Below are positions 1 to 42,816 of a DNA stretch of 42,816 nucleotides, one piece after another. The DNA is from an uncultured Gammaproteobacteria bacterium (lineage in GTDB: Bacteria > Pseudomonadota > Gammaproteobacteria > Nitrosococcales > Methylophagaceae). Numbering within the stretch: the first letter of the stretch is position 1; each line of letters starts with the position of its first letter. The position numbers and the translations under genes are program-made. The notes beneath the pieces were generated by a model. That model was not told where the DNA came from. It saw only the letters and a program-made list of their open reading frames with translations, and searched no databases. The stretch lies in NCBI GenBank assembly GCA_937900515.1, contig CALCCU010000230.1:1-42816 (forward strand). The letters run 5' to 3'.

Positions 1-888
1 ACATTCCTTACCCAAGCATGCATGCAAAGACAAAAAAACAATTGGATTGGTTTGTTCGTCACCCAGAGTATGTAAATCGTGTTGTTGAACGCGCGCGTCC
101 CTATCTTCACTATATTGTTGATCAAATTGAACAACGCGATATGCCGCTAGAAATAGCCTTATTACCTGTTGTTGAAAGTGGTTTTCAACCTTTCGCTTAT
201 TCTTCAGGTCGTGCTGCGGGTTTGTGGCAATTTATTCCTGGTACAGGCAAGATCTATGGCTTGCAGCAGAACTGGTGGTATGACGGTCGCCGAGATATTA
301 TTGAGTCGACACGTGCTGCACTTGATTATCTACAAAAATTACACAATGACTTTGGTGATTGGCAGCTAGCACTGGCTGCGTATAACTGTGGTGAAGGTGC
401 TGTAGGTAGAGCAATAAAACGTAATAAGAAAGCAGGTAAAGAAACTGATTTTTGGTCCTTAAATTTGCCGACTGAAACCTCTGCTTATGTGCCAAAATTA
501 CTCGCTATTGCTGAGTTGGTTAAACAGCCTGAGAAATACAATATCACGCTTAGCCCTATTGATAACTCACCTTTCTTGACTGTTGTTGAGGTGGGATCGC
601 AAATTGACTTGTCTCTAGCGGCTAAACTTGCAGGTTTAACAACGGATGAAATGTATCAACTCAACCCAGGCTTTAACCGCTGGGCAACACGTCCTGAAGG
701 ACCTCACCGTTTGGTTGTGCCTCTTAATAAATCTGGTGCCTTCTTAGATGGGTTACTCGATCATCCTTTAGATCAGCGTGTCCAATGGGCGCGTCATAAA
801 ATTAAAAAGGGTGAGTCACTGGGTGGTATTGCACAGCATTACAAAACAACCATTAATGTTATTAAAGAAGCTAATGGTTTAGCGAGTA
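1..888 (+). repeat. Tandem duplication inside mltD, copy 1 (888 bp)
   Basis: Bases 1-888 recur at 889-1776 at an offset of exactly 888 bp (296 codons, in frame). The only difference I see is T at 854 against C at 1742, which is silent (Ile). The copy carries the whole transglycosylase domain and the start of the first LysM module. Its left edge coincides with window base 1, which is also what an assembly break at a repeat edge would give. Confidence 0.93.
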
Positions 889-2246
889 ACATTCCTTACC
901 CAAGCATGCATGCAAAGACAAAAAAACAATTGGATTGGTTTGTTCGTCACCCAGAGTATGTAAATCGTGTTGTTGAACGCGCGCGTCCCTATCTTCACTA
1001 TATTGTTGATCAAATTGAACAACGCGATATGCCGCTAGAAATAGCCTTATTACCTGTTGTTGAAAGTGGTTTTCAACCTTTCGCTTATTCTTCAGGTCGT
1101 GCTGCGGGTTTGTGGCAATTTATTCCTGGTACAGGCAAGATCTATGGCTTGCAGCAGAACTGGTGGTATGACGGTCGCCGAGATATTATTGAGTCGACAC
1201 GTGCTGCACTTGATTATCTACAAAAATTACACAATGACTTTGGTGATTGGCAGCTAGCACTGGCTGCGTATAACTGTGGTGAAGGTGCTGTAGGTAGAGC
1301 AATAAAACGTAATAAGAAAGCAGGTAAAGAAACTGATTTTTGGTCCTTAAATTTGCCGACTGAAACCTCTGCTTATGTGCCAAAATTACTCGCTATTGCT
1401 GAGTTGGTTAAACAGCCTGAGAAATACAATATCACGCTTAGCCCTATTGATAACTCACCTTTCTTGACTGTTGTTGAGGTGGGATCGCAAATTGACTTGT
1501 CTCTAGCGGCTAAACTTGCAGGTTTAACAACGGATGAAATGTATCAACTCAACCCAGGCTTTAACCGCTGGGCAACACGTCCTGAAGGACCTCACCGTTT
1601 GGTTGTGCCTCTTAATAAATCTGGTGCCTTCTTAGATGGGTTACTCGATCATCCTTTAGATCAGCGTGTCCAATGGGCGCGTCATAAAATTAAAAAGGGT
1701 GAGTCACTGGGTGGTATTGCACAGCATTACAAAACAACCATCAATGTTATTAAAGAAGCTAATGGTTTAGCGAGTAACCGTATTCGCACAGGCCATAATC
1801 TGTTGATTCCTATGTCATCAGGTAAACCAAGTTCATACCCATCAAGCCAAACTCAGAAAATAGCGACAGGAAAAATTAAAGGGGGGCTTGGTAATAAAAA
1901 AATACATACCGTTAAGTCTGGTGATACTTGGTGGGATATCGCGAATAGTTATAAAGTAAGCGTCAATACGCTGACTGAGTGGAATAGTAAGTCGTCGAAA
2001 GACACGTTACACCTCGGCCAAAAATTAGTTGTTTGGGAAAAAAACTCAAAGTCTTCAAATAAAAACATTAGAAAAATAAACTATAAAATCCGTAGTGGAG
2101 ACTCACTTTGGAAGATCTCTCAGAAATTTAATGTGAGTGTAGCGCAAGTAAGAGATTGGAATGGTTTAAGTGAGCGTACCTTATTAAAGCCTGGTCAAAA
2201 CTTAACGTTGCATATTGATGTTACTCAGCAGCACGGTAATATCTAA
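1..2246 (+). CDS. mltD: MltD-type membrane-bound lytic murein transglycosylase with duplicated catalytic region (5' end outside window)
   Basis: Cleaves the glycan strands of peptidoglycan, leaving 1,6-anhydro ends; MltD acts at the outer membrane facing the periplasm. The frame is open from base 3, so the signal peptide and true start lie upstream of the window. Two copies of the transglycosylase domain are present, each with the catalytic Glu in PVVESGF, the [10 protein letters not shown] motif and the AAYNCGEG motif. They are followed by LysM modules: a first one truncated at the copy 1/copy 2 junction and complete in copy 2 ([13 protein letters not shown]), then [13 protein letters not shown] and [14 protein letters not shown] normal MltD has one catalytic domain, so this 742-residue partial product is unusually long. 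The stop lies 2 bp before trmL, suggesting co-transcription. The family call is secure; whether the duplicated form is real is uncertain. Confidence 0.9.
889..1776 (+). repeat. Tandem duplication inside mltD, copy 2 (888 bp)
   Basis: Second unit of the in-frame duplication. The junction reads gcgagtaac|attcc. The 2 bases AC are shared between the unit's right end (1777-1778) and the start of copy 2 (889-890), so the breakpoint is ambiguous by 2 bp, as at a microhomology or assembly join. After 1778 the sequence runs into the rest of LysM 1 and the two further LysM modules. Confidence 0.93.
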
Positions 2247-2248
2247 TC

Positions 2249-2707
2249 ATGTTACATATCGCATTATACGAACCAGAAATTCCGCCAAATACTGGAAATA
2301 TTATTCGCCTCTGTGCCAATGCTGGCGCACAGCTTCATTTGATTGAGCCAATGGGGTTTCAGTTAGATGATAAGCGACTTCGGCGTGCAGGCTTGGATTA
2401 TCATGAGTTTGCTAATATGCAGGTGCATGAGGACTTTACAGCGTTTCAACACTGGTCAGGAGAAAGGCGATTATTTGCCTGCACGACTAAGGCCAGTCAA
2501 AACCATAATCAAGCACAATTTAAAGATGATGATGTATTGCTCTTTGGGCCTGAGTCACGAGGTTTACCTGCAGATGTATTAGATGCAATTCCCGCAGAAC
2601 ATAAAATTCGAATCCCCATGCAAGCAAACAGTCGAAGTTTGAACCTATCTAATGCTACAGCAATTATTCTCTACGAAGCATGGCGACAATTGGACTATAA
2701 GCTTTAA
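2249..2707 (+). CDS. trmL: tRNA (cytidine/uridine-34 2'-O)-methyltransferase TrmL
   Basis: SPOUT-class enzyme that methylates the 2'-O of the wobble nucleotide 34 in tRNA-Leu isoacceptors using SAM; cytoplasmic. The 152-residue length matches the family (E. coli TrmL/YibK is about 157). The N-terminal [15 protein letters not shown] motif, the central [11 protein letters not shown] loop and the C-terminal [16 protein letters not shown] segment form the trefoil-knot SAM site typical of TrmL. The ATG lies 2 bp after the mltD stop, so the two are probably transcribed together; no functional link is implied. No other start is competitive. Confidence 0.95.
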
Positions 2708-2858
2708 GAATAATAAGGCTTCAGCAGCTAATATTTACAACCTTCACCCCGCTCAAGCTCTTGATTTTCATGGGTTTATTTCTATAATAGCCGATAAGTT
2801 TTAGTCGTCTCTCACTCTGTAAATTCATTTTAGATACTTGACTGTTAGTCCTAAGTAT

Positions 2859-2900
2859 AAAAAAAACTATGGACTCAGGAGCCATTAATAAGTTTTTTTT
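2859..2900 (+). terminator. Intrinsic terminator-like hairpin between trmL and xoxF
   Basis: An A8 tract followed by CT, then a hairpin with ATGG (2869-2872) pairing CCAT (2882-2885) and an inner CT/AG pair around CAGG, then AGTTTTTTTT (2891-2900). The outer A8CT and AGT8 arms are also complementary. It can end transcription from mltD-trmL. If the xoxF promoter lies upstream of it, it would act as an attenuator in the xoxF leader. Confidence 0.6.
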
Positions 2901-2976
2901 ATTGCTATTCTTTTTCCTGCCTAATGTTGGCGTTTTTTACCTTGAGTAAACCAAAATTTGTATTTGGTTCTCAGCA

Positions 2977-2997
2977 TCGATTTTTTATAAAAATCGA
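2977..2997 (+). promoter_or_regulatory. Perfect 9-bp inverted repeat in the xoxF 5' leader
   Basis: TCGATTTTT (2977-2985) and AAAAATCGA (2989-2997) are perfect inverted copies separated by TAT, ending 15 bp before the xoxF Shine-Dalgarno. It could be a leader hairpin influencing translation or mRNA stability, or a protein operator. Only the symmetry is seen; the role is inference. Confidence 0.45.
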
Positions 2998-3025
2998 GAG
3001 AAAACAACCTGTAAAGGAAGAAAGA

Positions 3026-4798
3026 ATGAAAAGAACACTATTATCTATAGCACTTTCAACGGTGACTGTATCCGGTTTTGCTGTTGCAGATGAATTATTA
3101 GTACTGCAACAGGATGAGAAACAATGGGTCATGCCGGCTGGTACTTATGACAATGCGCGCTATAGTAAATTAGAAGAAATAAATAAAAGTAATGTTAAAG
3201 ATCTTAAGCTAAATTGGTCTTTTTCAACTGGTGTCTTACGTGGTCATGAAGGTAACTCTCTCGTTATTGGTGACACAATGTATGTTCACACACCGTTTCC
3301 AAACATTACTTACGCGCTTGATTTAAGCAACGAGGGCGCGATCAAATGGAAATATGAACCAAAACAAAACTATGACAACGTTGTCCCTGTTATGTGCTGT
3401 GACACAGTTAACCGTGGTCTGTCATATGGTGATGGTAAGATTTTCTTAAACCAAGCTGATACAACACTAGTTGCTCTTGATATTAATACTGGTAAAGAAG
3501 TGTGGTCTGACAAACGTGCTGACCCGCGAACTGGTGCTACAAGCACAGGTGCAGCGTTTGTATTTGATGACAAAGTATTAGTCGGTATTTCAGGCGGTGA
3601 ATTTGGTGTACGAGGTTATGTTCAGGCCTATGACCTTAACGGTAAAAAAGTATGGCAAGCCTACAGTACTGGCCCTGATACAGAAATGTTAGTTGATGCA
3701 GAAAAAACAACATCCATGTTGGCACCAATCGGTAAGGATTCATCATTAGAATCATGGAAAGGTGACCAGTGGAAAATAGGTGGGGGAACAACATGGGGTT
3801 GGTATTCTTATGATCCTGATTTGAGCCTTGTTTATTACGGCACCGGTAACCCTTCTACTTGGAATCCAGCTCAGCGTCCGGGTGATAATAAGTGGGCGAT
3901 GTCTTTATTTGCCCGTGATCTCGATACTGGTGTTGCAAAATGGGTATATCAAATGACACCTCATGATCAGTGGGATTATGACGGTATTAATGAGTCTGTT
4001 TTAGTTGATCAAAAAATCCAAGGAAAAATGCGTAAAACAGCGGTGCATTTTGATCGTAATGGCTTTGCCTACACAATGGATCGAGTATCAGGTGAATTAT
4101 TGGTAGCTAAGAAGTTTGATCCTATGATCAACTGGGCTAAATCAATTGATATGAAAACAGGCCGTCCAATTGTTGATCCTAAATATGCACCTGAAGTGAA
4201 TGGTGAAGATGTGAATACAACAGGTATTTGTCCAACAGCTATGGGGGCAAAAAACCAAGAGCCGACAGCTTACTCACCGCGTACAGGTTTATTCTATGTG
4301 CCAGCTAACCATGTATGTATGGACTATGAACCATTTGAAGTTGAATATGTAGCTGGCCAACCGTATGTTGGTTCAAGCGTAAGTATGTATGCTGGTCCTG
4401 GTGGAAATATGGGCCGCTTCTTTGCTTGGGATGCTCGTGAAGGCAAGATAGTTTGGGATAACACAGAGCGTTTCTCAGTGTGGTCAGGTGCATTAGCGAC
4501 AGCAACTGATATTGTGTTTTATGGCACATTAGAAGGCTACCTAAAAGCAGTTGATGCTCAAACAGGTAGAGAACTATGGCGTTTTAAGACTGCTTCAGGA
4601 ATCATCGGTGCAGCTAATACCTATGAGCATAAAGGTAAACAATACATTTCTGTGTTATCTGGTGTAGGTGGCTGGGCAGGTATCGGTATGGCTATCCCAA
4701 GTCTTGGTGACTCTGATGGACTTGGCGCCGTGGGTGCATATAGAGGCTTATCTAGCTGGACCAATTTAGGGGGCGTATTAAACGTCTTTAGTCTTTAG
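3026..4798 (+). CDS. xoxF: Lanthanide-type PQQ methanol dehydrogenase XoxF
   Basis: Periplasmic PQQ enzyme oxidising methanol (and often formaldehyde), passing electrons to a c-type cytochrome. Starting at the ATG behind AAAGGAAG gives 590 residues with a signal peptide cleaved near AVA-DE (about residue 21). The vicinal disulfide Cys124-Cys125 of the PQQ pocket, Glu192 and the GTGNPSTWN segment carrying the metal-ligand Asn are present. The decisive motif is WDYDGIN: catalytic Asp317 is followed two residues later by Asp319, the extra carboxylate that coordinates the lanthanide in XoxF. Calcium-type MxaF has Ala there. Tryptophan-docking repeats and the C-terminal [19 protein letters not shown] segment are typical. 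The gene has its own terminator, and no adjacent xoxJ is seen. An upstream in-frame start at 2924 would add 34 residues before the signal peptide and was rejected. Confidence 0.95.
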
Positions 4799-4820
4799 TT
4801 TTAATTGTTTTAGTTAATAA

Positions 4821-4848
4821 AAAGCCAGCTTTATAGCTGGCTTTTTTG
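4821..4848 (+). terminator. Rho-independent terminator of xoxF
   Basis: GCCAGCT (4824-4830) pairs with AGCTGGC (4835-4841) around TTAT, followed by a T6 run. It lies 23 bp after the xoxF stop, so xoxF is probably transcribed alone. An A-run on the left side could also serve leftward transcripts. Confidence 0.9.
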
Positions 4849-4973
4849 TTTAATTGCTTTGTTCTCACTAGATTGAAAATGAGACAGGGTAAGTCAACAC
4901 AACTAGAGTTTAAGTAAGCGCCAAGCTGATAAGTGCTTTACCTAGCTTTGTTAGAATAACAAGCCTGTTTTTA

Positions 4974-5555
4974 CTAGTTAGATTTTTTCAAAAACTTAGT
5001 TAATAACACGATGCGTGTACCATTAACTCGGCCTTCAATCTGTTCTGGGTTGTCAGTAAGCGAGATGTTTTTTACCATAGTGCCTCGCTTAGCTGTGAAA
5101 TTAGCACCTTTTACTTCAAGGTCTTTAATTAGCGTTACGCTATCACCATCAAGTAATGTTGTACCGTTACTGTCTTTATGGTCGCTTGTTACGGCTTCAC
5201 CGTCTGACTCAGTTGATTTTGCCCATTCTAGGCTATCATCTTCAAGATACATCATCTCAACAAGATCGGTTGCCCAGCTTTCACCTTGTGTTGATAAGCG
5301 GCTTAGTAAACGCCAGGACATGACTTGAATTACATCAACAGGTTTCCACATAGCGTCATTTAAGCAACGCCAGTGATTGGCATCCATTGTTTCTGGTGCT
5401 TCAATTTGACTCAAACACGTGTCACAGACTAATACTGCTTGTTCTGCACTATCGTCAGGAGTTGGAGGGACTTTATAAACATCAAGATTACTGCTTTCTC
5501 CACAAAGTTCGCATGCTGAATCTCCACGCTGCATCAATGTCTGTTCTAAGCTCAT
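4974..5555 (-). CDS. PhnA/YjdM-like zinc-ribbon protein
   Basis: PhnA-family protein of 193 residues. An N-terminal zinc ribbon has two CxxC knuckles (Cys15/Cys18 and Cys44/Cys47). The C-terminal PhnA domain (from about residue 125) contains LLDGDSVTLIKDLEVKG, KRGTMVKNI and the basic end. The name comes from the E. coli phn region, but PhnA proteins are not phosphonoacetate hydrolases in general and their role is poorly defined. No phn genes are nearby. The start ATG follows AGAAGG. It lies on the opposite strand between xoxF and the anchored cytochrome, diverging from the latter across 147 bp, and the position gives no clear functional hint. Confidence 0.85.
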   Translation of the reverse strand: MSLEQTLMQRGDSACELCGESSNLDVYKVPPTPDDSAEQAVLVCDTCLSQIEAPETMDANHWRCLNDAMWKPVDVIQVMSWRLLSRLSTQGESWATDLVEMMYLEDDSLEWAKSTESDGEAVTSDHKDSNGTTLLDGDSVTLIKDLEVKGANFTAKRGTMVKNISLTDNPEQIEGRVNGTRIVLLTKFLKKSN

Positions 5556-5654
5556 TATTTAACCTTCTAATTTAGTCATATTAATTGACCATTATCCCAC
5601 TGATTAATAGTGAGGGTCGTATTTTCTTAGCTGAGACTATTTTCTGACCAAAAA

Positions 5655-5671
5655 TGATATGATTGTCATAT
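5655..5671 (+). promoter_or_regulatory. Candidate extended -10 promoter overlapping an inverted repeat, upstream of the cytochrome c gene
   Basis: TGATATGAT (5655-5663) matches an extended -10 (TGnTATGAT), but no good -35 is present. It overlaps a 15-bp inverted repeat, ATATGA-TTG-TCATAT (5657-5671), about 31 bp before the cytochrome start. A repressor bound there would block the promoter. Pattern-based only. Confidence 0.35.
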
Positions 5672-5702
5672 TTTGTTAGGCAAGGAAAAGAGGTATTGAA
5701 CG

Positions 5703-6317
5703 ATGAGTAAAAAAGTCATTAATGTTTTGGTTCACACAGTGTTGATGGTAGCTATTTTTATGCTCTTTCTTCCATTCTTGAAAAGTAGTGATGATGGCTA
5801 CAATGGTGCCAAAGTGGTCGAGCAGCCAAAAGTGACAGAGTCCAAGGTTGAAACTCCTGTAGAAACTGCGGTAGAGCAAGCGCCAGTTGAAGTGGTTGTA
5901 GAACAAGCGGAACAAGTGGTTGAAGAAGTAACGTCAACAGTGACTGATGTGATTGCCGATGTAGAAGTTGCAGTAGGCGTAGAGGATGAGAATGAGTCAG
6001 CCTTATATAGTGTTGTTGATGGTAATAAACTAGATGAGCATAGCTATGCTGGCTTTAAGTTATATCGTAACTGGTGTGCTCGATGCCACGGTACTTATGG
6101 ACAAGGTATGGTTGGGCCAAACCTTGCCGATAGTTTGAAAGTCATCACTGAAAAAGAATTTTTCCATACAGTCGAAAATGGTAAGGCTGGCTCTATTGGT
6201 AGCATGCCATCATGGAAAGCTAATGTGAAAGTAATGGAAGGTCGAGATCAGTTATATGCCTATTTAATGGCCCGTTCTGATGGTGCGATTGGTGAAGTTA
6301 AACCTAAAAAACAATAA
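5703..6317 (+). CDS. Membrane-anchored class I cytochrome c, candidate XoxF electron acceptor
   Basis: Single-haem c-type cytochrome of 204 residues. Residues 5-27 are a hydrophobic anchor without a clear cleavage site. Residues about 36-95 form a Val/Glu/Ala/Pro-rich linker with no predicted fold. The haem domain follows: CARCH (Cys124, Cys127, His128) and a Met168 axial ligand in GSIGSMPSW. The C-terminal YLMARSDGAIG resembles the tail of methanol-metabolism-related cytochromes (XoxG/TIGR03874 type, from memory of the family). It lies one gene from xoxF on the same strand but is separated by a terminator and a reversed gene, so it is expressed independently. Likely role: carrying electrons from periplasmic XoxF to the membrane chain; the cytochrome class is sure, the partner is inferred. 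Confidence 0.82.
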   Translation: MSKKVINVLVHTVLMVAIFMLFLPFLKSSDDGYNGAKVVEQPKVTESKVETPVETAVEQAPVEVVVEQAEQVVEEVTSTVTDVIADVEVAVGVEDENESALYSVVDGNKLDEHSYAGFKLYRNWCARCHGTYGQGMVGPNLADSLKVITEKEFFHTVENGKAGSIGSMPSWKANVKVMEGRDQLYAYLMARSDGAIGEVKPKKQ

Positions 6318-6343
6318 GCTCTTTTTAAGCTTTAAAATTATAG

Positions 6344-6370
6344 ATGGCCTCTTAATGAGGCCATTTTTTT
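6344..6370 (+). terminator. Rho-independent terminator between cytochrome c and ycaO
   Basis: ATGGCCTC (6344-6351) and GAGGCCAT (6357-6364) form a perfect 8-bp stem around TTAAT, followed by a T7 run to 6370. It stands only 16 bp before the ycaO ATG, leaving no room for a complete promoter between them. Confidence 0.88.
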
Positions 6371-6386
6371 GCAAGGTAAGAATAAT

Positions 6387-8129
6387 ATGACTGAAAAAAC
6401 ATACATTAAAGGTAAAGATAGCGACCTAGAGACGAGTATTGCTGTTATGGAGGCGAAGTTAAAATCGTTTGGTTTTGATATAGAGCAAGCTTCATGGTTA
6501 AACCCCGTTAGTAATGTTTATTCTGTCCATATTCGCGATAAAAGCTGTCCGCTAATGTTTACCAATGGTAAAGGTAGTAGCAAGAAGTCATGCCTTGCGA
6601 GTGCTTTAGGTGAATATTTCGAACGACTAAGTTGTAATTATTTTTTTGCTGACTTTTATTTAGGGCAGCATCATAGTCAGTCTGAGTTTGTACATTATCC
6701 GAATGAGCGCTGGTTCGATTCTAGCAGTGATAGGATGCCTGAAGGCCTTATGGATGAAGCTCTCTGGGATTATTTTGATCCAGAAAACGAGCTTACGCCG
6801 GCGATGTTATTCGATATTAATTCAGGAGCAGGTGAACGAGGTATCTGTGCTGCACCGTATACACGTTTAAGAGATAAAGCTGCTATTTATATACCGATTA
6901 ACGTTATTGCGAATATTTTTGTTAGTAACGGAATGTCTGCTGGTAATACTAAAAATGAAGCGAGAGTACAGGGGTTGTCAGAAGTCTTTGAACGTTACGT
7001 TAAGAATAAAATTATTGCTGAAGGCATTTGCTTACCTGACGTGCCCGAATCTGTATTAAGCCGCTACCCTGCGATTAAGAAAGCGATAAATGAACTAGAA
7101 GGGCATGGTTATACTCTTAAGGTTGCAGATGCATCGTTAGGTGGCCAATACCCAGTGATGAGTGTGACATTGATTAATCCAGCAGATGGCTCTGTTTTTG
7201 CCTCTTTTGGTGCTCACCCTAGCTTCGAGGTTGCATTGGAGCGGACGGTAACTGAGTTATTACAAGGGCGTAATTTAGATCAATTAGACGTTTTCCATCC
7301 GGCAACGTTTGATATTGATGAAGTTGCATCGCCACAAAACCTTGAAATGCATTTTATTGATTCGAGTGGTTATATCTCAAATGACTTCTTCCGTGAAACA
7401 GCTGATTATGAGTTTAATGACTGGGATCACGATGCAAAAACAGACAATGAATTTGACTACTTAAGCGATAAAATTCATCAAATGGGATTTGATATTTACA
7501 TCTCAGATTATGAGCATTTAGACGTATACGCCTGTCGAATTCTTGTTCCTGGGATGTCTGATATTTACCCTGTTGATGAGCTGGTTTGGGAGAATAATAA
7601 TGAAGGGGCCTTGTTTCGTGAAGATTTTCTAACACTGAAGCAAGGTGACATTGCTCAGTGGCATGATGTTCTTGAGCGACTTGAAGAAGGCGGCTATAAC
7701 GACCAGACCTTAGCGGCACCGTTCATCGGCCTAGCACCTGATCCAGATACATTATGGGCTAAGATTCGTTTGGGTGAAATAAAAACAATGTTATGCCTAG
7801 CAATGCAAACAGAAGAAGCGATTGAGTGGATCGACTGGTGTTTATCTCTTGATCAAGCGGGCCAGAATGAGGTGCTGGATTACCGTTGTTTGAAAGCACT
7901 ATTAGCAATCAAATGGGATGGCCAGCGAGATTATCCTGAATATCAAACGGGGTTAGAGAATATGTTCGGGCAACAACGTGTCGCAGACTGCATTGAAATT
8001 GTTGAAGGAAGGACTGTATTTCACGGTTTACACTGCCCTGGTTTAGGTTTGGATGGGTTTGAACGACATACTTCTTTATTGCGTGGTTATGATAAGCTTC
8101 AGCAAGCAAAGAGAAATAACTGGAAGTAA
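6387..8129 (+). CDS. ycaO: YcaO (E. coli type), ribosomal protein S12 methylthiolation accessory factor
   Basis: YcaO-domain ATP-dependent protein. E. coli YcaO helps RimO methylthiolate Asp88 of ribosomal protein S12; other YcaO enzymes make thioamides or azolines in peptides. This one is collinear with E. coli YcaO over its whole length (580 against 586 residues): EASWLNPVSNVYSVHIRDK near the N-terminus, FTNGKGSSKKSCLASALGEYFERLS, NGMSAGNTKNEARVQGLSEVFERYVKN and FGAHPSFEVALERTVTELLQGR (ATP-site segments), and a TPR-like C-terminal region. No precursor peptide or cyclase gene is adjacent, so the housekeeping role is the best call. The ATG at 6387 follows AAGGTAAG; an in-frame TTG at 6369 would lie inside the terminator T-run and is rejected. 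Confidence 0.93.
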   Translation: MTEKTYIKGKDSDLETSIAVMEAKLKSFGFDIEQASWLNPVSNVYSVHIRDKSCPLMFTNGKGSSKKSCLASALGEYFERLSCNYFFADFYLGQHHSQSEFVHYPNERWFDSSSDRMPEGLMDEALWDYFDPENELTPAMLFDINSGAGERGICAAPYTRLRDKAAIYIPINVIANIFVSNGMSAGNTKNEARVQGLSEVFERYVKNKIIAEGICLPDVPESVLSRYPAIKKAINELEGHGYTLKVADASLGGQYPVMSVTLINPADGSVFASFGAHPSFEVALERTVTELLQGRNLDQLDVFHPATFDIDEVASPQNLEMHFIDSSGYISNDFFRETADYEFNDWDHDAKTDNEFDYLSDKIHQMGFDIYISDYEHLDVYACRILVPGMSDIYPVDELVWENNNEGALFREDFLTLKQGDIAQWHDVLERLEEGGYNDQTLAAPFIGLAPDPDTLWAKIRLGEIKTMLCLAMQTEEAIEWIDWCLSLDQAGQNEVLDYRCLKALLAIKWDGQRDYPEYQTGLENMFGQQRVADCIEIVEGRTVFHGLHCPGLGLDGFERHTSLLRGYDKLQQAKRNNWK

Positions 8130-8266
8130 GTGCTAACAAACTGTTTTGTGTGTGTTGTAAGTAAATATTTTATGAAAATAAGGCTAACACTTTTATAAAT
8201 TTTACTGTATTCTTCTCGCTTCTTCAGCATATCGCAGTCACTGAACTGCCTTGCTAGAAGAGGTGT

Positions 8267-8343
8267 GGAGCGGTAGTTCAGCTGGTTAGAATGCTGGCCT
8301 GTCACGCCGGAGGTCGCGGGTTCGAGTCCCGTCCGCTCCGCCA
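8267..8343 (+). tRNA. tRNA-Asp (GTC anticodon), CCA encoded
   Basis: The 77-nt cloverleaf has acceptor arms GGAGCGG (8267-8273) and CCGCTCC (8333-8339), discriminator G and genomic CCA (8341-8343). The anticodon stem CTGGC/GCCGG encloses loop CTGTCAC with anticodon GTC at 8301-8303, reading GAC/GAU. The T-loop GGTTCGAGTCC is canonical. A terminator follows within 10 bp. Confidence 0.97.
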
Positions 8344-8350
8344 TTAATTA

Positions 8351-8386
8351 AAAAAAGCCCATCATTGAAAAATGATGGGCTTTTTT
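8351..8386. terminator. Bidirectional terminator after tRNA-Asp
   Basis: A6 tract, GCCCATCAT stem with its complement ATGATGGGC around a short A-rich loop, then a T6 tract. The A and T runs on both sides suit both the tRNA (rightward) and the convergent HAD gene (leftward, ending at 8419). Confidence 0.9.
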
Positions 8387-8418
8387 GTTTTTATAACCTC
8401 ACTAAATGATTTTAGCGA

Positions 8419-9171
8419 TTAAAGATCTTGAAACTGCTCTAAGGTTAAAGTTGTTAGTTCAGGGATTTGTTGAGCAAGCTCTTTATCTTGGGTGGTGTTA
8501 TAACCCCAGTCGGCAAAATACAGCTGAACTTCATGTAAATGCTTATCTTCAAGCACATTGACCAGTGTTGGTAAGCGGTCTTCAACAAAGAATATTTGAT
8601 GATCAGGGTGGCTAGCAGATAAATCAGTTAATATTTGAGGTTTACTCAACTGGCGCTCTAAACCATAGATATGTTCAGCAGGAAAGCTGATGTTATTTGC
8701 TTGTAAAATTTTACTAACAAAACGCTCTTGTTTAGTTGTAATGATAGTTATATTTTGATGGCCTATTTTACTAAGCTTGTTAGCAATACCTTCAAATAAC
8801 GGATTCATTTCAAGCCATTCTTGCTGGTTGTCACTAATCCAGTTATCTCGTGTCTCACCAAAACGCATTTTGAGTCGCTCGACATCAATCTCATCTCGAC
8901 GTATGAGGTGACGTAGATGCTTATCAAAGCTCGTTAGTAGTGTGTCGGGGCTAACACCTTCGAATAAGTGACGCATGATTAAAGCGGACTCATAGCCAGT
9001 TTCCATCACGGGTCTTACTTGTCTGAATAAATCAATCATCCCTTCTGGAATTTCTTGAGGCATATCCGTCCAAACTATGCAGGCTACTTTCCAGCCAGCG
9101 AGACCAGTTTCGATGGCGCTATCACAGATAACACCATCGAAGTCCAAAGCGTAAAGTGTTGTTTTTGTCAT
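8419..9171 (-). CDS. HAD-superfamily hydrolase, substrate unknown
   Basis: Haloacid dehalogenase-like phosphatase of 250 residues, cytoplasmic. Motif I is LDFDGVICD (nucleophile Asp10, acid Asp12). Motif II is the IITTK stretch, the motif III lysine lies in SKPQIL and motif IV is FFVEDRLPTL. A helical cap occupies roughly residues 25-115. The features fit a small-molecule phosphatase, but the substrate cannot be read from sequence. It is the last gene of a leftward run, starting 5 bp after the stop of the small DUF3012 lipoprotein gene, and ends at the bidirectional terminator. Confidence 0.88.
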   Translation of the reverse strand: MTKTTLYALDFDGVICDSAIETGLAGWKVACIVWTDMPQEIPEGMIDLFRQVRPVMETGYESALIMRHLFEGVSPDTLLTSFDKHLRHLIRRDEIDVERLKMRFGETRDNWISDNQQEWLEMNPLFEGIANKLSKIGHQNITIITTKQERFVSKILQANNISFPAEHIYGLERQLSKPQILTDLSASHPDHQIFFVEDRLPTLVNVLEDKHLHEVQLYFADWGYNTTQDKELAQQIPELTTLTLEQFQDL

Positions 9172-9176
9172 AAACT

Positions 9177-9356
9177 TTATTTCAGTATGCAGTGTTTAGC
9201 GTAGTCAGTTGCTTGGTTTGTTGACCAATCACCCGTTGGTGTTTTTTTCATATCTGTACACCACTGTTCACTCCCCACTTCTGGCGAGCAAGCCGTTAAG
9301 GTTACGATGGATGTTAATAGTAATGCTGAGATACTTACTTGCTTAATCAGGTTCAT
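9177..9356 (-). CDS. Small DUF3012-family lipoprotein
   Basis: A 59-residue protein encoded between the SlyB-like and HAD genes. MNLIKQVSISALLLTSIVTL is a signal sequence leading to lipobox LTAC (Cys23), so the mature chain of about 37 residues is membrane-anchored. The mature part, starting CSPEVGSEQWC and ending ATDYAKHC with TGDW between, matches the DUF3012 pattern as I know it; Cys33 and Cys56 could form a disulfide. The ATG is preceded by AAGGAT at proper spacing. The gene lies 22 bp after the slyB-like stop and 5 bp before the HAD start, so probably one transcript. Function unknown. Confidence 0.88.
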   Translation of the reverse strand: MNLIKQVSISALLLTSIVTLTACSPEVGSEQWCTDMKKTPTGDWSTNQATDYAKHCILK

Positions 9357-9378
9357 TAATTTTTATCCTTGTTTTTAC

Positions 9379-9843
9379 TTATTTAGAAACGCGAGTTTGT
9401 CCATTGACTGACATAAGCCGAACTCGGTCTCCTACTGTCAATGGGTTAGCAGGATCATGTTTCTGGACGACAGAGATAACACTATTATCATTCATGCGAA
9501 TAACAAGCTCAACACCCTGAGATTTAGTGAGCTCTTCTTCTGCTAGCCCGCCAGCTAGTCCACCTGCAACAGCACCTACAACTGTGATGATATTTGAACC
9601 AGTGCCACCGCCTACTGAGCTGCCGGCAAGCCCTCCGACAGCTGCTCCAGCTATTGATCCGATAGGTGTTTTTGTTCCTTCAATAACGACTAAACGAGCA
9701 TCTTCAACAGTACCGTACTTGACTGACTGTACTTGGCGAGCATCTTCTCGTGAATAGCTATCACCTTGTAAGTTGCTTGCACAACCACTAAGGAGAGAGG
9801 TAACGGCGAGCATACCAATTATCACTGCTTTGTTTGTTTTCAT
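9379..9843 (-). CDS. SlyB-like glycine-zipper outer-membrane lipoprotein
   Basis: A 154-residue lipoprotein with signal peptide and lipobox LLSGC (Cys21). Residues about 60-103 are a double glycine zipper (GSIAGAAVGGLAGSSVGGG and GAVAGGLAGGLAEE), the hallmark of the SlyB/Pcp/RcsF-like glycine-zipper families. It is followed by a small beta domain with VELVIRMNDNSVISVVQ and VGDRVRLMSVNG. SlyB proteins support outer-membrane integrity and are often PhoPQ-controlled in enterobacteria; regulation here is unknown. It sits 56 bp after pyrC' on the same strand, with no clear terminator between, and leads a three-gene envelope/HAD run. Confidence 0.85.
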   Translation of the reverse strand: MKTNKAVIIGMLAVTSLLSGCASNLQGDSYSREDARQVQSVKYGTVEDARLVVIEGTKTPIGSIAGAAVGGLAGSSVGGGTGSNIITVVGAVAGGLAGGLAEEELTKSQGVELVIRMNDNSVISVVQKHDPANPLTVGDRVRLMSVNGQTRVSK

Positions 9844-9899
9844 ACTTATATCCTTAACTGAATGTCCTAGATATAATCAGACCACGGTGTAAAGTGAAT

Positions 9900-11177
9900 T
9901 TATCCCTTGTGAAAGACTGTTTCACCTTTAAACAATGTATGCGAGACCTGATTATTAAATAGCCAACCAGTGAAGGGGCTATTTTTTCCTGAACTAATAA
10001 ACTGGCTAGGTTGGCAATCATAGTTAGCATCTGTATTGATAATGCAAATGTCCGCTTGAGCGCCTACTTTGATTTGCCCGCCTTCTATACCCAGAATTGT
10101 TGCTGGATGATAAGTAAGGCTGGCAATAGCCTGTTGTAGTGTTATTTCATCATCATCAACTAACTTCATCGTAAGTGATAATAACGTTTCTAACCCTGAA
10201 ATACCTGGAGTTGTCTCAGCAAATGGGCCGAGCTTGGCATCATTATCTAGTGGTTTATGATTAGAACAGATTGCTGATATAACGCCATCACGCAAACCCT
10301 GTTGAAGTTGGTCACGATCTCTAATGCTACGAAGAGGAGGAGTGACATGGCTATAACTATCGTAATTACCAATGTCGTGTTCTGTGAGGTGTAAATGATG
10401 AGCACTTACATCTGCAGTAACAGGTAAGCCTTTATCTTGTGCTGCTTGAATTAACTTCACCGATTTACCGCATGATAAATTATGGAAGTGAGCACTAACA
10501 CCAGTTTGTTCAATTAATAATAAATCGCGAGATAATGCTATTGTTTCCGCTGTTTCTGGTATGCCGCTTAGGCCTAGACGAGCACTAACCGCTCCTTCAT
10601 GAACGCAGCCTTGTGCTTGTAACCAAGGATCAGTTGCACTGATAAATAGGGTGAGATTAAGACTCGCTGCATATTCCATAGCCCGTCGTAACACGAGAGT
10701 ATTGTGTATAGGTTTACGACCATTACTGAATCCAATACAGCCTGCTGCTTTTAAGGCGACCATTTCAGTCAGTAAGTCGCCATCTAAGTTTTGTGTTAGT
10801 GAGCCGATTGGGTAGACCATTGCCCTGCCGGCTTTTTTGGCGCGCTCTTCTATGAGCTCTACGGCGGCTGGTGTATCAATTAATGGGTCAATATCTGGAG
10901 GTACACAAAGTGAGGTGATACCGCCAGCTGCTGCTGCTCTAGTTTCACTCTCAATCGTTGCTGCATGCTCTTGCCCCGACTCTCTAATTCTAGCTGACAT
11001 CTCAATCAGACCTGGGCAAACAATCATGCCAGATGCATCAATGGTTTGATCGGCTACAAAGCCTGAAGGTTGTTCACCGATCGCGATGATTTTTTCATCA
11101 GTGATGAAAATATCTTGTTGGGCATCGAGTTGGTTAGCAGGGTTAATAACGCGACCATTGATTATTTGAAGGTTCAT
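9900..11177 (-). CDS. pyrC': Inactive dihydroorotase homologue PyrC' (ATCase-associated)
   Basis: Amidohydrolase-fold protein of 425 residues, collinear with type I dihydroorotase, but lacking the catalytic centre. The metal-binding HxH after PGL is replaced by Ser61-Ala62-Arg63 in [11 protein letters not shown]. The catalytic Asp of the usual DHAP motif is Asn306 in CSNHKP. This is the pattern of the Pseudomonas-type pseudo-dihydroorotase that has no activity but is needed to assemble the class A aspartate transcarbamoylase dodecamer with PyrB. Its ATG overlaps the pyrB stop by 4 bp, giving coupled translation. The window carries no active pyrC, so one must exist elsewhere for pyrimidine synthesis. 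Confidence 0.92.
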
Positions 11178-12145
11178 TCTTGGGCCTCGAGTTCTGACTG
11201 TGATCCTAATGCCATCGACATAACTGCCATTCTTACGGCAATGCCATGTGTCACTTGTTCTAAAATAACTGATTGTGGTCCATCAGCCACGGCGGATGAG
11301 ATTTCTACACCACGATTAATTGGACCAGGATGCATTACAATGGCATCCGGTTTTGCAAGACTGAGTTTATCTTCTGTTATTCCATAACAGTTAAAATATT
11401 CTCTGGCGCTGGGGATAAGCCCACCCTGCATACGCTCGTGTTGCAAGCGGAGTGTGATGACCACATCAACATCTTTTAAGCCTGTTTCTATATCGTGATA
11501 AACATGTACACCTAAAGTTTTACAATCAGAAGGCAGCAGTGTTTTAGGGCCCACGACACGGATTTCACCGACACCTAGTGTTGATAATGCTTGGATCTGA
11601 GAACGAGCGACCCGTGAATGTAAGATATCACCTACGATGGCAACACGCAGATCAGGGAAGTGCTGTTTGTGGCGTCTGATTGTAAACATGTCGAGCATGG
11701 CTTGAGTCGGATGAGCATGACAACCATCTCCGGCATTGATAACGCTAATGTGTGGAGCAACATGTTGAGCAATAAATTCAGCAGCACCACTTTGATTGTG
11801 GCGTACTACAAACATGTCACAGTGCATTGCTTCAAGATTGTGCAATGTATCGAGTAAGCTTTCACCTTTTGATGTTGCTGACGTACTTATATTTAGATTC
11901 ATTACATCGGCAGACAAGCGCTTAGCTGCCAATTCAAACGTAGTACGTGTTCGAGTGCTGTTTTCAAAAAATAGATTAACGATTGTTTTGCCGCGAAGGA
12001 TAGGTACTTTTTTTACCTGACGGTGAGAAATACTCGAAAACTGTTCGGCACGGTCCATTATTTCAGTAAGAAGTGGTCGTTTTAGACCTTCAATCGTTAA
12101 AAAATGCTTTAAATGACCCTGTTCAGTGAGTTGGTTGTTGGTCAT
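11174..12145 (-). CDS. pyrB: Aspartate carbamoyltransferase catalytic subunit
   Basis: Condenses carbamoyl phosphate with aspartate, the committed step of pyrimidine synthesis. The 323 residues include the carbamoyl-phosphate loop [13 protein letters not shown], the HPTQAMLD segment, the RLQHERM motif and the [10 protein letters not shown] motif. A roughly 20-residue N-terminal extension precedes the core ([11 protein letters not shown]), as in Pseudomonas-type class A enzymes that pair with PyrC'. It overlaps pyrR by 4 bp upstream and pyrC' by 4 bp downstream. No pyrI regulatory subunit gene is nearby, consistent with class A architecture. Confidence 0.97.
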
Positions 12146-12666
12146 TCAGCATCTCCGTTGGTAGTAATTTCTAGTGCCAAACCACCCTTGTTAGTCAACT
12201 TAATATGTTGGTTTTCATTTAGGTCAATGGATTGACCAATAATATCAGCGTGAATAGGAAGTTCGTGACCATCTCTTTCAATCAGAACAGCTAGAGTGAC
12301 GCTTGAGGGTCTGCCGTAATCAAAAATCTCATTGAGTGCCGCTCGAATGGTACGTCCACTGTGAAGAACATCGTCAACCAGTAACAAGTGGCGACCATCC
12401 ACATTGAAGGGAAGATCTGAAGGTCGGACCTCTGGATGCATGCCTATGCGAGTAAAGTCATCGCGATAATAAGCAATGTTTAAGGTGCCAAGCGGCGCAT
12501 CGAAAAAGGATATATCTAAGATGCTCACTAATGCTTCTGCGATCCAGACACCACCAGAGTGTATGCCAATAATGAGTGGGTTTTTATCAGCTAATAATTC
12601 TTGAATATCATCAGCCATTGTTTGGAGTAGTGTAGGTATCTCTGTGTTTAAGATAGGCGTTGTCAT
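12142..12666 (-). CDS. pyrR: PyrR, bifunctional pyrimidine regulator / uracil phosphoribosyltransferase
   Basis: Phosphoribosyltransferase-fold protein of 174 residues from the chosen start. The PRPP loop [19 protein letters not shown] is the key motif, with the conserved [10 protein letters not shown] and YYRDDF segments. In Bacillus PyrR binds pyr mRNA; in proteobacteria its regulatory role is less certain and it may act as uracil phosphoribosyltransferase. I prefer the ATG at 12666 because it gives an ATGA overlap with the ruvX stop, matching the 4-bp overlaps at ruvX/algH, pyrR/pyrB and pyrB/pyrC'. The ATG at 12681 would add five residues. Confidence 0.93.
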
Positions 12667-13082
12667 TGTTGATTCAACCATGATTGGAGGATAATTTGTG
12701 CTGAGATGCGATCTACATCATCGCGCTTATTTGCTTGAAGTTTACTATTTATACCCATTTGTTCGAGTGCTTCAAAGGTTGTTAACCGTTCATCTTGCCA
12801 CTCAACAGGGATTTGAAATCGACCATTGAGCCTGTTGCCAAATTTACGTGAAGCGGCAGTCATCCTTTGTTCGCTACCATCCATATTAAGCGGTAAGCCG
12901 ACTACAAGTAAGTCAGGTTTCCACTGGTCTAATAAGGTCTGTACTTCGTCCCAATTGGGAATACCATTTTGAGCCTTGATAACGGTTAATGGGTTTGCTG
13001 TTGAGGTTAGTTCTTGGCCTACAGCAACACCGATGTTTTTCTGGCCGTAGTCAAAACCCAGTATTGTACGAGGAGTTGTCAT
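12663..13082 (-). CDS. ruvX: Putative pre-16S rRNA nuclease / Holliday junction resolvase-like RuvX (YqgF)
   Basis: RNase H-fold protein of 139 residues, usual family length. The acidic site is spread over GFDYGQKNIG (first Asp), LLVVGLPLNMDG, EWQDERLTT and the C-terminal DDVDRISAQIIL (last Asp). E. coli YqgF is implicated in 5' maturation of 16S rRNA; the older resolvase name comes from fold similarity. It overlaps algH by 4 bp upstream. The algH-ruvX-pyrR-pyrB-pyrC' order resembles that of Pseudomonas and relatives. Confidence 0.93.
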   Translation of the reverse strand: MTTPRTILGFDYGQKNIGVAVGQELTSTANPLTVIKAQNGIPNWDEVQTLLDQWKPDLLVVGLPLNMDGSEQRMTAASRKFGNRLNGRFQIPVEWQDERLTTFEALEQMGINSKLQANKRDDVDRISAQIILQSWLNQQ

Positions 13083-13648
13083 GCATGTCCTATAGAGTCG
13101 GGCATTAAATTAATATCAACCCCTAGTAGTTTTGCTGCTTCTTGCCAAAGTTTATCAGCTGGAGTATCAAAAATGAGGCGCTCATCTGCGGGCACGGTTA
13201 ACCAATGATTTTCGGCAATTTCTTGTTCTAGCTGGCCGGCATCCCAACCCGAATAACCTAGCGTAATTAATGATTTTTCTGGACCATTTTCTGAGCCAAT
13301 TTTTTCCAGAATATCGATAGATGTTGTCAGAAATAATGAGTCAGATAAGGCTAGGGTTGTTTTCCACTCTTCAGGGCTGTTATGTATAACCATGCCCTGC
13401 CCTTTTTGAACTGGACCACCAAATAAGACGGGTATTTTAGTGATAGTGGAAGTTGTATTTTCAATATCTAGGTGACTTAATAGTTCGGGTAACATCACTT
13501 GGGTAGGTTTATTAACAATCAGTCCCATTGCGCCTTGTGTGTCGTGTTCACAAATATAGACCACAGCATGGTGGAAAAAAGAGTCACTCAATGCTGGCAT
13601 AGCAATTAAGAAGTGATGTTGCAGTGACGATTTAAAACTATTCTCCAT
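13079..13648 (-). CDS. algH: YqgE/AlgH family protein
   Basis: DUF179 protein of 189 residues, the usual family size. Recognisable segments are HHFLIAMPALSDSFFHHAVVYICEH at the N-terminus, MGLIVNKPTQVMLPELL, PVLFGGPVQKGQGMVIH and GYSGWDAGQLEQEIAENHWL. AlgH was named from an alginate phenotype in Pseudomonas, but its biochemical role is unknown and no alginate genes are here. It begins 4 bp after the trkA stop and overlaps ruvX by 4 bp, keeping the widespread algH-ruvX pair. Confidence 0.93.
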   Translation of the reverse strand: MENSFKSSLQHHFLIAMPALSDSFFHHAVVYICEHDTQGAMGLIVNKPTQVMLPELLSHLDIENTTSTITKIPVLFGGPVQKGQGMVIHNSPEEWKTTLALSDSLFLTTSIDILEKIGSENGPEKSLITLGYSGWDAGQLEQEIAENHWLTVPADERLIFDTPADKLWQEAAKLLGVDINLMPDSIGHA

Positions 13649-13652
13649 AATT

Positions 13653-15029
13653 TTAAAAGAAGCTGAAATCGACTTGGAATAAACGTTCGACTTCCGTTAT
13701 ATGTCGTTTATGAATTAAAAATAAGATGACGTGATCACCTGATTCAATAACCGTGTCATGATGAGTTATGATGACTTCATTGCCTCGAACGATAGCGCCA
13801 ATAGTGGTTCCTACTGGCAGGTTAAGTTCATCTATACGACGACCGACCACGCGAGATGAGTTTTTATCGCCATGGGCAACGGCTTCTAATGCTTCTGCTG
13901 CGCCTCGGCGTAATGAGTGAACGGCAACAATATCACCTCGGCGGATATGAGCTAATAAGCTACCAATAGTCGCTTGTTGTGGTGATAAGGCGATATCAAT
14001 GGTGCTGCTTTCAATCAGATCTACATAGGCTGCGCGGTTGATAAGAGAAAGTACTTTTCTTGCCCCGAGTCGTTTGGCTAACATGGCTGATAAGATATTC
14101 GCTTCATCATCATTCGTCAGAGCACAAAAGAGGTCGATTTTATCGATATCTTCTTCTTTTAATAGGTCTTCATTGGCTACATCGCCCAATAAAACTATTG
14201 TATTTGAGAGTTCTTCAGATAGTTGGTGCGCACGTTTTGGGTTCGCTTCAATTACTTTGACATGATAGTCACGCTCTAACACTTTTGCGAGTCGGGCCCC
14301 GATGAGTCCACCACCTGCTAGCATGATTCTTTTATAGGGTTTGTCTAGTCGGCGGAGTTCGCTCATTACAGATAAAATATCTTTACTGGCAGCAATGAAA
14401 AATACTTCATCTTCCGCTTCAATAATTGTGTCTGCATGAGGAATGATCGGGTAACCATTCCTGAATATAGCTGCAACACGAGTCTCTGTTTTGGGTATAT
14501 GCTCACGAATTTCTGATAATGGATTGCCAACTAATGGACCACCATGAAATGCTTTGACTGCTACTAATTGAACCTTACCTTCAGAGAAGTCGAGTACTTG
14601 AAGCGCATTGGGATGATTTATTAGTTGAGTGATATAGTCGGTGACAATTTGTTCAGGGCTGATCAGCATGTCGATAGTGGTAGATTCTTTGGTATTAAAT
14701 ATTTCAGGACTCGATAAATATTCATTACTACGAATTCGCGCAATTTTGGTCGGAGTATTGTATAAATTGTGACAAATTTGGCAGGCAATAATATTTGTTT
14801 CATCATTATTAGTGACGGCCAAAATAAGATCTGCATCTTCAGCACCTGCTTTAGCAAGCACGTCAGGGTGTGAGCCATGACCATTGATGGTTTGAATATC
14901 GAAGTGGTCTTGTAACTTCTCTAATGCTTCTTCATTGGTATCAACAACGGTAACATCATCATCTTCACGAGCTAAAGTTGCTGCGACGGAAGAGCCGACT
15001 TGTCCGGCACCAAGAATAAGAATTTTCAT
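13653..15029 (-). CDS. trkA: Trk system potassium uptake protein TrkA
   Basis: Peripheral cytoplasmic regulator of the TrkH/TrkG potassium channel; it binds NAD(H) and ATP/ADP. The 458 residues show the duplicated RCK layout: Rossmann motif 1 [16 protein letters not shown], a first TrkA-C domain around residues 140-225, Rossmann motif 2 [14 protein letters not shown] near residue 236, and a second TrkA-C domain to the end. No trkH lies in the window. It follows ntrX by 12 bp and precedes algH by 4 bp. NtrY-NtrX-TrkA in a def-fmt-rsmB operon is common in proteobacteria, suggesting a link between envelope/redox sensing and potassium balance, though this is only context. Confidence 0.96.
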
Positions 15030-15041
15030 ATAATTTTCGCC

Positions 15042-16322
15042 TTAAACCTGTTTAGCATCAATATCTAAAGCACGTAGTTTACGATATAAGTGAGTACGTT
15101 CCATTCCTGCTAATTTAGCAGCTTTTCCGACATTACCTTCTGTTTCTTGTAATTTGTGCAGCAAATAGAGGCGTTCAAACTGTTCTCTTGCTTCACGTAA
15201 CGGCAATGAATAATCAATAGTGGCATTATTAGAGCCTGCTTGTGAGCTGTCAGGTGATAATTGTATGACATTATCGATATCTTCGCTTTCAATATCATTT
15301 TCTTCACCAAGAACTAGCAGGCGTTGAATGATATTTTTTAATTCTAGTATATTACCTGGCCAAGCGTGGTTTCTTAGTCTGTTTTGAGCTGCAACTGTAA
15401 TGTGTCGGTAAGGTAGATCAGAGTCTGTTGTTTGTTGATCAACAAAGTGCTGAACGAGCTCAGGAATATCTTCAACATGCTCTCGCAACGGGGGCAATGA
15501 CAGAGTGATACTATTCAGTTGGTAAAATAAGCCTTCAGAGAACTTACTCTCTAAAATTGCATTTTCCAGTGAGTGTTGCGTAGCAAAAATAAGCTGGCAT
15601 TGGTTTAGTTTTTGATTATCGAGGAGGTAAGACAATAGCGCCTGAGCTGGTTCGGAGAGCATTGCTAAGTCATTAATAAAGAGGCAGTTGTTTTCTGCAA
15701 GTGACGTTAGCTTTTGGCTTTCTTCTGGGAAGCTATCAGCACTGACCTCGATAAACTTGCCATTAGAATACTTGCCGAGGCTGTGTAAATAGTGTGCAAA
15801 ACAATGCTTGCCAGTACCATCCTCACCACGAAGTAAGATAGGCATACTATGTTCTGCGACCCGTTTTGCTTGTTCTCGAAGCTGACTAATTTCGGTACTT
15901 TTTCCAATTGGCACTTGGCTATGTTGCTGCTGACTAGCAGCATGCTTGCGGTGGCTTTCTAGCGCGTTTTCGACGCCGCGAAGTAATTTAGCCATCGATA
16001 AGGGCTTTTCGATAAAATCAATAGCGCCTAGGCGAGTTGCTTCCACAGCGGTTTCTATTGTGCCGTGACCTGACATCATGACGATGGCAGCATTATTATC
16101 ATGTTGCTTAAACTCTTTTAATAAGCTGATCCCATCGATATCTGGCATCCAAATATCAAGTAGCGTTAAAGCGGGTAGTTGAGATTCAAATAATGAACGA
16201 GCTTGTTCGCCATTGGCCGCTGTGATTACTTTATAGCCTTCATCTGCAAGGATATCTTGCACAAGTTCCCTAATGTCTGGTTCATCATCAACAACTAAAA
16301 TGAGTGGCTTTTCATTATTCAA
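15042..16322 (-). CDS. ntrX: NtrX-like response regulator with degenerate sigma-54 AAA+ domain
   Basis: Partner of the overlapping NtrY kinase gene. The receiver domain (residues 5-120) keeps the acidic pocket and phospho-acceptor Asp56 in LLDIWMPD, with Lys106 in the IEKPL segment. The C-terminus (about 375-420) is a Fis-type helix-turn-helix ending GMERTHLYRKL. The middle domain (about 138-345) keeps Walker A (GEDGTGKH, 166-173). It lacks the ELFG...GAFTGA loop, has Asn217-Asp218 in place of the Walker B Asp-Glu, has Ser and Gln where the arginine fingers stand (FSEGLFYQLN), and Leu for the sensor II Arg (GNILEL). The frame is continuous, so this is divergence rather than a broken gene. It probably cannot remodel sigma-54 polymerase and may act as a DNA-binding repressor or sigma-70-linked regulator. 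Confidence 0.9.
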   Translation of the reverse strand: MNNEKPLILVVDDEPDIRELVQDILADEGYKVITAANGEQARSLFESQLPALTLLDIWMPDIDGISLLKEFKQHDNNAAIVMMSGHGTIETAVEATRLGAIDFIEKPLSMAKLLRGVENALESHRKHAASQQQHSQVPIGKSTEISQLREQAKRVAEHSMPILLRGEDGTGKHCFAHYLHSLGKYSNGKFIEVSADSFPEESQKLTSLAENNCLFINDLAMLSEPAQALLSYLLDNQKLNQCQLIFATQHSLENAILESKFSEGLFYQLNSITLSLPPLREHVEDIPELVQHFVDQQTTDSDLPYRHITVAAQNRLRNHAWPGNILELKNIIQRLLVLGEENDIESEDIDNVIQLSPDSSQAGSNNATIDYSLPLREAREQFERLYLLHKLQETEGNVGKAAKLAGMERTHLYRKLRALDIDAKQV

Positions 16323-18487
16323 GAGTTTACTTCCTCAAGTGGTATACGGATAATTATACAGGCTCCATCCTGATCTTCATTGTTTTCAGCCCAAACATCT
16401 CCATGATGTTCTTCTATAATTTTTTTCACAATCGCAAGGCCAAGACCAGTACCTTTTTCTTTATTGGTGGCATAAGGTTCAAATAAGGTGTTGATCATAT
16501 CGTTAGGAATACCTGGACCATGGTCTTTTAGTATTAGTTCTAACCATGGCTGCTGTTCAATCATAATTTGACGATAACTTATTGCAATGTCGACATCGAC
16601 ACCACCCTCTTCACTTGCTTCGATGGCATTTTTTAACAGATTGTGAATCACTTGTCTGAAGCGGTTGCTATCTACTTTAGCGGTGATCTTTTGATTGCCA
16701 TTTAATAAGACTAAATGATGACGAGGGTTACTTTGATAAAGAGCTAGTACATCACGAAGTAGCTCGCCAATTGATATTGGTTTTACCTGTAAACTTGGGT
16801 TGCGCGCATAGTCAGAAAAGTCATTAACCATATCTTTCATTGCTTCGACTTGTTTAACGATAGTATCCGTTAGCTTGGTTAATGTTTGTGTTTGCTCTGG
16901 AGGCAATAATGGCTGGTATTTGTGCTGAAGTCGTTCCGCTGATAATTGAATAGGTGTCAGTGGGTTCTTAATTTCATGGGCAAGCCGTTTAGCAACTTCA
17001 CCCCATGCGGCATTTCTTTGAGCCTGTAATAAGGTCGTAATATCGTCAAATACGATGACCCAGCCAGCATTATTTGGCAGTGATGTTCCTGAGCACATCA
17101 AGGTCAGTAAGCCTTTCTTCTGACGGAATGAAATTTGTTGCTGCCAGTTTTTATTGCCAACATTGTTTTGTAGAAGTAGCTGGGTAAACGCATCAATATG
17201 CGGTGCGCTATTATGTAATGTTTCAATATTTGCTGCGATAGAAGCTGTTAAATCAATGTTTAATATTTTGCTTGCGGCATGATTGGCTGTACGCAGAATA
17301 TGTTTGTCATCAATCGTTATAACACCACTCGAAAGGCTGCGTAATACAGTGGTGAGGTAGTCTGTTTGCTGTTCTAATTGGTGATGACTATGTTGACTTG
17401 TATGTCGAGCCTGAGTTAAACGTTGTGTCATTTGGTTAAATGAACGAACAAGAAAACCGATTTCGTCGTGAGCAGAGGTGGTCAGTTTCGTATTGAAGTT
17501 ACCCGATGCTACAGCTTGGGTACCTGCGGCTAACTCTTGTAACGGCAGTACAATTCGGCGAGAAATCCAGATCGCAAACCAAATCGAGGCTAGAAACGTT
17601 AATAATACGATTATGCTTAGTGTGAGTGTAAAAATAGACACCAATGGTTTGCGTAAATAGTTGAGCTCTTTATATTCAGTATAGGCATTTTGTACTGTAT
17701 GCCCTAAAGTGCTGAGCCTTTGATTTACAGGGAATATAACTTGTAGAAATCGTTGGCTTTGCCACTCGTTTTTTAGGGGTAAACGTACGGCGGCTCGCAG
17801 CTGCAGATTATCTTCACTGTCTGGGTCGAGGCCAATATAGTCTTCGCCTTGTGCAAGTTGGTTGAGAATAGACTCATTAGGGCGGTTAGGCAGAATAATA
17901 GCGGGATTTGCAATGCTGGTAGTGATCATTTGACCATCCAGTGTCCACAAACTAAGCTCGATAGCCCCACTAAGTTGAGTCAACTCTCGAATATTATGGT
18001 TGATATTGTTTTCTGGTAGCTCACTCAATAAGTTAGTCATCATACGAGTTTGCCTTAGTAATGTACGCGTTCGGATACCAAGGGCTGTTCGACTCAGCTC
18101 TAAGGAGTCATTTAAGGCTTGCTCAACTTTTACGTCAAACCAGCTATCAATACCTCGATGGAGAAAGTGGACAGAGAAGCTGTATACAACAATCGTTGAA
18201 ACTAAGATAAGTAAAGAAAACAAGCTAACAAGGCGAATCGTCAAGCGTGAACCTGCTTTTTTGACTTTAAAGTCACGAAAGAGCTGGAGAAGGCTGCGGC
18301 CTAGAAGTCCTATAAGTAATAATAAACTGAGACCACTTAAACCTAGAATAACTAAAAACAAGTCATTTAAGGCAGAACTATCTTGTGTCGCTGCACTGAG
18401 TAAATAGCTGATGATCAGCAATAAAATACCCAATGAATAATAAGGCAGTGGGCCAGCAGAAAGTCGTCGTAGGTAGTTTATTGCCAT
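16319..18487 (-). CDS. ntrY: NtrY-like membrane sensor histidine kinase
   Basis: Transmembrane sensor of 722 residues. Two N-terminal helices (about 15-65) and a third (about 84-107) precede a periplasmic sensing region (about 110-280), then another helix (about 283-307), HAMP (about 307-360), PAS (about 375-485) and the kinase core. Phospho-acceptor His504 lies in KRLAHEIKNPLTPIQLS, the N box is HNLLKNAIEAS and the G boxes are KDHGPGIP and GTGLGLAIVKK. It overlaps ntrX by 4 bp. The ATG at 18487 is preferred to a TTG five codons upstream because it reduces overlap with the preceding gene. The signal sensed is unknown; related NtrYX systems respond to nitrogen or redox state. Confidence 0.93.
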   Translation of the reverse strand: MAINYLRRLSAGPLPYYSLGILLLIISYLLSAATQDSSALNDLFLVILGLSGLSLLLLIGLLGRSLLQLFRDFKVKKAGSRLTIRLVSLFSLLILVSTIVVYSFSVHFLHRGIDSWFDVKVEQALNDSLELSRTALGIRTRTLLRQTRMMTNLLSELPENNINHNIRELTQLSGAIELSLWTLDGQMITTSIANPAIILPNRPNESILNQLAQGEDYIGLDPDSEDNLQLRAAVRLPLKNEWQSQRFLQVIFPVNQRLSTLGHTVQNAYTEYKELNYLRKPLVSIFTLTLSIIVLLTFLASIWFAIWISRRIVLPLQELAAGTQAVASGNFNTKLTTSAHDEIGFLVRSFNQMTQRLTQARHTSQHSHHQLEQQTDYLTTVLRSLSSGVITIDDKHILRTANHAASKILNIDLTASIAANIETLHNSAPHIDAFTQLLLQNNVGNKNWQQQISFRQKKGLLTLMCSGTSLPNNAGWVIVFDDITTLLQAQRNAAWGEVAKRLAHEIKNPLTPIQLSAERLQHKYQPLLPPEQTQTLTKLTDTIVKQVEAMKDMVNDFSDYARNPSLQVKPISIGELLRDVLALYQSNPRHHLVLLNGNQKITAKVDSNRFRQVIHNLLKNAIEASEEGGVDVDIAISYRQIMIEQQPWLELILKDHGPGIPNDMINTLFEPYATNKEKGTGLGLAIVKKIIEEHHGDVWAENNEDQDGACIIIRIPLEEVNS

Positions 18488-19053
18488 TCTGCTGTAACCC
18501 AAGGACTAGATAAGTGCCATTTGCTTGAAATTAATGCGCCTGGACGCATCGGTGTCGGTAAGGCATTTAAATCGAGCTCACTACGAAGTTGAACGACTAA
18601 ATTGTCTTCTCCATAAAGCACATCAGGAGGTAAGTTAAAATTGTTTATTGTACCGAGGGCGTGAAGAGCAATATCAAGCGAAGAATAATTGCGTTGATGC
18701 TTTGTACCGAGATTAACCAAAACATATTGTTCGGTGAGGGCATGGTATTTTAGTTGAGAGAGAATTTTACTTTCCCATACTTTTTCATTCCAATGCCAAT
18801 AATCACCTAAAAGTGGTAGTGATTTAATAATTTGGAACTTTTGCACGAAGGTGATGGGAACACCATTGTCGATGGCTTCTATAACTCTTAGAGTGAGTGG
18901 GTATTTAACGGTTGCATTTAGAACGTGGCCATTGCCAATTTGGGAAATCTGCGCTGTTTCAATGCTAAATGTTTCTGCACTAAGCGAAGTACTGACTAGC
19001 AGTAATACCCAGTGTAATGGATAAAATAGTTTAGCGATGACTGAGACTGGCAT
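18478..19053 (-). CDS. DUF4390 protein, exported, function unknown
   Basis: Secreted or periplasmic protein: a hydrophobic signal peptide (AKLFYPLHWVLLLVSTSLSA) precedes a mature beta-rich domain of about 165 residues with FSIETAQISQIGNGHVLNATVKYPLT, DNGVPITFVQKFQI and the ending PGALISSKWHLSSPWVTAEW. DUF4390 genes commonly sit between rsmB and ntrY, as here, so it may serve the NtrY periplasmic sensor, but no function is known. The ATG at 19053 has GGA seven bases upstream and overlaps rsmB by 23 bp; an ATG at 19065 would add four residues and is an alternative. It overlaps ntrY by 10 bp. Confidence 0.85.
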   Translation of the reverse strand: MPVSVIAKLFYPLHWVLLLVSTSLSAETFSIETAQISQIGNGHVLNATVKYPLTLRVIEAIDNGVPITFVQKFQIIKSLPLLGDYWHWNEKVWESKILSQLKYHALTEQYVLVNLGTKHQRNYSSLDIALHALGTINNFNLPPDVLYGEDNLVVQLRSELDLNALPTPMRPGALISSKWHLSSPWVTAEWQ

Positions 19054-20338
19054 AATAAAATCCATCTAAGTCATCATCACCAGGTAAGCGCTGATAGCCG
19101 AAAGGTCTACGCTGTGCAGGCTCAGCATCTAATTTGTTTTCTTGTGCTTCTGGATGTTGTAATAAGAATGCTTCAATCTGTTGTTCATTTTCTTGCTTGA
19201 GAGCAGAACAAGTTGTGTAGATCAGTAAACCATCAGGTTTGAGTAGTGGCCATAATCTATTTAACAATCTATTTTGCTGCTCAGCAAGTGATGCGATATC
19301 TTCTGGGCGGCGCAATTGCTTAATATCAGGGTGACGACGAATTACTCCAGTGCCAGAACAGGGGGCATCGATCAATATTCGGTCAAATAACTGACCATCC
19401 CACCACTGCTCCACATCAGCTGCATCCGATGCAATTAGGGTGGCATTCAGTTTTAATCGATCTGTATTTTGTTCGATTTGTAATAAGCGATTCGGGGCAA
19501 TATCTAAGGCAATAATTTCATTTTTTGGGTCTTGCTCAAGAATATGGCAGGTTTTCCCGCCAGGAGCTGCACAGGCATCGAGAATACGTAAATCAGACCT
19601 AATATTAAGTAGCTTAGCAACATGTTGTGCTGCGCCATCTTGCACTGATACATAGCCTTCTATGAAGCCAGGAAGTTGATATACATCGCATGGCTTTTCG
19701 AGTAGCAGGCCTTCTGAACAGCCTTCTATTTCTGAAGCTCGAATGTCAGAGTCGCCGAGTTGAATTAGATAATCTGACCTTGTTGTCTGCTGTTTATTGA
19801 CGCGTAACATCATTGGAGGCTGCTTATTGTTCGCAGTTAAGATGTCCTGCCACTGCTCAGGCCAGTCCACTTTAAAACGATTAAGTAACCATTCTGGGTG
19901 AGCATACTGTGCGGAATCTGATTTTTGAATGATCTGTTCGATATCAGCACTTTGACGTTGATAATTGCGTAAGTTGGCATTAATCAGGCCTTTCGCCCAC
20001 TGTTTTCCTAATGTTTTAGTGGCATTGACTGTTTCAGAAAGTGCGGCATGAGAGGGAATGCGTAAGTCGCGTAGCTGATAGAGGCCACATAATAATAAGG
20101 CGGCGATATCTGCATCTTTCTTCTTTAATGGTTTAGCAAGCAGTTGTTGGCTAATGACATCTAATTGTGGATACCAACGCAACACGCCATAACAAAGTTG
20201 TTGACATAGACTTCGTTCATTTTCTGCCAATAGAGGCAAAGCTTCGCTTAATAGGCCGTTAAGCGAGTGTTTTTTCTGGGTTACTTCAGCAATAATTCGT
20301 GCTGCAGTAGCTCTAGCACTGTGTTTTTGTTTAGCCAA
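19031..20338 (-). CDS. rsmB: 16S rRNA m5C967 methyltransferase RsmB
   Basis: SAM-dependent methylation of C967 of 16S rRNA. The 435 residues begin with a NusB-like RNA-binding domain (about 5-130). The Rossmann methyltransferase domain follows, with the SAM loop LDACAAPGGKTCHIL, motif IV IDAPCSGTGVIRRHPDIK (catalytic-release Cys) and motif VI YTTCSALKQENE (nucleophile Cys). It overlaps fmt by 8 bp upstream and the DUF4390 gene downstream, within the classic def-fmt-rsmB order. Confidence 0.96.
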   Translation of the reverse strand: MAKQKHSARATAARIIAEVTQKKHSLNGLLSEALPLLAENERSLCQQLCYGVLRWYPQLDVISQQLLAKPLKKKDADIAALLLCGLYQLRDLRIPSHAALSETVNATKTLGKQWAKGLINANLRNYQRQSADIEQIIQKSDSAQYAHPEWLLNRFKVDWPEQWQDILTANNKQPPMMLRVNKQQTTRSDYLIQLGDSDIRASEIEGCSEGLLLEKPCDVYQLPGFIEGYVSVQDGAAQHVAKLLNIRSDLRILDACAAPGGKTCHILEQDPKNEIIALDIAPNRLLQIEQNTDRLKLNATLIASDAADVEQWWDGQLFDRILIDAPCSGTGVIRRHPDIKQLRRPEDIASLAEQQNRLLNRLWPLLKPDGLLIYTTCSALKQENEQQIEAFLLQHPEAQENKLDAEPAQRRPFGYQRLPGDDDLDGFYYASLSHR

Positions 20339-21260
20339 GATGTTCGCCTATTGCTATCGTATTTGCATTTAAAAAGTCGCTAACTGGCATCGCGCGTTTT
20401 CCAGGTACTTGTATTTGTAGTAAGCGTAATATGCCTTGTCCCGTTGCAACATCAATGCTGTCTTTATTAACTGCGAGAACATCACCAGCAACGGCAGAGT
20501 GAGTTTCGTTAACCGTCTCAGCGAGCCAAATTCGAAAAGTCTCCCCTTTCCATGATGTTTGTGCGACTGGCCATGGGTTAAATGCGTGAACTTGTCGGGC
20601 AATTCTAATAGCGTCTTGTTGCCAATCGATAAGCGCTTCGGCTTTCTGTAATTTGTTTGCGTAGTTACTGTGGCTGTCATCTTGAACCTGAGGATTAGCT
20701 TGTAGGTCAGCAAGCTTAGGTAGCGTGTCGAGCAATGTCTGAGAACCAAGTTCTGCTAATCGGTCATGTAAGATTTGGGCGGTATCAGTGTCGTGGATAG
20801 GGCAGCTGGCACGAGATAATACAGGGCCTGTATCTAAGCCTGCTTCCATTTGCATAATGCATACACCTGTCTCTGTATCGCCAGCAAGAATAGCTCTTTG
20901 AATAGGTGCTGCTCCACGCCAGCGAGGAAGAAGTGATGCATGGATATTAATACAGCCCAATCGAGGCGTATCTAATACGTCTTGAGGAAGCAGTAAACCG
21001 TATGCAACAACGATCATCAAATCGGCTTGATAATGTGCCAATATTTGTTTGCTGTCAGCATCTTTAAAATTAACGGGTTGCTCAACAGGAATATTATGCT
21101 CGAGCGCAAGTTGCTTTACAGGGCTAGCGCTTAGCTTTCGACCGCGACCAGAAGGTCGGTCTGGCTGAGTATAAACGGCGCAAATTTCGTGTTCAGTTGT
21201 TAATAATGCTTTTAATGTTTCAGCTGAAAACTCTGGCGTACCAGCAAATATAATCTTCAT
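20331..21260 (-). CDS. fmt: Methionyl-tRNA formyltransferase
   Basis: Formylates initiator Met-tRNA using 10-formyl-tetrahydrofolate. At 309 residues it has the family length (E. coli 315). The N-terminal formyltransferase domain carries the catalytic Asn-His-Asp: CINIHASLLPRWRGAAPIQRAI and MEAGLDTGPVL. The oligonucleotide-binding C-terminal domain starts near residue 205 with the FNPWPVAQT segment. It begins 3 bp after the def stop and overlaps rsmB by 8 bp. Its presence shows folate-linked C1 units are used beside the H4MPT cofactors encoded at the right end. Confidence 0.97.
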   Translation of the reverse strand: MKIIFAGTPEFSAETLKALLTTEHEICAVYTQPDRPSGRGRKLSASPVKQLALEHNIPVEQPVNFKDADSKQILAHYQADLMIVVAYGLLLPQDVLDTPRLGCINIHASLLPRWRGAAPIQRAILAGDTETGVCIMQMEAGLDTGPVLSRASCPIHDTDTAQILHDRLAELGSQTLLDTLPKLADLQANPQVQDDSHSNYANKLQKAEALIDWQQDAIRIARQVHAFNPWPVAQTSWKGETFRIWLAETVNETHSAVAGDVLAVNKDSIDVATGQGILRLLQIQVPGKRAMPVSDFLNANTIAIGEHLG

Positions 21261-21263
21261 AGT

Positions 21264-21767
21264 TTAGCGCTGTTGTTTTAGTTGTTTTTCAAGACGTTTT
21301 TTAATGCGTTGGCGTTTTAAGTTACTTATATAATCAACAAACAATTTGCCATCGAGGTGATCAATTTCGTGTTGAATACAGGTTGCAAGTAATTCATCAG
21401 CTTCTAGCTTGAATTCCTCGCCCTCTTTGTTCAGTGCTTTTACTGTCACTGTGTCAGCGCGAGTAACAAGTTCGTATGCTTCTGGGACGGATAAGCATCC
21501 TTCTTGGTGTTCTCGCTCGCCTTGCTCTGCAATAATTTCAGGGTTAATAAAAACGAGTGGATTAGACTTATCCTCCGAGGTGTCAATAACCACGAGTCGT
21601 TTTTGTATGTTGACTTGAGTGGCTGCAAGTCCAACTCCAGGAGCGTCATACATGGTTTCTAACATATCATCCGCAAGCTGACGAATTTCATCGGTAACTT
21701 GCGAAATGGGTGTAGCTATTTTGCGTAAACGTGGGTCTGGAAAGTGTAGTATTTCAAGTAAGGCCAT
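21264..21767 (-). CDS. def: Peptide deformylase
   Basis: Iron/zinc enzyme that removes the N-formyl group from nascent proteins. Its three signature motifs are complete: [16 protein letters not shown] (metal Cys) and QHEIDHLDG (HExxH). Starting at the ATG at 21767 gives 167 residues and the family-typical [15 protein letters not shown]; a TTG two codons upstream is less likely. It is the first gene of the long leftward run def-fmt-rsmB-DUF4390-ntrY-ntrX-trkA-algH-ruvX-pyrR-pyrB-pyrC', so the main promoter should lie in 21768-21875. Confidence 0.97.
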
Positions 21768-21875
21768 AAGCAACTCTGTGTTTCTAAAACTAAAACTAGT
21801 TAATCTAATACTTAGTCATTATAGAGCTATTGTAAGTTGCAGGTGTAAAGATGAGAAATTATTTCGTTTATAAAC

Positions 21876-21905
21876 AAAAAAGACGGCCATTTAGGCCGCC
21901 TTTTT
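21876..21905 (-). terminator. Rho-independent terminator of the small cytochrome c gene
   Basis: Read leftward, AGGCGGCC pairs with GGCCGTCT (one G-U pair) around TAAAT and is followed by T6 (A6 at 21876-21881 on the given strand). It lies 19 bp after the cytochrome stop and isolates that gene from def. Confidence 0.85.
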
Positions 21906-21924
21906 AGCGCAAAACCAGCGTAGC

Positions 21925-22239
21925 TTATTTTAAGCTTGAATAGTATGCGGCAATATTATTAATATCTTCATCAGTAAGTGCAGCAGCTTGCATTTGCATA
22001 ATTGCAGCCATGCCACCGCTACGCTGCTTGTCACGATATGCTTTTAAAGCAGAGACTAAGTAAGGTTCATTTTGACCCGCAAGATTTGGGTAAGTTGGAA
22101 CCGATGCCACCCCCGCTGCTCCATGGCAAGCCGCGCAAACTGCAGCTTTTGCTTTACCTGCCGCTACGTCAGCGGCAACTGATGCTTGAGTGCTAAATAA
22201 GGCTGTAAAACCTAAAAATAAAAAAACGGCATGCTTCAT
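21925..22239 (-). CDS. Small periplasmic cytochrome c (c5/c553-like)
   Basis: A 104-residue class I cytochrome. The signal peptide is cleaved near SVA-AD (residues 22-23). One haem is bound through CAACH (Cys35, Cys38, His39); the axial Met lies in [10 protein letters not shown] (Met77, Met81 or Met83), and the C-terminal helix [16 protein letters not shown] is typical. It is the size and form of soluble electron shuttles to terminal oxidases. It has its own terminator and is separated by 217 bp from the divergent LysM gene. It could receive electrons from the methanol-oxidation chain, but nothing in the sequence shows that. Confidence 0.9.
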
Positions 22240-22364
22240 TATTATTATCCTTTCTTTGAGTATGGAATTAGTCTTTACCGTTACTGTATACCATAAATTA
22301 TGTTAAGCCAAATCAATAGACTACTTTGTTTTGGGACAGAGAAATATTCGAAAACCTTGATTAG

Positions 22365-22392
22365 TCGACACACCTAATAGACACTGTATGAT
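22365..22392 (+). promoter_or_regulatory. Candidate sigma-70 promoter for the LysM-dprA-smg genes
   Basis: TCGACA (22365-22370, one mismatch to TTGACA) and TATGAT (22387-22392, one mismatch to TATAAT) are 16 bp apart, about 65 bp before the LysM ATG. Confidence 0.5.
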
Positions 22393-22456
22393 ATTTTATA
22401 GCTTGCTGACATGACGTCAGATAAATCTTGCTTGAATGCTTTATGAGGATAAGTTG

Positions 22457-23533
22457 ATGACACGCCGTATTTATTTAAGTCTGCTGTTTTTATTATTTAG
22501 CTCTTTTTCCTTTGCTGCCGATGTGGAATTAAATCCTGATCATCCTCAGCAATATACCGTTGTGCGTGGTGATACGCTTTGGGATATTTCAGGAAAATTT
22601 CTTAAATACCCATGGCATTGGCCAGCAATTTGGCAAGCAAATGCTCAAATTGAAAATCCTCATTTAATTTACCCAGGTGACTTATTAACTTTGGTTTACC
22701 GTAACGGTCAACCAATGTTAGAGCTTAGCCGTGGCTCGACAGCATATAAAATGTCGCCAAAAGTAAGAGAAATTCAATTAGAAAAGCCGATCCCAACGAT
22801 TCCTTTAGAAGCGATTCAAGCTTTTTTAACTCGACCACAAGTTCTTGATGAAAATGTTCTTAAAGCTGCACCATATATTATCTCTAGCGGTGATGAGCGT
22901 TTAATTTCAGGCGCAGGAGATAAAATTTACGCACGTGGTTTTGATGAGCAAACAGAGCGGAATTACAGTATTTTTAAGCAAGGTGCGGTATATGTCGATT
23001 CTGAAACACAAGAAGTATTAGGTTATGAAGCCATTTATAAGGGCTACGCCTATATGACGGAGTTGGGTGACCCTGCAACAGGCGAACTACGTCAAACAAA
23101 TAAAGAAATTATTATTGGTGATCGTTTATTACCTGTCGCAGAAGATGACTATGAAATGAATTTCTTTCCACGTTCGCCAGAACAAGCGGTGGAAGGCAAT
23201 ATCATTTCTGTTTTCGATGGGGTATCCCAAGTAGGCCAATATCAAATCATCGTATTAGACCGTGGCCTGCGTAATGGATTGAAAGTGGGTGATGTATTAT
23301 CGGTTTATCAAAAAGGTAATACTGTGTTTGATCCTGTTTTATCTGGTCGTGAAGATGAAACCTACTTTAATACACACAATAAAGGTAAAGATAGAAACGT
23401 TACTGTGACATTACCTGATGAACATGCTGGTGTGGCTATGGTATTTAAGAATTTTGAAAAAGTAAGTTATGCCATTGTATTGAAAGCATCTAGAGCGATT
23501 CACGTGAGTGATAAAGTGAGTTCTGCAGACTAG
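22457..23533 (+). CDS. LysM-domain exported protein
   Basis: Secreted peptidoglycan-binding protein of 358 residues from the ATG behind GAGGAT. The signal peptide is TRRIYLSLLFLLFSSFSFA with cleavage before ADVELNP. One LysM module follows (about residues 33-83: YTVVRGDTLWDISGKFLKYPWHWPAI), then a region of about 270 residues without a recognised catalytic motif; AVYVDSETQEVLGYEA and GLRNGLKVGDVLSVY suggest beta-rich subdomains. The same LysM-dprA-smg-topA order upstream of def-fmt is conserved in many gammaproteobacteria. Specific role unknown; a cell-wall scaffold or regulator is plausible. Confidence 0.88.
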   Translation: MTRRIYLSLLFLLFSSFSFAADVELNPDHPQQYTVVRGDTLWDISGKFLKYPWHWPAIWQANAQIENPHLIYPGDLLTLVYRNGQPMLELSRGSTAYKMSPKVREIQLEKPIPTIPLEAIQAFLTRPQVLDENVLKAAPYIISSGDERLISGAGDKIYARGFDEQTERNYSIFKQGAVYVDSETQEVLGYEAIYKGYAYMTELGDPATGELRQTNKEIIIGDRLLPVAEDDYEMNFFPRSPEQAVEGNIISVFDGVSQVGQYQIIVLDRGLRNGLKVGDVLSVYQKGNTVFDPVLSGREDETYFNTHNKGKDRNVTVTLPDEHAGVAMVFKNFEKVSYAIVLKASRAIHVSDKVSSAD

Positions 23534-23554
23534 TACAAACAAGATCATTGTTGT

Positions 23555-24667
23555 ATGGAAAGGTTTGCAGCTGATCAATTAGCTCTTGCATGTTGGTTGG
23601 CACTGCATCGTACAGCGGGTGTCGGCCCTGTGACTTTTTTACGACTTCTAGAGCAGTTTGGCACACCTCAAAAAGTATTTGAAAGCCCCAGCCTTGCAGT
23701 GTCTGTTTCCAATAGAACTCGCAGCGCTTTGTTTGAGCCGGATTGGGTTCAGGTTGAAAAAGATTTAGAGTGGTTTGAATCAGAAGATAGACATATTGTC
23801 ACTTTACATGACTCCCGCTATCCAGAATTGTTGAAGCAAATTTCTGATCCTCCCAGTTTGTTATTTGTTCAGGGTGATGTAGGTTTATTATCACAATGGC
23901 AAATAGCGCTTGTCGGAAGTCGGAACCCTTCTGCTTCTGGGCGAGATACAGCCTATGAATTTGCACATTATTTAGCTCGGGGTGGGATTGCTATTAATAG
24001 TGGTCTTGCGATGGGGATTGATACTGCCTCTCACCAAGGCGCGTTAGCAGCAGAAGGAAAAACGGTTGCAGTTATTGGTACGGGCTTGGATCGTGTTTAT
24101 CCCGCCAAAAACCGTGAATTAGCACATGAAATAGCATCGACAGGCGCTATCGTTTCTGAGTTTGCATTAGGCACGTCGCCTAGGGCTGAGAATTTCCCCA
24201 GACGAAATCGTATTATAAGTGGTTTATCGTTAGGTACCCTAGTAGTTGAAGCCGCTGTTCAAAGCGGCTCTTTGATTACAGCTCGTATGGCGATGGAACA
24301 AGGGCGTGAAGTATTCGCTATCCCAGGATCTATTCATAATCCATTGGCGCGAGGTTGTCATCGCTTGATTCGTGAAGGAGCCAAGTTAGTTGAAAATGCC
24401 AATGATATTTTAGAAGAATTAGGTGCTATGGCTGGTGTTGATCAGTCTTCTTATGATGAGGACTTGGAAGATGAATCATCGGTAAGTGAAGATCAAGATT
24501 ATCAAAATTTATTTGAATATCTGGGTTTTGACCCCATACATATAGATAGTTTGATTGAACGAAGTGGATTGACGGCTGATGTCGTTTCATCCATGCTGTT
24601 GTTATTAGAGCTACAAGGCCAAGTTGAATCGTTTGCTGGTGGCCGCTATGCTCGAGTTGCTAAATAA
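23555..24667 (+). CDS. dprA: DNA processing protein DprA/Smf
   Basis: Loads RecA onto incoming single-stranded DNA during natural transformation. The 370 residues show an N-terminal SAM-like helical domain (about 1-65), the Rossmann core with VGSRNPSASGRDTA, SGLAMGIDTASHQGAL, VIGTGLDRVYPAKN and GTLVVEAAVQSGSLITA, and a C-terminal winged-helix domain (about 305-370) as in other proteobacteria. An acidic segment of about 20 residues (SSYDEDLEDESSVSEDQDY) joins the last two. It begins 21 bp after the LysM stop. No com genes are in the window, so competence cannot be judged. Confidence 0.95.
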   Translation: MERFAADQLALACWLALHRTAGVGPVTFLRLLEQFGTPQKVFESPSLAVSVSNRTRSALFEPDWVQVEKDLEWFESEDRHIVTLHDSRYPELLKQISDPPSLLFVQGDVGLLSQWQIALVGSRNPSASGRDTAYEFAHYLARGGIAINSGLAMGIDTASHQGALAAEGKTVAVIGTGLDRVYPAKNRELAHEIASTGAIVSEFALGTSPRAENFPRRNRIISGLSLGTLVVEAAVQSGSLITARMAMEQGREVFAIPGSIHNPLARGCHRLIREGAKLVENANDILEELGAMAGVDQSSYDEDLEDESSVSEDQDYQNLFEYLGFDPIHIDSLIERSGLTADVVSSMLLLLELQGQVESFAGGRYARVAK

Positions 24668-24687
24668 GAGACTCCTTAAGGAACCTC

Positions 24688-25161
24688 ATGAAAGAAAATG
24701 TAATAGATGTATTGTTGTATTTATTTGAAAACTATATAGATACGGAAGATACAAATAAACCTGATAAAGATACCCTAGAGCTTGAATTGGAAAGAGTTGG
24801 CTTTCAACAGATGGAAGTAAATAAAGCCTTTGATTGGCTTGAAAGCATGACTGTCGCAACAGAGCTTGATAATAGTCGACCGCTTAAACAAGCTCTCCGT
24901 ATCTATAATGATCAAGAGTTGGAACGTCTAGATGTTAAAGCGCGAGGCTATCTGTTGTTTCTTGAACAGGTTGAGGTTTTAGATGCTGATACACGTGAAA
25001 TTGTTATTGAGCGTGTTATGGCTTTAGATACCGATGAAATAGACCTTGATCAATTAAAGTGGATTGTACTGATGGTATTGTTTTATCAACCAGGACGAGA
25101 AGTTGCCTATGCATGGATGGAAGACCTCGTTTTTGAAGACTTAGAAGCAGTGATTCATTAA
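24688..25161 (+). CDS. smg: Smg family protein (DUF494)
   Basis: A 157-residue acidic helical protein, full family length. The opening KENVIDVLLYLFENYID and central KQALRIYNDQELERLDVKARGYLLFLEQ are characteristic of Smg/DUF494. The ATG has AAGGAA at good spacing, and the gene lies 20 bp after dprA. Its function is undefined; the steady dprA-smg-topA neighbourhood suggests a role with DNA metabolism but this is only association. Confidence 0.93.
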   Translation: MKENVIDVLLYLFENYIDTEDTNKPDKDTLELELERVGFQQMEVNKAFDWLESMTVATELDNSRPLKQALRIYNDQELERLDVKARGYLLFLEQVEVLDADTREIVIERVMALDTDEIDLDQLKWIVLMVLFYQPGREVAYAWMEDLVFEDLEAVIH

Positions 25162-25219
25162 ACATGTGGTCATAGTAGTGTTATTAATTTAGTGTCAGTA
25201 CGATTGTGGTGAAAGGTGT

Positions 25220-27508
25220 ATGGTAAAAAAATTAGTCATTGTAGAGTCTCCTGCTAAGTCAAAGACTATCAAGAAGTACTTAGGAAAAGATGTTGAGGTT
25301 TTAGCATCGTATGGTCATGTCCGTGATCTTTTACCTAAAGAAGGTGCAGTTGATACAGAAAATGACTTTGCGATGAAATATCAAGTCATAGACCGGAATA
25401 GCAAGCATGTTGATGCGATAGCCAAGGCGATGCGTAAAGCCGATGTCCTATATCTTGCAACGGATCCGGATCGCGAGGGAGAAGCGATTTCATGGCATCT
25501 GTATGAGTTATTGAAGAAGCGTGGAACGTTAAAGAATAAAGAAACTCATCGCGTGGTGTTTCATGAGATCACTAAGCAAGCGGTTAATGATGCGGTTGCT
25601 CACCCTCGTGAATTATCGATGGAGATGGTCAATGCGCAGCAAGCTCGTCGAGCTTTAGATTATTTAGTTGGCTTTACCTTATCACCACTATTGTGGAAAA
25701 AAGTAAGAAGAGGTTTATCTGCTGGTCGAGTTCAAAGCCCTGCACTTAGAATGATTGTTGAGCGTGAGCTTGAAATTGAAGCCTTTGTTCCGCAGGAATA
25801 TTGGTCAATTGAAGCTGATTCAAGTATGAAAAAGGAAGCTTTTTCAGGCAAGCTCACACATTACCAAAATGAAAAGCTATCCCAGTTTACAATCAATAAT
25901 GGTGAGCAATCAGCGGATATCGTTACTAAGTTAAATGAAGCGGCTGATGGTAAATTATTAGTTACTAAGGTTGATAAGAAACAACGTAAACGTAACCCAG
26001 CTGCACCATTTACAACCTCAACGTTACAACAAGAGGCCTCTCGTAAACTAGGCTTTGGTGCTCAACGAACAATGAGTGTTGCGCAGCAGCTTTATGAAGG
26101 TACTGATACGGGGGAAGGTGCTGTGGGTTTAATCACCTACATGCGTACGGATTCTGTGAGCTTAGCTGATGAAGCTGTAGAAGAAATTAGAACGTATATA
26201 GCTGAGAAATATGGGGCTAAATCTGTACCTAAAAGTCCGCAAGAATATAAAACAAAATCTAAAAATGCCCAAGAGGCGCATGAAGCAGTACGTACGACCT
26301 CTGTATTCCGTACTCCTGAGTCATTAAAAGCTTATTTATCATCTGATCAGTTAAAGCTTTATACGTTAATTTGGCAGCGAACTATTGCTTGTCAGATGAT
26401 TCATGCAACGATGAATACTGTTGCTGTTGATTTGGCTTGCGGAGCTGGCAATACCTTCCGTGCCAATGGCTCAACTGTCGTTAATCCTGGTTTCATGAGT
26501 GTCTATCTTGAAGGTAAGGATGATGCCTCAAAAGGTGATAAAGATGAACGTTTACTGCCAGTAATGGAAGTAGGCGATGTCGTTGACCTGATCGCGATAC
26601 GCCCTGAACAACATTTTACAGAGCCGCCCCCGCGTTTTAGTGAAGCTAGCTTGGTGCGAGCTTTAGAGGAGCATGAGATTGGTCGCCCATCTACGTATGC
26701 AAGTATCATTTCTACACTATTACAGCGCGAATACGTTGAATTAGAGAAGAAGCGTTTTCATCCAACCGATGTCGGTCGAGTGGTTGGTAAGTTTTTAGCT
26801 CAACATTTTACGAAGTATGTTGACTACGGCTTCACCGCTAAACTAGAAGATCAGCTTGATGCGGTCGCGCGTGGTGAACAAGAGTGGGTACCATTATTAC
26901 GCGATTTCTGGACTCCATTTAAAGAGCAGGTTGAAACAAAAGATAAAGAAGTGCAGCGTAGTGATGTAACTCAAGAAGATATTGGTGAAGATTGTCCTAA
27001 ATGTGGCAAACCATTATCAAGTCGTTTGGGTCGTAGTGGCCGCTTTATCGGCTGCACTGCTTACCCTGAATGTGATTACACTCGAAATATTGACGGTGAA
27101 GAAACAACGGCGAGCGAGCCAGAGGTCGTCGCTGATCGTAAGTGTCCAAAGTGTGAGTCTGATTTATGGGTTCGTACAGGTAAATACGGTAAGTTTATCG
27201 GCTGCAGCAGCTATCCAAAATGTAAGCACATTGAATCTCTAGAGCAGCCGACCAATACAGGTGTGACATGCCCAAAATGCGAGAAAGGCGAGATCCTTGT
27301 TCGCAAATCACGTCGCGGTAAAATATTCTACTCGTGTGGTGAATATCCAGACTGTGATTATGCATTATGGAATGAGCCTCTCAAAGAAGCATGTCCTGAC
27401 TGTAATTGGCCTATTTTGACGATTAAAACAACAAAGAGTCGAGGTACAGAGAAAGTCTGCCCACAGAAAGAGTGTGGCTTCACAGAGAAGGTCGAAGCTG
27501 CTGAATAG
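25220..27508 (+). CDS. topA: DNA topoisomerase I
   Basis: Type IA topoisomerase relaxing negative supercoils. The 762 residues start with the TOPRIM domain (KLVIVESPAKSKTIKKYLG; DPDREGEAISWHL acidic triad). The catalytic Tyr is in ITYMRTDSVSL, with SAGRVQSPALR and EIGRPSTYASII motifs. The C-terminus has three four-cysteine zinc ribbons beginning CPKCGKPL, CPKCESDL and CPKCEKGE, and a fourth Cys module starting CPDCNWP. It is somewhat shorter than the E. coli enzyme (865). It follows smg by 58 bp behind AAAGG and ends at a hairpin. Confidence 0.97.
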   Translation: MVKKLVIVESPAKSKTIKKYLGKDVEVLASYGHVRDLLPKEGAVDTENDFAMKYQVIDRNSKHVDAIAKAMRKADVLYLATDPDREGEAISWHLYELLKKRGTLKNKETHRVVFHEITKQAVNDAVAHPRELSMEMVNAQQARRALDYLVGFTLSPLLWKKVRRGLSAGRVQSPALRMIVERELEIEAFVPQEYWSIEADSSMKKEAFSGKLTHYQNEKLSQFTINNGEQSADIVTKLNEAADGKLLVTKVDKKQRKRNPAAPFTTSTLQQEASRKLGFGAQRTMSVAQQLYEGTDTGEGAVGLITYMRTDSVSLADEAVEEIRTYIAEKYGAKSVPKSPQEYKTKSKNAQEAHEAVRTTSVFRTPESLKAYLSSDQLKLYTLIWQRTIACQMIHATMNTVAVDLACGAGNTFRANGSTVVNPGFMSVYLEGKDDASKGDKDERLLPVMEVGDVVDLIAIRPEQHFTEPPPRFSEASLVRALEEHEIGRPSTYASIISTLLQREYVELEKKRFHPTDVGRVVGKFLAQHFTKYVDYGFTAKLEDQLDAVARGEQEWVPLLRDFWTPFKEQVETKDKEVQRSDVTQEDIGEDCPKCGKPLSSRLGRSGRFIGCTAYPECDYTRNIDGEETTASEPEVVADRKCPKCESDLWVRTGKYGKFIGCSSYPKCKHIESLEQPTNTGVTCPKCEKGEILVRKSRRGKIFYSCGEYPDCDYALWNEPLKEACPDCNWPILTIKTTKSRGTEKVCPQKECGFTEKVEAAE

Positions 27509-27520
27509 ATTTTGCGAGTA

Positions 27521-27555
27521 TGACTGATTGTTGTTTTAGCAATCAGTCATCTTTA
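27521..27555. terminator. Probable bidirectional terminator between topA and the convergent lipoprotein gene
   Basis: TGACTGATTG (27521-27530) and CAATCAGTCA (27540-27549) form a perfect 10-bp stem with a 9-nt loop, followed by the weak T-run TCTTTATT. It lies between two convergent gene ends. Confidence 0.6.
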
Positions 27556-27556
27556 T

Positions 27557-28054
27557 TCATTTAGTACTTTGATATTTTTCGATTGTAGCGTGATCTGCTT
27601 TTATTTCTGCATATGCCTTTTTTAATAAATCATCATCGTTATCGAGCAAGGCATTTTTCAAATCTACACCAATGAATAGTAAGTTGGAGTATGTGTCGAA
27701 GAGGGGTTTGAGAGAGGCTTTTTTTATATAGCTTTTATTTTTATCGAATACTGCTTGGTAATAATCTTTTTTTTCTATGTAGCCTGGCGTCCACTTGTAA
27801 TTTCTATACTTCGTAAACCCAAATGCATTATTTTCCTTTTTAAATATTTTAAACTGGGCTAAGAGATCGTTTCGATGACCAATGTAGTCATGGATAAATA
27901 CTCGTTTAAATTTAGCAACATTACTACTGTTGAGGATGGCGATCTCTTGAGTTGCTTCGGTTCCATTCAGCTCTGCTTTATTATCACACCCACTTAAAGT
28001 AATTCCGAGAAGAAGTACTAGGCATGTACGTTTTAATAGGCTAAGGCTCGTCAT
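27557..28054 (-). CDS. Lipoprotein of unknown function
   Basis: A 165-residue protein I do not recognise. A basic n-region and hydrophobic stretch lead to lipobox LSGC (Cys23), followed by DNK; Asp at position +2 would favour inner-membrane retention under the E. coli rule. The mature part is Lys/Tyr/Asp-rich and mostly helical by eye, with no further Cys. It is convergent with topA and divergent from purE. Its composition is more AT-rich and Lys-rich than its neighbours, so it may be a lineage-specific addition. Confidence 0.75.
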   Translation of the reverse strand: MTSLSLLKRTCLVLLLGITLSGCDNKAELNGTEATQEIAILNSSNVAKFKRVFIHDYIGHRNDLLAQFKIFKKENNAFGFTKYRNYKWTPGYIEKKDYYQAVFDKNKSYIKKASLKPLFDTYSNLLFIGVDLKNALLDNDDDLLKKAYAEIKADHATIEKYQSTK

Positions 28055-28103
28055 CTTTAATACACTTTTTAATTTGTAAAATGGCTATCATAGATCAAAT
28101 CAT

Positions 28104-28130
28104 CAATTGAAATTAGTCTTATTTCAATTG
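28104..28130. promoter_or_regulatory. Perfect 10-bp inverted repeat upstream of purE
   Basis: CAATTGAAAT (28104-28113) and ATTTCAATTG (28121-28130) are exact inverted copies around TAGTCTT. No T-run follows, so a terminator is unlikely. Position between divergent genes (lipoprotein start 28054, purE start 28242) suits a protein operator. It does not resemble the E. coli PurR box. Confidence 0.4.
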
Positions 28131-28140
28131 GTGTGACGTA

Positions 28141-28150
28141 AGTCCGGACT
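28141..28150. promoter_or_regulatory. 10-bp palindrome AGTCCGGACT upstream of purE
   Basis: Perfect palindrome 10 bp after the inverted repeat at 28104-28130 and 91 bp before purE. A GC-rich dyad in AT-rich intergenic DNA may be a binding site; short enough to be chance. Confidence 0.25.
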
Positions 28151-28241
28151 GTTGTTTAGAGCAATTTATGTCTTAAACTTCCTTATTTTCAATTAATTAG
28201 ATAAAATGATGTGTTGTTCTCAAGAAAGAAACGGATAAATA

Positions 28242-28733
28242 ATGGATAAACCTGTAGTTGGTGTAGTAATGGGCAGCAATAGTGACTGGCCAGTTATGCA
28301 AAAAGCAGTGGAGCAACTTGAAGCTTTTGGCATACCTTATGAAGCGAAGGTTGTGTCAGCACATCGTACGCCTGATCTACTGACTGATTATGCTGTTACA
28401 GCAAAAGAAAAAGGTTTAACTTGTATCATTGCTGGGGCTGGTGGTGCTGCGCATTTACCTGGCATGTTAGCGGCAAATACAATCGTCCCTGTTTTAGGTG
28501 TTCCTGTTCCTTCTCGTTACCTTAAGGGGCAAGACTCATTGCTTTCAATCGTTCAAATGCCAAAAGGTATTCCTGTGGCAACGTTTGCAATTGGTGAAGC
28601 AGGTGCAGCTAATGCCGCTTTATTTGCTATTGCGCAATTGGCGACGACAGATAAAGTGATTGCAGATAAATTAGAACAGTTCAGAAAAGATCAGCATAAA
28701 AGCGTGTTGGCTATGACGCTTCCTCCACAATAA
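28242..28733 (+). CDS. purE: N5-carboxyaminoimidazole ribonucleotide mutase PurE
   Basis: Converts N5-CAIR to CAIR in purine synthesis. The 163-residue class I PurE carries [14 protein letters not shown], the conserved VVSAHRTPD loop with the catalytic His, and [14 protein letters not shown]; the C-terminal [12 protein letters not shown] is typical. It is followed 19 bp later by purK, the pairing that identifies the N5-CAIR route. Confidence 0.97.
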
Positions 28734-28752
28734 TTTAAAGACGAATACGATT

Positions 28753-29883
28753 ATGATATTACCTGGCGCTACTCTTGGTATGCTTGGCGGCGGTCAATTA
28801 GGCCGCATGTTTGTCACTGCGGCTCAAACGATGGGCTATAAAGTGATTGTATTAGAGCCTGATGTGAATAGTCCGGCAGGTATTATTGCTGACCAACATA
28901 TCTGTGCTGAATATACAGATGAAGGGGCATTGCAACAGCTTGCAGAGCAGTGTGATGCAGTGACGACTGAATTTGAGAATATTCCTGCAACAGTGCTTTC
29001 TTTTCTAGAGCAGAAAACAGTGGTTCATCCTTCATCAAAGGCTTTGTCATCGACACAAAATCGATTAGTAGAAAAAGCATTTATTGAGTCATTAGGTATC
29101 TCTGTTGCACCGTATGTAGCTATTCGTACTTTGGAGGATATTGATGCAATTTCTGATAGCTTTAAATTTCCTGCAATCCTAAAAGCTGCTAGTTTTGGTT
29201 ACGATGGCAAAGGCCAAGCTGTCTGCCATTCACTAGATGATGTTCGTAATGCCTTTAACTCCTTAAAGCAGGTTGAATGTGTACTTGAACAACGCATTAA
29301 TCTTGAGCGTGAAATTTCAACTGTCTTGGCACGAAGTGAGTCTGGAGAGATAACTAATTTTCCTGTCGCGGAAAATGTCCATGTAAATGGTATTTTGCAT
29401 TCGACAACCGTACCAAGCTCTGTTCCTGAGCAGCAAGCTCTGGCAGCAATTGCTATGGCAGATAAGATTGCCGATGGTTTAGCGTATGTTGGCACAATGG
29501 CAGTAGAATTTTTTGTGTCTCAAGAGGGCGACGTTTTAGCGAATGAAATTGCACCTCGTCCACACAACTCTGGTCACTTTACTTTAGATGCCTGCGAAAC
29601 ATCGCAATTTGAGCAGCAAGTACGAATGTTATGTGGCCTTCCATCTGGAAACTGTGAGTTGACCTCCCCTGTCGTTATGATCAATTTATTAGGCGATGTA
29701 TGGGGAAGCACTCAGCCTCATTGGGATACTTTATTGTCACAGCCGCATAATAAATTACATTTATATGGCAAGAAAGAAGCACGCCCAGGTCGAAAAATGG
29801 GGCACTTTAATGTACTAGCGCCTAGTATTGAGCAAGCCGCTGAGATCGCTGCGGGCGCATTTGAGGCATTAAAAGCTGATTAA
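28753..29883 (+). CDS. purK: N5-carboxyaminoimidazole ribonucleotide synthase PurK
   Basis: ATP-grasp enzyme that carboxylates aminoimidazole ribonucleotide with bicarbonate to give N5-CAIR for PurE. The 376 residues show the nucleotide-like N-terminus ATLGMLGGGQLGRMF, the ATP-grasp loop AASFGYDGKGQAV, metal-binding MAVEFFVSQEGDVLANEIAPRPHNSGH and HLYGKKEARPGRKMGHFNV near the end. Second gene of a two-gene operon closed by a strong terminator. Confidence 0.97.
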   Translation: MILPGATLGMLGGGQLGRMFVTAAQTMGYKVIVLEPDVNSPAGIIADQHICAEYTDEGALQQLAEQCDAVTTEFENIPATVLSFLEQKTVVHPSSKALSSTQNRLVEKAFIESLGISVAPYVAIRTLEDIDAISDSFKFPAILKAASFGYDGKGQAVCHSLDDVRNAFNSLKQVECVLEQRINLEREISTVLARSESGEITNFPVAENVHVNGILHSTTVPSSVPEQQALAAIAMADKIADGLAYVGTMAVEFFVSQEGDVLANEIAPRPHNSGHFTLDACETSQFEQQVRMLCGLPSGNCELTSPVVMINLLGDVWGSTQPHWDTLLSQPHNKLHLYGKKEARPGRKMGHFNVLAPSIEQAAEIAAGAFEALKAD

Positions 29884-29908
29884 ACATTCTCTGTTTATTT
29901 AGTACATC

Positions 29909-29941
29909 AAAAAAGCCGATAACAATGTTATCGGCTTTTTT
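29909..29941. terminator. Bidirectional terminator between purK and murJ
   Basis: An A-run, GCCGATAAC (29915-29923) pairing GTTATCGGC (29927-29935) around AAT, then T6. It serves both convergent genes. Confidence 0.9.
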
Positions 29942-29946
29942 GATGG

Positions 29947-31497
29947 TTACTGTTTAATACTGATCTTTGGCCTTAGCAGCTGTTTAATTTGTATTCCTAC
30001 TAGTGGCAAGATCGCAAAGTATAAGGCTATCGCTCCAGCTATTAAGCTTGAAAGCATAATGAAGCGCTGCCAAACAGATCCTTCTATCCAAATACTACTT
30101 TCAGGTGTAAACCACCAAAGTCCTATGAGTAATAAACTGTTTGGGATAAGTAACTTAAGCAAGAATTTCAACCAACCAAGATCTGGCGAATAAACACCAC
30201 GCTTAACAAGGCCCATATAAAGCAAGGCAGCATTTAATAATGCTGATAATGCCGTGGCTAAAGCAAGCCCAACGTGAGCATATTCAATCATTAATATGAC
30301 GTTAAAAACCATATTACTGATCATAGCAATAATGCCAATTTTGACAGGGGTTTTGGTATCTTGGCGAGCGTAATAGCCAGGAGCAAGTACTTTAATAAAG
30401 ATAAAGGGTAACAAACCTAGACCATAAGCCATTAAGCTCAGTGAGGCCTGATGGGCATCTGAAGCGCTAAATTCTCCATACTGGAACAAGGTAAGGAGTA
30501 AAGGCTCTGCAAGCCAGATAAGGCCAATTGCAGCTGGCGTTGCGATAATAAAGACCCAACGCAGCGCCCAATCAATTGTATGTGAAAATTCTTTTGTGGA
30601 TTTTGATGCATGCTTTTTGGATAAGCTAGGCAATATGACAGTGGATAATGCGATACCGAATACACCTAAGGGAAACTCTACTAAGCGATCAGAATAGTAG
30701 AGCCATGAAATACTGCCTGTAACTAAAAATGATGCCAGTAATGTATCAAGCAGTAAATTGATTTGAGCTACTGAAACACCAAAGATTGCTGGCAGCATAA
30801 GCTTGAGTATTTTTTGAACGCCACTGTTTCTCCATCCCCAGCGAGGGAAATGTAATTGTCCTATTTTGATTAAAAATGGGATCTGAAACAGTAACTGTAC
30901 TACTCCTCCTATAAATACACCCCATGCTAATGCTGTGACTGGTTGCTCTAATTGAGGAGATAACCAGATTGCAGAACTAATTAAGGATAAGTTAAGAAAT
31001 ACGGGTGTAAATGCGGGAATGGCAAACTTACCAAAGCTATTTAAAATCGAACCTGCCAATGCGGTTAATGAGATAAAAAATAAATATGGGAAGGTGATCT
31101 TAAGTAAGTCTCCAGCCAATTCAAGCTTGGCTGGGTTTTCAATAAAACCTGGAGCAAAGATCATAATTAATAACGGTGCAGCTATCACTCCTATAGCCGT
31201 TATCGCAAATAAAATAACGGTCAGAGTACCGCTGGTGGCTTCAATTAACTGCTTGAGATCTTTATCGCCCCGCTCACGATATTCAGCTAAAACAGGAATA
31301 AATGCTTGAGAAAAGGCTCCTTCTGCAAATAAGCGACGTAAGAAATTAGGTATTTTAAAGGCAACAAAGAATACGTCAGCACCTATGCCTGCACCAAACA
31401 AGCGTGCAATCACTATATCGCGTACAAAGCCGAGTATTCGTGATAAGAAGGTCATCATGCTAACAATAGCCGTTGATTTAAATAACTTTTCGCTCAT
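29947..31497 (-). CDS. murJ: Lipid II flippase MurJ
   Basis: Polytopic inner-membrane MOP-superfamily protein that moves lipid II across the membrane. The 516 residues start with STAIVSMMTFLSRILGFVRDIVIARLFG. The conserved KIPNFLRRLFAEGAFSQAFIPVL segment contains the functional Arg/Glu cluster, and the chain shows about 14 hydrophobic helices by eye. The length equals E. coli MurJ (511). It is convergent with purK and divergent from the Sco-like gene; the usual rpsT or ribF neighbours are absent. Confidence 0.97.
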   Translation of the reverse strand: MSEKLFKSTAIVSMMTFLSRILGFVRDIVIARLFGAGIGADVFFVAFKIPNFLRRLFAEGAFSQAFIPVLAEYRERGDKDLKQLIEATSGTLTVILFAITAIGVIAAPLLIMIFAPGFIENPAKLELAGDLLKITFPYLFFISLTALAGSILNSFGKFAIPAFTPVFLNLSLISSAIWLSPQLEQPVTALAWGVFIGGVVQLLFQIPFLIKIGQLHFPRWGWRNSGVQKILKLMLPAIFGVSVAQINLLLDTLLASFLVTGSISWLYYSDRLVEFPLGVFGIALSTVILPSLSKKHASKSTKEFSHTIDWALRWVFIIATPAAIGLIWLAEPLLLTLFQYGEFSASDAHQASLSLMAYGLGLLPFIFIKVLAPGYYARQDTKTPVKIGIIAMISNMVFNVILMIEYAHVGLALATALSALLNAALLYMGLVKRGVYSPDLGWLKFLLKLLIPNSLLLIGLWWFTPESSIWIEGSVWQRFIMLSSLIAGAIALYFAILPLVGIQIKQLLRPKISIKQ

Positions 31498-31557
31498 TCA
31501 GGACTCATGTTTAATGATACGATCTAGCCATTACATAAATCTCAAAGAGTAGTGTCG

Positions 31558-32208
31558 ATGGCCAAACGATGTAAAGGACTTAATTCTAAGTGTTTTTTAT
31601 TTACATATCTCATTATTGTCGGTTTTTTATTAGTTTTATGGATGAATAATTTACCTTTAATGCATGAAGAAACACGCGAAATTCCTGCTGAATTACAAAA
31701 TATTATCGAATCCCCTGCTCGTCCACTGCCTGATTTTTCTCTCGACACTGAAGAAAAGTTAGCACTTACCCCTTCTTGGTTTATTGGTAAGTGGAGCTTT
31801 GTTACCTTTACTCATAGTCACTGCCTACCAAGTTGTCAAAACGTACTGACTACTCTTTCTGGGTTACATACAGCATTTGCGAGCAAGCATATTCAGTTTT
31901 TAGCTATCGGTATTGATAGTGGTAATGACTCGGTGTCAGAGTTGAGCAATTTCCTCACTGCGCAGAAGGTCTCGGCTAAAGCTGTTACTGCTTCTGAATC
32001 TGTTATTGATATGGTGGCGCACTCATTTATTGCCTTGTTCTTAAAAACTGAGTATAGCGATGGAAGCTATATAATTGAACAAGAATATAATCTGTTTTTA
32101 GTCGATCCTAAGGGGCGTGTCTACGCGACATTTAAACCGCCGTATAATAGTGATTCAATCTCAGCGATGTTTTTTAAATTACGTCACTTTTATGGTCGTA
32201 GTGAATAA
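31558..32208 (+). CDS. SCO1/SenC-like membrane-anchored thioredoxin-fold protein, copper-ligand His absent
   Basis: Thioredoxin-fold protein of 216 residues. One N-terminal helix (about 11-30) anchors it with the domain outside. The Sco motif CxxxC is present: Cys89 and Cys93 in HSHCLPSC. Sco proteins deliver copper to the CuA centre of cytochrome oxidase through these Cys and a distal His in a VDHS-like motif. Here the matching stretch reads YIIEQEYNLFLVDP, placing Gln175 where the His should be. It may act as a thiol reductase or bind copper differently. The ATG at 31558 is better spaced from AAAGAG than the GTG at 31552. No oxidase genes are nearby. Its 3' end is 8 bp from the convergent oxyR stop. 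Confidence 0.82.
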   Translation: MAKRCKGLNSKCFLFTYLIIVGFLLVLWMNNLPLMHEETREIPAELQNIIESPARPLPDFSLDTEEKLALTPSWFIGKWSFVTFTHSHCLPSCQNVLTTLSGLHTAFASKHIQFLAIGIDSGNDSVSELSNFLTAQKVSAKAVTASESVIDMVAHSFIALFLKTEYSDGSYIIEQEYNLFLVDPKGRVYATFKPPYNSDSISAMFFKLRHFYGRSE

Positions 32209-32216
32209 ATATAAAA

Positions 32217-33116
32217 TTACGCTAATGCCTTAGCAAATAATGTTGAAAGCGAATCAAGAGTTGTTTGGCGGCTATAGCTTGGTCGCCATACTAAGCCGAT
32301 CTCTCTCATTGGCTTACTACTGCTAGCTAACTTTCTGAGAGTAATATCTGCATGCTGGATCATATCTGAATTAATTGCCATTTCTGGGATTAGCGTGATC
32401 CCCAAACCACTAGCTACCATTTCTATCAACGTATACAGGCTCGTTCCTTGTACACTAGTTCGTTGTAATGTTGTAGGTAACTGACAAGCACTTAGGGCAT
32501 GTTCACGTAGGCAGTGACCTTCTGATAGTAGTAAAAGCTCGTCAACTGGCAACTGACTGGTTTGTACATAATCTTCTGCTGCTAGCCTATGAGAGTTCGG
32601 CATTGCTAACCAAAACTGTTCATCTGCAAATATCTTATAGTCTAATCCACTAACATCAAATGGAAATGCTAGTACCGCAATATCGAGATCTCCCGTGCGT
32701 AATTTGTTGAGCAGCCTTTCGGACTGATCCTCTACGAGTATTACCTCAAGGTCAGGTAGTTCTTTTCTGATAGATTTTAGAGCTTTCGGTAGCAAGAATG
32801 GACTGATACTTGGGATGAGCCCTACTCTAACTCGTCCTGTCAGAGGGCTTTGTTCAGACTTGGCTATATCGACCATATCTGATGATAAAGATAGGATATG
32901 TTGAGCTCGCGCTGAAATTTCGATACCAATACTTGTTGGTATTACTTTACGGTTTGTTCGTTCTAACAGTGTCGTCCCAAGGATGCTTTCTAAATCTTGG
33001 ATGCCAGCACTTAATGTAGATTGAGTTACAAAGCAATGTTGTGCTGCTTGCCCAAAATGTTTGTGTTCAATTACAGCTGTTAGATACTGTAATTGTCGAA
33101 GAGTTGGTAAATTCAT
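32217..33116 (-). CDS. oxyR: Hydrogen peroxide-sensing LysR-type regulator OxyR
   Basis: Peroxide sensor that activates antioxidant genes when a disulfide forms. The N-terminal winged helix has LRQLQYLTAVIEHKHFGQAAQHCFVTQSTLSAGI and the OxyR-like LLERTNRKV. The effector domain has the redox pair Cys202 and Cys211 in SEGHCLREHALSAC; the nine-residue spacing equals E. coli Cys199/Cys208. The start is the ATG at 33116 (299 residues, beginning MNLPTLRQLQ) rather than a GTG five codons upstream. It diverges from the rubredoxin gene across 290 bp. Confidence 0.94.
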   Translation of the reverse strand: MNLPTLRQLQYLTAVIEHKHFGQAAQHCFVTQSTLSAGIQDLESILGTTLLERTNRKVIPTSIGIEISARAQHILSLSSDMVDIAKSEQSPLTGRVRVGLIPSISPFLLPKALKSIRKELPDLEVILVEDQSERLLNKLRTGDLDIAVLAFPFDVSGLDYKIFADEQFWLAMPNSHRLAAEDYVQTSQLPVDELLLLSEGHCLREHALSACQLPTTLQRTSVQGTSLYTLIEMVASGLGITLIPEMAINSDMIQHADITLRKLASSSKPMREIGLVWRPSYSRQTTLDSLSTLFAKALA

Positions 33117-33250
33117 TATCGGAAAATCCACTTAATAATATAAGTTCAATCCACTGTGACAAAAAAAACATAATTTGTAAACTACAGTATCATTCAATAA
33201 ATCTGGTGTGGTTTTCACAATCAGCGTAAATTAAGTCGTTTATTGTATCG

Positions 33251-33277
33251 TTGACAATTGATTAGAAATGCTAAAAT
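33251..33277 (+). promoter_or_regulatory. Candidate sigma-70 promoter for rubredoxin
   Basis: Perfect -35 TTGACA (33251-33256), and -10 TAAAAT (33272-33277) preceded by TGC, forming an extended -10. The spacer is 15 bp, shorter than the optimum. It would give a leader of about 120 nt. Sited in the oxyR-rubredoxin divergent region, where OxyR control is possible. Confidence 0.45.
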
Positions 33278-33406
33278 CTAGCACTCAGATAAGATACAAA
33301 ATATTGCTGAAGATGAAGTTAGTGTCAGCGTCAGCTAAATAAAAGTTAAGTTCAGCAAATTAGTTTAATCAAATAATAAAATCGATAAATATTTTGGAGA
33401 CACAAA

Positions 33407-33571
33407 ATGAAAAAGTGGGAATGCACGGTATGTGGTTGGATTTATGATGAAGCTAAGGGGCTCCCTGAAGATGGTATTGCTCCTGGAACAGCCTGGGCTG
33501 ATGTGCCTGACGATTGGGAATGTCCAGAATGCGGCGTTGGCAAAGACGATTTTGAGATGGTAGAAGTATAA
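33407..33571 (+). CDS. Rubredoxin
   Basis: A 54-residue iron protein carrying one electron at a mononuclear Fe(Cys)4 site: Cys6 and Cys9 in [11 protein letters not shown], Cys39 and Cys42 in [12 protein letters not shown]. The aromatic and [18 protein letters not shown] segments match standard rubredoxins. GGAGA stands 6 bp before the ATG. Rubredoxins feed alkane hydroxylases, rubrerythrin or peroxide/superoxide reductases; the divergent oxyR suggests an oxidative-stress role here, but no partner enzyme lies in the window. A terminator follows directly. Confidence 0.96.
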
Positions 33572-33584
33572 AGATAAACTAATA

Positions 33585-33609
33585 GAGGGAGAAACCCCCT
33601 CCCTCTTTT
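33585..33609 (+). terminator. Rho-independent terminator of rubredoxin
   Basis: GAGGGAG (33585-33591) pairs with CTCCCTC (33599-33605), followed by TTTT; 13 bp after the stop. Confidence 0.8.
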
Positions 33610-33777
33610 AACTCTAGTCTCACACCCATTGCCTCGGTTTCCTGCGAACATAAAGGCCAGCTGCAGCCTGTTTTCTATAGCAGTAACTTTATTGTGGATT
33701 CATTTTACAGTAAAGTAAGTAACACTAACGTTAATTAATCTTTACCCTTATTTACCTTTCTTTCTGGAAGATTACTT

Positions 33778-34848
33778 TTGCTTGGCCAATTAAATATAAA
33801 TAATGTTCGGAACATTACTGATATACGTATCCAGCCATCTGCAGGAATAAATTTGATCTTAGGTAGTAATGGTTCTGGGAAAACAAGTGTACTTGAAGCG
33901 ATTCATATGCTTGCATTGGGTAAATCATTCCGCTCACGCTCATTAAAATCTGTCGTTCAATTCTCTCAACCACAGTTACAAGTAACCGCTAAAACATCAA
34001 GTAATATACCAGTTGGACTCCAGTATTCTATAGATTCAGGTTTAAGCATTCGTTTAAATAATGCACCACTAAAACGCCTATCAGAACTAGCGACACAGTT
34101 ACCGCTACAATTCATACCTGCTAACTGTCATCAGTTCTTCGAGCAAGGTCCAAAGTACCGTCGTCAACTACTCGACTGGGGCTTGTTTCACGTGGAACCA
34201 AACTTCAATTATCTTTGGCAGTCGTATAAAAAAGTACTTCAACAACGCAATTCAGCACTTCGCCAGCATAAACAAGTGAATGAAATTCAATTATGGGATA
34301 GCCAATTAGCGAGTCATGGCGAGGAGATAACTAAGCTTAGGAAGATGCAATTGTCGCGGCTGCTTAAAGAGTTTGAGAATATATTCCCTCGCCTTTGCCC
34401 AGTGTATGAAAATGCTAGCTACGAATTAAAATATCGAGATGGATGGCTGAAAGGTGAGTCACTTTTGTCAGCATTGACCGCGTCAATATCACGGGACCAA
34501 CAATTAGCATATACTCGATCTGGCAGTCATGCAGCTGACTGGCTTTTCAAAATAAATGACAGTGATCCTTCTGAAGTGTTTTCTAGGGGCCAACAAAAGT
34601 TGTTTTATCTTGCTCTTTGCATGGCTCAAGCAACTATCACCGCGCAAAACAATCATGAGACATCAATATTATTATTTGATGATCTGAGTTCTGAATTGGA
34701 CCTTTTGCATCAAGTAAATGTATTAAAAGAGCTTGATGAATTACCAGTACAAGCATTTATAACAGCTACTGAATTAGATGCAGCCTTGACAGAAAATCAC
34801 ACGCTGTTTCACGTGAAACAAGGCAGGCTTCTTGAAAGCGGTAGTTAA
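33778..34848 (+). CDS. recF: DNA replication and repair protein RecF
   Basis: SMC-like ATPase that helps RecOR load RecA at gaps. The 356 residues carry Walker A in LGSNGSGKTSVLEAIH, the signature FSRGQQKLFYLALCMAQA and Walker B ILLFDDLSSELD. The start is TTG at 33778, with GGAAG seven bases upstream and the expected opening LGQLNINNVRNI; no in-frame ATG is suitably placed. recF is normally preceded by dnaN, but here a rubredoxin gene stands upstream. Two FHV-encoding sites inside the gene are parS-like (34184-34199 and 34805-34820). It ends 57 bp before gyrB. Confidence 0.96.
   Translation: MLGQLNINNVRNITDIRIQPSAGINLILGSNGSGKTSVLEAIHMLALGKSFRSRSLKSVVQFSQPQLQVTAKTSSNIPVGLQYSIDSGLSIRLNNAPLKRLSELATQLPLQFIPANCHQFFEQGPKYRRQLLDWGLFHVEPNFNYLWQSYKKVLQQRNSALRQHKQVNEIQLWDSQLASHGEEITKLRKMQLSRLLKEFENIFPRLCPVYENASYELKYRDGWLKGESLLSALTASISRDQQLAYTRSGSHAADWLFKINDSDPSEVFSRGQQKLFYLALCMAQATITAQNNHETSILLFDDLSSELDLLHQVNVLKELDELPVQAFITATELDAALTENHTLFHVKQGRLLESGS
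34184..34199. promoter_or_regulatory. Degenerate parS-like site in recF
   Basis: TGTTTCACGTGGAACC matches the parS consensus TGTTTCACGTGAAACA at 14 of 16 positions. It encodes a conserved FHVEP stretch of RecF, so part of the match may reflect protein constraint. May be a weak ParB site. Confidence 0.45.
34805..34820. promoter_or_regulatory. parS: Perfect chromosomal parS centromere site at the 3' end of recF
   Basis: TGTTTCACGTGAAACA is a perfect 16-bp palindrome identical to the widely conserved bacterial parS, where ParB loads for chromosome segregation and SMC recruitment. It lies within the last codons of recF, encoding FHVKQ. parS sites usually cluster near oriC, which fits a recF-gyrB location. 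Confidence 0.85.
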
Positions 34849-34858
34849 GTGTAGTATG

Positions 34859-34867
34859 TGGTAAAAT
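34859..34867 (+). promoter_or_regulatory. Candidate extended -10 for gyrB
   Basis: TGGTAAAAT (TGn plus TAAAAT) 38 bp before the gyrB ATG; no matching -35 is seen. Would let gyrB be transcribed apart from recF. Confidence 0.35.
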
Positions 34868-34890
34868 ACCGCTCTTAGCGCAAATGTTAA

Positions 34891-37317
<2,427 letters not shown>

Positions 37318-37343
37318 TCTAAACGGGATTTTTCCTGATAAAG

Positions 37344-37378
37344 AAAGGTCATAATTGTTGATGTTATGGCCTTTTTAT
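37344..37378 (+). terminator. Rho-independent terminator of gyrB
   Basis: AAGGTCATAA (37345-37354) pairs with TTATGGCCTT (37364-37373, one G-U pair) around a 9-nt loop, followed by a T-rich run. Confidence 0.8.
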
Positions 37379-37418
37379 TTTGGAATGCAGAAAAGACAGG
37401 AATGGAGGAAGAAGATGT

Positions 37419-37967
37419 ATGAATAGTTCAATGAAGTATGATCGAGTTCAAGTAGCCTTGCACTGGGTTATAGCTGCTTTAATTTTAGCCATGATTGCTT
37501 TAGGTTTGTTTATGGTTGAGTTACCTAAGCAGTCTGAACTTCCACCTGGTGAGGAAAGTGTAAGGGCTTTTTATTTCCTGTTACATAAGTCATTAGGGAT
37601 TACGGCAGCAATGCTTATTTTAGTGCGAATTGGCTGGCGTTTAACACATAAAGCCCCTCCTCTACCTGATACTGTTGTAAAGTGGCAGCAGAAGGCGTCT
37701 AGCATCGTCCATGGCCTGCTTTATACTCTGATGCTTGCTATGCCTATATCTGGCTATTTACAGTCTATGTACAGTAAATACCACACAAAGTTCTGGGGTA
37801 TAGAGTTACCTCGTCTGGCTGAAGCAAATGACACTATGAAAGCTACCTTTAATGAGGTGCATGAAGTGTTAGCATTTTTATTTATTGCAATGATTGCTAT
37901 ACATATTGCTGCTGCAGTAAAGCATAAACTTGCTAAATCTGGTGTGATTGAAAGGATGACATTCTAA
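37419..37967 (+). CDS. Cytochrome b561 family membrane protein
   Basis: Di-haem b-type cytochrome of the inner membrane, 182 residues, four helices (about residues 16-36, 52-75, 92-112, 143-163). Haem-ligand His candidates lie in ALHWVIAAL, LLHKSLGI, IVHGLLYT and NEVHEVLAFLFIAMIAIHIAAA. Such proteins shuttle electrons between quinol and other donors; some act as superoxide:quinone oxidoreductases. The ATG at 37419 is preceded by a strong GGAGGAAGAAG; an earlier in-frame start at 37380 would overlap the gyrB terminator. It is convergent with ndh across a bidirectional terminator. Confidence 0.92.
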   Translation: MNSSMKYDRVQVALHWVIAALILAMIALGLFMVELPKQSELPPGEESVRAFYFLLHKSLGITAAMLILVRIGWRLTHKAPPLPDTVVKWQQKASSIVHGLLYTLMLAMPISGYLQSMYSKYHTKFWGIELPRLAEANDTMKATFNEVHEVLAFLFIAMIAIHIAAAVKHKLAKSGVIERMTF

Positions 37968-38006
37968 TCGTACCTACACGTTGTGCACGTAACAGCGAGC
38001 AGTAAT

Positions 38007-38032
38007 AAAAAAGGCCCTTTTGGGCCTTTTTT
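38007..38032. terminator. Bidirectional terminator between cytochrome b561 and ndh
   Basis: AAAAAAGGCCC (38007-38017) and GGGCCTTTTTT (38022-38032) are perfect inverted copies around TTTT, usable from both convergent genes. Confidence 0.92.
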
Positions 38033-38054
38033 ATTTTGCTGAATAATTGGTCGT

Positions 38055-39380
38055 TTAGTGTAATTTAATTTTTGGGTGAACACTACGGCGGAATAGATGA
38101 GATAGTGACAGCATACCTACTCGGAATAAACCGAATAAGGCAACCTGATGCATTTTATATAAAGATAAATACATAATTCTAGCCATGAAGCCTTCGATCA
38201 TTAAGCTGCCCTTGCTTAGGTTACCCATCATATTACCGACAGTACTATAACGTCCTAATGAAACGAGTGAACCATAGTCGTGATAATGGTATTCGGGGAT
38301 AGGCTTGTCGTTCATTCTGTTGATGATAGACTTATAGACAGAAGATGCCATTTGATGAGCAGCCTGAGCACGTGGTGGTACATTTTGATCTTCACCAATC
38401 CACTTACAAGCACAACAGTCACCAATCGCATAAATATCATCATCCAATGACGTTTGTAGCGTTTGTTTTACGATTAGTTGGTTCATCCAGTTCGTTTCAA
38501 GGCCTGCAATGTCTTTCAAGAAGTCTGGCGCCTTAATACCAGCAGCCCAAACTTTGATCGCAGCTTGAATGTTTTTACCACTTTCCGTTCGTATTTCTGT
38601 GTCAGTGATTTCGACAACACGTTCGTTGGTAAATAAACTAACACCTAGTTTACTTAGCTCCTTAGCCGTTGCTTCAGATAGGTTTTCTGGTAAACCAGGT
38701 AACACACGGTTAGCCGCTTCAATGATGCTGATTTTGACATCAGTAGGTTTAACTTCGTCTAGGCCATAAGCAGTTAGTAAGTGTGATACTTCATGCAATT
38801 GAGCGCTTAACTCTACGCCTGTTGCACCCGCGCCAACGATTGCGATATCTAATTGGCCATCTTGAATTGGACGGCCCTGAGTGTGGGCGCGTAGATAGGT
38901 TTCAAGTAATTGAGATTGGAATGATTCAGCTTGATTAGTGGTATCCAAGAACATACAGTTTTCGGCTACACCTTTGATGCCAAAGTCATGGCTTACACTA
39001 CCAACAGCAATGACAAGATAGTCGTAATCAAAAGTACGACTAGGTATGATTTCAACACCGGCATCATTAAGCGTTGGTGAAACAGTGATTTGTTTATTGT
39101 CGCGATCTAAGCCATTCATTCTACCAAGACGGAAGCGAAATCCACTGCACATGGCTTGGCTTAAATACTCAATTTCATCTTCATGAGAGTCGAGTGTTCC
39201 TGCCGCAACTTCATGTAATAAAGGTTTCCAGATATGCGTGTGTGTACTATCAACTAGGGTAACTTCAGCTTTGCCTTTCTTACCAAGTTTTTTACCCAGT
39301 TTAGTAACTAGCTCAAGGCCGCCTGCGCCACCACCAACGACTACAATTTTAGGTATCGTATTTTCACTTGCTGTTGCCAT
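38055..39380 (-). CDS. ndh: Type II NADH:quinone oxidoreductase (NDH-2)
   Basis: Non-proton-pumping NADH dehydrogenase, FAD-containing, bound to the inner face of the membrane. The 441 residues include the FAD dinucleotide fold IVVVGGGAGGLELVTKL, the NADH fold IAIVGAGATGVELSAQL, the DIYAIGDCCAC segment near the flavin and PRAQAAHQMA. The amphipathic C-terminus gives membrane contact. It diverges from the flavoprotein-DUF6513-DUF447-mfnB operon across 127 bp. It would let NADH from formaldehyde or formate oxidation enter the quinone pool. Confidence 0.95.
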   Translation of the reverse strand: MATASENTIPKIVVVGGGAGGLELVTKLGKKLGKKGKAEVTLVDSTHTHIWKPLLHEVAAGTLDSHEDEIEYLSQAMCSGFRFRLGRMNGLDRDNKQITVSPTLNDAGVEIIPSRTFDYDYLVIAVGSVSHDFGIKGVAENCMFLDTTNQAESFQSQLLETYLRAHTQGRPIQDGQLDIAIVGAGATGVELSAQLHEVSHLLTAYGLDEVKPTDVKISIIEAANRVLPGLPENLSEATAKELSKLGVSLFTNERVVEITDTEIRTESGKNIQAAIKVWAAGIKAPDFLKDIAGLETNWMNQLIVKQTLQTSLDDDIYAIGDCCACKWIGEDQNVPPRAQAAHQMASSVYKSIINRMNDKPIPEYHYHDYGSLVSLGRYSTVGNMMGNLSKGSLMIEGFMARIMYLSLYKMHQVALFGLFRVGMLSLSHLFRRSVHPKIKLH

Positions 39381-39507
39381 TAGAATCCTAACTCCATGCT
39401 ATTTAGTATAAGTACACAAATTATGTGACAATTCTATCTTATTTTTTACTATAACAGCAGACTCTGGCAAAATTGTTGGGATAGATAGTTAATTTAAGGC
39501 CAATAAG

Positions 39508-40059
39508 ATGTCGACACCTCCTGAAAAACCTCGTTTAGCATGGGCTGTAAGTGGCTCAGGCCACTATTTAGAAGAGTGTTTAGATATTGTTCGAGAGCTA
39601 GAAGACGTCGATCTATTTTATAGCCGCGCTGGTGAAGAAGTTATTCGTATGTATGGTCATGATCCAAAGGCAATTAACTCTAAGAGTCGAACTTATCATG
39701 ATCGAGCTGCTAGCGCTCCTCCTGTAGGCCTTTTTTATAGAGGTGATTACCATACCCTAGTGGTTGCACCTGCAACATCAAATACTGTTGCTAAAATGGT
39801 ATTAGGACTTTCTGACACATTAATAACTAATGTTTATGCACAAGCGGGAAAATGTCGTATACCAAGTATTGTGCTGGCGTGTGATACTGAACCTGAAATG
39901 GATACGCCTGCACCAGATCGTATTGTTAAAGTTTGGCCTCGCGCGGTTGATTTAGAGCATACGCGAAAGTTAAGAATGTTCGAAGCTACGACAGTCGTAG
40001 AAACCCCTGAGAAATTATTATCTGCGATTCAGTTGCGTTTAGATGCAGTAAATGGCTGA
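39508..40059 (+). CDS. HFCD-type flavoprotein, dihydromethanopterin reductase (AfpA/DmrB)-like
   Basis: Flavoprotein-fold protein of 183 residues. LAWAVSGSGHYLEECLDIV at the N-terminus and the FMN-binding stretch VVAPATSNTVAKMVLGLSDTLITN place it in the HFCD flavoprotein group. With MfnB and DUF447 beside it, it is most like the archaeoflavoprotein/DmrB group proposed to reduce dihydromethanopterin to H4MPT in methylotrophs. It opens the operon and overlaps the next gene by 8 bp. Functional assignment rests on family memory plus context; other flavoprotein redox roles are possible. Confidence 0.78.
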   Translation: MSTPPEKPRLAWAVSGSGHYLEECLDIVRELEDVDLFYSRAGEEVIRMYGHDPKAINSKSRTYHDRAASAPPVGLFYRGDYHTLVVAPATSNTVAKMVLGLSDTLITNVYAQAGKCRIPSIVLACDTEPEMDTPAPDRIVKVWPRAVDLEHTRKLRMFEATTVVETPEKLLSAIQLRLDAVNG

Positions 40060-41458
40060 GAAAGTCTTATTTCTAACTGGCAAGTTAGCTGAGCCAAGTT
40101 TGCACCGAGTCTTAAATGATATGGTGGCTTTACCATTCGAATATAGGGTGCATCAGCTAGGTGTTTCGGTTGCCGCCTTGATGACGGACAAAATGATTGC
40201 ACGACGATTAACGCCAGAAATCATTGCTGATAGCGATCAGATTGTTGTTCCGGGTCGTTGTCGCGGCAACTTAGAAGAGTTGAGCGCGCAACTTGGCGTT
40301 GAAGTGGTTAGAGGACCTGATGAGGTCAAAGATCTGCCACTGTATTTTGGTCAAGCGAAAAAGGCTGCCGATCTGAGTCGTTATGATGTTAACATTTTTG
40401 CTGAAATCGTTGATGCTCCTGAGCGTTCAATCGAAAGCATTATTGAACGAGCAAATTATTATGGCCAGAACGGTGCTGATGTTATTGATATTGGCTGCTT
40501 ACCAGAAGAAAAATTCCCACACCTAGAAGAAGCCATAGCAGCATTACATGAAGCAGGCTTTAAAGTCAGTGTCGACTCGTTGGAGCTTGATGATCTGCGT
40601 CGAGCTGGCAAAGCTGGGGCTGATCACTTATTAAGCCTTACTGAGAAAACATATCACCTCGCTGAAGAGACTGATGCTGTGCCTATCCTTGTTCCAGCGG
40701 AAATGGGGTCATTAGCCTCACTCGAAAGAGCTATGGAGTTGATGGATAAAATAAATCGACCGTGGATTGCCGATCCGATTTTAGACCCGGTTCACTTTGG
40801 TTTAACTGATTCAATCGTACGCTACCATGAACTTCGTCGTAAATACCCGGATGCACCGATCATGATGGGAGTAGGTAATCTGACGGAATTAACGGATGCC
40901 GATACCAGCGGTATAAATGCAATATTGTTTGGAATAATTTCTGAACTAAATATAAATAACGTGCTTGCAACCGAAGTGAGCCCTCACGCACGAAATGCAA
41001 TTATGGAAGCAAATATTGCTAGGCGAATGATGTTTGCTGCGCGCGAAGATAGTAGTTTACCTCGTGATTTTAGCAGCGATTTATTGATTGCACATGAACG
41101 TAGGCCTTTCCCTGATACAGAGGAAGATATACATTTTCTTTATGAAAATATTAAAGATCCAAACTACCGTATAAAGGTCGCTGAAAAAGGTATCTATATG
41201 TTCAATCGTGAAGGCCTAATGCAAAATGTCGATCCCTTTGCTTTTTACCCTCAGATTGATTTAAAGGGCGATACTGGCCATGCTTTTTATTTGGGGGCAG
41301 AACTAGCAAGAGCTCAAGTGGCATGGCAATTAGGTAAGCGTTATACGCAGGATGAAGAATTACGATGGGGTTGTGCTGTGAAAGTAGAAGAAGACTTAAC
41401 GAAGCAAACAGCAGAAGGCTCGACCTTAACAACAGGAAAAAAATGTGGCACGGCTTGA
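40052..41458 (+). CDS. DUF6513 / dihydropteroate synthase-like protein of the H4MPT cluster
   Basis: A 468-residue protein of two parts. The N-terminal domain (about 1-110) starts KVLFLTGKLAEPSLHRVL. A pterin-binding TIM barrel follows (about 115-330) with GADVIDIGCLPEE, VSVDSLELDDL, IADPILDPVHFGLTDSIVRYHELR and IMMGVGNLTEL, echoing dihydropteroate synthase. A C-terminal region (about 330-468) ends in a Lys/Thr-rich tail. Such proteins occur with H4MPT genes in methylotrophs and methanogens, suggesting a step in building the pterin side chain; no activity is proven to my knowledge. It overlaps both neighbours (8 and 14 bp). Confidence 0.85.
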   Translation: MAEKVLFLTGKLAEPSLHRVLNDMVALPFEYRVHQLGVSVAALMTDKMIARRLTPEIIADSDQIVVPGRCRGNLEELSAQLGVEVVRGPDEVKDLPLYFGQAKKAADLSRYDVNIFAEIVDAPERSIESIIERANYYGQNGADVIDIGCLPEEKFPHLEEAIAALHEAGFKVSVDSLELDDLRRAGKAGADHLLSLTEKTYHLAEETDAVPILVPAEMGSLASLERAMELMDKINRPWIADPILDPVHFGLTDSIVRYHELRRKYPDAPIMMGVGNLTELTDADTSGINAILFGIISELNINNVLATEVSPHARNAIMEANIARRMMFAAREDSSLPRDFSSDLLIAHERRPFPDTEEDIHFLYENIKDPNYRIKVAEKGIYMFNREGLMQNVDPFAFYPQIDLKGDTGHAFYLGAELARAQVAWQLGKRYTQDEELRWGCAVKVEEDLTKQTAEGSTLTTGKKCGTA

Positions 41459-42029
41459 AAGTAAAATTCATGAAGTGATTGTGACATCCCTGTCTAACAA
41501 TGGTGAGGCTCACTCTGCTCCTATGGGGGTGTCAGAAGTGAATGCTCACATTATTATTCAGCCCTTCAAGCCGTCATCAACTTATGAAAATTTAAAGCGT
41601 CATCGCCAGTGTGTTATTAACTATACTGATGATGTTCGTGTGTTCGCTGGAGCTTTAACTGGTCACCGTGACTGGCCAGTCTTGCCGTGTAATTCTATTG
41701 ATGGCTACTACCTTGAAAGTGCCTTGTCACATACTGAGTTGTATCTCGAACAATTTGAAGATAATAATCCACGCTCTCGTTTTGAGGGTAAAGTTCTCTC
41801 TGAACATACTCATGCCCCCTTCCGAGGCTTTAATCGTGCACAAAGTGCAGTTATTGATGCTGCGGTTTTAGTGAGCCGCTTGCACATGCTTCCTCACGAA
41901 AAAATACAGCAAGAAATTGCCTATCTAAGTATTGCGATTGAAAAAACCGCGGGAGAAAGAGAGTTAGAAGCATGGGGGTGGTTGATGGATAAAATTGATC
42001 AAGCAGGAATAATATTAAACAATGACTAA
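41445..42029 (+). CDS. DUF447 family protein
   Basis: A 194-residue protein with a flavoredoxin-like split-barrel N-terminal half (KIHEVIVTSLSNNGEAHSAPMG, FKPSSTYENLKRHRQCVINYTDDV) and a helical C-terminal half. DUF447 proteins are found in methanogens and H4MPT-using methylotrophs and their role is unknown. GTG at 41445 is the start: AGGA stands seven bases upstream, and the frame overlaps the previous gene by 14 bp. It overlaps mfnB by 8 bp. Confidence 0.87.
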   Translation: MARLESKIHEVIVTSLSNNGEAHSAPMGVSEVNAHIIIQPFKPSSTYENLKRHRQCVINYTDDVRVFAGALTGHRDWPVLPCNSIDGYYLESALSHTELYLEQFEDNNPRSRFEGKVLSEHTHAPFRGFNRAQSAVIDAAVLVSRLHMLPHEKIQQEIAYLSIAIEKTAGERELEAWGWLMDKIDQAGIILNND

Positions 42030-42711
42030 ATGGCTTGCGAGTGTACAGTCAGTTGATGAAGCTAAGAGTCTGATAAACGTACTACCAGATATTTTAGATA
42101 TGAAAGATCCTTCTCGTGGCGCACTAGGAGAATTAGATGTTTCTGTTGTTAGTGAGATTGTGTCACTCATAAATGGTAAATGTCTGACAAGTGCAACTGT
42201 CGGTGACTTGGAAATGGATGTGACTGTTCTAGGCCCTGCTATCGAAGACATGGCTAGCAGTGGTGTTGATTACGTCAAGATTGGTCTTTTTCCAGATGAA
42301 AACATTCGTCAATGTCTCAGCGATATCGCGGCAGTTATTAAGCCGCTTGAAACGCCCGTCATCGCCGTCTTATTTGCAGATAGGCCCCTTGGCCTAGAGG
42401 TGCAAACTTTATTAGCTGAAAGCGGCTTTAGAGGGGTTATGGTTGATACTGCAATCAAAAATGGCAAACATCTACTTGATCATATGACCTTAGATAAGTT
42501 ATCAACATTTGTTAATGCAGCAAAACAACAAAACTTATTATCTGGCTTGGCAGGTGCATTACGACAAGAAGATATTTCTGTACTGTCATCTCTTGATGCA
42601 GATTATTTAGGTTTTAGAAGTGCTTTATGTGAACAACGAGAGCGTAATGGTGGTCTAGACCTTCAACGTATTAAAGCTGTTAAAGCGTCGCTCGATGGGT
42701 ATCAAAAATAA
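42022..42711 (+). CDS. mfnB: (5-formylfuran-3-yl)methyl phosphate synthase MfnB
   Basis: Builds the furan ring of methanofuran from two molecules of glyceraldehyde-3-phosphate. The 229-residue TIM barrel carries the DUF556 signature: Lys28 in LDMKDPSRGALG (the Schiff-base Lys position), Lys86 in YVKIGLF, and the Asp142...Lys146 pair in VMVDTAIKNGKHLLDH. These match the catalytic Lys/Asp positions of the methanogen enzyme as I know them. Methanofuran is the formyl carrier of the Fhc complex in methylotrophs, so the gene is evidence for H4MPT/methanofuran-linked formaldehyde oxidation. It overlaps DUF447 by 8 bp. Confidence 0.92.
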   Translation: MTKWLASVQSVDEAKSLINVLPDILDMKDPSRGALGELDVSVVSEIVSLINGKCLTSATVGDLEMDVTVLGPAIEDMASSGVDYVKIGLFPDENIRQCLSDIAAVIKPLETPVIAVLFADRPLGLEVQTLLAESGFRGVMVDTAIKNGKHLLDHMTLDKLSTFVNAAKQQNLLSGLAGALRQEDISVLSSLDADYLGFRSALCEQRERNGGLDLQRIKAVKASLDGYQK

Positions 42712-42788
42712 GTAACTACACTCTGATACTCGTTTGTAGTTAGAGTAATTAAGGTCTATTTGATTAAGCCTAGGCTAAGGAAATTGCC

Positions 42789-42816
42789 GTGAGAGAGACT
42801 AATGTAAAACTTAACC
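42789..42816 (+). CDS. Possible start of the next gene (3' truncated by window end)
   Basis: GTG at 42789 preceded by AAGGA at about eight bases opens a frame reading MRETNVKLN to the window end. It would continue the C1-cofactor operon 77 bp after mfnB. Too short to identify. Confidence 0.3.

Follow-up and report, generated by a model that had tools for sequence, protein, structure and literature searches.

The recF gene described here raises the question of whether a peptide that occurs twice in a conserved protein is held for the sake of that protein or for a DNA site written into the same bases. According to the first-pass annotation of the window, by which we mean the whole stretch of 42,816 nucleotides that was analysed, two parS sites lie within recF, chromosome segregation fixes the codons at these sites, and the segment is close to the replication origin. 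In ParABS systems, ParB loads at parS and spreads, and ParA moves the replicated origin region. From the comparison of sequences, we consider it very probable that the two recF sites represent the chromosomal centromere (parS), which would be old in the class (Gammaproteobacteria) and selected as DNA, with recF translated through it.

The recF sites in the window and its host genome

Both sites described by the annotation, a perfect palindrome and a variant matching it at 14 of 16 positions, are present (Table 1), and translation of the open reading frame places each of them on Phe-His-Val of RecF. Measured against the degenerate 14-mer GTTNCACGTGNAAC, the variant shows no mismatch, and calling it a full match is more accurate than calling it a near miss. 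Read in the recF frame with their flanking bases, the first site is TTG-TTT-CAC-GTG-GAA-CCA (LFHVEP) and the second CTG-TTT-CAC-GTG-AAA-CAA (LFHVKQ). When up to three mismatches to the palindrome are allowed, the window contains 2 matches compared with a mean of 0.22 in 100 shuffled versions, 3 of which had at least two matches.

Table 1. Positions of the parS sites and of the genes that carry or adjoin them in the window.
Feature	Position	Strand	Description
parS site 1 (MID)	34184..34199	+	TGTTTCACGTGGAACC, 2 mismatches to the 16-mer palindrome
parS site 1, core 14-mer	34185-34198		full fit to GTTNCACGTGNAAC
parS site 1, codons	34186-34197		TTT CAC GTG GAA (FHVE)
parS site 2 (END)	34805..34820	+	perfect palindrome TGTTTCACGTGAAACA, 0 mismatches
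parS site 2, codons	34807-34818		TTT CAC GTG AAA (FHVK)
recF	33778..34848	+	356 aa, listed TTG start; TIGR00611, 327 bits (cut-off 172)
gyrB	34906..37317	+	downstream neighbour of recF

A scan of the whole host genome for parS, which the annotation had put forward as a check, located only these two sites: among all contigs of the draft, GTTNCACGTGNAAC has 2 exact matches, both in recF, and the reversed control pattern has none. A parS-like site with one mismatch occurs on contig C66, inside an unrelated gene. The genome encodes a single full ParB (TIGR00180, 199.7 bits, contig C58), and from their translations we read the neighbors of parB as gidB and parA. The closest named RecF N-terminus is that of Methylophaga sp. 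OBS4 (69%), which marks the host as a Methylophaga-like bacterium. On this arrangement, ParB encoded beside the gidB- and parA-like genes would load at both recF sites and spread over the recF-gyrB region, and ParA would move the replicated origin regions apart.

For the proposed proximity to the origin, the evidence is indirect. The window contains neither dnaA nor dnaN; these two genes lie on another host contig (C133, 41106 bases, stretch 31175-35503 examined), where dnaN is followed not by recF but by a short open reading frame whose translation looks like a DksA/TraR-type protein. The recF-gyrB pair is thus detached from dnaA-dnaN (window 29947-34848), as it is in Methylophaga sp. OBS4 (L208), and in both cases the genes before recF-gyrB were read from their sequences as lysR, a tlpA/SCO-like gene and murJ. 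The GC-skew plot suggested by the annotation, which we drew for the window, was positive in all steps but one and had no clear switch; it does not place the origin inside the window. What stands is a looser proximity derived from composite maps. In the relative G143, recF and parB occupy one contig approximately 85 kb apart, and in G002 approximately 24 kb separate parB from dnaA; a distance of about 0.1 Mb or less between recF and the origin is therefore probable.

The separation of recF-gyrB from dnaA-dnaN in this family also bears on the view that the recF sites are inherited remnants and that the working centromere lies elsewhere, in a non-canonical form or in an assembly gap. The state of the host draft (2.75 Mb in 289 contigs, 96.8% complete) would leave room for such a gap. 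However, both sites of the window are intact, and pairs spaced 618-657 bp apart occur in 31 of the 33 genomes of the window family that were listed among 37 searched; pairs were confirmed inside recF for G000, G002 and G143, and one of the 37 had no parS site. We therefore regard a remnant as highly improbable and continue to treat the two recF sites as the predicted centromere.

A third sequence that recurs in the family, GTTTCACGTGCAAC, was considered as a further centromere and rejected. This sequence, or the degenerate parS-like 14-mer GTTGCACGTGAAAC, occurs in 11 of the 33 family genomes listed. In the six copies fetched (L335-L340), it lies in a glutamate-synthase-like gene, which we take to be glutamate synthase, in another reading frame and within a conserved VARET stretch. 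The recurrence of GTTGCACGTGAAAC is likely a result of protein constraint.

Several other features of the window were recorded. An exact 300-base direct repeat occupies positions 1-300 and 889-1188 (spacing 888; window 1-1188), and the open reading frame at 3-2246 contains an identical protein stretch twice; this repeat at the contig start probably arose as an error of assembly where the contig terminates. Positions 2924-4798 encode a PQQ-dependent methanol/ethanol-type dehydrogenase (TIGR03075), and a gene cluster at 39508-42711 resembles genes of methanopterin-linked C1 metabolism, the two together fitting a methylotroph.

Recurrence of the sites in recF across the class

RecF, the parS 14-mer and ParB were searched for in a sample of 276 genomes of the class. 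At least one canonical 14-mer was found in 234 of these genomes and exactly two in 159, and in total, canonical sites numbered 502 and matches to the reversed control pattern 38. The positions within recF were then read from 150 recF loci (149 sampled genomes and the window), which are the better-scoring part of the 226 loci over the cut-off; the share of recF-internal sites may be lower over all 226. Among these best 150 of 226 loci, 240 of the 310 canonical sites of the genomes lie inside recF, all 240 are in an identical reading frame, every canonical site is within recF in 95 genomes, and the spacing between MID and END in the 108 pairs is 612-651 bp. Single near-matches do arise by chance, as the one-mismatch site on contig C66 illustrates. 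However, the excess over the reversed pattern and the concentration of sites in one gene and one frame contradict the reading of these 14-mers as chance matches without function, which we consider to have practically no probability.

The counts differ between genomes with and without ParB. Within the same set (best 150 of 226 loci), 146 genomes encode ParB, and 131 of them have at least one canonical site at the two recF places (both in 108, MID only in 14, END only in 9), leaving 15 with neither. Four genomes have no ParB match, and three of these have neither site; the fourth, which has END only, is G114, a fragmented assembly of approximately 300 contigs. The contrast between the two groups has a p value of 0.005, a figure that ignores kinship and rests on four ParB-minus genomes.

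The recF gene is a common place for parS and not an obligatory one. Outside the 150-locus set, G185 has both sites in recF; in four other, lower-scoring recF-bearing genomes (G024, G154, G248 and G043), no RecF was found around the fetched parS stretches, with one further parS site each in G024 and G154 lying outside those stretches. On a RecF tree calculated with the motif columns removed, the minimum number of state changes is 18 for MID, 17 for END and 10 for any site, and it follows that gains or losses happened repeatedly. The tree yields five well-supported independent pairs per site, a number with which a p value of 0.05 is out of reach; among the pairs listed, none goes in the opposite direction. 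A separate arrangement was observed in G060 (L101), in which recF has neither site and five canonical or near-canonical parS sites extend over approximately 12.5 kb of another contig, possibly a relocated centromere.

A second sample consisted of 80 named loci found with the RecF N-terminus query alone, with the motif kept out of the search pattern; two of the loci (L270 and L282) are represented by partial RecF frames only. Both sites are present in 49 of the 80 loci, at least one in 65 and neither in 15. The rows with both sites include Azotobacter, Microbulbifer, Rheinheimera, Pseudoalteromonas and the Halomonas-type rows, with the exception of Salinicola. In Pseudomonas, 14 of the 16 rows have both sites and two, L276 and L285, have the second only, the first having been lost through synonymous changes alone. 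Neither site was found in the rows of Rouxiella, Gilliamella, Pasteurella, two Vibrio-like organisms and Photobacterium iliopiscarium, nor in three Marinomonas rows, Salinicola, Marinobacterium and five other named rows. Twelve further loci of the class divide into seven with both sites and five with none, and parS is absent from all 28 recF loci taken from other classes of the phylum. The recF gene of E. coli K-12 also has neither site: the corresponding RecF peptides are FHNEP and FTVEK, and the DNA is 4 and 3 mismatches from parS. One paper describes the Enterobacteriaceae and Pasteurellaceae as having no par genes, and the E. coli mismatches fit the decay of the sites in a lineage without chromosomal ParABS.

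Apparent constraint on the DNA and on RecF at the two places

A parS site in this frame would force the codon string xxG TTY CAC GTG RAA Cxx on recF, which is translated as FHV[E/K] and then a residue with a codon that has C as its first base. The annotation had claimed that the shared bases fix the codon choice and had proposed codon conservation among relatives as a check. We compared the codons at 103 RecF columns with each gene's own usage in all 150 rows, with or without parS. The six most biased columns are the V, H and E columns of both motifs, with z values of 9.4-16.7, compared with 7.5 for the next column and a median of 1.6 (best 150 of 226 loci; kinship inflates z in all RecF columns). 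The claim is upheld by this bias, together with the single reading frame, the matched variants and the parS sites of genomes without recF.

The residues themselves, beyond their codons, also appear to follow the DNA site. In the 28 rows without parS at the first place, F is kept in 28, H in 13, V in 4 and E/K in 9; in the 32 without parS at the second place, F is kept in 21, V in 14, H in 9 and E/K in 15. That such rows lose V, H and E is to some extent built into the definition of the site, and the informative part is that most non-canonical sites are many mismatches away: at least three in 21 of 28 first places, and at least four in 22 of the 30 second places measured, the other eight having one mismatch. 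Similarly, the G that ends the codon before F and the C that starts the codon after E/K are imposed by the site definition. The residue after E/K is H, P or Q in nearly all rows and R otherwise, with L in none, as expected if a base, and not a residue, is held. An association between the F codon and the choice of E or K, which the palindrome predicts, has a Fisher p value of 4e-8 and is confounded by base composition and kinship.

Matched substitutions at both places provide a further line of evidence. Among the 15 ParB-encoding genomes without canonical recF sites, four (G003, G022, G148 and G162, at loci L163, L067, L119 and L142, respectively, from four families) have no canonical parS and show, at the two recF places, one-base variants that match each other; a search with GTTYYAYRTRRAAC found these paired variants nowhere else in the genome. 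No other genome of the set has exactly one mismatch at each of the two places (best 150 of 226 loci). The variant of G022 changes V to M at both places, and those of G148 and G162 leave the protein unaltered at both. In G003, the identical variant occurs at the two places in opposite orientation, so that the same DNA change replaces V with M at one place and is silent at the other. Matching in four of four genomes would be unlikely under uniform mutation; however, three of the four variants hit the central CpG, and the chance is therefore less small than it looks. A visual comparison of the ParB helix-turn-helix residues in genomes with canonical sites and in those with variant sites revealed no clear change in specificity, and we consider the four genomes to be candidates for a shifted ParB specificity.

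The sites also occur in genomes without the gene. Eleven of the genomes listed with parS places have no RecF over the cut-off, and in nine of them (G071, G274, G237, G139, G126, G226, G053, G174 and G263; families f71, f139, f126 and f53) parS lies between dnaN and gyrB, the position in which recF would be expected. The dnaN-gyrB gaps measure 120-307 bp in eight genomes and 870 bp in G174, and a tblastn search of the nine gaps for RecF gave no match. The chromosomal address of these sites is like that in the window, and seven of the nine genomes likewise have a pair; unlike those of the window, the sites are outside any recF, and the pairs are spaced 25-106 bp apart in six genomes and 722 bp apart in G174. 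A single site is present in G053 and G263, and G071 has a third site elsewhere. The two remaining genomes without recF, both of family f91, have their parS sites around gidB-parA-parB.

These observations must be weighed against the opposite reading, in which RecF has two copies of FHVE/K as a working motif, perhaps to contact RecR, DnaN or DNA, and the codons of this motif merely happen to produce the parS match. The retention of Phe at all 28 first places without parS, the occurrence of F-x-V at the second, C-terminal place in other classes, and the FHVE that the Vibrio-like rows retain at the second place with a CAT codon all agree with a role in the protein. However, such a role would not account for H, V and E codons fixed far above each gene's usage, for first places that are mostly far from parS once they are non-canonical, for matched variants that leave both copies of the motif unchanged in two genomes and only one copy unchanged in another, or for the persistence of parS where recF is absent. 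We consider the protein motif to be very unlikely as the explanation; only Phe, with a tendency to F-x-V at the C-terminal site, looks to be required by RecF itself. Because of the codon bias, the matched variants and the survival of parS between dnaN and gyrB without recF, selection appears to hold the DNA, and RecF appears to be written around parS.

On balance, we favor a broader proposal, with more reserve than the identification of the centromere itself: that the centromere has resided at recF since early in the class and that FHV[E/K] is a translated centromere and not a repair motif, one that would shift with the preference of ParB (V to M twice in G022), fade with the loss of ParABS and outlive recF. 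Such a locus would be a natural example of residues in a conserved protein that are dictated, across much of a bacterial class, by a DNA-binding site, and residue conservation in a RecF alignment would then be no sure sign of RecF function. Three questions thereby become testable: can two recF sites serve as a complete centromere, has RecF co-evolved with ParB specificity in G003, G022, G148 and G162, and why is this address favored?

Comparison with known parS systems

Sites of the same consensus within coding sequences are known from Bacillus subtilis, which has approximately ten, for example in spo0J; the host genes differ from the one described here, and we know of no recF among them. In Caulobacter, ectopic insertions of parS have an unexplained hot spot over recF, gyrB and a neighboring gene, according to one paper (PMC5815017). 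The literature passages retrieved contain no statement that a recF pair is general in the class, nor that parS in recF shapes the RecF sequence or outlives the gene. A search for RecF together with FHVE returned RecF papers only, with FHVE in none of the matches listed.

The closest known system is that of P. aeruginosa, in which parS1 and parS2 lie inside recF, as excerpts of three papers state (PMC3909081, PMC5521831, PMC4368675); one account among these excerpts describes intragenic parS sites that were mutated with the proteins unaltered. As far as these excerpts go, P. aeruginosa and the host of the window both have two ParB sites within recF, predicted in the latter, and genome-encoded ParA and ParB. 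P. aeruginosa itself is absent from the 80 named loci; in the alignment of these loci, the sites of the Pseudomonas rows occupy RecF columns homologous to those of the window and share their reading frame. The same excerpts assign P. aeruginosa additional sites, among them parS3 and parS4, and a recF within a dnaA-dnaN-recF-gyrB operon, whereas the host genome of the window has no canonical sites besides the recF pair and its recF-gyrB is not beside dnaN. A parS site inside recF is thus already known from Pseudomonas, and the window adds another case; the interesting part is the generality of the arrangement and a RecF that appears to be written around the centromere.
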